From Paramacrobiotus metropolitanus (Eukaryota > Tardigrada > Eutardigrada > Parachela > Macrobiotidae), in NCBI RefSeq assembly GCF_019649055.1, contig NW_026570230.1, positions 868,001 through 932,000 of the forward strand: a stretch of 64,000 bases of DNA. The letters run 5' to 3'. The notes under the pieces are model-generated. The model saw only the letters and a list, made by a program, of their open reading frames with translations. It was not told the DNA's origin and made no database searches. How positions within the stretch are numbered: position 1 is the first letter of the stretch; every line of letters begins with the position of its first letter. Positions 1-64,000 of this stretch are shown here, piece after piece. The translations under genes were made by a program, and so were the position numbers.

Positions 1-3000
1 ATTCGTGGAAGAGCCAGCCGATCAAGAAGTGAATCCAGCTGACACCGTCGATCTCCGATGCCGGCTGACTCCCCAACCTGCCGGACCAATTACCGTACTC
101 TGGCTAAAGGACGGTAAGTGTGCATAATGTCTAGTTAATACTCCATATCCGGTAACAATACACCTTCTACCTACTGGTCACGCGTTCGTTCACGTTTTTC
201 GATATACTAATTATACAGATGTTACCAAATGCATATCCCGGCAAGTACACACTAGACTTGCTACTACTCTCTGTTCTCTTTTCACCCTATGATTAACATA
301 TAGCGAAAAACTGACCAGCTGGGCTCCACTTGACGCGCTCTACTTGGAGACGGTGTTCTTGTATATTGCGCAATACTCTTACATCAGCTGCCGGCCCCCG
401 CGGCCGGCCATCCCCACGAGTGTACAAATGGTAATTAGTGCTGCTGGTGTTAATTGTAGGCCAACTGCAGAATACGCAGGCCAGCGGTCTGTACACCAGC
501 ACCGGTGACCCCAGCAACTTCGACTATTCCATTCGCATCAACGGCGCCACCGTCGAGCGGGATGACGGGGTGTGGGAGTGCCAGGGATTGGTCAGCGGAG
601 GGACAGTGGGTTCGCGGAAAGCCCATGTGGTCGTCCGGCAGGCACCGCACGACCGACCGATCATGCAGCAGGATGCCGGGACCATTCGCAATGGGGATGA
701 TCTACTGCTGAAAGCCGATCAGAACTATACGGTCACTTGCGAAGTACACGAGGCTAATCCTCCCGCCAAAATTAAATGGTACGTACGTGCCAGAAAGTTG
801 CCTTGACTGTTCTTTGCAGCAGAAAAGAGCAAAATCAAAGGCACGATACATACACTTACACAGGGAAATCGGTGTTGCATTTTCTACGTTTTTTTGTAAA
901 TTTTAATAAAAACTTTTGGAAAAAAGAAGAAAAAATGTCAAGCGAGGCGCACTTTACAAGAAAAAAATTGTGTATGTGTTTACGTACTCTGGTTCGCCTT
1001 TAACTGATGATGCGTTTCAAAACTTCAGGTGTTGCGAATTATAAAATTTAACAGCAAATTCGAAATGATTAACTGTCTAAGGACGTTTGGTACAATGTAA
1101 ACTGTAAAGTGTGCAGAGGAAAAATATACCCGTATATTAATGAAGATAAAATGAGCTGGTAGACCCATCAATCTGTCCATCTCAGAAATTATTGCCTAGC
1201 TGCTCTACTTCTTTTTGATCTGATAAAAATTCGTTATGCTATAATTATGGCAATCATTACATATTATTTTCTGCAGCAAATGCTCTCATAACTTGGCATA
1301 GCGGTGACCGATTTTTCGACGTTACACACACCACTTAGCCACTCGTTACCTTTTAAGTCATTCCACTACGTCAATTTTACACCCGTAAACGGCATTTATC
1401 ATTCTTTATCCACATGGCGCTTTTTGTCGATTATGTAGCTGGCGCGTTTTTCATGCTGCTCAACGGATGTACAGTATTTGTAATGCAGGAGAAAACGCAG
1501 TTGACCGTTCGCCATCGTACCGAACGCTTGAGCGTGAAAACGACTAATTTCTTCCGATCATACAAAACTGAACATCGATTAGCTGGTCATTGTCAAAGGA
1601 AGGTTTATCAGTGTCAAGTAGATGTGGTGTGTTATTGAAGGGTCACGCACAAAAGTGCATCCGATCAATTTCAAGATCACCATTCTGTATTTATGACATA
1701 ATTTTTATTGCCATTTAAGAAAAAATTGATTGATAAAAATTGCTTTTGTTATGTGTAATGTTGTAAGTCGTACATTAATCAGCAGCATTGCTAAATGTTT
1801 AAAATGTACTTCGTATTGATTTACATGGATCGAAAGGTTAGAGCGCTTTATATGTAAACTTGTGGTGAGAGTCAACTGGACAAAAGACTCGATGAGCAAA
1901 TGTGTACGGGAAATTCTCAAGACGAAACAGGCGTTGAATACAAAACATCAGTGCTGTTTCATCTATTGACAGAACACCGGTATATAAACCTGAGTCAACA
2001 TTGCCAAACGTGTGTTGTGTATTGTTTGCAGGACGATTGGGAATAAAGACGTTAGTGACTTTGCCCATACCATCAATCAAACGGGACCCAACAGTAAACT
2101 GTACAACACCATCAGTACATTGACCTATCAGTATCAGCCGCGGGACAATCAGGCCCAGCTCAAATGCGACACCATCCACGCGGCACTGGCCGGTCCCTTA
2201 TCCACTTATGCCCATCTCAATGTCCAGTGTACGTGCTACTTTCCATTGCAGTGTGGTAGTGGAGACGGAATAGATCCGCTTTTAATATCAAAATCCCTTC
2301 TCCCCGTGTATGTTTAACTTCTTAATGTTACTACAACCGCGCGCCGCTTTAATTGTAGTCGCTCCCATAATACAATTTCAACAAGAGCCTCCGGGAGACA
2401 TTAGCGAAGGACAGGATGTATTACTAACATGCCTGGCTAATGCCAACCCGCCAGCGTCCATCAAGTGGAACGTCAATAACAACCAGGAGATGCCCATGCT
2501 CAATGAGACCACCATCAAGATCCAGTCGGCCTCCCATGTTTCCAATGGGAACTACACCTGTGTGGCCAGTAACGACGGTTTTGCGCCGACCCGGGTCTCC
2601 TATACTGTGGCTGTACGATGTACGTACACGCTCCTTTACGATTTACAAACGGAAGAAAATTAATGTCATTCGTTGTATTTTATTTTTATTTCGAAACACC
2701 CATCATTTGTACGTTAAACCTGTTTAGTAAATATTAGAATTTTGTTGACCACCAATTTTAGAAAAGGTCATCCGATGTATTTAACGTTTATTTTGATGAC
2801 GCTGATGATTTATAGTTAAAATTATTTGCTGAAACTTAGACGCTGTTAACTGACCACGAATTTTTCTCAAGTATAAGTTTTCAAATTTTACACGTAATAT
2901 GTTTATTGTTTTAGAAAACACATTGCTCAATATCACCCATAACGATAACTGTGATATGGCCGACATGAATTATATATCACGCTCTTGACATCGTCATCCG

Positions 3001-4993
3001 TCTGGTTTTTGCACAAAAGAATATGTTATCCTAACGTCTTGGTTTTTTTTGTGTTTTTCCCACCAGATCCGCCCAGCTTTGTGATACACCCACAGGGCAG
3101 CAGTGTTGATGTTGACCAAACCTACTCGATGTTTTGCGATGCTGAAGGATACCCGCCACCCCAGATACAGTGGCTGCAGAACACCACAGATGGCCAGACG
3201 ATCGTGCGCGGCGCCGATCGCATGCTCAACATCACCGTCGACTACAGTTCACAGGGAAAATATTGGTGCAAAGCCAGTAATACCATCAACAATAAGGACA
3301 ATATTGTTCTATCCGATGTGGCGGATCTGCTTGTCAAGGGTAATTGTATTAGTTTTTCGTTCTTTTAGCGTATACCGGCCACTGTCGCGTATGGTGTTTT
3401 CTTAAGGTTGTGTAATATTAATGGATTGTGCATTTGTGCGCATACCCTGTAAATGTCATTATCAAGGTTGTTCACGCTTTGATAAGTAGCGCGTTTCCCG
3501 GTACCCTAGATCTGTATTTTATAATATTGTTTTAATTATAATGTTTTAAATATAAACACGTCTGGCAGCGAACCGAGTACTAACCGGCGTATTTTTTCAG
3601 GACCTCCCAAATTTGAGAATTTAGCCTCGAATCCCCGACTGGAAGTTGTGGGTGAGAAGGGCGGCGATGCGACGCTGACTGCCTTGTATTGCAGTAATCC
3701 GCCACCGACTTCCGCTTACTGGATGCGAGAACAGAAAGCCGCCGAGCGCTCCAAGTCCCAGCGAATCGAACCCGGTCCGACCGGCAATAAGAAATACGAC
3801 ATCAAGACGAAAGACCGCTCCTCCGGATGCTACGAATCCCGACTAATCATCTCCAATCTGGAAGCGGCTGATTCCGGGAAATACAAATACTGGGTGGAGA
3901 ATGAAAAAGGACCGAACGCTTTCACGACCATGCTTACTGTCAGAGGTAAGTAGTAAATTAAATACCTTGGTTGGAATTTTTCTGTAGAAAAAAACTCTTT
4001 TTGAATTATTAGCACTTTGCATTCCACTGCTCTCAGTTTGCGCTTTAAGCGTGCGTAATTTTTAAATACATACCGCAAAACCCTTCATTTAAAAATTCTA
4101 GTAAAATTTTGTAGAAAATACCACATACGAGAATTTAATAGCTTTACGTATTTGCAGATTCCGTTAATACTGCCCTGATTATTGGACTGGTTGTTGGACT
4201 GGGAGGAGCGTTGATTTTGGCGTTGATTGCTGCTCTTTGTTGTTATCGACTGAAAAAATTCTGTTTTGCTTGTAAGTGTTCATCAGAGGTTGCTGTTATT
4301 AAAATTTGAAGAGGTTAAAATTGTTTTATATTTTTTTTAGCGAGCAAAAAAGCCGGGAGTTTTGACATCGAGAAACGGGAAGTTAAACAGGAGAACGGAA
4401 CAACCACCATCGAGACAACCCGCACTGTGCAGAGAGAGGATAATTTAAAACAGAATCCCCTACAAACGGAATCCATGTTCATTAAGACGGACAACAAAAA
4501 ACCCAACGGTGTCGGCAGTCATGTGATTATGAACGGTGTCAATGGCGTTCAGAACGGAAATGATCTCAGTAAAAAAGTATGCATGGAATCGCATGCGAAA
4601 GGCATCGCGCATCATTGTGCGAACATTTAATTTCTTTTGTGTTTTTATGAAAACTATGCCTTCGTTAAATTTTTTTATCGTTCGTGTTTTCTGATTTCGT
4701 TCAATTATTTTGTTTGAAATTTTTTTACCGGTAAACTGCAGGAATGTAATGTGAAGATTTTGTTGAGTTTTTGGTTGCCGGCAATTTTATGTTTGCTTTT
4801 TATCGCTAAGCTTGGTTGTTTTCTTGCACGACAGACTGGCCGTGTGGATGGGATGCCGGCCGAAGTACTACATTATGCTCAATTGGATGTTGACGGACCA
4901 AAGGAGAACGGCCACCATGGACCAATGGGCAGTCCCCGCCTGGAGGTGCGCAACGGCCACGATTACTCAGATATTCGACCAACGGTTTTGTAG
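1..4993 (+). CDS. Kirre/Neph-like immunoglobulin cell-adhesion receptor (5' end outside window)
   Basis: Exons by splice site and phase: 1-113, 460-778, 2032-2228, 2359-2619, 3067-3339, 3601-3945, 4158-4271, 4341-4576, 4835-4993, giving about 671 visible residues. Five Ig-type domains can be seen by their Cys...Trp...Tyr-x-Cys patterns, for example WECQG, YTVTCEV, YTCVASN and YWCKASN. The fifth is atypical, with KYKYW where YxC is expected. A single membrane helix (LIIGLVVGLGGALILALIA) lies in exon 4158-4271. The cytoplasmic tail holds a possible phospho-Tyr site (HYAQLDV) and ends in TVL, a class I PDZ-ligand pattern. Five Ig domains, one helix and a C-terminal PDZ ligand are the plan of the Rst/Kirre/Neph family, which mediates cell recognition, myoblast fusion and slit-diaphragm-like contacts. 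The signal peptide is off the left edge. Family assignment is by architecture, so another five-Ig receptor remains possible. Confidence 0.82.
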
Positions 4994-5600
4994 AGTGTTG
5001 TCTCTTCCTGGCGCTTTTGCTTTGCTTTGATGCACAGAATGTTTTTGGTTTTTCTTCCGGCATAATTGTATTGGCGTGTCATTTATCTTCCGCAACGCGT
5101 ATCGCGACCACCATGGACAGGTTTTCGGGGGCGGATCGGAACGAATTTGTTTGAGGACTTTAGTGTGCGTGCATGCACGGAACATTCCGCTTTCTTTCAG
5201 CTTTTATGAATCTGTTTTTAGTGAACCTTGTTGGATTTTGCTTTGTCTACTTGTCACTTATAAATTTTCCTAAATTGTATCGTGTTGGATACTATTACTG
5301 GACGCGGAGGTCACAATCTCTTGAATTTATGTACTCGTACGAGTGAATACGTCATGTATATACCTACCACCGTTAAATTTATAGAATTTTGTCTCTTATT
5401 GTTTTCGGTAGTAGCAGACTTTGTGTTTGAATGGGTAGTGACGTCATATTTTGTAAACTGCATGTTTCACCTTTGCTGCTGCACCTTTGTCGTTTGATAG
5501 TCATTCTGCTTTAATGCAAAGTGATTTTTATTAGCTAATTCAATGCTGTTCTTACGTGTATTCGTGCGCCACACCAATAAAGTTTGTGATTCACGGAAGA
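4994..5600 (+). other. 3' UTR of the Kirre/Neph-like gene with poly(A) signal
   Basis: The stop codon at 4991-4993 is followed by about 600 bases of T-rich non-coding sequence. A canonical AATAAA lies at 5576-5581 with GT-rich sequence just after it, as expected for a cleavage and polyadenylation site near 5600. No other AATAAA intervenes. Confidence 0.6.
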
Positions 5601-6773
5601 GTACCAAAGCGCGCCATTGATTGATTGATTGGTTGATTTAATTACCGAATTACACATAAAATTACGTATATGTAAGAATCAATAAGATTATTTTGTGATG
5701 ATAGTGCAACCCGCATAGCCTCATAAACTGATAATAATGACAGAAATTGCTTAATTTTCACGATGGTAGAGGTGCACATCAAATATTCGTTTTGAAACGC
5801 TAGCTTTTGTAATATTATCTGTGAAGGCATTCGTTGTTTACGTTATGCAGAAAAGCTCGTACACCTATTCATATATTGATCTCTTGACGCAGCACTGACA
5901 TTGTAGGAAAAGGCCATTTGGGAATTTCCTTTGTAAGTGTGACCTTTGTAGTACGAACATTTCATGTTGAAGTCATATATTCCCGTGGTAAACACACTCT
6001 GCAGTCCTATGCATGGCGTTCTTGACTGAGATTGGAAAATGTAAACTACAGCGTCGTGCCAGGAGCAGGAGTAGCTTCATTTTTGAAAACAAGCGCGCAA
6101 AAACGAACCACCAGTGGGACATTGCTTAGCCCAAGAGTCCCGACGTACCACGACGGTTAATAAATATTTGTATGTGAAATAATATGCCTGCTATGTGCCT
6201 TTGCAGTCTGCATCGGGCTGTCAGTATTGCGTACTTGTACCGTAAAAGCTCAGAAAATTGCTGGGATGACGAACTCAAGCGACGCGTTGTTTATCCAGCG
6301 CCAGCATGGTACGTTGAATTAAAGATTTATTGCTTTATTGGTAAGATCGCAACACCTCCGCACGCCAGCCGCCCTTCCACTTGTGGATTGCGCAATGGCC
6401 CGGCTAATTTCCACGGTCTACGCGTCTACAGCAGTGAAAGCCTACATCCACCTCCGTAACTCCCTGGATAATAAGAAATCATCGAAAAATGATCCATTAG
6501 AGCCCAGGAGAAGGATTAATTTAGTGTACGCTGATTGCTTTCTATATCCTCTTTCACGCGTGACTTCCGCTCAGTCATAAATATCCCATGCTCGACCTAT
6601 GCCGGGTCCATGGTAGCGGTACAGTTTATAACACTGGACTGCGTATGGTGAACTTGTAATGCAATTTTTATATCAATGCTAAGAAAACAGTGCTGTATTC
6701 CTGGATGAAAAATTTACGGCAGTACCGGTGTCCCATATTTTCGCCGTGATGTGGATGATTTATGCCAACCGGA
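5601..6773. other. Intergenic, no gene seen
   Basis: This stretch lies between the Kirre/Neph-like 3' end and the GPCR promoter. The two short open frames at 6184-6580 overlap each other, show no domain, signal peptide or splice structure, and look random. A short ATTGATTGATTGATTGG run sits near 5620. Nothing else is supported. Confidence 0.5.
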
Positions 6774-6779
6774 TATAAA
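6774..6779 (+). promoter_or_regulatory. TATA box of the GPCR gene
   Basis: TATAAA lies 51 bases before the GPCR start codon. Transcription would begin near 6805, leaving a leader of only about 25 bases. The match is exact, but promoter activity is inferred from position alone. Confidence 0.5.
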
Positions 6780-6829
6780 ACTTCGGATTAGACACAACGT
6801 CATGTGCGGCGTCCGGCAGTATTAGAAAA

Positions 6830-7888
6830 ATGATTGACCAATTTTTTAATGCAACGCTACATAATTTCACGCATCTCGTGGTTAATACTTCAAGTGGACA
6901 GTACAGTACGGTGTACATGGGTTATTTGTACGCCGCGATCACCGTGTTCAGTTACGGCAGTAACGTGTTTCTGCTGGTCATTTACGTGAAATCGCCCCTT
7001 CTGTGGACACCGTTCTACAGCTATCTAATCAGTCTGGCCGTCCTTGATCTGCTCAAATCCTGTACCGTCAATATTATGCAGGTTAGCAATTATCTTCAAT
7101 TTCACTGGGTTTTTGGCAACGAACTTTGCATACTGTTCTTGTTCTGCTCGCAAAGTATCGGCGTCAGTATTATTTATCTGCATCTGCTGATTTGCGTCAA
7201 CCGGCTGTGGGCGGTCATGTCACCTTTCAGTTATCGCGCCAAACACAAGCATAAATTAGCCATTGGTCTAATCATGAGTGTCACCATAATGGCTAATATT
7301 TCAACAATACCCATATATACCGGTGACGGCACCAGCGACATCCGCAGTCGCGCCCCTGTGCTGCGCCATTTGTGTATATACCAGTTCGGCGCGAAGCCCT
7401 CGCTGTACTTTTTGACCTTGGGGGCGCTGACGCATCCGGTGCCGCACGGGCTCATTATGCTGCTGTACCCGATTATTGTCTGGAAGGTGCGCAGTACCGT
7501 GCGCCAGATGCAGAGTGTGTTTGCCAGTGGGCAAAATCCGTCCTTTACCCTGCATGTATCCCTGGATACGTCGGAGGAACAGGTCCGAATACGGGGCACG
7601 CACAATAAGCACAAGCACATCCTCCGCGAAGCCAAACGGTACTTTGGCGTGCTGACAATCTTGTTTGTCAGTTCGTTTTTGTTCTGGACGCCGGGGAATG
7701 TGGCACGCAGTGTCATGGTGACGTCGCCGGTGGTGGATATCCGGGTGTTAGCGGTCACGGATTTCCTCTTCGCCATGGACTGTACCATAAATCCCTTGCT
7801 TTGTTTGGCTTCGTCGACCGAATGGCGGCACGCGGCAATTTCGGTTTTAAATAATATTCGAAGATCCGAGGTTCAGCAAGCTTGTTAA
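6830..7888 (+). CDS. Intronless rhodopsin-family (class A) G-protein-coupled receptor
   Basis: A single exon of 352 residues with seven hydrophobic segments, at roughly residues 31-53, 62-84, 97-121, 143-163, 191-217, 272-290 and 303-327. Class A landmarks are N45 (GSN, helix 1), D73 (LAVLDLL, helix 2), C100 and C182 as the likely extracellular disulphide, FWTP at 285-288 for the CWxP switch, and NP at 321-322 for the start of NPxxY. The D/ERY motif is NRLWAV (124-129), so the usual acid is Asn, and NPxxY ends in Cys (NPLLC). N7, N12 and N19 are candidate glycosylation sites. This start is chosen because it follows the TATA box and opens the extracellular tail. It is an orphan whose ligand cannot be inferred; lack of introns suggests a retrocopied or lineage-expanded receptor. 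AATAAA lies at 7932-7937. Confidence 0.85.
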   Translation: MIDQFFNATLHNFTHLVVNTSSGQYSTVYMGYLYAAITVFSYGSNVFLLVIYVKSPLLWTPFYSYLISLAVLDLLKSCTVNIMQVSNYLQFHWVFGNELCILFLFCSQSIGVSIIYLHLLICVNRLWAVMSPFSYRAKHKHKLAIGLIMSVTIMANISTIPIYTGDGTSDIRSRAPVLRHLCIYQFGAKPSLYFLTLGALTHPVPHGLIMLLYPIIVWKVRSTVRQMQSVFASGQNPSFTLHVSLDTSEEQVRIRGTHNKHKHILREAKRYFGVLTILFVSSFLFWTPGNVARSVMVTSPVVDIRVLAVTDFLFAMDCTINPLLCLASSTEWRHAAISVLNNIRRSEVQQAC

Positions 7889-7931
7889 ACCTATACGCCT
7901 GCACATCAAATTATTTGAAGAGGAGCTGTTT

Positions 7932-7937
7932 AATAAA
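7932..7937 (+). terminator. Poly(A) signal of the GPCR gene
   Basis: AATAAA lies 44 bases after the GPCR stop codon, followed by a GT-rich stretch (GTTGTTGTGT) typical of a downstream element. This implies a very short 3' UTR. Confidence 0.6.
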
Positions 7938-7949
7938 AGCTATGTCCCG

Positions 7950-8274
7950 TGTCTTTATTGCCAATTTCGGATCGTTGTTGTGTCAAATGTGATAAATGAC
8001 AGATATTAACTCTGGCTATATATACTCGTAGCTGTAAGAGCCCTATGATGCACTCATATAATCATTAAAATTAGAGGCTGAATCATTCACCTTTATCCTG
8101 TGACAGAATAAATTCCAAAAAAGTTCGGTAATTCCAAATTAATTGCAACCAGAAAAGCATAAAATCTATTCATAAATGTGCATAAAAGTATTAATATTCG
8201 TATACACAAGTAGGGATAATCTACTGCAGTAGAAATGGTGTCTGTGGTCATCCCTCATCTTTCCTAATAGCCGC

Positions 8275-8318
<44 letters not shown>

Positions 8319-9650
8319 GTAAATTAAAGAAATTTAATTGGTCATACATACAGCAATATTGAATGACTAGTCTCTATATTCTGCAATTTGCAATCGTATA
8401 ATAAAGTTATAAAAGGCAGACGTTGCATCTAACGACAATGGATGGTAAAAGGCTGGAATCTTGATTTGTGAAATGAGCGGATGAAGCTGATCCGATATCC
8501 CCGCTCGCGAGAAAGATTAATCCATCAGGCATGTGGTAACGCAGTGTTCCTGCAAACTATTATTTCCGAAATCCTGATCCTTCAAATTTGATTCTGTGAA
8601 TAAGATTTTTCAGTACGCAAAATAGATCGAGAGGCTGTACGTACTATAGATATAGCTATGTAGCCACCCTACATACTGGTAAAACTTTCTTTGCTGTAAT
8701 TGGGTGTTTGTCATGTCCTGTAATTACTGAAAGCAATCATCTCCTGCAGAAGATACTTGTTAATTTTTGACACCCAATACGCAATACTTTTCTACTGGAC
8801 AATTTTGAATTACTTAAAACGCACCGTATACATATGATACACACTAAACAGACGTAGGTGCTTCGCACAACAAAGTTATTAACGCGGGATTACGAGATAT
8901 ATATATTATATACGTAAAGATTATCAGACTTGCTGCTCGTAGATTCCCGGAACATTCCTGTGGTGCTAACAATGTGTTAATTACTATGGTCATTAGAACT
9001 GCTATTAAACTGGACTAGCCCAAGTCAAGTGCTTAGTCATGGGACCCTTAGCAGTATAAAGTGGGTTTGGGAAAACGGGAATAGTTTGTAAACAGTGGCC
9101 GAGCAGCGTCTATTCACTCTATTGCACGCAGAGCAAAACAAATTAAGCACACCTCTATTAAAAGTTTTGTCTTCTTGTTCTTGTAACGAAATAAACTACA
9201 CCGGCCAGAGTGGAATGGTAACACACGTAAAACAATAAAAAATTCAGAAAAAACATTTGTTTTCCATATACCGTAAAATTGCGGTAAATTCAACCAGAAA
9301 AGACCGTCATTTGCAAAAGAACTGAGCGTGTCAGCATATATACACATCATGCACGCCCTTTTAAGAGTAGCACTGACCTTTCGCAGGACTACTTTCCTAA
9401 TTTTAATGGTCAAAAGATGCATAAGTTTATTTACAGCAACCACTGCATTGTATGGTTCTTTAATTAGGTACAGCATGTTTATTCAGTCATCTGCACGTAA
9501 TTGTGAATTATCAGAGTAACCACATGCGGACACCATCTGCGATATCATGGAAAATCGACATTGCCAGCGTATCACAAATGCCATCTATATTTGTAGCTAA
9601 TGCGTTAAGAGCCATTCCCTGAACACTCTTTGCTTTTTTTGCCTTCTGGA
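7950..9650. other. Intergenic, no gene seen
   Basis: AT-rich sequence between the GPCR and troponin T. The longest open frame, on the minus strand at 9114-9476, has no signal peptide, domain or splice context and is treated as chance. The only structured element is the AT dinucleotide run reported separately. Confidence 0.5.
8275..8314. repeat. (AT)n microsatellite
   Basis: A run of alternating A and T, perfect from 8281 to 8314 with a slightly imperfect start. Dinucleotide slippage tracts of this kind are common in AT-rich intergenic DNA and are usually length-polymorphic. No function is implied. Confidence 0.9.
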
Positions 9651-9654
9651 TCAC

Positions 9655-9662
9655 TATATAAG
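9655..9662 (+). promoter_or_regulatory. Probable TATA box of troponin T
   Basis: TATATAAG lies about 205 bases before the troponin T start codon. A start near 9688 would give a leader of about 170 bases, possibly with a small intron. Muscle structural genes often have TATA promoters. Supported by position and motif only. Confidence 0.4.
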
Positions 9663-9861
9663 CGTTAATGAAGCACTTCCAGAAAACAACGATGCAACCA
9701 TCGACAACATGAAAATTATCTTATCTGTACAACACTGATAACTACATAATTTTAGCTTTCCTTTCTGGTATCAGCGATACAGTGGAAACCGCCAAACAAA
9801 ATCGACATTGCTGCTAACTTTGACGATCTTGCATCAAAATAGTTTTAAATAACCATAACAA

Positions 9862-12800
9862 ATGGCCGAGGAAAGCAACTGGTGGGAGTAAGTCCGCTAT
9901 GATGAGTAGTTCAAACTGCATAATCAGTTTTGGAAACCGTTTATGACCTTATATCTGTACATACATCTTGTGCCGTTTTCCAGCGATGACGTCGTTACAG
10001 CGGAAAACCCAAACGAGCAAACGTAAGACCTACTTTAGTAATTACTGTTGTAAGATTATAGTTTTTACAAATCTTTGTTTCGTCTATTCTCACTTCACGA
10101 CGCGGTAAGTAGTATTTACAATAATTATCTCGGAGAAACTTTTGCTGCAACAGTGCAAGCCGTGTTGAGTTGTTCGAAGTGCTTGTGACACGGCGAGTTC
10201 AATTTCAGGGAAGAGGCGCCAGGAAAGCGTGAAAATGTGGACCAATCCGAAAATGTGGACCAACCCGCGGCCGCAGCAGCAGAGTTAGTTCTCGAAAATT
10301 ACAACAGTTTCTATATAGGATGCCAATGTGTGGAATAAATTTGTTGAAACTCTTATTATTGGATAGGACCGTAATACAACCAAACGGAGACAATTTGCTG
10401 CTGGATTTTGGTACAACTTCGCAGTAAGTCATGGCATTACAGCTTCATAAATACTGTAATTCATTAAATCACTTTTGTACTAATGTTTTATAAGCATTAC
10501 GTAAGCCATTTAGATTTGCAGTCCCGCTTTTATCATTTTAACTCATATGGGCAGATCCCAGTAATGAAGAATGACTAGAATAATTCATGATCAAAAGCTT
10601 ATATATGAAAACTGTAAGGGATGGTAGACAGGCGATATAGACTATACTAGATATGCACTATGCAACATATTCTCAAAAAATGAATAAGCATGAAGGTATA
10701 TTAGTAAGAATGTTGTTATTGTTTTCTTTACTTTTTTACAACAGTGAGGTGCCACAAAGAGCAGAAGCCCAGCCAGATTTGTTGCTCGATTTTGATGCAG
10801 GATCATCCTGGAAGTATGTGTACCAGTTATGCATTCTGTATACTGCGAGAAATTTTATAAACAATTTTATAAATAAATCTGATACCTTGCTTCATGAAGC
10901 AAAATAAATTCGTAATTGTTTTAACGACTTATCGTTTTGTAGAGAGAATGTGCAACTTGAAGATGCGGACGTCTTACTAGAAAATGCCATTGAAGACGAC
11001 CAGTGCGTAAAATAAAGCCGCATTTGATTAATGGAAAAAGAACGTTGTAATCTGTTACGGTGTAATTATATAATAGGGAGAGTGCGCCCACTGGTGGGGA
11101 TGACGCTTTACTGGATCTGGGAATAGAGTCCGAATCAGAGTACGTATAGCGTACCTCCTTTGACCGAGATACTTTGGACAACGTACAACATGCAAAATGC
11201 ATTAACGCTTATGTTTTTGTTTTTAGAAAACGGTACGGAGCCGGCACGTGCATGTTTACGGGGTTTTCGTGCAGCGCATTGCAAAGTAGAAATTGTTTGA
11301 TTATCCTGGCGAATAGGTTAGCAAATTGCTTTATTGCAGCGATGAGCAAGAGGACCGGCCGAAAATGAGGTTAGTCGTGCATGCCGCGTTCCACGTACAG
11401 AGTACACTTGTACAATGGACTATCCACAATAGCTTGCATAATGGCGTTCTGCCTTGATTTTAAAAATTCAGCGGTATTTTGTGGGCTGATACGAAAAATG
11501 ATTATGCTGAAGCCGCTTTACCTACCTCTGTAAACAGTATTTTTTTTTCCTCTAAGGAAAATGCAGTCGGTAGTAGAACCAGCCGCACCGCCGTCGGCGG
11601 AAGCGAAGTCCGAGGCGCAGTTGATAATCGAAGCCAAGCAGCGCAAACGGGAGGAAGAAGATATGGAAGAACTACAGGCTCTGGAGGAGAAACGACGAGC
11701 CGAGCGGGAACGAGAGGAAGAAGAGCTGCGCCGTCTCAAGGAGAAACAGGTCAATACAACTGCAGTTTTTTACTAGTAAAAGTATACATGCTGTAACAGC
11801 GGCAGCAAATAAAAATTATTATGATTTTAATATATGCAGTATTAAGAGCATACTGAGATTTACAAAAACACGTAGACGTACTTTTAATAGAACCTTTAAA
11901 ATATTAAACTGCAGGCAGAAAGAAAAAAGGCTCGTGAAGAAGAAGAGCGTCGTTTGGAGGAGCAAAAGCAGCTGGCAGAAGAACAGAGAAGGAAAGATGA
12001 GGTAGGCATTTTGTTAGTGCACGTGCATAAATAATTTTAATGCCAAAACAGTTTAGAATATGTAAGCTACGTAAATACATACATAATAAATTGCATCAAA
12101 AACATTAATTACGTACATGAAAACATATAAGGTGCTACAGTATACATTTGCATACATATATGCCACCATTTGTCGAATTTCGAATTTTGATCCATGATAG
12201 GAGTATCAATTTGTTTTTAGGATGCGCGGCGCCAGAAAGCGGAAGATGAAAAGCAGCGGAAGAAGGAAGAAGCTGAACGAAAAAAAGCAGCTGCTGCCGC
12301 TTCGGCTAGCGGTGGACGTAACTTTGTTATCGACAAGGAGCGCAGCGGAGAAAGCGGTGTTGATAAGGTAAATATCTGAATAACATTTACGAATCAGTGT
12401 TAATAAGATACAAATACATAATTTTATTTTAACTGTTTGTTTAATCGATAAAACCTTGCTACAGAATTGCGCCAAAAATTAAAAATAAGGTATAAATATA
12501 CGTCCGTTTAATTAAATTCGGTTTGCACGGTTTTAAAAGTTTATTATGCACTTATTATTCGGAAAATTGTGCTACAAAGGCATAACTGAATATGTCTGAC
12601 AATGAGATCTTATCCGGAAGTAGAAAACATAAAACATGTTATCACAAATACTGTGCATATTTCTAGTTCATGAACATATCAAAAGCCAAAACGGAAATGT
12701 CCCTAAACGCCGGCGAATTGCAAGACCTACGCCAGAAAACCATCAACGATCGGGTCAAACCGCTCTCGGTTTCGGAATTGGATCACAATGGTTTAAAATC

Positions 12801-13559
12801 CAAAGCGGAAGATTTATGGAAGACTATTATAAAACTGGAAACTACAAACTATGATCTGGGCGAACGTTTCAAGCGTCAGGAATATGACGTAAGGATTTTA
12901 ATAATTGGCTGGCATTTCGGTAATGCATGCACCTGGAAAGCAAACTATTTTTACTGCAGCTGAAAGAGCTCAATGAGCGTCAGCGCCAGATCAGCCATAA
13001 AAAACATCTGGCACAAGGACTGGACCCGGAAGCGGCCAGCTCACGCTATCCACCGAAAGTACAGCTGGCTAGTAAATACGAGCGACGCGTCGATCGCCGG
13101 ACGTTCGAAGAGCGCAAGAATCTCTTTGAGCAGAATGGCGTCGACGATAAACCCAAAGAGCTGGTTAAGCCGCTGGCTAAGAAACGCGAGGACTGGATTA
13201 AGCCGAAGGAAACAAAGTCTCACCGAGAAACGCCGGCAGATGACTTCGAAAATGAACATGCGGAAAACGATGAAATGGAGAAAAACAGCGTAGTGCATGT
13301 GGATGACGAATCTTTCGAACAGCAAAAGGTCAACTCACAAAACAGCCAAGAACACGATCAGGACGATTGGACTGAGCCAGATCTGGCAGAAGAAGCGCAG
13401 GAAAATCACATTGCTGTGGCGTCAAATTCGAGGAAGTCAAGCGGTATTGTTTCTCAGACGGAATCAGAACGAGACATCAATGACGAAAATGTTAACGAGG
13501 ACGATTTGTTTGCCGGCAAGGAGGATTATACGGCACTGGCAACTACGACTGAGGCTTAA
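9862..13559 (+). CDS. TnT: Troponin T, the tropomyosin-binding troponin subunit
   Basis: Thirteen coding exons: 9862-9887, 9984-10022, 10209-10283, 10367-10423, 10745-10813, 10943-11002, 11077-11139, 11340-11369, 11557-11749, 11915-12001, 12221-12367, 12667-12888, 12960-13559. With all included the protein has 555 residues. Troponin T anchors the troponin complex to tropomyosin on the thin filament and relays Ca2+ control of contraction. Diagnostic features are the acidic N-terminus, the central Glu/Arg/Lys-rich helix, GGRNFVID, and KYERRVDRRTFEERKNLFE near the conserved C-terminal core. Exons 2-8 are each multiples of three and join in phase 2, so each can be skipped without a frameshift. 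The C-terminus has an extra acidic tail of roughly 120 residues, reminiscent of the Glu-rich extension of some arthropod troponin Ts. The exon 9 donor is GTCAAT. Confidence 0.93.
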
Positions 13560-13894
13560 TTGATACTAATACCTACCCGTAACAAAGATACCACAACGCA
13601 AACCCACTTCAAGAGCAACTCTAACTTCACTTAAATTAAGATTGTATCCAATAGTCAATGTGCTGTAAACAGAGTGCATGAGAAATATTGTATGTATATA
13701 CACACCGTAAAAAAAGCACTGGTTAAATTTTTAATGCCGCAATATGTGCATGTGTGAACAATAGAAGTTCGAAAAATGGCCCATATAAAAGACGTTTTGA
13801 GGGCGATTTGGCCAGATTAAGACAAAAACCTGCTTCGTAGTTATACAACACTGTGTTTTATGTACCACTAATTTACCGAAAGAGTAGGCATTTT

Positions 13895-13900
13895 AATAAA
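13895..13900 (+). terminator. Poly(A) signal of troponin T
   Basis: AATAAA lies 336 bases after the troponin T stop. The next gene is convergent and stops at 14058, so the two 3' ends are close. The intervening 13560-14057 contains no other gene. Confidence 0.55.
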
Positions 13901-14057
13901 TCGATCCGAAACAGCATAAAAGTGCGTATTACAAGACCGCTTATTAGCAAATAGCAAAAAGTACCGTCGTAGTTAAGATTATACCTGACAATTAATAACT
14001 GAGACAACAAAACTGCGCTGCGATACACTTTTTCCAGTGCACTGTTCTTATGATACG

Positions 14058-15569
14058 TTATTCGATCAGTGTTTTGTAGGAGTTCACAGTGTGATTAAAA
14101 CAGTCTGGCCATATCGCTTCTGGACATTCCGGTAATGTGTTGTCCCACTTGTAAGCGGCGAACTGGGACGAGCTCAGGCAGTAGGGCTGGAGAACAGCGT
14201 TGACCGCGCTGTTAACAGATTGTATGGCTGAGTTCGACATGTCCGTAGGTTTGGTTTTGGTGTACACATAAAGATGAGTACTGGCACAAGCTCCCGATGC
14301 CCAGTTGTGCTTAGCACACCAAAAGAACATCACGTACGACGACTGGTCAGTTGACCAGATGATGGAAACATCGTAACCTGCCAAAACAAGAATAGAGGTC
14401 ACTCTTTCAGCTGTTTGAATTTTTGCTTTCGAATGGCTTCTGGAATTTTGAACAAAAAAATCTATTAATTTAATTGTACCGATACCGGCGATACGTATGC
14501 GTCTACCGCAGTAATCTTGTTTAATTGTCGTTTAGTATACATATTTCATTATATAAATATACACTACCGTGGAGGGTATTGTTAATATGCACACACAAAC
14601 ACAATACGTACCATCTTCATTTATAGCCCCTGAACTGGTCAGTCCAAAATACGGCCCAAACTGGCGTCCGTCGTTCGTGAATTCGCAGACTTCCACTTCA
14701 TAAGCGCAAGAACCACTTGTATATTTGCGCTTTTCTTGGTAAATTATTTCAGATAATTGGCTTCGGGTAGGTTCGACGCTTGTTCCCAGACTGGTGTAGT
14801 AATTGACGACATTTACATCGGTTGGATTTTGCGCCGTGCCGGAATCGCTATTGTATGTAAGGTAGCCATACCATGGTCCGGGGGTCATCAGCTAGAAGTA
14901 AATAGAATAAAAGCCCGGTAAAGATAACTAATCGGCAAAGTACTGCACTGTATATCTAGGTATTTGCGTAAGAGGTAAATTACTGCTTAACCAAGTTTGT
15001 CTGCTAACTAGTCAAATGTTTTTTTATTTGTTTATACGGATTGAGTGCACGCTTATACGGATTGAGCGAAAATAGGTACCTGGCCGATGTTATACGTGTT
15101 AGGAGTCGCGACAACGTTCGGTATTGGAGTGCAGGATCCCGTTCCACTACCCGATCCACTACCGCTTCCCGTACTTCCGGTCCCTGAACTGGAGCCGGTT
15201 CCGCTGCCATTCCCGGTTCCCGTGTTAGTTCCCGTATTAGTTCCAGTGTTAGTTCCAGTGTTGGCACCAGTATTGGTTCCCGATCCAGTCCCTGATCCAG
15301 AGGTACCCGCTCCGTAATTGCCAGTATACGTTTGACCATTGGCATAGAACACAAAAGTTAGCCAACCTATAATTATTACAAAGATTATTAGTCAACAGTT
15401 TTTGTTACGAATAACCCTGTACGGCATGTAATATTATGTTCATCAAGAATCATCAAGACAGTATAATAAAGGCAGCAGCTAACAAGTAAGCTGTTAGTCC
15501 ACCCTGCAAAGTACAGAGTATGTGAACTGGCTGCAGACCTAAAAAAATAATGCCAGTGTTGCTGTTCAT
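14058..15569 (-). CDS. Lipocalin-like secreted protein, copy 1 (long Gly/Thr/Ser linker)
   Basis: Exons on the minus strand: 15569-15539, 15366-15080, 14891-14612, 14377-14058, giving 305 residues. A signal peptide is read across exons 1-2 (MNSNTGIIFL then GWLTFVFYANG). A Gly/Thr/Ser/Asn-rich linker of about 60 residues follows, then CTPIPNV, GPWYGYLTY (a lipocalin-like GxW motif), GSCAYEVE, WCAKHNW, LYVYTK and a C-terminal helix-like segment ending in Cys (TLPECP). The order (GxW strand, paired Cys, late strand with basic residue, then helix and final Cys) resembles lipocalins, which carry small hydrophobic ligands. This is pattern matching only. Exons 3 and 4 have exactly the same lengths (280 and 320 bases) as in copy 2 at 17827-19060. 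Exon 1 relies on a GTCTGC donor and is the least certain part. Confidence 0.72.
15090..15310 (-). repeat. Coding low-complexity Gly-Thr/Ser/Asn repeat
   Basis: Imperfect reiteration of 6- to 12-base units encoding Gly-Thr-Asn-Thr and Gly-Ser-Gly-Thr within exon 2 of lipocalin-like copy 1. Such DNA expands by slippage. The linker is shorter in copy 2 and nearly absent in copy 3, so it is evolving in length. The opposite strand reads as a Pro/Val/Leu open frame that is only a shadow. Confidence 0.8.
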
Positions 15570-16100
15570 GTTGCCGGTTTTTCAGTATTCTAGACTGGGT
15601 AAATAGATAAACAGGATAAAACAGAATATTTTAAAAAGTCAGCAATCACCAAATTGGAAGCTTACTGTTCGCGATGGACAACAGCAGTAAATTATACGTG
15701 TCCACTCTGTCACATACGTCCTTATCCAGATTCAGATCTATATTGCCACGAATGGGATACACCAGAGCCGGCAAACCAGAAAAGACTGACCAAAACCGAT
15801 ATCATATTCTGAAAGCCCGTAGTCGAAAACCCGGCCAGATAGTATTCATTTCTTTCAAAACCTCTCCCGCTTCGAACGCCAAGGCGGAAGAGTTTTGACT
15901 ACCTTCACCAAATGTATGTTACTAAATTATTATAATAAAAATTATCGTCGTGGGACTTTTAACCAGGCCGTATTGCCACGTAAACCAACTAAAATATAGC
16001 AGTTACAAAATGAAAGTATTTTCCACTAATTAAAATATCAGAATGAATTTAGCAGAACGTTATTACGACAAGAACGACTACATATCTAACGCTGTCATCG
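15570..16100. other. Intergenic 5' flank of lipocalin-like copy 1, no gene seen
   Basis: An open frame on the plus strand at 15674-15898 has no recognisable features. No clear TATA box was found for the neighbouring minus-strand gene. The sequence runs into the minisatellite that starts near 16160. Confidence 0.4.
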
Positions 16101-16159
16101 AGAGCAATTTCCAAACAAGTGCCGGCCGAGCAGCTATCGCTACACTATCACTACTGTGA

Positions 16160-16830
16160 TTGTCTGTTCAAAATCAGTGATAGACCGAACTACCGCCGCT
16201 GTTCAGTGCACAAACCGTTAGTTCAGCGAGTGACCGAAATACCACTATATTCTAGTTAAAATAGCCCGCTAAGCCAGTGAGTGACCGAACTACCACTATG
16301 GATAGCTATGTGAGCGGTTGACCGAGCTGTCATAACTGTCCGATGCTCAAAGCCCGGTGGGTAAGCGGGTGACCGAGCTGTCACTACTGTCCAGTGTACA
16401 AAGCGCGTTAGGGAGCGAGCGACTGACATACCACTACTGTCCGTGCACTCAGCCCGGTAGGTGAGCGGGTGACCGAGCTGTCACTACTGTCCAGTGTACA
16501 AAGCCCGTTAGGGAGCGGGTGACCGAGCTGCCACTACTGTCCAGTGTAGAAAACCCGTTAGCCCGAGTTTCCACTACTGTCCGGCGCAGAAAGCCCGTTA
16601 AAGGTGATACGAGTGATCGAGCTACCACTATTGTGGAGTGCACAGAGTCCGTTAGGTGGGCAGCCGATCGAGCTAGCACTACCGTCCGGCGAACAGAACC
16701 GGTTAAGCAAGCAAATAGTCGAGGTACCACTACTGACCGGCCGTACACTACCGGGCACCCACCACTTTCCAGTGAAAAGAGCCAGTGAAGTGACGAATCA
16801 CCGAACTAGTGATCCAGTGCACTATCACTG
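16160..16830. repeat. GC-richer minisatellite, period about 50 bases, roughly 13 copies
   Basis: Diverged tandem copies share the core GACCGAGCTGTCACTACTG, followed by a TCCAGTGTACAAAGCCCGTT-like segment and a GAGCGGG-type link. Copies near 16370, 16470 and 16520 are the most alike, and the outer ones are degraded. Several antisense or forward open frames here (16449-16864) are by-products of a repeat lacking frequent stops. The array is clearly richer in G and C than its flanks. Confidence 0.85.
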
Positions 16831-17826
16831 TTCCGAATTTCATACCTTATACAAGGTAGATTGATATTTCGGCTATCTTTTTTCGGATAGGGGATATCGT
16901 AAAAATTATCTCCATGTACAGCCAAAGGGAATGCTTTCAAGGTTGAGAGAATCATGAACTGATTTTCATATAAAATTCGTGTTTGCCCTATTGCATGTAT
17001 CAATCATGTTCGACGAAATACAGATGTTATTCTAATAAATATTCGTTCAAATTCAAATAAAATGCCCATGGACCACAAGAAACGCGGAGGCGAAGCCGAG
17101 GCTGTTTCTCGTATACTGGTATTAACAGCCTACAAATATTTTACAAATTCACAAAACAGTCAAAACCTGTTTAGCTAGTAAAACGTGGAAGGTCACTGCC
17201 TCGAAAACAATTTTCCGCTAAATTGGCGCGGAGTGCTAGAGAACATTGTCTTTGAATAATCAGTGGTTTTAAAAAATTACAAATACCCTTTAGCGTTGTA
17301 TTAACGCGAAAAGGTCACTAACATCTCCAAGTCAATGTTAGAGAAACTTCCACTACGTAATTAAAACGTGTTTTTTAATGATACACGATGAACTGGCAAT
17401 TTTTTAGCAAGACACTGTCAAGGATAAAACCAGAATTTGGCTCAGTTCAAGCTGAAAGTACCTTTTAATGCAACTTTACAATAACAAACTACTCGTAAAA
17501 GTTGATCACTTTTTCAACCTGACTACAGCATTGCAAAGAACCTCAGAAAGAATTTATGTTGCGATGAGCTTTTGCATTGTAATCAAAATGCATTCGCAGT
17601 ATATAACTGCATAGCAATATTACGACAATATCCATCAGGGATGATTATCAAAGTTGCACTTTTACAAAATTTAGATTCAGACCGTATAAAACGGTTTTGT
17701 CATAAATTAAGACGATCAATCCTTAAAAAAACTGCACACAAAGTCATGTTTAACAGTATCTTTTGAATAACAAGATGGTACACAACCGTATATAAATTTC
17801 TCTCCCAGTTTAACATCGGCATTATG
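16831..17826. other. Intergenic, no gene seen
   Basis: AT-rich sequence between the minisatellite and the 3' end of lipocalin-like copy 2. A short plus-strand frame at 17572-17766 shows nothing recognisable. No poly(A) signal or promoter can be assigned with confidence. Confidence 0.4.
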
Positions 17827-19060
17827 TTATTCAATTAATGTTTTATAGGCGTTTACGGTGTGATTAAAACAATCCGGCCAGGCAGGTTTGGGACACTCCG
17901 GAAGTGTGTTGTCCCACTTATACGCGGCAAACTGGCTGGTGTTTAAGCAGTACGTCTGCAGGACACCGTTAACCGCGCTGTTGATCGACTGCGTCAACGT
18001 AGATGACATATCCGTTGGCCTTGTCCTGGTGTAGACGTAAATGTGAGTGCTGGCACATGCTCCCGATGCCCAATTGTGTTTTGCACACCAGAAGAATAGT
18101 ATGTACGTCGATTGGTCAGTTGACCAGATGATGGAAGCATCATAACCTGCAGGTGCAAAATTAAGATCGCTGTTGCAGTTGCATGCTTCTTCATATTTCC
18201 TTAACGATGATTTCCGGAACTCGAAAAAAACTAATTAAATTTTGGTTTTGCTATAGCCCAGTATTTCAATTGTTGACACTGCGTTGCTTCTTGCGCTATC
18301 AACGCTAAATAAATTATTAACAGTATTTTACTAACCATAAGGTGATTACGTAAATATGCATACCATCATCGCTTATGGTCCCCGTGCTGGTCAGTCCATT
18401 GTACGGTCCAAACTGGCGTCCGTCAGTTGTGAATTCACTGATTTCAAGTGAGTAAGCACAACTACCACTTGCGTATTTGCGCTTTTCTTGATAAATTATT
18501 TCAGATAACTGGCTTCGGGTAGGCTCGACGCTTTTCCCAAGACTGGTATAGTAATTGACGACATTCACATCCGTAGGGTTCTGCGTCGAGCCGGAGTCGC
18601 TGTTAAAGGTCAAATAACCATACCATGGTCCGGTTGTCATTAACTAAAAACAGAACCTCATGTAACCATATCACATAATTTTACTTTGCGCAGCGGCTTC
18701 GAATATTTACAGGTGTGAAATCGTTAATTACCTGGCCAATATTGTAAGTGTTCGGGGTCGCGATAACGTTAGGAACTGCGGTGCATCCTGCATTAGTTCC
18801 AGTCCCGGTTCCAGTACTACCAGTTCCAGATCCTGCGATTCCTGTCCCACTTCCGGTGACGTACAACACGTCGGCATAATTCTGCGTGATTTTTATCTTC
18901 TGACCCAAGCACAGGTCAAAGAAATCTAGGACTATAGTAACGATTTTACAAGGTGTCATAGATTAATATTTGCACATAGTCATTTGGTTGATCAAATTTA
19001 TGGCAAAGCTTACTGACCGAGGTAAAGTACTAAAGTTTTATATTTCGTGACCAGTTCCAT
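17827..19060 (-). CDS. Lipocalin-like secreted protein, copy 2
   Basis: Exons on the minus strand: 19060-19018, 18925-18732, 18643-18364, 18146-17827, giving 278 residues. The start MELVTKYKTLVLYL leads into a hydrophobic segment acting as signal peptide; its donor is read as GTCAGT because only that keeps the frame into exon 2. The mature part has a short Gly/Ser/Thr linker, CTAVPNV, GPWYGYLTF, a segment with GSCAYSLE, WCAKHNW, LHVYTR-type strand, YCLNTSQFAAYKWDNTLPECP and a final DCFNHT. It is very close to copy 1 in exons 3 and 4, with identical exon lengths and phases, so a local duplication. Function as a small-molecule carrier is inferred from the lipocalin-like pattern. TATAAATA lies about 130 bases upstream. 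Confidence 0.72.
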
Positions 19061-19191
19061 ATTCCGCAATCCGACGTTGTCTCCTTAACTGGTACCCGAG
19101 GAACGCAAGGCTGATTGTGAGAATATTGCAACTACACGTAACATCAACCGAGCTCGAAGCTTGTCACTCATTTACATAGCAGTCTTCGGGC

Positions 19192-19199
19192 TATTTATA
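19192..19199 (-). promoter_or_regulatory. TATA box of lipocalin-like copy 2
   Basis: TATAAATA on the minus strand, about 130 bases before the predicted start codon at 19060. Motif and spacing are right for a core promoter. No experimental support. Confidence 0.5.
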
Positions 19200-20514
19200 C
19201 GAGCATGATTTTGTATGTTATCTGTACCTATTTCATACACGTTTTTCTTGTGATTACGCAGTAATTAGACGTACTATGCGATAATCATTTAACAACATAC
19301 CATGAAATCGTTCAACACGAATATTATTTACACCTACTCGCATTACGTAACTTAACTTAATTAGTTCGAAATTCAAATTAGCAACTCCGGCGTCGGCAAC
19401 ATACAGAAATTGTACTCGTATTTCCACTTTTCAACTGCATGAGCGATTTCGGTCTAAACGTTCACCAGATTTGAGTGAAGTTTACGAAGGCACTCTAATG
19501 TTCGTTGGTTTTTATTATATTATATTTTTGTACTGAATGCCAGGGCACTTCAACCTTGGGAGTTGAAAAAGCAAGCTCGCTGCTGTAATATCATTATGGC
19601 AAACCGCGGTTAAAACAGGTAGAGTAGTGCATTTAAAATTTTCAGTACAATGATCGGTTATCAACTGAGCGGAAATTTCGCCAGAGGCCAACAAAATCCG
19701 AAATACAGCACCTACCAAGATAGATTATTTCTGAGTGTCCGCAGAATTCAAAAACCATGGCCATTTTAAAACAATTTTGCTTATATACGAGTATAAACCA
19801 TTTCAAGGGGTATAAACGTACAGTAGGGAATAAACGTACTAGGGAATAAACGTACAGTAACTAGGGAATAAACGTACAGTAACATTGTGAGTTTTCCACC
19901 GGTAGTCGAAAAGTTGAAATAAGAAAGATTGGAAAGTCGTTGGCGTATCCAATAAATTTTTTATTAAGGCTCAGCCATTCAACTTGCCAGGATTGTTACC
20001 TATGTATACAGCAGTCGTTTACAGTAAATTCAGTAATTGTACAAGTACTCCTGCAGTGCATGTTTTCATAATAATATTGTATTTTAGACTACCGTATATG
20101 CGGAATCGTTTTTGGGTACTTACACAAATCGCACAATAACATCTACCACCATTACTCCGTTATTTTGCCAAAACCGGATAGTTATTTGTTGCAGATGTAC
20201 GGTCTTCCCAACCCTGATCTTTCAAATAATCAACATAAATACTGCATTCTTCGAAATAGTGCGCCCATCCTGCTTATGCAGCAGAATGACAAATACAGAG
20301 CAAACTCAAACTAAAAAAGAAGCGTATAGAACACGCACAACGTATGCTTGCCGAGTGCGCAACATAAAGGAATATTCATCAAATAAAAAGGCAAAGACCG
20401 ATTCCGGTTAAATTTGTTCTTGCCTTAGGTAATTCAAGGTGGGCCCTAATACACAAGATAAAAGAATTGTCTGTTAATAAAACTTTAAGGTCGAAAATTT
20501 TGATTTATTGAAAA
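19200..20514. other. Divergent intergenic region, no gene seen
   Basis: This lies between minus-strand lipocalin-like copy 2 and plus-strand MNNL/C2-like copy 1, so it should hold both promoters. It contains a short tandem repeat at 19809-19883. Small open frames at 19515-19718 and 20112-20411 show no domain or splice support. Confidence 0.4.
19809..19883. repeat. Short tandem repeat, about four copies
   Basis: Units containing GGGAATAAACGTACAGTA are repeated about four times with lengths from 17 to 23 bases, the first being a degenerate GGGGTATAAACGTACAGTA. This looks like simple slippage. No function is evident. Confidence 0.8.
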
Positions 20515-21728
20515 ATGGCAGCAAAGATAATTTATGTGCTTACGCTTTTACCGGTGTGTCTGGGTATTCCCGGTGTTGTTGACCTTTCGCAGTCGTTGAT
20601 GGATAAAGCTCGTTATCCCGAAATTAAAGGATGCTATAGAATTGAGGCTCTTATTCTGACAATGCAAAACCCCCGAGGAACAACGCGCAACTGGATGCCA
20701 TGTGATTTAGTTCCCGGAAGTTGCAATCCGAAAATTACCGGAGCTATTGACTAGTAAGTTGCTCGTGTCATCCTTTTAATTTAAACAAATAACGTTTCCC
20801 TTTATAACGGCAATGAACAGTTCTGCAAACTGTTTTACGTGACGGTAATATAATTGAGTATTGTCACGTGTTACTCCAGTGAGACGTTTCCATGAAAATA
20901 ATTGTTAATTCGATTTTGATCATATCAGTTCAGAGTAATTAAGTTTCCACTTTCCAGCCAAACCCCAAACAATGATTTTGGTAAAGATTCCGTTCCGTAC
21001 AGCCGGTTTTCTACGTTATGGGACGGTGGGTCGACGAAAAATGTGGATGTCAATCAAATTATGAGCAAGGATGTCTGCAACCACAGCACTTGGGTAACTG
21101 ATAAACGCACAAGAAGGAAATTATCCTGCGTGCCTAACGGACACTGCTAGTTGAATTAACTAACACTGGCTTGTTTACAGAAAGTTAATGTGCGCATTCG
21201 TGCCGTCGATAAAGGTATATAATATAATACCTGGTAATAAACAATCTAAAATACGGTAGTATCAATACTGAACGGTTATTATAGAACTTGAAACCGATAA
21301 GATAATTATGCTGCATTGTTTTCCCGTGTTTCGTACGTGTCTTAGGGTAGGGTTTTGTTTTGGCGCATGCCAGTGGAAATCTGTAAAAAAAGCTTTTATG
21401 TCTTGTTCTTGTTCTTCCCAGATGTAATCAGCGACGACAGTATTGACCACTGGAGCTGTTTCATTTACACAACTGACGCCCCGGCTTCCAGCGAGCAGAA
21501 TGCCCACTGGAGCGATGAGAAAACATGCACAGGACACAACAGTGCTCACAAGTAAAAAGATAGAGTGCTTCTGATGCGCAAATTTGTTCGTGATTACACT
21601 GAATGCTTAATTCTCTCCTTTGTAGGATTACCTGGAAATACCGATGGTTTTATGTGCCGTGCTCATCCTGCAAAGAAGTCGCCGGAAGTAGTGGTATACT
21701 AAGACGATATACGCCACTAATTGGTTGA
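20515..21728 (+). CDS. Small secreted MNNL/C2-like protein, copy 1
   Basis: Exons 20515-20753, 20958-21093, 21181-21214, 21422-21551, 21626-21728, giving 213 residues. A signal peptide (ALVLTLLPVCLG-like, residues 1-17) is followed by YRIEALILTMQNPRG, two Cys, a DFGKDSVPYSRF block, KDVCNHST, and an acidic turn with DKD and DDSIDHW before CFIYTT. A G-x-aromatic-x-I/L start followed by N-P-x-G resembles the MNNL domain of Notch ligands, and the clustered Asp residues look like a C2-type Ca2+ site. This is a structural guess. No DSL or EGF repeats follow, so it is not a full Notch ligand. Compared with the other three copies it has one extra intron (after SAHK), an extra Cys (VPCSSCKE) and a Cys in the first strand (GCYRIE). 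AATAAA lies at 21744. Confidence 0.75.
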
Positions 21729-21743
21729 TGATCAAATGTACAT

Positions 21744-21749
21744 AATAAA
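21744..21749 (+). terminator. Poly(A) signal of MNNL/C2-like copy 1
   Basis: AATAAA lies 16 bases after the stop codon, implying a minimal 3' UTR. The 21750-22513 flank contains open frames at 21942-22441 without any recognisable feature and is otherwise empty. Confidence 0.5.
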
Positions 21750-22513
21750 TCTACTGTATTGTACGACTGTGCTGTACTTCAAGCGCGTCTATAAAGCATA
21801 CCGTTGAGCATGGTTTAACAAAAAGTATACTAAACTATAAAAAAGTCTAAATAGATATTTTTAGTGGATTTACACGAGTAATACAACCGTTTCGGGAGGG
21901 ATAAATCTGTTGGCATGCATAATTTTGCGATTTTGTGAAGGTTGGTTACAATTTTAATGTTTCAACTGGCGCTTACCATTAGACTGCGCAAAGGTCACCG
22001 ACACCTCAAAATTTTGCATGCAAGAGAACTTACCATAAATCCTGATTATTGTCAAACAGAATACGGGGCTACATTGAAATACAAATTAGGCGATTGCTGG
22101 CGTAATTCGCGATGCAGCACTATTGTAATCACTGTCATAACCACGTACAGGAGGAATTATTTCCGTAATAAAACGCGTATTGCCTGATGCCTGCCGCATC
22201 CTCTCATCCGCTTTATCCGTGTAATGTAAACTGCAGCAAGCATTTACGTTGCAGTTGCATTACAGTAATATTGTACAGCGTTAGGCCGGGAGTGGAGCAG
22301 CATCCGGCCGTGTATTATACAGAATTGTTATTAATACGCCATTCTATCGCGTCAGTATCAATATATTGGAAACAAGGTGCGCTTTTTGATGTTGTGCGGT
22401 TATGCGGAAGCACTAACGATGTTCGTCTGAGGCGATCGTGATTTAAAGAAATATTATGTACCACAAGATCTATTTCTCTACAGTAAAAGTTTATATTGCA
22501 CAATTTTAGCGCG

Positions 22514-25500
22514 ATGCTAAGGACACTGCTGCTGTTAATGTATTGCTTGTATTTTGGGCTTCAGATAAATTTTCTAAACGGGCAAAACATGCGAGCATGC
22601 GTATTTAAAAACAGCTATGCACGAAAACTTCAATTTGATTACAGTAAAGCGGGAGCAGCGGTTGAATTAGCTGCTGATTATGTAGTCAATGACAGCGTTT
22701 TACCGGCTGGCGTTAATCTAGAGCTGTTTTCTATCGAGCTCGGTCCAGAGTGTCCAGATCAGAGTCACGCCCAGGATTATGTTTTGGATCTATGGAGTCG
22801 AGGGTTCATCTGCAATATCTATATCGGTCCAGGTAAAGCTAAGCGGCTTGTAGTTAAAAATTAAAAATATTATTTGCTTTTCGTTCTCGCAGTTTAAAAT
22901 TTTACATTGCGTCAGGCATGGTTTGCTGCTTCCTTAAATGAAATGCAACATGTAGTAAATTAATAGCGGCACATGCTGGCCATAACGCACTACGAGTACA
23001 ATACAACGGTGCAGTTCATCCTACTGAGTTGTGCGAGTGTCAAAGTTAAATAAGTGTTAGGAGTATTTCTAAGTTTCTTCTGGCGATTAAAAGCTGCTTG
23101 TAGTGGAAACACCAGTTATATACCTAACACTAATATAAAAATAGTAGCGCTATTACTCGTATTACTACGTTATATTCAAGACCAAGTTCGCTGTGTACAA
23201 AACAGGATGTTTTTACTTAAACTGACTGTCAACGGGTGAATTTCATCGCAAATTTACGTAATATACATTTTTTAATTATTAATCTTTATTTGTGACCGAA
23301 ATTAGGATGCACAGCCGATGTGGAAAATGTGTACGACATTTCCGATTTCCTTCGGATTCCCATGATTGGATTATCCGGTGCCGGTGTTGGTGCCGGGACG
23401 AGTCTGGCGTTTTATCCGTCTCTAATTAGAATGTCCGTTACCCACACGAATACCCTCTCCGTATTATTACGTTTCTTTGCCTACTTCAATTACACCAACA
23501 TCGCTGTTATTGTGGATCGGTCTGACCGGTTTTACACCGATATGTTTAATGTCATCCAGGGAACCATCTACAGGCAAACGGACTCGCGTTTCTATCTGTC
23601 GACGCTATTTCGGCAATTTAACAGCCGTAGAACTAACGCAAAGGAAAGCATCCGAATGATTTTCAAGGAAATCGAGCAATCTGCACGAGGTGTTGTACCT
23701 TCTCAATCCTCACAAAGTAAAAACTGTTGTCTTTCCGATTTGTGTAGTTAACGATATTTTTTACAGTTGTGTGCTTATTGGCCAATGGAACAACCACAAG
23801 AAAATTGATGGTAATAAACATTCGTACAGATACTGCATGCTGTGCTGAGATTCCAGTAAAAAAAGTGATAATGATGTATTCCACAAAATAGTACTTCCAC
23901 TCTAATTAACCTGGCAGTGCCAGCGGTATCAAGGAGTTTTTTGTCGAAGTTTGGTAAAAATTGAGGAACCTTAGTGGTGCTTTTTGCACCTAGCAGACGC
24001 TGCCGGGTTAATGTATGGCAAATCCAGCGGTCAAATAATTTAGTATGATTTATCATTAGTTTTTACAGTTACGCCTTACATTTTTAGGTCCGGGCTGCTA
24101 AGTACAACATGATTTCCAGCGACTATGTGAGTAGCCTGCAATCTTGCAATCTGAAGTTTATGGGATAAATGATTTTTTTTCTTGATAATTTGCTTTTTAA
24201 ATGCGTACAAGCACGAGCAGATGTAAGTCATCCAAAGTTATAATGTGCCTCCTCATTATTGCGAATATCTGTACTACGCTTTGTTACCCTACCCGATACT
24301 GGCTGGTACAAATGTAATTAATTTATCAAGGTGACGGATCGAAATATTATTTCTAATACCCAGTAACGCAATAATTCAATAATTTATTGTGCGATTCAGG
24401 TCTATTTGGCTGTGGAGCTCTTTCAGAGCGCAACATGGGGATCGTTTAGTTGGCAAGTTTATGATGACGATGACAATGTAGGTACGACTTATTATGCTAA
24501 GTACCTATCTGTACGTATTACTTTCATTTTTGTTTTATATTATAGTCTAATTTTTCACGTTCTATATTCACAGTTTTTCAGTATTAGAGATGAACGTCTT
24601 CAGTAAAATTATGAAATGATTATCATCTGTATTTTCTTTCAGGCAGCTCGAACAGCGTATTCATCGCTACTACTGGTGTCGTACAAGCAAAGCATATCAG
24701 CAGTTCAAGAACAGTTTGAAAGAAAAATCAAAGAAAAATCTCCTAAGTACGGATACATCTATGCAGCCCGGGAAAAGGTCTCATATCTCATGTTAATTTT
24801 TTTTTACATTTTTTATCACTGAATATATATCGTAAATTTATATATCGTAAATCATATATATATTTCGTAAATCGTAGTAGGTTAACGCAAAAACTAATGG
24901 CATATCTTGTATAGGTGGAAACCGTTGTTGCGCATTTCTATGACGCAATTGTTCTATATGCGTCGCTCTTATCATCCCTCGTGAAAATGGGTGCTAAAGT
25001 TACGGATAACGAGGCACTGTGGAAAATAGCCAATAACTACAGTTTTACGAGCCCACTCAGTGGATTGGTCCAGCTGGACAATAACGGAGATCGCCTCAAT
25101 GATTACGCAATTAAAAAGTTCAGCGATACTTCTTCCAGATTTGAGGTACATATATTTTCTGAACTTCAGTATAAAACAATTCAGTATAAAAAAAGAGCAC
25201 GTATCTGTACTGTAAAAAGATTAATACGATCGTACTTCGATTTGGTGTACGTACGGGCAGCACTCTAGATAAACACAGTTATACGGACTACAGATATGTG
25301 GTAATATGCATATACAGGCAATTTTTAGAATTTAATGCAGCAGAATTGACACATTAATGCTTTACCACAGATAAAGAATATTGGGTGTGTGTGTTATATT
25401 AAACTGTTTGCAGCCTTTCCTTGAGCTTCCTTTCGCAACTCGCACCGTTCAGATTGTGGACAAAATAACATGGAAGGATGGAATGTCTTTCTTACCACCG

Positions 25501-28500
25501 AATACGCCGCGATGTGGATTTCGTGGTGACAATCCAGATTGCATTGTCCGCAAAGGTCATCAGTGTCAATCTAACGTTTGAATAACACTGCGGCTAGCGG
25601 CGCGTGTAACTGCTCACGTGTAACGTTACAGCATTAAGTTACAGCATTGCCTTTTTATGGATATCCGGAACTTTCTTGCCTTTCTCCAGATTATTCTCTA
25701 AATCTTGTAGATTCCGGGTGGGATGCACGCACCATCGTGACCATTGTGCTCATACCGCTGCTAATCGTCATCTTCGGATGCGCTACAGCGCGTTTCGTCC
25801 TGACACGGTACATCTGGCTAAAATAGAACGGATTATCTGATGTTTGCAAGTAATTCTTAGGCTTTTGTCTCTGTAGATATTTTAAGGGGACGTTTGATCC
25901 GTACTGGTGGCGCATACTGGAGCAGGAATTACGAGAACCTAGTATTGATGGAATGGGAATTACAGCTGTGCAGTCACGATCGCATCACAGTGCTTCCGGC
26001 TTATCTGCTGCGCGCTTTACAACAACGTCAAGCAAGGTATGCAGAATTAAATTAACAGAATAAACAAAATTAAAACTGCTGGTCTCAGAAATACATTTTG
26101 AGATAAAAGCAAAAATTTTGTAACGCCCACCCATTGATTTACTGTGCGTGGAGGATCTTTGTATTAATATTGGTGTTTAGGACAAAAGTTCCAAACTTAA
26201 AGACACGATATCGGCCGTTAAATCCACGTTTACCATCGGCTCATTATATCCTACCTGCAACCAAATCTTTGTTTACAAAACTAATCTCGTTGGAGCAACG
26301 GTGCTGCCTGTCCCGCTTAAACGGGCTAATATGGAGATCGCCCAAGCAATGCTTCCGGTACTGTAAACTGCGAATAAATTAAAGTCGGCATTACTTGCGT
26401 AGCTTTAACGTACTTCCTTTAACAGTAATTTAACAAGTCCAAAAAGATAACTTATGCTAGCTGCATCAGCGGTTATTAGAAAAAGCAATTGGAGTAAATT
26501 ACTCATATATACATCTATTTGTAGTTGCGGCTGATCCAACATGTTAACTTGCAAGAATTCTACGGCATCGAGGTCAGCAATGAGAACTTGTGCCTATCGC
26601 ATATTGGCGAACTCTGCCCAAAAGGCAATTTAGCTGTCCTACTCAAGAGCAGTACCGTTAAGCTGGATGAAGTGTTCAAAATTTCTCTCGTCCAGAATCT
26701 CGTTACTGTTAGTACATAAGTTGTGATCATTTTGGAAAACTGCATTCACCACAATATTTAATTAATGTTTCAGGGGCTAAGTTATCTGCATAAGAGTGTG
26801 GTGGCCAGTCACGGTTTTTTATCGGAAACCACTTGTTTAATCGACTCGCGGTTCGTGTTGAAAATTACTGGTTACGGACTGAGTGTATTCCGCACCGAGG
26901 CACAACTACACCCGCCGGCCAGCAACGCTGACATTAAAATTTTCTACGATTATTTGTGGCGTGCCCCGGAATTTCTGCGTAAACCAATGGGCCCCAAGGG
27001 ACGCCAGCCGGGAGATGTGTACAGTGTGGCTATCCTCATGCATCAGATTATCCTGGAAAAACCGCCCTTTGGTAACCCGGCGCACGAAGAAGACCCGTGG
27101 ATTGTGGAAGACGAGGGGAAAATTAAGGATATTATTATGGAGGTACCTTCGTAAATTGCATGTCAGATGTCCATAAAATTATTAATGCGCTGCCGGTTTT
27201 TAAGGTCATCGATGCCTAACACAATTTTTATGGCACAGGTAAAACGCGGATCTCCTCCATTACGACCGCGCCTGGTCCGTAATGTCGGGCCAGACTTCCT
27301 GTGGGATTTGATGGAGCAGTGTTGGATGGAAAATCCCGCTAGTCGACCCACCATACACAAAGTACAGGAAACCATTAAACACCGGGCCCCGCAGCCGGGT
27401 GACCGCGTTACCGACCATCTTATTCAGCGAATGGAAGGTTATGCGACTACTCTGGAAGAGGAAGTCGAGCACAAGACCCGGCAGTTTATGGAGGAAAAGC
27501 GTCGAGGAGAAGAAATCCTTAGCCGAATGCTACCAAAGTCCGTCCATGTATAAATATTTTTCAACTGTAAATCCAACGTTGTTCCTATGCATTTTGACAA
27601 ATCGCTAATCCATCATATAAATTTCTCTTAAAAATTTAAAAAAAAAATGTTTACGGTTAAGTGTTGTTTATGTTGTTGCGAAAAATTGACATTTACGTTT
27701 TATAGATATGTAGCCCGTGCAATCACTGATGGAATGCACATAGAACCGGAGACATTTGATAGCACGACAGTTTTCTTCAGTCACCTGGAAGGTTTCGAGC
27801 AGATCATCAGTAGGGCGTCTAATCCGTTGGATATCACAACGATCCTAAATAACTTTTACGTAATCTGTGATGCCGTGATCGATAAATATGATGTCTATAA
27901 AGTGGAGGTCGTTACGGACGCGTACATGGTACAGGAAATGACCTTTCCATAGGATTTCATTTTGCAGTAAAGTCAGTTAGCCTTTGTGTGGCGCAGGTTG
28001 TTAGTGGATTACCGGTTCCCAATGGAATCGAGCATGCCAGTATTATTGCGAAAATGGCGCTGGAACTTACACGGAAAATAAGCGGAAGAGCGTTTGATGG
28101 CTCCCCGGATGGCACTTCGGTTGACTGCGACCTTCGAATCGGAATGAATTCCGGTATGAATTAAGCTGCTGCATTAAAACACTAAAGTATTTGTAACAAA
28201 TAAAACCAAAGCTGCACAGTATAAATTCATAATTTAAAACAATAATAATTACTGACTAAGTGGAAAATGCCATCTCAGGTATAATAACGCATTTCCAGGT
28301 TCATGTGTAGCTGGTATAATTGGAATCAAGCTTCCACGATACTGCTTGTAAGTTTGTGATACCCACGCTTGCAACTAATGTAAATGCGGGCAGTAAGGTG
28401 GTTTAGAAACGCTCGCTTTTGCAGCGCAGAGAACTGATAACGTTTTCATTACATTAGCTAAATACAAAAATGTATATTAGCAAATATCTAAAAACATGTC

Positions 28501-28874
28501 TGGAAATATTTAGATTTGGTGACACCGTGAACATAGCTTCCAGAATGGAGTCAAACGGGCAAGGTAGTCTTAATCGTGTGTCGACAGTGGATAATCACAT
28601 GTACAATACCTAACGTATGTAATGGGTGACTTACGTGTGTAACCCGTGTCCCATAATAATTGCAGCCGGCAAAATACACGCCAGCACAACTACTCAGGAA
28701 TTGCTCAAGAACAACACAGATTTCAGCTTTACTTGTAGGGGTGAAATTACAATCAAGGTGCGGTGCACCTAGCTAATTAGACGCTCCCAACTACGAATTT
28801 GAATAAATTATTTGCAGGGAAAAGGCATGATGACGACATACTGGCTACATGGAAAACAGCAACAGCCACATTAG
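22514..28874 (+). CDS. Receptor guanylate cyclase (natriuretic-peptide-receptor type) with altered catalytic site
   Basis: Twenty exons: 22514-22832, 23306-23689, 23767-23810, 24088-24126, 24400-24477, 24643-24777, 24915-25145, 25414-25555, 25711-25807, 25877-26036, 26181-26357, 26525-26707, 26774-27142, 27239-27537, 27706-27928, 27997-28153, 28299-28347, 28514-28563, 28666-28757, 28818-28874; 1094 residues. In order: signal peptide (1-23), ANF-receptor ligand-binding domain, juxtamembrane Cys pair (RCGF...DC), membrane helix (about 463-486), kinase-homology domain lacking kinase residues (SHGFL, TGYGLS), dimerising helix (EEEVEHKTRQFMEEKR), cyclase domain. This class makes cGMP at the membrane. 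Guanine-selecting Glu (VYKVE) and Cys (YCLFGDTVN) are kept, as is Asp957 (TDAYM), but the first metal-binding Asp is His912 (FFSHLEGF). An upstream in-frame ATG at 22496 would add six residues. AATAAA at 28981. Confidence 0.9.
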
Positions 28875-28980
28875 TTTCCTTCCGTTTTTTACTTATCCAA
28901 ATTAAATACATATTATATTATTCATATCAAACTAAGTTAGCAAATCGACTGTATTTACTGTAGCCCAGGAATAATTTTTC

Positions 28981-28986
28981 AATAAA
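28981..28986 (+). terminator. Poly(A) signal of the guanylate cyclase gene
   Basis: AATAAA lies 107 bases after the stop codon and is followed by a T/G-rich stretch (GTTTTGTGTC). The rest of 28990-29400 shows no gene. Confidence 0.55.
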
Positions 28987-29410
28987 GTTTTGTGTCTAAT
29001 TTATTCCTGAGAAAACGATTTGCGCCAAAAATAATTACAAGTATCATAAGTCTTGCAAATTAGCGGTCTGTCGAAAGTTATGGTACTGCCCGATGATTAA
29101 GGCGGAAAGCGGTTTTATTATCATTTTCCTATTTGGAACCACGGTAAAAAATGAACGGGGTGGAGTGAATATCATTATTGTATCAACTAACGTTAGCCAT
29201 AACACAAACAAATATATCCGCGTACCTTGGCATTAATCATGAGCACCAAGCCTACAGGGCACAACTGACAATCGACGTACAAAGCCGACTACAGTCAGCC
29301 ATCCCTACCTGCGATGTTTAACAGCAAAATGTCAAGTTTTCTAGGCAAAAAACAGCATTGACTAGCGGTTTTACAAGAACAGTTGATCAGGTGTCACAGC
29401 CGGTTGCTCA

Positions 29411-29418
29411 TATTTATA
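29411..29418 (+). promoter_or_regulatory. Possible TATA box of MNNL/C2-like copy 2
   Basis: TATTTATA lies about 84 bases before the start codon at 29502, at a position similar to the clearer TATATAAA of copy 4. A weaker match than consensus, proposed from spacing. Confidence 0.35.
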
Positions 29419-29501
29419 CCCGTTCAACCGGTCGGCTGCAGTGCACACTGCTACTGCTTCCTCTTATTTACTAGCAAAGGGTGGTTCTTGCATGCTAAAA
29501 A

Positions 29502-31114
29502 ATGAATCCCCTTTCCTTTTTTACTACGATACTGGCATGCTGCTCCTGTGCTTTGGCAATTCCGGGACCATGGGATCTCATGCAGGACGCGCTGGACCTG
29601 AAGAACACCAAGATTACAGGCTACTTCCGGATTGAAGCGCTGATCCTCACCATGCAGAATCCACGCGGCACCACCAGGCGCTGGATGCCGTGCGACTTAG
29701 TTGCCGGGAAGTGCGATCCTTTGATCAAAGTTGCCATCGACTAGTAAGTGTGCATCGCTGAATAGAATGAAAATTATATCGTGTACTGTATTGAAATATG
29801 TGCAGTTTGTCTTGTGCATAGCATAAATTTACTGTTACGCCTTCAGCTACAGAGTACTAGCAGAAACAGTTTAACTTGGTAAAGGTTTAGAGGTTTTCTG
29901 GTTAATATATATGCATTTGTAATCCTTTTGGAAGTTTTGATTAATTTAGGAGGTAATAGTTGCTGTTTTACAATACTGTAATGTTAATGTGTGCATTCGA
30001 TCATTTAATTAAGTTAATTTTCAGTCATACCCCCAACTACGACTTTGGAAAGGATTCCGTTCCGTACGGCCGGTTTTTGACTATTTGGGATGGAAGTGGT
30101 GAAAACAACGTCGACATCAATAAAATCGTCAGCAAAGACGTCTGCAATCATAGTACACGTGTAAGTTAATCAAGACAAGTTCCCACATTTATCGCGTCTT
30201 TTTGCCAGGAACAACTCACCTCCCATCACGAACAAAATGCGTTAGAACGATGTGTCAGTTAAACTGCCTTGAGGCGATGGATTTACAGTAATTGATTAAT
30301 ATGGGAGTGTGATTATGGGAGTGGAATATTGCGATATTTAACGAACACAGCACTTTTAGATGACTTAATTGTTTCGTACCACTCTGTCGTGTATTTTACA
30401 TACAACTACCTTGCATGTGCGTAACACATTATTACCATTTACTGAAGTATTTTACGTTGCAGAAAGTCAATGTGCGAATATTGGCAAAAGATAAAGGTAA
30501 GCCGTTGGTGTGGGTTCGTTTCTAACGATAAGTGCTGTACATTAAGTCCAAGTATGTTTCTCAAAAGTTTGATTTTGCTCTGTATAAAGACTGGTTTTGA
30601 GTAAGCATATTAATATACTGTAAATACGTGAACTCAACTTGTTGTTTAAACTCATAAGCAATCAAAATCTGCATCTTTCCTCTGATTTACACACATCATT
30701 AATTTTTTGGTGGTGTTAAGCCGTATGTTAGTGTTTCGAGTTCTTGTCTGACCGATAGACAAACTAACAAGTAAAGTAAATTGATAATATAATTTTGATC
30801 TTGCCATTATGATCAGATTACAATTTGTGTGAAGTCCTTTGCAGTAGTAATAATACTCTCATTTTATCATGACAGATGTTATTCGGGACGACACTATCGA
30901 TCACTGGAGCTGTTTTATCCAAACGACACCTCCGCCGGCAGAAAGTGAGCAGACTGCCCAGTGGTCAGAGGAGAAAACATGCAGCGGCCACAACAGTGCG
31001 CATAAAATTACCTGGAAATACCGATGGTTCTACGTACCGCAGGATCAATGCAAGGAAGTTGATGGCAGCAGTGGTATCATTCGTCGGTACATTCCATTGT
31101 GGGGCAAGAAATAA
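29502..31114 (+). CDS. Small secreted MNNL/C2-like protein, copy 2
   Basis: Exons 29502-29743, 30025-30160, 30463-30496, 30876-31114, giving 216 residues. The signal peptide (FFTTILACCSCALA) ends before IPGPWDLMQ. The core has GYFRIEALILTMQNPRG, PCDLVAGKCDP, DFGKDSVPYGRF, DVCNHSTR, the acidic segment AKDKDVIRDDTIDHW, CFIQTT, KTCSGHNSAH, KYRWFYVPQDQCKEVDGS and a basic end WGKK. Six Cys in the mature part suggest disulphide bonding outside the cell. It is nearly identical in the core to copy 4 at 38289-39432, with intron positions and phases the same, so the two are the youngest pair. The start at 29502 is preferred over an out-of-frame upstream ATG because it opens the signal peptide. Molecular function is unknown. 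Confidence 0.8.
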
Positions 31115-31900
31115 ATATTCTCTTTAAGCTGCTAAAATTGATGTTTACCGGTTAACTCTTTCTAATCTTGTTGTTTACGAACCAACCATTTCGCGCAAAG
31201 TTGTAAACAAGGTTGCGCTTGCGGGCTGATGCAGTATTTGTTCCATAAAATTGATTTTGATACATTAGTAAAAAATCACAGTTCACAAGGTGGACACAGT
31301 TCTGTTGTCAAACCATGAATTGCCGTGAATTTTTTATTTAACTTTCATGGAATGCAGTAAGAAATGCCGCAATGAGTTAACGCAGATCTGTACCTCAAGA
31401 TTGTACTGATCACTGTTGAATACGGGATTTCGCGGTTATGCATAAGATTGGTCGAAGTGGACACCAATCGGATTGAAATGGTTAATAAATCGTTTATCTT
31501 AAACTGTCATCAGTAAACTGTATCGTGGGCTTTTAAATAGTGCAACCAGTTTATTTGGCTGGCTACCAAAGTATTATTTTTACGATCTCGCTCTACACTG
31601 CAAAGAAACAAGCTAGAAGTATATTATTTAATAATCAGCACTAGATAGTGATCTTGTTGAGTGACATTTATCCCAATAAATTCGACTATTTAACCGCAAT
31701 TAGTCTAATTGTTTCCTGTCTTCGCGGAAACTTCTTGGATTCACTCTATGACTTAGCCACCTGGCAAAGGTGCCCCAACGGTCATTTGGCTCTCCTTTAA
31801 AAAATAATTGATATCAGTACTATCCCGCAGCAAAGTGGCAAAATTTTTTTGGAATAAATGTGAAAAGTCATCCGGATGACACCGGCCAGTGAAAGTAAGT
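31115..31900. other. Intergenic, no gene seen
   Basis: AT-rich sequence between MNNL/C2-like copy 2 and lipocalin-like copy 3. No open frame with recognisable features and no structured repeat were found. The region should contain the 3' end of the former and the promoter of the latter. Confidence 0.4.
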
Positions 31901-31901
31901 A

Positions 31902-31908
31902 TATAAAG
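31902..31908 (+). promoter_or_regulatory. TATA box of lipocalin-like copy 3
   Basis: TATAAAG lies about 185 bases before the predicted start codon at 32092. Leader length is therefore about 155 bases if used. Supported by motif and position. Confidence 0.4.
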
Positions 31909-32091
31909 CGCTAACTAAAAATAACCAACCAAAAAAATTGCGATCTGATTTTGTAATGCACGGCTAATTACTTAGTATTTATTGCCAGTAGTACCGGTAA
32001 TCCATTTCGCTAAGACGTGCACATAACCCATATACCGCTATATGATCTGTTTTCTGCAATTTGACCTTTAGTGCATTCACAAGGCACCAAA

Positions 32092-33374
32092 ATGTCGCTT
32101 GGGCATAGTACGGTTGTTTGTGTTGGTAAGTTTCATCTGGGTAGTGCATATGTATAATACAAGCACATGCAATGTTTATAAATCGTACCCGAGCAGACAT
32201 TACGTTCCGTTTGTAATCGTTGTTGTATGGTTTACAGGCCTTTTACTCGTGAGCTTCTACCATTCGGCTAATGCAGCTGGAAACAAAGCTTCGAATTCTG
32301 GGACCACCACCGGAAGTGGCAAGTGTAGCCAGCTCCCAAATGTCCTTTCGAGCACTAACACATACAAAATTAAAGAGGTATGTGCAATTATATGTGATAA
32401 TATTATGATAGTATACAATATGGCGATACAATGATATACAGTGTTTTACCAGTAATAAAGGAAAAATTATGTAAATGTTCGTGACTTTGCTGTTAATTGC
32501 ACGATTTATAAGAATGAATATGATGTGTGTAGTAAAATATTTTTGCGACATCGTATTACTGCCGTCTTATTTTACTAACTAAATGCCTGTTTTAAGATAA
32601 TATTTTTAACTTTTCATGCAGCTTATGACCAGCAACCCTTGGTACGGATACTTGACATACAACAGCGACACTCGCACGGCGCAGGATCCTTCAGAGTTAA
32701 ACGTAGTAAATTATTACATTAGCTACTGGAAAAGCAGTGAGCCAACACGATCCCAACCGTCGGAACTGATGTATCAACAAAAACGGAAATACGTGAACGG
32801 CTCCTGTGCTTACCTGCTGGAAGTAGCGCAGTTTACCACCGATGGTCGGCAGTTTGGACCATATTTGCAAACTAACGGTTCAGGCCAGATCACTGACGAT
32901 GGTAAGAGTGCGCTCAATTTACTAAATAATAATTTTATTTGCGTAAAATTATTAATTAAACGTAGCAGTCTTCAAACAAAGCACAATCGCATACACAGCG
33001 GTTTTAAAAAAAAATTCTGATTAAATTTAAAACAATTATCAGGTTACGATGCCTCTTTCATCTGGTCAACTGACCAAAAGACTTACATCATGTTTTTCTG
33101 GTGCGCCAAACACGACTGGACATCGGGCAATTGCGCCAGCACTCATATTTACGTTTATACAAAGGCCAACCCGAATGACATTTCCAAGTCTCAGCAAGAT
33201 TCCATAAATAACGCTGTTAACAGCGTTCTGAAACCCTACTGTCTGGATACCGGGAAATTTGCCAAGTATAAATGGGATAAGAACCTGCCGGAGTGCCCTC
33301 CACTGCCTGTATCAAAGAGACCGGACTGTTTTCAGCATTACGAAAACGCTTTCATAACACTGATAGAAATGTAA
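32092..33374 (+). CDS. Lipocalin-like secreted protein, copy 3 (short linker)
   Basis: Exons 32092-32125, 32238-32377, 32622-32901, 33043-33374, giving 261 residues. The signal peptide spans the first junction (MSLGHSTVVCV then GLLLVSFYHSANA). The linker is reduced to a few Ser/Gly/Thr, then CSQLPNV, NPWYGYLTY, YVNGSCAYLLEV, FFWCAKHDW, HIYVYTK, a helix-like stretch with NSVLKPYCL, KYKWDKNLPECP and DCFQHYENA. Exon 3 is 280 bases, as in copies 1 and 2, and intron phases agree, so all three descend from one gene. GxW is altered to NPW. This copy is the most diverged and sits on the opposite strand among MNNL/C2-like genes. A lipocalin-like fold and ligand carriage are inferred, not shown. Confidence 0.78.
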
Positions 33375-33485
33375 TTAAACTATCGTATTATCCCGGAAAA
33401 ACACTGCAAACCGGGTTGCGGAATGAAAATGCTAATAATTTGAATGAGCCTTTCAAAATGTGTAGTTCTCATCTTCACGTATAGC

Positions 33486-33882
33486 TACTTGCACTTCCGG
33501 CTGTATAGCTGCAAAACCATGGCAGTAATAATGTACGGTCATTGAAGTTGCTCTTATTATATGGTTACGTGCATAATAAATGAAATGGTGACGGTGAACT
33601 TTTTTCGGCTTCCAGTAAATATGAGCTTATGTAGTTCCCTCTAATATGACTTCCTAGCTCGTCCATTCAGATATCAGCACTTTAAATACAACATAGATGC
33701 CAGCATTCAGTCATATTAGAGGGAATATTAGAGGGAACTAAGCTCATGCTTACTGGAAGCCGAAAACAGGTCACCGTCACCATTTCATTTATTATGCACG
33801 TAACCATATAATAAGAGCAACTTCAATGACCGTACATTATTACTGCCATGGTTTTGCAGCTATACAGCCGGAAGTGCAAGTA
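33486..33882. mobile_element. Foldback (MITE-like) element: 165-base inverted repeat with 59-base loop
   Basis: The left arm 33486-33650 and right arm 33710-33882 are reverse complements with only a few mismatches plus a short duplication (ATATTAGAGGGA) in the right arm. The ends read TACTTGCACTTCCGG and CCGGAAGTGCAAGTA. The loop is 33651-33709. There is no open frame, so any movement would need proteins supplied elsewhere. The high arm identity suggests recent origin or gene conversion. No clear target-site duplication was seen. It lies about 110 bases after the stop of lipocalin-like copy 3, so it may fall within its 3' UTR. Confidence 0.75.
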
Positions 33883-36044
33883 CTGTATGTATGCTTACTT
33901 CTATAGACTCACGTAATTCAATGTTGGAAATCAACATTCATCATGGTCATCGAGATAGACGGTAACTGGCTAAATCATATTATATTAGTTGCTAATTTAT
34001 ATTTTGATTGTTTGTGAGCTGTCCAGTAATCACAAATGTTTACCTGGGATTCGCCATGTTTATTAGGGTTGCACAAATTATTTGCTTTTTATAATAAAAG
34101 TATTACGCCAGTATTAGTGCTAGTGTAATTTCAATAAAAATAAAGACAAGATCGTGAAAAATTTCAAGAGTTTTAAGGTTATCCGCATTGTTTTCAAAGA
34201 TCAGTTTGGTGTCTTTAGTTGGCGATCCCGGCAATTCTGCAGATGGCACAGAAAAGCCGCGATATCCCTTGCAAGTCGGTTGCAAACTTGGGTTTAGCGG
34301 TTATTAGAAAACGAAAAATTATTATTTTGAGGTTCTGGTAATTTAAGGTCACCTAAACAATTGCCTGCAAAATTTACTAGCAGTACCATATCTGCAATTA
34401 GTTAAAAGTTGTAACTATTTGTAAATACATTAAGCATCTATATTTTAAAACGTCAGTTTGCGACCAGATTATTTGGCAAAAAATAGCCGCAAAATAATTA
34501 ATAATGCAGAATAATTAATTAAACATTACCATTTTAAAGGTATCTTTTCTTGTTAATATACACTCCTGTGGCTTATTAAAACAATGGGAAGAAAAGTTAT
34601 GTAGAGCTGCCGTGGAAAAACTTATGCTAAACGCAAAAGTGCAAAAATGGGCATATTCCAAAAAGAGTAATATTTCAAACTGAATACCAGCACTACATAA
34701 TTATCATCATAAAAGTGCTAGGAGTAAAGCTAACGAAACCAGCCATTTTTTGTATAGCCCGGACTATAACTGTCTTGCTTGTCTTTTGTTTTATCTTTTG
34801 TTGAGTTTTCCTTGCATCTATAAGTCGATTGTACGCTTGCCTGGTGATAAAAGTCATAAAACGGCCATAGTACTCGCTCATATTACTGGATAATTTGACA
34901 ATGAACACAGAACAAACATCGTAAAGCTTGTTTTGTTCTGTTGGTAAATATTCTGCACTGTAATAAAACTAATATGGTAAACGACTTGCGATTTTGCTTG
35001 CATGCAGCTTTTATCTGCAATTGACATTTGCCGCGAATCTCAAAATAAATACAGAGTAAAAAATGCAACTAACCGGCTCCTCCCATCTCCCCACGACCCG
35101 GTTCTATTCGAAAAAAAAGCGCCCGTGTCTTCTTCATCCAAAAGATGTCCTTTGGATGGGTGCTTTTTGAGTTTCAAAAAGCTATAATATAGTTCCGTAG
35201 ACCATGTATTTTAGACGTGAAAATGTACATAAAAGGGGGCTCCATATGTATACTGAAACATGCCGTTCTAAAGACGGCGTGTTGTGCTCCGACGATGTCT
35301 AAAGCACGTCAAAAAATTGCTTGCCGTAGAACCGTGCACCCAGCTTGGGATATGGGGACAGCTTGGGATGTCGGGCACTTAGCGATTAGCACTGTCACTT
35401 GAAAATTACTTATTTTAATACAGGTTTACCATAGGGCATAGATCAAAGATTACGACAATTTTTACGTTGTTTTTATTTACTATAGTAATATCAAAAGGAA
35501 GCAGTTACAAATAAACTGTATACGGTGAGAATAAAAGCGATTACTTATGGGACCTTTTTCTAGTGTGCACATGTAAGCATATATCAGAGCTACAATTTAG
35601 TTACACACGACGTTGCCGCTTTCATTATATAGACAGTATAATCAAAAATATTTATCAAGAGCACAAGGACGTACGTTTCCCGAATTTTTATCGCTTTTTA
35701 GATCTTTAGCAGAACTTGCTAAGTACCGTAAAGCAAGTTGCATAGTGCAGTAATAAGCAAATATTCCAGTAAAATGTATGTTGGCAGCGCAGTAGTCACT
35801 GACGAGCGGCACGTACTGCGTACAAAGAATCACCAGTGTAATTAATTAATCACACGTGTTTAATAAACCGAAGTTTCGGATGATATCTGGAACATTCAAA
35901 ACATACTGTAGTTGAGCCATTCCGCCAACTCAGTCAACGATATAACACTCAAAGTACTCGTAATTTATATATATTTGTTTTAATTTGCAGTCGAACAAAA
36001 GTTGGATCTTTTCATTCTGACATAGTTATTAGCGGATATCTGAA
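33883..36044. other. Intergenic, no gene seen
   Basis: About 2.1 kb of AT-rich DNA between the foldback element and MNNL/C2-like copy 3. Open frames of 60-75 codons on both strands carry no domain, signal peptide or splice structure. One local hairpin is noted at 35111-35168. An AT-rich TTTATATATATTTG near 35964 could serve as TATA for copy 3, weakly. Confidence 0.4.
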
Positions 36045-37397
36045 ATGCATCTAAGCATTTTTGGGATCTTGATGTTCTGTCCGTTGCTGTTAGCCGTTCC
36101 TGGGCCCTGGGATTGGCTGCAAGACCTCTGGGATCTGCGCAACAACAAAATCCAGGGGTATTTTCGTATTGAGGCACTGATACTCAGTATGCAGAACCCT
36201 AAAGGTACCACTAGAGCTTCTTTGCCGTGTGACTTTGGAAATGAGGGCAAATGTGATCCAACAATTGGAGCAACAATCGATTAGTAAGCCAGCAATTATT
36301 GTAATAATGTATTACTTGAACTTATGCATTTATTGATACGTAACTTATTCAGAAATCCCAAGTGATTGTATCCTGTGAATAGTATCTGATTGACTTTGAT
36401 TAAGAATAAAACCAATGAATATAATGTAAATTTACCGTTTGATTACTGTTCGTATATAAATTTGTTAGGTAAATCATGGACGTAGTGGATGCTTCATCTG
36501 CCCTATTTTAACCGGATTGTACGAAATGCTTTTTGTAATGAATAAAAAAAATAATGATTCGAATATCCCAGTTATGCACGTTTTTAAGTACATGATTCGA
36601 CTAAGATTTTACGAGGCACATGGTTTTACTTAGCAGCACGTTGAATTTAGATTGGAGGTTTTTCTTCTTGATTGGATTATGTAATTTATGTAACCCATAA
36701 ACATCACTCAATAAGAAATTCTTGTTGTTGTGAATGATGTCGATATAAAGGATTCGATGCTCGTAGTCATACGCCAAATTATAATTTTGGGAAGGACTCG
36801 GTTCCATTCAAGCGTTTTGCCATCATCCACGACGGAGCCGGCGAAAGTGACGTAGATATCAACCAAGCTGTCTTCAAAGACGTCTGCAATAACAGTACTC
36901 GCGTGAGCTCTTAAATTAGTTTATTTGGAGTTTTTGGAAAAATATAAGTTCATTCATAGTTATAACTGCTATCTTTTCCACGACTGTATTTTCTGTATTT
37001 TTAGAAAATCAACGTCAGAGTCTTCGCCAAAGACAAAGGTCAGAAATAACCGCTGGGCAGGGACCATACCACCAGACCTTATTTGCCCTTTCTAGGGTAG
37101 TTGCGCGTATCCCTTTATGAGGTAGTGACAAGCGTGTTAATTGCAGATCCACTCCCGTTGGCAGATGACCTTATTGACCACTGGAGCTGTTTTATTCAAA
37201 CAAATCCGGGACCGGCTGTCGACGAAAACGCGGCGCATTGGTCGGAAGAGCAGACCTGTGTGGGACACAATCCAGCTCATACGATCAAGTGGAAATATCG
37301 TTGGTATTACATCCCACAGAATGAATGCCATGAGGTGGAGGGCAGCAGCAGCATCGTCAAGCGGTACAACCCTTTTTCACAGGATTATCTCGTTTAG
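36045..37397 (+). CDS. Small secreted MNNL/C2-like protein, copy 3
   Basis: Exons 36045-36283, 36767-36902, 37005-37038, 37147-37397, giving 219 residues. A signal peptide (FGILMFCPLLLA) precedes VPGPWDWLQD. The family blocks are GYFRIEALILSMQNPKG, PCDFGNEGKCDP, NFGKDSVPFKRF, DVCNNSTR, AKDK then ADDLIDHW, CFIQTN, QTCVGHNPAH, KYRWYYIPQNECHEVEGS, and a distinct tail ending in SQDYLV. Intron positions equal those of copies 2 and 4. The donor of exon 3 is GTCAGA. This copy is more diverged than 2 and 4, notably in the second exon, yet keeps all six mature Cys and the Asp cluster (DDLIDHW). Extracellular; function unknown. Confidence 0.8.
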
Positions 37398-38182
37398 TGG
37401 ACGTTAAATATTTTTTTCTTAATATTTTGTGGGAAGTGCATTAGAAACTTATGTGTTGCGATCTAACAGTGTATTCCTCGGCTAATTTCGTCAGCAAAAA
37501 TGCGTTCAACAGGCGTGATTGTTTCTGCTCACCTAAAATTGATCAAATACTAGTCACAAGGTGAACCTCTACGTTATACATGTGCCTGTAAATTTTATAA
37601 GCGTAAATTTTATGCACTGTGCATTGTGTTTCGGAAACCCTTTGCTCCAGCTATACATATTATTCTACGTACAGTACTACAGTACTACTCTGTACGTACA
37701 TCACTAATGAAGTGCAATAAAATCCTCATCCTAAGTTCGAGGGCACTGTTTCGGAGGCTCTTTACTCCAGCTATGCACATACAGTATATAGATATTACAG
37801 GGTGATACTATTATATATTTTCTACCTAATACATTGGTACATGTATTGTACCTAAATTTTTTGAGTTAACAACTAAATATGTTAGGTAAGATGTAGACAG
37901 ATACAAAACGCTAGCGAAGCTTGGTTGTAGGGGAATAGCAAAATTGGAGCCATACTACCAAGAAATGACCCAAAAATTCGGCACGAAATTTTTTTACGGT
38001 TTACCTATGCTAACATTTAACATTGTTATCGGAAATGTGAGTCATCCACTCAAAAAACAACATTGCTATCCGGTCCTATACCGGGTAAGTACTTTTGCAA
38101 CTGCGATTAATCACAGCCGCAACCAAGAAAATGCACAGGTAAGCGGCTTTCACACACGGTAGCAGTGCATAGGTGAGACCGG
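37398..38182. other. Intergenic, no gene seen; contains a degraded direct repeat
   Basis: Two similar segments, near 37628-37665 and 37748-37785, share TTCGGA..CTTT.CTCCAGCTAT and look like an old local duplication of about 40 bases. An open frame at 37944-38162 has no recognisable feature. Nothing else is supported. Confidence 0.4.
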
Positions 38183-38190
38183 TATATAAA
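38183..38190 (+). promoter_or_regulatory. TATA box of MNNL/C2-like copy 4
   Basis: TATATAAA lies about 99 bases before the preferred start codon at 38289. This is the clearest TATA motif in the family and fits a leader of about 70 bases. Confidence 0.5.
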
Positions 38191-38288
38191 GCACCTGCCG
38201 AGCATATTGTTATTGCCACAGCATCTAATCATCGATGCAAACGATTATACAGACTTTATCAAACTCAGTACTATTTTGCTCTGTGAAA

Positions 38289-39432
38289 ATGTCGTCGATA
38301 GCGCTGCATCTGCGTTTAGTGGGAATTCTGGCACTGTGCCCTTTACTATTAGCCATTCCTGGTCCATGGGATTTGCTGCAGGATTCCCTGGATTTGAAAA
38401 ATACCAAAGTGTCTGGCTATTTCCGCATCGAAGCACTGATTTTAACTATGCAAAATCCCCGTGGAACAACGAGAAAGTGGATGCCTTGTGATCTGGTTGC
38501 TGGAAAATGCGATCCTTTAATCAAAGTGGCCATTGACTAGTAAGCGCACTGTAGTTGATGATATACACTTGCATTGCATAGTACGAGTATATACCTATAA
38601 GTAATGTCATAATATTACTAAACTAACCAATTAGTTTAGTAGTATTATGGTACAGTAATGTCACTAATGTGCATAGTAATGTGCTGTAATCAAATAAGAC
38701 TTCAGTCCGGTAAAAATTGCTCGCGCAGTAAACTCTTCTATTTCAGGCTGATTTTCAGAATATTAACTGCTGGATAAAATTTACTATTAAATGAAACTTA
38801 TATTACCATCTATTGTTTGCAGTAATACTCCCAATTACGACTTTGGAAAAGATTCCGTTCCCTATAGCCGCTTTTTAACTATCTGGGACGGCAGCGGCGA
38901 AAACAGCGTGGACATTAACAAAATTGTTAGCAAAGATGTTTGTAACCATAGCACACGGGTAAGTCCACAAAAGGTCACATGCTTCAATTTGCGGCAAACC
39001 TACCATATTTTGTTTTTTCCTTCTCCCATAGAAAATCAATGTCAGAATCCTTGCCAAAGATAAAGGTGAGAACTGCCGATTTGGCTGTTTTAACATGCTG
39101 TTACGAAAATTTGATCACACATATGACTGTGTATGCGGCTTCGCGAGGACTGTACTGTACAGAGTATCTAAGGGCTTCTTTTTTCGGATTTAGATGTACT
39201 GCGTGACGATACAATTGATCACTGGAGCTGTTTCATTCAAACTACGCCGGGACCGGCAGCTGATGAGAGCTCGGCCCAGTGGTCAGAAGAAAAGACGTGC
39301 AGTGGACACAACAGTGCGCACAAGATAACCTGGAAGTACCGGTGGTTCTTCGTACCACAGGATCAGTGCAAGGAAGTCGATGGCAGCAGCGGTATTATAC
39401 GCCGATACATTCCTTTATGGGGCAAGAAGTAA
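38289..39432 (+). CDS. Small secreted MNNL/C2-like protein, copy 4
   Basis: Exons 38289-38539, 38823-38958, 39032-39065, 39194-39432, giving 219 residues. An in-frame ATG at 38235 exists, but 38289 is preferred because it places a good signal peptide (LVGILALCPLLLA) at the N-terminus before IPGPWDLLQD. The mature sequence repeats the family blocks almost exactly as in copy 2: GYFRIEALILTMQNPRG, PCDLVAGKCDP, DFGKDSVPYSRF, AKDKDVLRDDTIDHW, KTCSGHNSAH, VPQDQCKEVDGS, ending WGKK. The pair's similarity, including the basic tail, shows that copies 2 and 4 duplicated more recently than the separation of copies 1 and 3, even though copy 3 lies between them. Predicted role: secreted, possibly Ca2+-dependent binding; unproven. 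Confidence 0.82.
38607..38649. repeat. Near-perfect 19-base palindrome in intron 1 of MNNL/C2-like copy 4
   Basis: CATAATATTACTAAACTAA is followed within five bases by TTAGTTTAGTAGTATTATG, its reverse complement with one mismatch. It lies inside the first intron of copy 4. It could form an RNA hairpin in the pre-mRNA, but at this AT content a replication-slippage origin is equally likely. Confidence 0.7.
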
Positions 39433-40048
39433 ACTCATTGGCCGCAAATGAGCAGGGTTTTTTAACTGCTCCGCTATCAGTATTATCATTTCACATCCGT
39501 GTGTATAATTATTGTTATTAAAATTTCATTTATCTGGCAGTACATTTATGGCTTATAATTTAATTACCTGGCGAATCAGTGTTGCTAAACAGGGAGTATT
39601 ATTTACTTCCCTTAGCGGCGCCTGAGGCAGTTTTCGATCGTTTCTGCTGCAACTAATGATTGCACTTCTGATTTCCTTGTTTTCACTTTTTTACGAACTC
39701 GCATTCTATTACATAAAATGCTTTGCTGGATGCTGTAGACTTCACTGTGCTTTATTTGTCAAATTGCTGCCATTTCATTGAGATTCGTAAGGGTAACGAC
39801 TTCCACGCTTCTCAACAGGAAAAATTGGTCAGAAGCAAATCAAATTAAAAAAGCACATCATACAACGATGTAGCACGAAACAAAAATCCAAATACCAAAG
39901 GAAACACTGAATAACAACAACTGTACAGAGAAAAAAAACAAGACGACGCTAATACTTATTGAACACCGTTCATCTGAAGCGAAATGCCTATGTGCAGTGT
40001 GACATGCGGAGTATGGACACAGCAGGGACCAGTTTAGGGGGGTTCGTA
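39433..40048. other. Convergent 3' flank, no gene seen
   Basis: This lies between the stop codons of MNNL/C2-like copy 4 (+) and the Ihog-like gene (-), so it should contain both 3' UTRs. No AATAAA on either strand stands out close enough to assign. Open frames here are short and featureless. Confidence 0.4.
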
Positions 40049-43000
40049 TCATTCGAAATAGTTGATTATTTGAGCTTGCGGTTTGATCTGAGATCTGAGC
40101 TTGTTTCGCCGGCCCATATAATCCACACTGCGGGCAGTGTTCGTACTGTATTCGGACATGGTGTCGTTCCACGTCGGGATCATCATGGCCGGATGGGCCG
40201 AACTGGGACGCCGAAAGGTGCCCGTAGTCCGCTCCGGCATATACAGATCCTCATCTGCGCAATGACAAATGCAATATTAATTTGAATACATATTTGTAGA
40301 ATAATTTTTATTTTTTGTCCTGTACAATACAGATCGCTAAAAATACAGATCTGTTACTGTAAAGTCATGTATATGAAGCTCCGCAGGCAGTATTTATTAT
40401 ATACTTACCTTTATGATATACTATACTTCTTTGTATTAGACTATTAGTGATATCCTATACTTCTATGTTCTATGTATTCTAGCACAAGCAAACAAGCTTA
40501 TAAAAAATTAATAAATAATTTATGTTTTTGCAACAAACATACAACTTTGTATACTAAATGGAGCGAAAATTAATCACAAATCGCAGCTGACCTTATGCAT
40601 CATACTGCAAAACTTACTTGGATCGTTATATAAACTGTGGTTATCCAAAGGACTTGCTTTTCGCGACCGAGGAACTGATCTCTGAAAAAACATTCCAAAT
40701 AAGCAAATAAAACCTTTACAGAGAAGTTTTTTGCCGCAACGAGCCAAAATCTAGCAACACAAATTTGATTTGAGAACATCACAACATGGACCGAAAACAA
40801 GAAACTAACGTGAAACCGAATCCCACAAACCACGCACTATTTCCCCTTACCTCAACGCTTTCTGTTTCCGGTTCGCTGTCGTTATCGTTCTCATGCGGCG
40901 ACGCCAAGGGTCGCATGACATCCAGTTCTCCATTACTCTGGCTTTTGCCGAACGGTGCCCCATTGGCACTAAACGCCGGATGCAGATAACCCGGCGTATG
41001 CATGGTATTGGTCCTCTCCTTAGTCAAATCACGCGAACTACTCCGCAACCGGTTTCGCACGCGCGGATTATCCAGCGTCTCTAAACCAACACAGAAAACC
41101 GGGCATTAATTACCAGCCATGCAGAAAAAACTACCGGCTCGGCTTACTTTTCTTGGCTTGGTATTGTCGAATCTTGCAAGCCATCATAAAAATCAACAAT
41201 ACCAAAAACGCTGAGCCCAGCACAATCCCCAGCACCATGTACAGGAGATCGCTGGTCTTTTGTGTATTGTTGGCACCGGCCAGGAAGAAGTCATCCGCCG
41301 GTACCGTCGGATTGGATGAGCGCATCTCTGAGGGTTTCGTATAGTTAACCGCCGTCTCCGGCTGGGTGGCGAATTCGAATACATTACTATAATCACTAGC
41401 CACCTGGTTAAAACTCTGCATTTTAATCTGGTACTGGGTGGCCGGCAATAAATCGGTCAACGTATACACCGTGCTTCCGACGTCCAGAATACGGTGTCGA
41501 ATAAATTTCTTCGTTGAGGTCAGTTCGCGGAAGTGGAGGTAGTAACCTTTCACCGGGGACGATGGCTGCATCCAGCGCAGCGTGATCGTGTTGGTCGTTG
41601 ATTCCGCTCCAATAATTACCGGCGGCTGCTCCGGTGCATCGGTAGAAGGCGCCACCGTCACCGTCGTCGTCTCCTCGACACTCCCCACGTCGGTTAACTT
41701 AAATTTCCGTGATTTTCGCCCCACCCGGTTGTCATTATTACTGTATACCGCGGCAATCCGGAACCGGTAGCTGTGACCCGGCGTCAAATTCCCCACTTCA
41801 TAGGCGCGCCAATCATTCGGGATCAAATCCTCCGTGGTACTCCAGTCCTTCTGGACGTCCATATCCCGATACTGCACCCGGAAGAACGTGATATCCAGCC
41901 CATCATTCGGCGGCACATCCCACCGCAGCATCACTGCGGTCCCGCTGGTTTTCTCTACTTCCGGTTGACTGGGCGGGACCAGTAGTTCATCGTCATCATC
42001 CTCCTCGTCTTCATCATAGTCCGATGGTGTTCGTTGCGGCGGTTTGGTGGTTTTGTGCTTCTTCCCTTTCTTTGGTTTTTTTGTGGTGGCGACGTCATCG
42101 TAGCCTGGGGTCATCGCCGGGTCCGGCTCGGACACCGGCCAGAGATCGGTGTAGTCGATAGTGTCGGGGTGCGCATCCGGCATCCACTCTGGGAGTTCGG
42201 TGAACTCGTCGGCTGTCGGTGTGGTGGTCGTTGTGGATGATTCAGTCGTCGTTGGCTCGGGTGTCGTCTCTGTTGGAGTGACACCGTTCAGCATGTCGTC
42301 GATGACGGAGAATGATTCAGGATTGATAATGTAGTCGGATCGTCCCGCGGGTAAGGAGCGGTCTGTTGGTGAATAAGATGTTGTTGGCACTGTGAGATCC
42401 AGGGTAATTTCTATAAGGAGCACAAAAGACGTGACTAACATAAAATCAATAGTAATTTGAACAGTCCTCAATTTTTTAACTCAATAATCCTGGCACACGT
42501 ACCGGTCTCGTCACCCTCGTCCTGCTTGTTAAATATTTCCCAGTACGGTTTCGTTGGCTTTTCCGTCGTTGTTTCTTCAGGGGTCGTTGTCTCGGTGGTC
42601 GTCGTCGTCGGTTCGGTTGTTGTCGTTGTGGTGGTCGTCGTAGTTGTGGTGGTGGTAGTTGGCGTCGTTGTTGTGGTTGTCGTCGTGGTCGTTGGTGTCG
42701 TAGTGGTTGTAGTCGTAGTGGGCGTTGTAGTTGTCGTTGTTGTGGTGGTGGTGGTGCTCGTCGGTTCCGGTACCGCATCTACTTGATACGTCCGGCTTTT
42801 GGTCCCGAACTCGTTGGTGGCGAAACACTGATAAAATCCGCTGTGCTCCGTGTTCGAAGCTTCCACATCGACACTGGCATCGGTTTCGCTAGGCAATAAT
42901 AATCCGTTGTGGTACCACTGGATGCTCGGAGCCGGTGCGCCTTCCACCGGACAGGTCAGTGTAAACGGCTGCCCCAGGTACACAGGAAAGTGCAGACTGG

Positions 43001-45322
43001 GCGTCACCGTGGGAAAATGCGGCGCAGCACCGGCATGCACGGTCCGTACCGACTCAATCGTTTCCCGCCCATTACTGGCTTTGCACGCATACGTGCCGGC
43101 ATCATCCGACTGGAAGTTAACGATAAATAAATTGCCGGCAATCAGTTGGGCGGTGGACGGCAGGGGAGCCGTGTAGCGCTCCCAAGTGACGCTGGGAAGT
43201 GGAACACCGGCCGCCGCGCACTCCAGGGTCACGTTCTGGCCGGTCTCCAGGCGCTGCGGATTGGCGGGGGGTTTGGTTAAGAAGCGCAGCGTAGTGGGGG
43301 TGGTCGGCTTGGGTGTTTTGATGATCTTGAGATGGATACGCTGGCGTGACTTGCGCTCGTGACCGCCCACTGGGTTAGTGTACACGCAGCGGTAATGACC
43401 GGCGTCGGATGGCGTAACGGATGCGATCTGGAGGGTGCCCTGTTGGGATGTGTAGTATTTATCGGAGGATAAGGGGATCCTGATGATGGGATGTTCGCGG
43501 AGGAAGGAAATGAGGGGACGCGGATACATATCGGGGATATCACAGCTTAGGAGGGCAGTCTGATTTTCCAGGGCTTCTACCACTTGATCCGGTGTTTTCC
43601 TCAGTTTTGGCATTGCTAAAATCACGAAACAAATTCAGCAATCGCTCGATAACTGGTACGGTTAACTGAAAATCGTACGTTACACCTTGAAAAACCATTT
43701 ATAAATATATATATATACATAAATAAATGTATGTATTTCTTTTGCTTTATATCAACGTAAAGGCCCAAGTTCAAAAGCGAAAAAATTTTATTTGGAATTC
43801 TAACTTCATCGTTGAGGTATAAATACCACAATTGCTTATACGAGTGTTTTCTCAATCAAGCTCTATAATTGTTTGCACAATTTTTTCATTCTACCGGTAA
43901 TTTATAGCGCTTGTTTGGTTAGATTTTTGATATTTTGACAAAGTTTATTCCCGATGTTGACCCATTGCACGTTTACATCGTCCAGCTGTTTAAACTTGAA
44001 TAAAAATGTCAAACTGAAGCATGTGGTGTGTTTTATCGCGCGAGTTATTCCCGAGCCGACATCTTTCCGCTGTATTGGCCGATGCTGTGGCTTGATAGCG
44101 ATTATATTGTGCCAGCAGCGAAATTTGGTCTGAAAATCTCTACCAGCTCCGATACATCGGAGAGATGAATTCTATCAACGTCAACAACATGATTAGATGG
44201 ACAGTGTGGCCCAGGAGGAATTATGATTTATGAGATTGGAGTGTGCACGACATGAACATGTTCTATCGCATGTCCACTACAATATATAAACTCCGCTTGT
44301 CCACCAGCGAAGCAGCAATTCGACTATCTGTTCAGCTCGGAGATTAACATTGAATTTCTCACGAATAATCGATTGCTAACAGCAGTTAGTACCCATGTTT
44401 AGGAACATTACAACGGAGATAAAAAAACGTCTTGTTAAATTTTTCAATAAAAACTAACAATCATTAATTTGGGTTCAAAAATTAAAATAATCCAAACACT
44501 TTCCGAAGACAGTTTTCGAATCGCTACCTTAATACAGCGCAAAATTTTCATTAATGTGCGAGGTCGAATTTTATAGCATGTTAAGGTTATTCGTTAGCAA
44601 AGTTTCATAGAACCGTTAAAATTCAATACGAGTATATGCTAAAAAGCGCATATGCTACTAGAATAAGTACCTATCTGGCGTATTCAGTTTCATAAACCAT
44701 CCAATAAACAAGGGTCATTTGTTTAGATTTTGTTTAGGGTGGGTGCTGTGTAAACTCGTCAATATGGCCATCATCTGTCTGGCTGCAAAGCCCAAGCAGC
44801 ACGTGTCACGTCCAGTGCATGCCCCCTACACCACGCCACCCACCGGCCCCATTCAGCCCACCACACACACTTACAGGCACTTGTGACGCGGGCCGGTTCG
44901 CTGAGTAGACTGGCCGAGCTATTCAGCCCCGGCTGATCCAATCTGGCCAGACACTGGTAAACACCATCCCAGCTCTGGTTGTGCCGCTCAATGACCAGTA
45001 CACTCTCATTAGGCGCGGGATAATGAATATTGACCAGGCCGTCCGCATTGCCGGCATCCTCGTCGATACGGCTTCCGTTCAGCAGCCACTTTATACCGGC
45101 AATATTCCACTGGACGGCCTCTGCACCCTCCACCGGATGCGCCGTGTCCAGCGTGATCTGGCAGTTGAGCGTCAGCCGGTGCCGCGGCAGGAGGATTTGG
45201 GAGCGGGGATGCTGGGAGAATGTGGGAATGTCCACCACGCTGTCACTGCTGGTGGATTGTGCGTGTAGGAGTCCGGGGAGGATTGAGATCAAGATGCAGA
45301 TGCGCACATGGAGTCCGGCCAT
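40049..45322 (-). CDS. ihog: Ihog/CDO/BOC-family Hedgehog co-receptor
   Basis: Exons on the minus strand: 45322-44875, 43615-42503, 42410-41148, 41080-40851, 40681-40618, 40254-40049, giving 1107 residues. In order: signal peptide (CILISILPGLLHA), four Ig domains (exon 1 and exon 2), a Thr-rich linker (about 445-500), an acidic/Thr/Lys region, two fibronectin type III domains (about 667-765 and 783-875), one membrane helix (909-932) and a long cytoplasmic tail. Four Ig plus two FN3 is the Ihog/Boi plan, and the first FN3 carries FRVQYRD and YRFRIAAVYSNNDN, typical of that family. The protein binds Hedgehog with Patched and also promotes cell adhesion. Distinct from fly Ihog by its long Thr/acidic insertion between the Ig and FN3 parts. 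The start is chosen by signal peptide; a possible 5' UTR splice acceptor (TTTATAG) lies 43 bases upstream. Confidence 0.9.
42600..42770 (-). repeat. Coding ACN-rich tract (poly-Thr) in the Ihog-like gene
   Basis: Successive ACN codons encode an almost pure Thr run with scattered Pro and Glu, between the fourth Ig domain and the FN3 domains. Dense Thr/Pro usually means O-glycosylated, extended stalk. The plus strand reads as a poly-Val frame (42457-42786) that is only a shadow. Confidence 0.85.
43616..44874 (-). other. First coding intron of the Ihog-like gene
   Basis: A 1.26 kb intron bounded by a GTAAGT donor and a TTTTAG acceptor, joining in phase 1. It is the longest intron in the gene and holds no recognisable nested gene. 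It separates Ig1 from Ig2. Confidence 0.7.
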
Positions 45323-48300
45323 CGTCCCGTTGTTCGCCGGTCGAGGGATGTGTTACACTGGTGTCCTATAAATAATTAAAAGCCTGAAGAGTGCTCCAGT
45401 GTGTACTGTATCGCACTAAATTTAATTACGCACGCTTGATCCTGTTTGCATTACAAGCGAATACATAAATTTATTAAATAGTAGACGTACAATTATAAAA
45501 ATAAAATACTTAAAATCATATACATCCAGCAGAGAGAATTATTTTTTCTAGTAATTTTAACATCTGCATTGATCTATTAGTATATCATTTATTAGAGCGT
45601 AATTACAGAATACGTAAAAGGATTTCCTGCGTTTTCCATAAAATTCTCAATAACAGCTGCCACATAACAGGAACACATTTATGGTGCCAGTAATTTTACA
45701 CTGAAAAGTCCTGTTGTAAACAGGCAGTATTACAGTATATCACGCTGTTCCAAAAGTAAACACTGATGCTGTTACTGCAGCACAAATGTGTTATATTGTA
45801 TGTACAAATATATATAGATATCTATACATATCTGTTTATAAATGCTCTATACATCAGTACGGTCAATACCTATGTTTATACCACACGAAGCTGTCAAATC
45901 AATTAGGCATATAGCGCAAAAAATGGCTTTCCTAATCGAAACCCGATGGGAGGCAGTGCGTTGTACACGCGGCACTTAGATCGTTGCCGTTGCAAATTAC
46001 GGTATCTTTTTCCTATTAACGCGTCGGGACTGACCCGCGACTGGATCAGCCCCGATCCTGTTCCCGCACGCAAATCCTGTTCTTTATCTGTTTTCATTAA
46101 AACTAGAACAAGACGCTGACTAGCCCGGCAGTATCGCAGGTGTTGGAGGCTATCAATGCACTGAATAGGAAACGACGTTTCGTGAAATGTCATTCTGACT
46201 GTGTAATACACAAAGGGATCGCCTCGTCAATCCCCGGGATCGGAAACTGTACAACCGGAAACCGATGCGCCTATATGCGCGCCGCCTGCCACTCTGTTCG
46301 TTAACCCGCGTTAAGAAAACAATAATAACCGAAAATGACGGCTAAAAATGCGGCGAAAAGACATAATATGCTTTTGTTGTGGTTAGCCACCCGGTGATGC
46401 TAGAAAAGCAGGATGATATGGTGAAAAACATCCACCCGAAACGCTTGAAAATTTATTCACATTTCGCCAGTAAGTGCTTAAAAAAGCCACAAATTCGCCA
46501 ATAAAGAATTTCGAAAGTCCCCGTATTTTGCGGTAAGAGAAAAAATTTACCGCAGAAGCGTACAAAATTACAGAAAGGCCAAACACTGATTTCGAATAAA
46601 AACTAAAAGTGAAATTTCTTGAAGTACCATTTTCCGCTGCAAGAAGTTGGCCCAGTGTGCTTCTAGTGAAAGGATTAATATTTAAGAAAATTTATCAATG
46701 GCAAGCGCGTTTTGTAGAAATTAATTAAGTCTTGTAGAATACGTTCATCTGGTCGGTCAATAGTGAATAAAGTTTCTGTGAAAACCCTAAAGAAAGTATA
46801 CAAGTACCGATCAACGGCCATCGACCACCACGAACATAATAATTCTCTTTATAGTCTGGCTATTTCAAATCGCGGCGACCAATTCTTGTCAACAAAAGGT
46901 AGGATTTTGTAGTGGTTAAACTTTAGGAACCTGTTCAGCCGGTCCATTGTAGATGACAAAATTTATTATGACACTTATTTGACTAGTAACGGCTTTCTGT
47001 CCACTGCAAAAAAGCGACGTGATTATCAAATTTTCCTCACCACCAAACCCAAATCGCTACATGACGCTTCATTGGAGACGAAAACCGAGACGAAACTGTC
47101 CACCTTGTGAACGTGATCCGGAATAATTTTTCAACGTTAATAGACTGCGAAAATTCGGTAATTTTTTACGATACGTCTGTGCCATATGTGTCAACACGTG
47201 CAAGATCTGAGACAACGCTGTGCAACGCTGTGCTCAGTGAATTTATTTATTAACAATACTTACAACTTAGCCAATTTTAAGGATTGAATATGAAATAAGT
47301 AAGCCTAGGTTATACATAAGAAATCCTTACAGTTTCCGTTGTAACTTGTAAGGCATATTTACAGTTTCTGCGCTTTTTGTATATTTGGGTTCGATGCGTC
47401 AGTTGTACGCATAATGTGCAATATGGATCATGTGTACGAGTAAAATAAAACTGTTTTTTTCATGTTGAGAAATCTAGAAAAGGGTTTGGAAAATACAGAA
47501 TTCATTTCCGGTCGGCAAAGCCGGTCACATTTCATTGATAAACATGAAGTGCTGGGCTCAAGCGAGCATGCTTATTAGACAGGTAGTTTAGCATTTCTTT
47601 CGGCAATCAGAACGAAACAGTAAAATTCCCTGCTAGAAACGATGCCGACACCAATAATCACGCATAGTATATTTGATCAGCGAGATGTGTCCCTCTTTCC
47701 TCCCTCCGTAATCCCTGATAAGCCGGCTTTATGTTTATGTTCCATAATCACTGGGTCAGAATTTTATGATCTTAGAGCCGCGAATTTACCAGCGCGTGCT
47801 TAACCAAATAAAAGAGGAAGAACATTTTCCAGTTGATTGTAATCGACCGGTTTTCTAACAACTGTATCGTTAGCTCAATGGTACACAGTGCGCGTATATA
47901 ACATGCACTAGATCACAACCAATAACACGTCTAGCCGCCACATACACCCGGCGTCCTTTACGTCACGATCCCGGGCAGAAGGGGGATGTAAACAGCCGAG
48001 TGTAATCAGGGTGAAAGTGGGTCATAAAAAATCGAAAAATGTTGCAATCGGAAATAGCCGGCGTCTGTCATTTTCTCATTACCTGCTCTCAAATGGTGCT
48101 AATGGGGATTTTTCAGAGTGTTTTGTTTGTCATTAATCTTGATGGATACGAACCATTTCAGCGCTTTTCGATGGCTTTATGTAATCCGTCAAACCACCGT
48201 ATAAGATAGCTCCTACAATCCTAGTGGCACTTTGTAAAATAAAAATTACAGCAGCTCTTATGCGCAATTCACAAATGCAAAAACCTGCATTTAAGCCAAA

Positions 48301-51300
48301 AATATCACACAATTACTAGAAAATCTAACTCGTAATCCATATCTAGAGGGGAATATTTTATCCTGCGTAATGGAATTATGAAGCAGTAATGATTCCAAAA
48401 TACAAATAATTTTTTAAAAATTTGTTAACTGTAAAACCTTCCGATTTAGCTTCCTAGTCGTTTTCAAATTTGGATTACTATCGCACAGAAACTTCATACT
48501 GTGTGATGTATTTAATTAATGATACCATTGCCCGGTGAGACCGCAAAGCTCAAAACGCGGTTATTGGAAGAATAATTTATTACACTATTCTCTGATAAGA
48601 TTCGACAGCCAGTTCAAAATACCCGCCACCATAACCACGGGGTTATTTATAAATTTCCTTATCGCGTTAGCGATGTACCGCGATAGAACTGACAGTCGAT
48701 TTATCAGCACAAATTTCAGCTCGCCACTGCCGACTAAATTACACTGGACGCTACGGCTCGTCCGGTAGATGTACGGCATGCAAAGTATGCAGTCACCCCG
48801 TCTGTAAAGCCAATCGGACAGACCATTTGTTTCCCGTTAGCGTTCTCCCGGTCCCCGTGGCATCGATCACTTCCGCCTGATGGAAAGTGACAAAATAAAA
48901 AAGCAAAGCCCCACCGCTTCTTGTAGAGGGGACAGAAAATATATGTCGCTACTCATCACAACCATCGTTAGTTTCCGGTGCGGAAAATGTGGGTAAGCCG
49001 TAAGCTCCGCAATGCAGTTGACTGAACATGGCCAGCTGCCTCTGTGTAATTCATGCGCCAGTGTGCAAATACGTTAAGCATTTTTTCCAACTAACCAAGT
49101 GGTCATTATCCAAAATCAGAGCAAGGAAAAATTGCTTTGAACAGCTTTTTATAACGTATTCCCCAGAGAGCGGCCAGTCAGTCCCTGGCTATCAACAGTT
49201 GCCGGCGCTACTGTGCAGTGTTTGCAAATATCATCGAAATTTGATACGTGAGAACTGATACGCTATTGCAAGTTAAAGTTTAAATGCTGCACTAAATTGC
49301 TCGCTAAAGGCAACCAGCGCAATTATTTTTAAAATTGTTATTCGACTTGCATATCTAACGGGTTTAAAACCTTATTCAAATAACGTAGTTCAGTCATCGA
49401 TTTGTTATTCCTTAACCAAAACAGTTTAACTCTAATCAGTCGCTTGGTAAATCATCGCCGCGAATGCGATAATTACGAGGAAATTACAATGACAACAATT
49501 TCTGCTGTAAAAATATTAATCCGCCGAAATCGCCGGCCCATTACTGCAGTATCAATCAATTTACATGCATATTTTGTCATCGGACTCCACTTTGTGGAAG
49601 TACACTCATAATCAGTTAATGTGATACCATATGCATAACGACACTGTGGACTGGGTTTATTGTTTTACTTCATTTCCATCATCGCGATGGATAACTAGGC
49701 ATTAGCCGGCATAATTCCAGCGGCTTAATAATTATGATTAATTGGAAAGGTCAAGTTACGTACAGGGGGAACGGCGACTAGCTACTCTCCAGGGATCTAA
49801 TGGCATATTGAAGATTTTTCCGGCCTAGTGGACAGTTGGGGCCTGATGAGAACAACAACTAGCATCCGCAACTAATGAACGCTGCAGATTATACAGATAT
49901 TCTCTCTTCCACATCTGACATGTAAGCACATTGCGATCGGCCCCCTCTTCAAAATGGGAACCCGGACAAAAGCCCGGCAAACAAAAGGAAATTTGACCAG
50001 CTGCAAACAAGTGCTTCCTGGTGAAGTGAAAATGTCAATTAGCATTTCACCTTATAAGTCTCTCTAATTTTCTTATCCTACTTATGGCTAGTATACCGGC
50101 ATCGAAAGGTGGCCAGTGTCGCAGTACTATAATATTAATGCCTTGCATTTGCGCTTCTCAGTTTCTGTATATATCTATTTAAATTCTATATAACTTTAAT
50201 TCACCACCAACACTGCACAAATTTTCCCACTGACTCGTTTGAAAATTGACAACATGAAAAAATCTTGGAAATTTGAAAATACACTGCAGAAGCGAAGAAT
50301 TCCGATAAACGTTTGAAGCAAACAACCCCAATTTTTGCAATTTTACAGTCATGATTAGTTTTGGTAAAAACCAAGTAATTCGCAAATTAATGACTGATAA
50401 TTTTACAGCTGGTGTCGTCATGGACGCGTTTGTAATTCACCATTGTTTTGTAATTAAACATTTCTGCTATCTATATCAGCTTGCTATCATATTGCAGCTC
50501 AACGATAATGCGCGAAACTTTTGGTGAGATAAATCCGCGGACAACGATGTGTGAACTGTGAAGTTTAGTAAGGGGCGCGTATATTTTACTACGAAGCGGA
50601 GCGGATGTCCAGCGACAGCAGACTAATTAAAGCGCACAGGAACCGAGAGATGAGAAAGATTGCAGTCAAACGATAAGCCATGTGGCACCGCCACGACTTG
50701 ACCCTTGTGGAGAAAATGTTAAATTAAAGCAAAACTGGTCAACGTTTGGTCGTTTGCCCCCAGAACCCCCAACGCGCTCACTCAACGCCGGCGTCGAAGG
50801 ATGGCTAATTAAACCGACGCTGCCCAGTAAACTCGCCCCAACAGCGCCACGACATTATTATGGGATATTATAGCGTCTTGTGTGCCAGAAATGAAATCTG
50901 ATCAGAATCGCCTTCAAGAAGTTTTAAATGTAAACAATAACTCACAGCAGACATTGACCGGACCGGGGCTACAGAATATCATATTCATCTTACTCGCAGA
51001 AAAGCATTCACAAGAATTATGCGTAGAAAGTATTTACACGCATGAACGTATGGGTCGGCACATTTGAGCAACGCCCTCTTTACAACATTCTTCCATTTTC
51101 ACAATGAATCCCAAGAAAATCATCAGAAAGGAATTCCCGGTGTAAATTAAAGTCCATCACCGCCAACCATTAGTGGATTATTCGAACTGCCGCAGACGAA
51201 AAGCTGACCGTCGAATATCTGCTAAACGCTACTACCTGCAGTCCTGCATTAATATTTACAAGTTGTAACAATATTATACGTACGTAATTATTTCAACAGC

Positions 51301-54300
51301 TTAAGCTAACATCAAAATTGATAATTATTACGAGATAAAAATATTTTAAAAGTTGTTAAATACGTATTCGTATAAAGTGTGTCGTAATGTAAATTACAAC
51401 TGTAACAGAAGCATGTCAAATACAAATCTCGATTATTTTGCGCGTTATTAACTATAGAGAGCAATAATCACTTGAAAGTGACCAGCAAAAATATCTCCAT
51501 TATAGCCGGCATTCTTGGTGATCAGCATCAAGATTAAGCCTTGCCCGGCTGCTTGTTTTCATTGGGATGAAGAAATCGATAATCAATATGTTGGGCCAAA
51601 TTACTCACTTCCGATGCATGTGTTCTCAGGACAACTCACGATCAGTCCCGGACCCTGGGAACAGTGGAAAAAACTAGCCATCTCCTAAATGGGGTCAACA
51701 CCGCTTCACTACCTGACAAGACCATTAGTGGACCCTTTTTACGATTTAGTGCAGCCAACTGTCACGTAAAATGCACTTGATGATTATTAGCCAGCGAAAT
51801 TACGCGCCTCAACGCCGTTTCGGCTGCCGTAGCGCCGTGTGCGCTTCGCGTCAAGCCTAATAGGCTCATAATCAGTGGAAAAATGTATGTTATTATCGCC
51901 GTTAAGATTATTTAGTCAACGATCGGCGACATTTACGGTGAGCCAATATTAGTCGAATGTGGGGCGAACATTATTATGCCGCGGTGTGAATTGCTGGATT
52001 TACAGTTAACATGAGGTCGCCTTTAAGGGCTATTGTTCACACGTAACGTAGCCTGTTTTCATTATGTCAATTTCAATAATCAAAGCACGCAGAGATTTAC
52101 TTCACTGCGATTGATTTTCCTGTGGTTTAATAGAGCTCTGCTTGAACAATGGTGAACCGCAGTAGGTCAAAAAGCGGTGTTTGTAATTGCAAACAATTCA
52201 TTAAAAATGAGCTTGTGCCAAAATCAATTTGGTTGGTCATTTGTCTACAATATAATCCATTGAATTTTTTTCAACGATCGCACAAGCTCTTATCTGGGTA
52301 TTAATTTAGCAATTTCATTCAAGTTCGGTGGTAGCTGTGCCGGCAACAGATCGAATTGCGCGTTAACATTAAATTAAATTGTCTTATGAAATTTCTCTGG
52401 CAAATTAGTTTTTTAGTGTGGTATTATATACTCTGTTCTGTACCCGTTGACTTTAATTATTACAAGTTTTACTTAGAAATTGAAGCTGGCCATAATCCGA
52501 GTTATTCTCACCTCGACAATAAAAATACCGTGTTTTGTTACTGATTAATGTGATAACCGATGCAATGCAAATAGAGCATTTTCGATTGCCAGAAGAAACC
52601 GGCTCCACTAAAACAAATTGCCGCACAATACCAGACGGAAATTATTTGACTATGAAAAGAACGCCTTAATAGTAACTGTACACCACTTCAGCATTTTTGC
52701 CTGATTTTCTCCATGGTCATCAGCGGAATGTTTTCTGAATAGAGAAAATCCACTTTGTATGAAAGTGAAATAAAACTGCATACGGGGGCAAATATTAGCT
52801 TTAAGAGATGCGTTTTAGTTAAACAGTCCTAGCAGCACTGGTTTCTAAACAACAGAATGCACTCAGGGCTAACGGTGCAGCTGATTACCAAAAAACGCAA
52901 ATGGGAGATAATTTGCATCCTGAGCGACCGTTGAACCCCGACTGGACTCACGGATATCATCTTACACACAGGGAATAAATCACTCAGCTTCCTTTAGCAT
53001 ATTAACCGGCACAACTGTTAACCACGCTATCGGCTTCCGTTGAAAGAACATGATGAGTATTTACCGAACAAATTAAAACCAATAAATATTAGCAAATACA
53101 CCAAATTTTGTGCAAAATTTTGGCGCGAGAAAGTACACGACAATAATTTTCTAAACATATCACGAGGTTCGTCTATTAAGTGATAAAAATTAAAAAGCTT
53201 ATCGTTTTTGAATGAATTTGGGAAATCCTGGTTCCAACGCCTGGATGCTGATCCTGAATTTTTGGAATAAACAGTTTTACCTGATTAGCGCAAAATCCAT
53301 TGAATCCATATAAATTGTAGTCGCATAATTATACTGGAAGTGCATAAATCGTTCGTTGCCGCACTCGTTCATCTTATTAACTCCGATGCAAACATTATTA
53401 AAGGCTTGAGAAACATCACAGGAATCAAAATAGTCCCAATTATTTGCATGTGTGATGAAGCGTGGTAAGTGCAATTCCAATATCGGCTCTGGTCAGCAAG
53501 TAGAAATAATTCACATGGCGCAGAAGATTTCACTTTTCCTTGATCTGGATTCCAGCGGTTGCTAATGTTGTGCCGATAAGCCCCGATGCATGAACAAGCG
53601 TTGTCGACTCCACCGGCATCGCACAGATGGGCCACGCTGCTTCTCTCCGTCTACTTACGAACCGGCTGAGTCAAAATGCAGACAAAGCCCACCACTCTTA
53701 TCAGACAGAACGGGGCGGAGCCCTTCTCTTGTGCTGCTTTCTCTCTGACTGACTGAACCACAACAGTAGGGATGCATAATTATAACCTGTGGATTTAGGG
53801 ATAGGAGGACTGGGTCAAGAAGTTGCGAGGGATATCCGCTAAATCTTTCGAGAATGCATCGGATGGAAATTATGCACAAAAGCCAGTTTTGGCCGCGAGG
53901 CGCATTGTTGCACCGATAAGTGGTACAGCATACTAAGTACAGGGCGGAGTTTGAGCGGATGACCACTGGTCAGCATCCATCAATAATAATTTGGCCGAAT
54001 ACATTATTGCTTTAAAAAATTTCCATACATGTGTGCTCATTATTCCTTTATATTTTGTGTCTCCAATAAATTAATAACCACTAAAACGTACTGTAATAGT
54101 GTTTATGAGTGCTGATGAATATTTCATCTAGCGGTCCACGCACTTCAATCTTTCACTAACACAAGCAATTTTCCTTTCGAAAAAGGGCAAGTATGTATGT
54201 TCTGTGGTATGCAGTGAAAAACTTGCAGACAAATGACCGCTCAAGTAAAATTGCTGAATTATTCTCCAAAACAGCCCTAATGTATTTTCCACACGTGTTT

Positions 54301-55790
54301 TCAAAAGAGGAATACTTCAACAAACTACCAAACACCAGCATTAGCCGCACACGATTGTACATTTATCGAGCGGAATGAAGCCCTTAAGGGACACACACAC
54401 CACATCGCACATGCAGCCGGGCAGCTCCGGTCCGATTATATTAGCTTGACCCAGCACAAAGAACTTCCTTTCGCCCTAATGATGGTAGCAACGGAAGGAT
54501 TTGCGAGTGGAGTACCGGAATAATTGCTGAAATGGACTTAATTGCGCATGACTTCGTCATTTCTTTTCCCGCGTTCTCGCTTTGACAGCTAATGTAGTTA
54601 CCAGCTGAAAAACACCTTTTGTTTCCATGTGCTCGTATAGAAGTACAGATAGATCTGTGTGGATGTTCACTCTTACCGTTTGTGACTTTTCTCCAATGAC
54701 CCATAACTACTGTAGCTGTTACGAATTTACAGCTATGGAGTCAATAACCAATTTATTTTATTTTCTGACCTGTTTTAACTGATGAGAACTGCATAGTTTT
54801 TGCGGCTTTCTGTTTTACACATACAGAATCTGTTGCGCAAAATTTTTTGTCCACCAAACGCAAGTTTTTGAAATGTCGTTTAAAATTGTGGATGACTAGC
54901 TGAAATATCAATCTGCATATAAAAATTTGGAGAAAATGACACAGTTTCAGAGTATATTGCTCTAATCAGTCGACTGTGCGAAACACTAATGACATGTCTA
55001 CGGGAGTCATGAATTATCGCGCAGTAAGAAAATCCGGTAGAAGCTTTTAGCGCTTCCGGAAGAAAACACTAATGCATGTACCATACATATAGACGTATTC
55101 AAATTAGAGAGAAGTAGCTCGATGGCCAGAAGAAAAGCATGCCAGACTCATCTGGGCAGTTCTAAAAATTGCGCAACGCTTAATCCCATATGGACATCCG
55201 GCAGGCGTTCTCGACACATTAGGGATATGTCCACGCTGGCAGATACTAACTATATGGCACACATAGACACGGGTTATTACATCCGCGTAACTGGGCCATG
55301 TCGACACATTTTTCGTTTTTGTCACGAAAACCACGTAAGTACTCAACAAACAGGCGAGTTATTAACGCAATTGCCAGAATTAGTGGAAGCTGATAAGTGA
55401 AAAAGGAAAGCTAATTATATGGTACATACGTGTATTTAATAAATAATTATGTTGCAACTTGGATGTGTGCAATCTGAATAGACAGATATACAATATTCTT
55501 AATGGTCAAATCTGAGCTATTTTGATTTAGGTAGAGCTGACCGCGAATGCGTTTGACTGTTTTGATGGCTGTTGCCAATTAGAATACTTACATATCTAAC
55601 TGCATATCACAAATTACAGCTAGCATAGAACTAACGCTTATACTGCTTATTTTACTAAGTTTATATTGTTACTGTATAATTCTTATTTACAACCGTAAAA
55701 AGTGTTCATTCTTCTAGCTAACAGCAGTGGCTAATTAACAATCACTGATGTTGTATTTTCATAATGTTGAGATGCGTGCACAGTGAAATA

Positions 55791-56250
55791 TGTGCCTCCA
55801 CACTTTTGTTTCTTGCAGGGAATTTACACAGTGAAATACTTCTAACGCTAACGCACTCATCTACGCTGATATGCAGTTACAGTATGCATAGTCTTGCTTC
55901 ACATTATGACAGTAATTTTGTTTCCCTGGTAGCTCTAAATTATAGTACGTACTCGTTACTAGACTATAAAATATAGTTTTCTACCGCATACCTAATACTT
56001 CTCCACCCCAGGACTTTACATTCGCAGGTTATGTGTATTCCCATGAGATACCGTACGTACGACGTATTGTTTTTACTGTTAACAGGTACGACGTATTGTT
56101 TTTACTGTTAACAGAGTTAACAGAGAAATTACTGCATTTAATTATTACAAAGTATTATTAAATGTATCACGGAATCAAATATTATGTATACAGAATTGAT
56201 ACTATCGATGAAATAAAATTCCCTGCAAGAAACAGGAGTGTGGAGGCACA
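55791..56250. mobile_element. Possible non-autonomous DNA element with 35-base terminal inverted repeats
   Basis: 55791-55825 and 56216-56250 are reverse complements with about three mismatches, sharing GTGCCTCCACAC, GTTTCTTGCAGGGAATTT and their complements. The 390-base interior has no open frame of note and contains a perfect 29-base tandem duplication at 56057-56114. The structure fits a MITE. No target-site duplication was identified, so an ordinary inverted duplication remains possible. Confidence 0.55.
56057..56114. repeat. Perfect tandem duplication of 29 bases
   Basis: GTACGACGTATTGTTTTTAC and the following nine bases (TGTTAACAG) occur twice in direct succession without mismatch, followed by a third partial AGTTAACAG. 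It sits inside the candidate MITE. Perfect identity implies a recent slippage event or an assembly artefact. Confidence 0.9.
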
Positions 56251-56581
56251 TCCACACAATCTCAATGCATACGTACCAAGAATTAAGAAGTAGAATTATT
56301 AAGAATGTGGTTTCCTAATTTACACTAATTTACACAGCGTGCTTGATTTAAAACTTCAAACTGTCTGATTGTATTATTCGTAACGTAACACACGGTCTAT
56401 TGTAAACAATGCATACGGGAAAACATTGCGCCATTAATACTTCTATCCCTAAAACCAAGCGCGACCCGCTCTCCGACGATCTGTGACCTGAATTCGTCGA
56501 CATCGAATGGGCTGGTGAAGCTGTGCACATGGTATAACTTTCTCTTTTTCGACGGAGAACTGCCTTTTTTATCCAGCTGTA

Positions 56582-59143
56582 ATGGTGTTTTCCAAGTCAC
56601 CATACGAATGGAACTGCGTGGATGTCTTGGGAAATGATGGAAAGTATCGTTTTGGCCGCGTCGTGGATGTGGCTGACAATGAGAAAGGGCTCATCGTTGA
56701 CATTTGTTGCGCAGACCAAAGGCGGGAGATGATTCCTTTTTCGAAGGTTTTCCACGCTTCGTACGGACGAAAGATGTGCAGCCTAACAGCTTATTACTAC
56801 AACCACAACGTCAGCGATGATGAAGATACTGCTCAGAATCCGGATACGGAAACTGACGACCTCGGGCCCGAGGTGGAAGTACTGGTGCGTGAGCATCTGT
56901 CCGGACCGTGGATCTGGTGGCCTGGCCGACTGCTCACATCGTTCTCCCGAGCACGGAACATTAACATTAACAAGTTGGCGCAAGTCGAATGGCACAGCGC
57001 GGATGGCAAAAAGAATGTGGACATCTTCCCGTGCATATGCGTCCGCAAATCCCTTAAGGGCTGGAAAAAGAATTTGTCGCGATTCAAAACGCAGCCTTCA
57101 GGAGCACCGCAATGCGTTACCAAAAATTCCTTTAACAAGCACCGTGTGCGCTTGGAAGAGACCACAGCATTTCTGACGGATTCCGTGTCAAAGAAAGAAT
57201 TCCTTCGCCTGCTCACCGAGTTTGTTCACTCTGATGACGATGACGACAAGTGGCCGTGGACCACTGATTTTAAAATGGATGTTGTTTTTGTCGACATAGT
57301 TGACGGGCATCTGCATTATATGACGCGCCCCAAGGCAAAGCCGGAACCATCCCGAATGCGATCTCGCCTTCTAGCGCTTCCGGAAGGCAGCTCCAGACCA
57401 GAAAAAGAGGTAAAGCAGTTATGACCTTTCATGGGCTAGCAGTTTTTGATTAAACTAAGTCATAAACAATACTTAGTTTTGCTTGAAGTTTTTTTTTAAA
57501 TTATTGCCCATTCTGTACAATATTTGTATAGTTGATGTGCCGCATTATATGCACATAGTAGGCTTTTAATATTTACCTTAGAGGAAATTCGAATTCTCTA
57601 AAAATTACCAATTCGAAAAACTCTTATTATTTTTATTTTTTAGCCCAAAATCATCGAAATAGTAGACGAGGTTCTACGGTTTATGAAACGAGATGCAAAG
57701 GAAAAAGCCAGAGCACTGCACATGAACACAGTTCGCGTACTCAACCGGGAAATTCACCCTAGAAAGGTTGCCAGAATTCAAACACTGCCTCCTGAGATAA
57801 TCGGGGAAATTTTGTCGTATCCGGACACCATAACGAAAACTCGACTCCAGCGCGTCTGCCGAGTTTGGACGACCCTTCTGAGCAAGAATGCCAAATTAAA
57901 CGACACCATCTGGATCGCCGATAGTCCGTTCTGGGAACGCGACTGGATAAAACCGGACTATGTAATAGTATCAACCATTGTCAAAAATCTATCGCCAGCC
58001 ATCAAACGAATTATGCTGACATATGGCAGCCCTCGTTGGGTGGAGGGTACCGAATATGTACGGTGGTTTGACGGGGAATTGCTTACTGCAGCCGGCAGTA
58101 TTCATTATGTTTCCGTAACGGGTGTCCCGGTCAATCTCAAGGAACTGCTGTTGCACCGATGGAATCTGACCTTTCAAACTGGCCTGCACCAAGATCCTCA
58201 GTTGGACTGCGAAGCACACGGCGAACCGCCCGACGATCTCGAATCCGAACGTTATGTTCCATACAATCTTCCTTATTTTTTCTTGCAATGTGCCGCTTTG
58301 GAGCACAAATACCTGCACTGCCAAGAACTCAGTTTGGTTAATTGTCGCGTCACACTGTTTCACTTAACCTTGGACGAGGATAAAGTACTGAGCAACAATC
58401 CCGAACGGTCCCACTTAACGTTCGACGAGGATAAAGAAGTGAGCAATGCCGAGCTCGGGCACTGCAAGGTGGAAATTGTGATCAATGTGGTGCGCGGTTC
58501 TATTAATTTGGCGGGGGGTCATTTCGACTGTGCATTATGGGAGCTGTTGGATAGTTCGTTACCGGTTCCCGATAGGCGCCAAAAGAAATTGGTAACGCGC
58601 TGGATCAGGTGGCTAACCGAAAATCAGGATTCTGAACGGAAGCAAGCTCTTTTACAAATGACCCTCAAGGTATGCTTTTACAAATTCTGTGATCGATAAT
58701 TACAGTGACCTTACTGTGAATACTATGAGATAATATGAGAAAAATAATATGAGAAAAATTCCAAGTGCATACGTAGATAGAAAACCTTACTGCAGAGAGC
58801 TGGTGTGCTAGCACTGCTACGCATAATACATATATTGCTGTCCGAGTTGTTAAAGTTGATGAATTATTGATCGGCGCAAATCTAATTTTACCGTTAATTA
58901 GGTGAATGAATTATTAAATACAATTTAATTAATTTGGAATCTGTTCTGCAGATACTTTGCGAAGTGCAGACTTGTGATCCCCGCAAGACATTGCAGTATC
59001 GTGGGAAAATGTGGTGCAAGGACGGCTTGAAAGGCATAAAGTTAAACAAGTTGTCCCGAATTACAATGCACTTTCTCATCAAGTTGACTGCTCAGTTTCC
59101 GGAAACGGATGATCAGGAGGTTGCAACCGACCCTGACGAGTGA
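56582..59143 (+). CDS. F-box protein with two N-terminal Agenet/Tudor-like modules
   Basis: Exons 56582-57409, 57644-58669, 58952-59143, giving 681 residues. An F-box is recognisable at about 321-359 (QTLPPEIIGEILSY, then RLQRVCRVW), which would dock on Skp1 in an SCF ubiquitin ligase. The N-terminal 150 residues show two segments resembling the tandem Agenet modules of FMRP: residues 8-55 (VDVLGNDGKYRFGRVVDV, then IPFSKVF) and 92-150 (VEVLVREHLSGPWIWWPGRL, then VEW). Such modules bind methylated Lys/Arg or structured ligands. The middle is charged and the C-terminal half is unfamiliar, with possible degenerate leucine-rich strands. A short internal duplication (LTLDEDKVLSN and LTFDEDKEVSN) lies near 516-545. 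The F-box is the stronger call; the Agenet-like reading is inference. AATAAA at 59313-59318. Confidence 0.75.
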
Positions 59144-59312
59144 ACAAAATTTAGAGGGCTATGTAGATTTGCAGTACGTTATTGTGTGTACATGTGCATC
59201 TTGTTGGATCAATTTAAAGATGTTTTAAATTGGTAAATTAAGTAGTTCAAATTATCTGATGGCCATGTTGCCGCTAATGCTACATTAGTATTGGCCCTGT
59301 GAAGGAAAGTTT

Positions 59313-59318
59313 AATAAA
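59313..59318 (+). terminator. Poly(A) signal of the F-box gene
   Basis: AATAAA lies 170 bases after the stop codon. The remaining 59320-59832 is AT-rich, lacks a gene, and is the convergent 3' flank of the His-rich gene on the other strand. Confidence 0.5.
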
Positions 59319-59832
59319 AATACCTGGCCTAGCTGAGTGCAAATAGGTGTAAGTGATCAAAATTAAATTTAATGATGATTATTGCATTTCGATCAATATT
59401 ACCTACAGATCTTCGTTTCATTTTTGCAGTCCATTGTACCAGTTTTGCTTGTTCAGCTTGATCCTTATTTTTATTTATGTGATAATTAATTTTACGTTTT
59501 ATAGATAATTTTCATGTCAGGAAAATTACTGCTGTAATTTTCCTCAGCTGGGTATCCGGTTCATGTGTAAGCCAGTATGATCTATCCGAGATTGCAGTAG
59601 TTACCCGATACGGAACGTGTGCCCATTCTTTTTTAATTTATAATATTAATTATGCTACATTTGACCAGCGCTTGTTCAGCAAAACAATTCAACAGAAAGC
59701 ACCTTAAAAGTGTACATGTTAGATCCGTTTGTGCACATATACTAATTATATAAAACAATCACACATGGAAATGTCGAATGTAATGCATATATACGCAGTT
59801 AAGCAGTACTGCTAACAATCGTAAGGTGGCAT

Positions 59833-60180
59833 TTAATGATGATGATGGTGCTTGTTGTGGTGGTGATGGCCGTGATGGTGGTCGTGTCCATGGAGCAGGT
59901 TATGCAGAAGGCCTCCCGAGTGGTGTCCATGATGGTCATGATGACCATGTACCAGATTGTGGATCAATCCGCCTCCGTGATGGTGGCCATGGTGGTGCGT
60001 GTCATGGTGTACCACATGCGTGACCACCGGTGGCGGCGGGACATGGTGGTGCGTGGTCACATGGTGGACGTGGGGAACGGGCGTGGCATAATGCGGTTGC
60101 TGTGCTCCAGGGTAACCGGGCGGCAGCGTGGATCCAGCGGGATACGGAGGAGCAGAACCGGCGGGATATGGGTACGACAT
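59833..60180 (-). CDS. Small histidine-rich protein
   Basis: A single exon of 115 residues. The N-terminal third is Pro/Tyr/Gly/Ala-rich with two PYPAGS units (YPYPAGSAPPYPAGS). The rest is dominated by His, with two copies of a GGLxHNLxHGH-DHHGHH-type unit and a terminal His run. No signal peptide is seen, so cytosolic, nuclear or unconventional export are all open. His-rich proteins often bind Zn2+, Cu2+ or Ni2+ or form pH-sensitive assemblies; here that is inference from composition. A good TATA box upstream on the same strand and a clean start make it a likely real gene rather than a repeat artefact. The opposite strand reads as Val/Met-rich and Gly/Asp-rich shadows. Confidence 0.72.
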   Translation of the reverse strand: MSYPYPAGSAPPYPAGSTLPPGYPGAQQPHYATPVPHVHHVTTHHHVPPPPVVTHVVHHDTHHHGHHHGGGLIHNLVHGHHDHHGHHSGGLLHNLLHGHDHHHGHHHHNKHHHHH

Positions 60181-60294
60181 TGTAGCAATGAAATTAAGAA
60201 AGTTTTACGTAGATCGATGTGCGCTCACAAGGGGGCGTACAGTCGATCAGTGTGAAAAATGGCTGGATCGGATTTGTGGTACCGCGCGCTGGAG

Positions 60295-60302
60295 CTTTTA
60301 TA
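60295..60302 (-). promoter_or_regulatory. TATA box of the His-rich gene
   Basis: TATAAAAG on the minus strand, 115 bases before the start codon at 60180. An exact consensus match at a normal distance, supporting expression of the small downstream frame. Confidence 0.6.
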
Positions 60303-61582
60303 GTGCGGAAGACGGTTATCGATGGAAATGCGATTAGCTAGCGCTTGCGCTGTTGATTCGTTCCTGAATCAACGCAACTGGCGTATGCGTTCGTGTACAC
60401 TATGAGTCAGCGCAAGATTCTTTTCTGATGATTGTGGCAGAAGTCGCATGACCTTTGATAAGATAGGCAGGAAGTATTGTGCGATTGTCGCTCTTATCCG
60501 CAACGATACCTTGAACAATTTAAACACGTGATAAAATTAACATTTGCATTTGTTGAAATGCTAATAATCGATTGTAGACTTAACCATGTGCAAGAGATTA
60601 CCCACCGATGTACGAAACTTAATTCTATCTCGTATTATTTTTATTTACTGCGCCAGAAAGCAAGCGCGACAAGCGTTAGGTTATTTACAAAATTAATGGA
60701 AAATGCTTCGTATGATATGCGGGTAGAGAAGATAACAACAGAAACAGAAAAAAATAGTTCGTTAATGTCATCAATTACTTAAAAAGATTTAACAGTCTGC
60801 TCTAGTGAACAAATATGTAATTTTGTCTCGTTCTTTGTTTCTATTTTCGTTCTTTGATATACACAGGTTGTGTTTATCAAAGAACATAACTGATCTGGAA
60901 AAGAAAATGGCTAGAGAATAGAAAATGGCTCGAAAATAAATAACGTGCCACTACCAGAGGAATTTATGACTTAAACAACATCCGGAGAGGAAAAAAAAGC
61001 ACACACAACTAACTTACTGAGTCTTACTCATAACTCGCGCTGCATTCCCCGCGCACCGATGGCCGCGAAAAGACCGAATATGCAACAATTTACAAGTGCT
61101 TACCTACAGCTAAGTTATGGCGCCACAGTTGTATTGTTTTCCAGAAATGTTTCCGTTGCCAAAAACAATCCCACAATTCAAATTGTTGTACGAAAACGCT
61201 GGGTACTCGCCCATTACTCGTCGAAGAAGCAGCGTACCTTTCGATGGCGTTAAACAGTACTTCTAGTAACGTCGCAAGCCCCAAAACACAATTGTCAATA
61301 TTAAACATTTAGAAAGTCAATAATAATAAGAATTGTGTAAATGAGTAAGTGTGTTGTAAATGCATTTTTAACCAGTATTCCATGATATTATACGACCAGC
61401 CTCGATAATTCACACATTTTAGTTAAAAGGACGTGCCCTTTGTTTTGCAATTGGTGGTCAATTTACGCATTCGGTTTACGCTTCAGAATTCAGCCTCCAA
61501 CGACAAACAGTGCTTTGCAGTTTTGAGTAATCATCTTTCAATTCTGTTGGATTTAGTCAATTAGCAGCGGATACTTAATACA
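60303..61582. other. Divergent intergenic region, no gene seen
   Basis: This lies between the His-rich gene (-) and the Ly6-like gene (+). It includes an 11-base inverted repeat at 60849-60885 and two featureless frames (60477-60782, 61059-61253). No TATA box could be assigned for the Ly6-like gene. Confidence 0.4.
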
Positions 61583-63045
61583 ATGCTTATATGGAAAATA
61601 AACGACGAGCACCGGATAGCATTAATTGCTTTCGTGACAGGTAAACATCGTGAACGAATACCCTTATCGCGCGTAGCCTTAAGTGAGGCCAGAACAACGC
61701 AAAACGATTGTTTTCCTTTCGTTAAAACTAGTAACTATTCATGACCTAACATATCAAAGAATGTCTTTCCAATTTTTTAATAATTTGGCATAGCCCATAT
61801 CAAAACCAAGTCCCGAACCATTCATGCATCTAATTTGCGTGGTTCCGAACGATAATTCCATACGATTTTAGCATGACCTTTGATCAGAGTGTTATCTGTT
61901 TCCGCAGGACTGTTCGGCATCTTTGTTGACCAATGCACCGGCCAAGGAGCTGTACCCAACGACTGGTTTTGGAGCGACACCGGTGGTCGCGTTGTAATGC
62001 AGAACGGAGAGTGCCCTTTAATCCCACAAACGGATACTTTGTCCCAAAATCCAAATTCAATACCAAGCCCGTTCGTTCCTCGGCGATATGTAAGAAAGCG
62101 TTTGATCAACTTGTTCTTTTTAAGAATATTTTTTCGTTTAATCTTGCCGGTTGCAGACGAAATGTTACCGGACAAAGGACGAACCATGTTTTATGCGAGG
62201 TGACTCTTATAATGAAGACTGTTTCGAGCGACTGCGTTACAATTTACGAGATCCATCTAAGCGAGAAGTTGTATGCTGTCCTGGAGCGTGTGGGGTAATT
62301 AACAATATTAATTTTTCACTTGTTTGTGAATCTCCAGTAAGTAAATGGAAATAATCACTTATACATAAATTAACTTATTGTTACATAAATTAATATTCGA
62401 AGATAATCAATAAGATTTATAAAAGCAGATTTATCAGTAGCGTAATGGTGATAATACATGTAGATGTACACACGCGAAATTCAGCTTGCGTTCAATTTCC
62501 AGTGGGTGTTCAAGCATCCTTGGGTGTCCGGTCAAATCCTCTACCCCGGCGCACGTAAAACCTATCAGTCCGTTTACGGCTACGGATCGGTCCTGCAGAC
62601 CCCGCCGCCCGGTGCTCCAGCAGGGCAGTTGCCCGTAGAAAGCCCGAGCAGCAGTCTGTATCCGGTACTACGTGCCGACTGCATCGTCAGTGCCCCCTAC
62701 TCGCGCAGTGCCGCATCCGCCCAGAATCCACTGGCTGACATTGCCGCCATTCCCCACACGTGCCCGTCGCTGGCGCTCAATAACCCATCGGTCACCTCGC
62801 CCATTTGCGTGCAGAAACTATACGCTTCCGGCACACAAACCCTCTTTGAGCCTGAGACATATTGCACCGTGCACTGCTGTAATGGAGATTATTGTAACGG
62901 GATCGGCAGTGATTATGTTGGTCAAGGAAATCCGTACTATTCCAACGGAAGCAACGATAAGACGAAGATTTTGGCGCTAATTCCTGTAGTGATGATTGCG
63001 CTGAACGCAGTTATTCGCGCCCCTTTAGTTCAACAAATGTATTAA
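61583..63045 (+). CDS. Ly6/uPAR-like secreted protein, probably GPI-anchored
   Basis: Exons 61583-61640, 61908-62089, 62157-62336, 62503-63045, giving 320 residues. The signal peptide crosses the first junction (IALIAFVT then GLFGIFVDQC). The mature protein is Cys-rich, with CYRTKDEPCF, VVCCPGACG and, late, TVHCCNGDYCNG, the closing CCxxDxCN signature of three-finger Ly6/uPAR domains. A hydrophobic C-terminus (ILALIPVVMIALNAVI) after a small-residue stretch (SNGSNDK) fits a GPI-attachment signal. A Pro/Ala/Ser-rich segment near the middle (TPPPGAPAGQLPVES) makes the protein longer than a typical single Ly6 domain of about 100 residues. Such proteins act at cell surfaces, often modulating receptors or junctions. 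Ligand unknown. AATAAA at 63104-63109. Confidence 0.72.
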
Positions 63046-63103
63046 TTTTGATTAAAATCGTGACTGTACAATACGAAATGCTAACCAAAACTGTTTAGTG
63101 CTT

Positions 63104-63109
63104 AATAAA
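63104..63109 (+). terminator. Poly(A) signal of the Ly6-like gene
   Basis: AATAAA lies 58 bases after the stop codon, and the next gene is convergent. The stretch 63110-63534 is the shared 3' flank; a C-rich tract near 63460-63535 borders the next gene's stop. Confidence 0.55.
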
Positions 63110-63534
63110 AAAGCGACGTTTCTGCGCAATTTCGTTAAGACAATAAGTAACTTCGTGTCTGTACTGTAGCCGCTAAGCGATTGATACGGAATCATGTACG
63201 CTTTATTAGTAAAAAATAATCCCAAATAAAGAACAAAATTTCATCAAGATTCCGTATAATGTGGAAACGGAGCGGATGAATATCATACAAAAAAACGGTG
63301 ACCCCACACACAACAACAAAGAGAAATCTCAACCCAAAACGCAAGAGAGATAAAGGAAAAACCCAATTCCGATCTCGCTGCAATTTTACACTCCCCCCAG
63401 TTTGCAGATCGTAACTCTATACTGTACAACATCCCTTATACGCAGCACACACCTGTCCGATGCCCTTTCGAACCACCATCACAAGGTACAAAAAACCGTC
63501 CCACCCCCTGCAACAACACGCCCACTGCCCCTTC

Positions 63535-64000
63535 TCAGCCGTCCTCGTCGTCCGGTGACGCCCGGAACGTACTGCGCCGTGTGCGGACGGGCCGTGCCGG
63601 ACGCTGGGCATTCATCGCCGCGATCTCCTCCGGCGTCTTCCGGGGCCGTTTCACCGTGGCCGTTTGCACTTTGACCTCCATGGGAGGCGGCTGCTCCGCA
63701 CTGGCCATCACCACGACTCCACCGCCCTCCTCGCCGTCCGGCACCTTCTTCTCCCCTTTTACTTTCTTCCGCACATCATTCCGCCCAAAATACCGGTTCA
63801 CCTTGCTGGATTTTTTCGACACCTTCTTCCCGTGCAACAGGCTCTTCTTCCTCCGCGTGCTCTTCACCGGCGGCGGACGGGCGGCGGTGCCCTCGGGGGG
63901 CGGATTGCGCTTTCTGGTCTGCTTCTCCGGAACGGTGAAGCGGGTGCGCTCCTCCACCTCGCATTTGATATGGCGCTCAGCGAAGGCCGCATCGCTCAGG
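63535..64000 (-). CDS. C-terminal part of a basic, probably nuclear protein (continues beyond window)
   Basis: An open minus-strand frame enters from the right edge and stops at 63535-63537, giving 154 visible residues with no internal start required. It begins SDAAFAERHIKCEVEERTRF, then becomes Lys/Arg/Pro-rich (KQTRKRNPP, STRRKKSLL, GKKVSKKSSK) and ends with RRSTFRASPDDEDG. Several basic clusters could act as nuclear-localisation signals. G+C content is far higher than in neighbouring intergenic DNA, as in the coding exons, and the matching frame is uninterrupted. The family is not recognised. It is either the last exon or part of a longer one; the upstream splice site is not visible. Confidence 0.6.
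   Translation of the reverse strand, partial: LSDAAFAERHIKCEVEERTRFTVPEKQTRKRNPPPEGTAARPPPVKSTRRKKSLLHGKKVSKKSSKVNRYFGRNDVRKKVKGEKKVPDGEEGGGVVVMASAEQPPPMEVKVQTATVKRPRKTPEEIAAMNAQRPARPVRTRRSTFRASPDDEDG

Follow-up and report, generated by a model that had tools for sequence, protein, structure and literature searches.

A tardigrade receptor guanylate cyclase with His at the first metal-binding position, and two opposite classes of active-site loss among its paralogues

The window analyzed here is a stretch of 64,000 nucleotides from the genome of the tardigrade Paramacrobiotus metropolitanus (C10:868001-932000). Its forward strand carries a receptor guanylate cyclase gene, closed by a stop codon at 28872-28874, in which the first of the two Asp residues that hold the catalytic metals (Asp1) is replaced by His. 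Receptor guanylate cyclases are usually regarded as homodimers, and the locus raises the question of whether a receptor with this substitution is a dead enzyme, an enzyme with altered metal use, or one part of an active site that is completed by a different subunit.

Architecture and active site of the window gene

The gene contains the entire domain set of a metazoan receptor guanylate cyclase, i.e. an extracellular ANF_receptor domain, a single transmembrane segment, a kinase-homology domain, a coiled-coil linker and a class III cyclase domain (Table 1). The product of exon 1 starts with a hydrophobic N-terminus that is signal-peptide-like in its hydropathy (MLRTLLLLMYCLYFGLQ). The ANF_receptor model (Pfam PF01094) matches the exon at 23308-23685 with an E value of 6e-8, and the Pkinase models (PF00069/PF07714) match positions 26774-27544 with an E value of 9.5e-12. 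The Guanylate_cyc match to the catalytic domain is full length (190.7 bits, model positions 2-183 of 183), and the closest solved relatives of this domain are ANP receptor 1 (E 7e-56) and GC-C. The gene model leaves out extracellular parts at ∼23.7-24.4 kb and ∼25.2-25.4 kb; the modelled exon pieces between 22514 and 28871 are all open, with GT/AG ends at most junctions. The figure of 20 exons in the first-pass annotation, which had seen no stop or frameshift, is provisional. The donor at the junction between the linker and the catalytic domain reads CCAAA/GTCCGT, and the position of this junction is common to the paralogues.

Table 1. Features of the window gene, in window coordinates
Feature	Position	Strand	Basis
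Coding exon 1 and start of extracellular domain	22514..22832	+	open frame; GT donor after IGPG
Extracellular ligand-binding domain exons (ANF_receptor)	23308..25542	+	open pieces, GT/AG ends; internal boundaries partly modelled
Single transmembrane segment ARTIVTIVLIPLLIVIFGCATARFVL	25713..25814	+	translation; hydrophobic run judged by eye, between extracellular and kinase-homology exons
Kinase-homology domain and dimerization linker YATTLEEEVEHKTRQFMEEKRRGEEILSRMLPK	25878..27537	+	Pfam match; splice donor position as in paralogues
Catalytic exon 1, with FSHLEGF and VTDAYM	27706..27928	+	Guanylate_cyc PF00211; alignment with ANP receptor 1 and GC-C
Position 1: His (CAC) for metal-binding Asp1 (D486 of soluble GC alpha)	27782..27784	+	codon; ANP receptor 1/GC-C alignment
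Position 2: guanine-selecting Glu (GAG), kept	27905..27907	+	codon read
Position 3: metal-binding Asp2 (GAC), kept	27917..27919	+	codon read
Other catalytic exons up to stop	27997..28874	+	open frames, GT/AG ends
Position 4: metal-side phosphate Arg (CGA), kept (R574 of soluble GC alpha)	28135..28137	+	codon read
Position 5: guanine-selecting Cys (TGC), kept	28343..28345	+	codon read
Position 6: ribose/transition-state Asn (AAC), kept	28530..28532	+	codon read
Position 7: transition-state Arg (AGA), kept	28542..28544	+	codon read
Position 8: phosphate Lys (AAG), kept (K593 equivalent)	28755..28757	+	codon read

The cyclase gene is flanked by two similar putative secreted proteins (20512-20754 and 29499-29744; GYFRIEALILTMQNPRGTTRRWMPCDL...), and the copy at 29499, the only one scanned, has no Pfam match. 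Elsewhere in the window, a tandem pair of similar genes on the reverse strand (14058-15391 and 17827-18962) encodes a repetitive stretch rich in Gly, Thr and Ser and a conserved end that contains cysteine, with no Pfam match for a fragment of the first copy. Glu/Lys/Arg-rich coiled-coil exons at 11464-13559 on the forward strand look troponin T-like by eye only.

In soluble guanylate cyclase (GC), eight active-site positions are divided between the subunits, with positions 1, 3 and 4 (D486, D530 and R574) on alpha and positions 2, 5, 6, 7 and 8 (E473, C541, N548, R552 and K593) on beta (PMC3591389). Of these eight, the window gene is without position 1 only, and the beta-side five are complete. 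When TVFFSHLEGF...YKVEVVTDAYM of the window gene is aligned with ANP receptor 1 and GC-C (FSDIVGF...YKVETIGDAYM), His falls at Asp1 and Thr takes the place of the Gly before the second metal-binding Asp (Asp2). The alignment and the codons thus confirm what had been claimed of the first metal Asp, and also the retention of Asp2 and of the purine-selecting Glu and Cys; the last two mark the domain as a guanylate rather than an adenylate cyclase. The Gly-to-Thr change is likewise real, but it was dropped as a further oddity, as only 72 of 193 paralogues have Gly at this position. A base-calling error at the CAC codon is disfavored, since the sister gene of the window gene has Arg there and an independent paralogue has His.

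With His at Asp1, the window gene lacks the pair of Asp residues that a self-sufficient homodimer of the GC-A type contains. Its incomplete metal side and complete Glu/Cys/Asn/Arg/Lys side are those of a half-site similar to soluble GC beta. The first-pass annotation took both Asp to be needed in class III cyclases. This is true of each active site but not of each subunit, since in soluble GC both are required in the alpha subunit only (PMC3591389).

Loss of metal-binding residues in the receptor-cyclase family

The genome contains about 190-240 receptor-cyclase catalytic domains, many of them in tandem arrays; these family counts come from one unannotated assembly of 169.8 Mb, in which haplotype duplicates raise them somewhat, and the class sizes given below are estimates from part of the members. 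The pattern FGDT[VIM]N...x[MIV] has 240 matches in the genome (0-1 in the control), and 193 strict YKxE...x.Y catalytic exons (181 distinct) were found among the pattern matches listed (241 of 273). The family is ∼7-9 times as large as that of C. elegans, which has 27 receptor cyclases (PMC5225109). A search of the open-access literature found no report of a tardigrade cyclase expansion or of pseudo-cyclase receptors, although such absence is not proof that none exists.

In 39 loci that were picked without knowledge of Asp1, this residue is lost in 18 (∼46%; 11 of 24 taken in pattern order and 7 of a further 15), a count in which three Asp-to-Glu changes are included as losses. At least one Asp is lost in 14 of the 24 loci of the pattern-order set. 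Asp2 is absent in 25 of the 193 catalytic exons, and five paralogues (L072, L078, L106, L107 and L112) have lost both Asp. The window gene, which had been presented as exceptional, is typical here.

The replacing residues bear on altered metal use, in which His would coordinate Mn2+, Zn2+ or another ion and the homodimer would be active with different metal needs. His can serve as a metal ligand, and the distant paralogue L121 (C29:1053897-1054138) has acquired it at Asp1 independently of the window gene (FFSHIWGF). However, Arg (FFSRLEGY) stands at this site in L034 (C43:216.8 kb), which at 54-56% identity is the nearest paralogue, and Ser, Ala, Tyr, Lys, Gly, Gln and Glu occur at Asp1 in other paralogues. 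In a tandem array of eleven receptor cyclases (L015 and L090-L099; C68:136.9-359.1 kb), Ser is found at Asp1 in every member (FSSMVGF or FSSMLGF), with IKDGYV or VKDGYV at Asp2. A metal carboxylate could not be substituted by Arg, Lys, Ala, Gly or Ser. Altered metal use, which had been one of the two proposals of the first-pass annotation, was for these reasons rejected as the main reading, and a special role of His as a metal ligand is highly improbable.

A tree of 87 first exons of the catalytic domain pairs the window gene with L034 as its sister (99/90) and places the two in a group whose other members keep Asp1 (98/84). This tree, which is derived from a short alignment of 73 columns and leaves deep forks unresolved, requires at least 10 state changes at Asp1 and 5 at Asp2.

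The metal-lost paralogues are under purifying selection. In a trio of genes with Ser at Asp2 (L101-L103), dN/dS is 0.04-0.08, and in the C68 array with Ser at Asp1 it is 0.06-0.23 where dS is not saturated. Between the window gene and L034, pN is 0.28 and pS is 0.85, and the differences at first, second and third codon positions number 23, 19 and 51. The low dN/dS in the trio and the array and this excess at third positions indicate that metal-lost genes are not decaying pseudogenes. The weak GTCCGT donor before the catalytic exon would fit an artefact or a pseudogene in decay, which should be recognizable by a broken frame or neutral evolution, but all catalytic exons of the window gene are open, the domain match covers the full length, third positions are in excess relative to the sister, and Asp1 is lost in many paralogues, that sister included. 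An origin of this kind can be given very little weight.

Two opposite classes of active-site loss

The residues on the GTP side behave differently from those on the metal side. Asn and Arg (positions 6 and 7) are kept in 21 of 21 metal-lost paralogues, Cys is kept wherever it is seen, and the guanine-selecting Glu is present in all 87 first exons; a pattern search of the genome for copies that had lost Glu returned background only. Among 14 metal-lost genes, 7 have Lys or Gln in place of the metal-side Arg at position 4 (the R574 equivalent), whereas none of 41 metal-intact genes has lost this Arg. The association of this loss with Asp1 (lost versus kept) has a Fisher p of 1.5e-5 that is uncorrected for ancestry, and a phylogenetically independent pair test of the same two losses had 2 starred pairs only, which is too few. 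The table of Asn/Arg against the metal residues gives p = 0.07 by itself. Since loss of the position-4 Arg is confined to metal-lost genes and the GTP-side residues are kept, the metal half decays as one block while the GTP half is held.

This pattern bears on the reading in which the window gene is a true pseudo-cyclase, a receptor that signals or traffics through its extracellular and kinase-homology domains and whose cyclase domain is a folded dimerization module with no role in cGMP production. Loss of Asp1 in the window gene, absence of both Asp in five paralogues and conservation of the cyclase fold would all be expected of such a receptor. They do not account for the retention of the catalytic GTP-side Glu, Cys, Asn and Arg in all metal-lost genes while the three metal-side residues decay, and Asn and Arg are dispensable for the fold, as six relatives demonstrate. 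We consider a true pseudo-cyclase unlikely.

The six relatives form a reverse class of receptors in which both Asp are kept and Asn and Arg are lost (L013, L042, L050, L058, L059 and L088, located at C6:2054, 2062 and 2071 kb, C98:162 and 170 kb, and C13:696 kb). Their metal side reads FSDIVGF and GDAYM, and in place of the usual FGDTVNxASRM they have FGDTVQIAQKM, FGDTVQIAMKM, FGDTVAVAQKM, FGDTVVIAQKM or FGDTTLIAGKM. The N...R pair has thus become Q, A, V or L followed by K, in each case behind an intron acceptor at an identical position, and the GKG loop near position 8 is also lost in five of the six. Five of the six genes are one clade (98/90) in the tree of 87 first exons, and the class perhaps reflects about two independent losses of Asn and Arg. 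Copies in which Arg is lost and the replacement codon begins with G or T number only 2 of 240. Two further sites, C20:324650 and C229:45070, have Lys for Arg with Asn kept (FGDTVNTAAKM and FGDTVNTANKM).

A heterodimeric type of cyclase calls for a complementary defect in the same genome, and the six receptors with both Asp and without Asn and Arg carry one. The window gene probably encodes a functional beta-type half-site subunit that would form cGMP when paired with a metal-competent receptor. Unable to hold two metal ions alone, the subunit would contribute the guanine-selecting Glu and Cys, the ribose/transition-state Asn and Arg and the phosphate Lys to a composite site. Its linker and catalytic domain, both intact, would mediate pairing with another receptor in which both Asp are present. 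Each heterodimer would then contain one working active site, as in soluble GC. The partner may be one of the six alpha-type receptors (both Asp, no Asn/Arg) or a receptor with the complete set of residues. After metal binding had been handed to this partner, Asp1 would be free to drift, and such delegation would explain His in the window gene, Arg in its sister and many other residues elsewhere.

Subunits without the metal side alongside subunits without Asn and Arg are the split that obligate or preferred heterodimers predict. Loss of catalysis does not predict it, since both halves should then decay alike, and neither does altered metal use, in which case the replacing residues should be ligands. 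Such opposite losses within one family point to receptors that function in mixed pairs. A dominant-negative or tuning subunit would pair with intact receptors and lower their output by taking away one of the two active sites. This role is also compatible with the intact linker and catalytic domain, which make heterodimers plausible, and in such a pair the number of metal-competent sites would indeed fall from two to one. However, it explains neither the strict retention of Asn and Arg nor the opposite class, and it seems distinctly improbable. From the earlier proposal of a pseudo-cyclase acting as a receptor or dominant partner, the idea of a partner is thus retained, whereas a dead or dominant-negative subunit agrees poorly with the kept GTP side. 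Further points bear against the proposed pairing of half-sites, besides the uncorrected co-loss statistics and the few independent losses of Asn and Arg. Conservation of Asn and Arg could be structural, though six relatives lack the pair; the window gene retains the R574-equivalent Arg; and the alpha-type genes need not be the partners, since intact receptors in the same cell could serve.

The sequences show the substitution, the conservation of the other half of the site, purifying selection in metal-lost relatives and the opposite class of receptors, whereas we infer that the subunits dimerize, with which partner they do so, that cGMP is made and that the receptors are sensory. A more speculative extension of half-site pairing, which we consider less likely than not, is a combinatorial chemosensory system in which about a hundred diverse beta-type receptors would each need one of a few conserved alpha-type receptors and cGMP would be made by the mixed pair only, a logic comparable to that of insect odorant receptors with Orco.

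The family-wide split is of more interest than the single gene, which is typical of a large half-site class under selection: about half of some 200 receptors have lost metal-side residues and keep the GTP side, and a small clade shows the reverse. Provided that these halves function, an architecture of many receptors with shared partners can evolve among cyclase receptors, a missing catalytic Asp should not be taken to mean a dead enzyme, and partner pairs should be predictable from sequence and testable. The half-site principle itself is known from soluble GC and from ODR-1/DAF-11 of C. elegans, which is to our knowledge the one documented obligate receptor heterodimer; the scale and the presence of two opposite classes appear to be new.

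Comparison with known cyclases

ANP receptor 1 (GC-A) and GC-C share their domain order with the window gene and are the best solved-structure matches to its catalytic domain, but they have FSDIVGF and both Asp. The mammalian receptor cyclases exist as homodimers (PMC5225109). ODR-1 and DAF-11 of C. elegans form an obligate receptor heterodimer with a single composite catalytic site, to which each subunit contributes essential residues (PMC5225109). They are likewise receptor guanylate cyclases, and they represent one pair in 27 C. elegans receptors, compared with roughly half of about 190-240 receptors as candidate half-sites here.

In soluble GC alpha1/beta1, the active site is split: one subunit supplies the metal Asp residues and R574, its counterpart supplies Glu, Cys, Asn, Arg and Lys, and homodimers are inactive (PMC3591389). 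In their residues, the window gene resembles the beta side and the six receptors without Asn and Arg resemble the alpha side, although the tardigrade alpha-type genes differ from soluble GC alpha in that they still carry Glu and Cys. Soluble GCs are heme proteins, whereas the tardigrade family consists of single-pass receptors with extracellular ligand-binding and kinase-homology domains, whose best solved-structure match is the ANP receptor and not soluble GC, and the half-site losses arose inside the receptor radiation. The C1 and C2 domains of transmembrane adenylyl cyclase form a pseudo-symmetric dimer in which one site is catalytic and the other is degenerate (PMC3591389). In that enzyme, unlike in the tardigrade receptors, both halves are located in one polypeptide and the site is ATP-specific.
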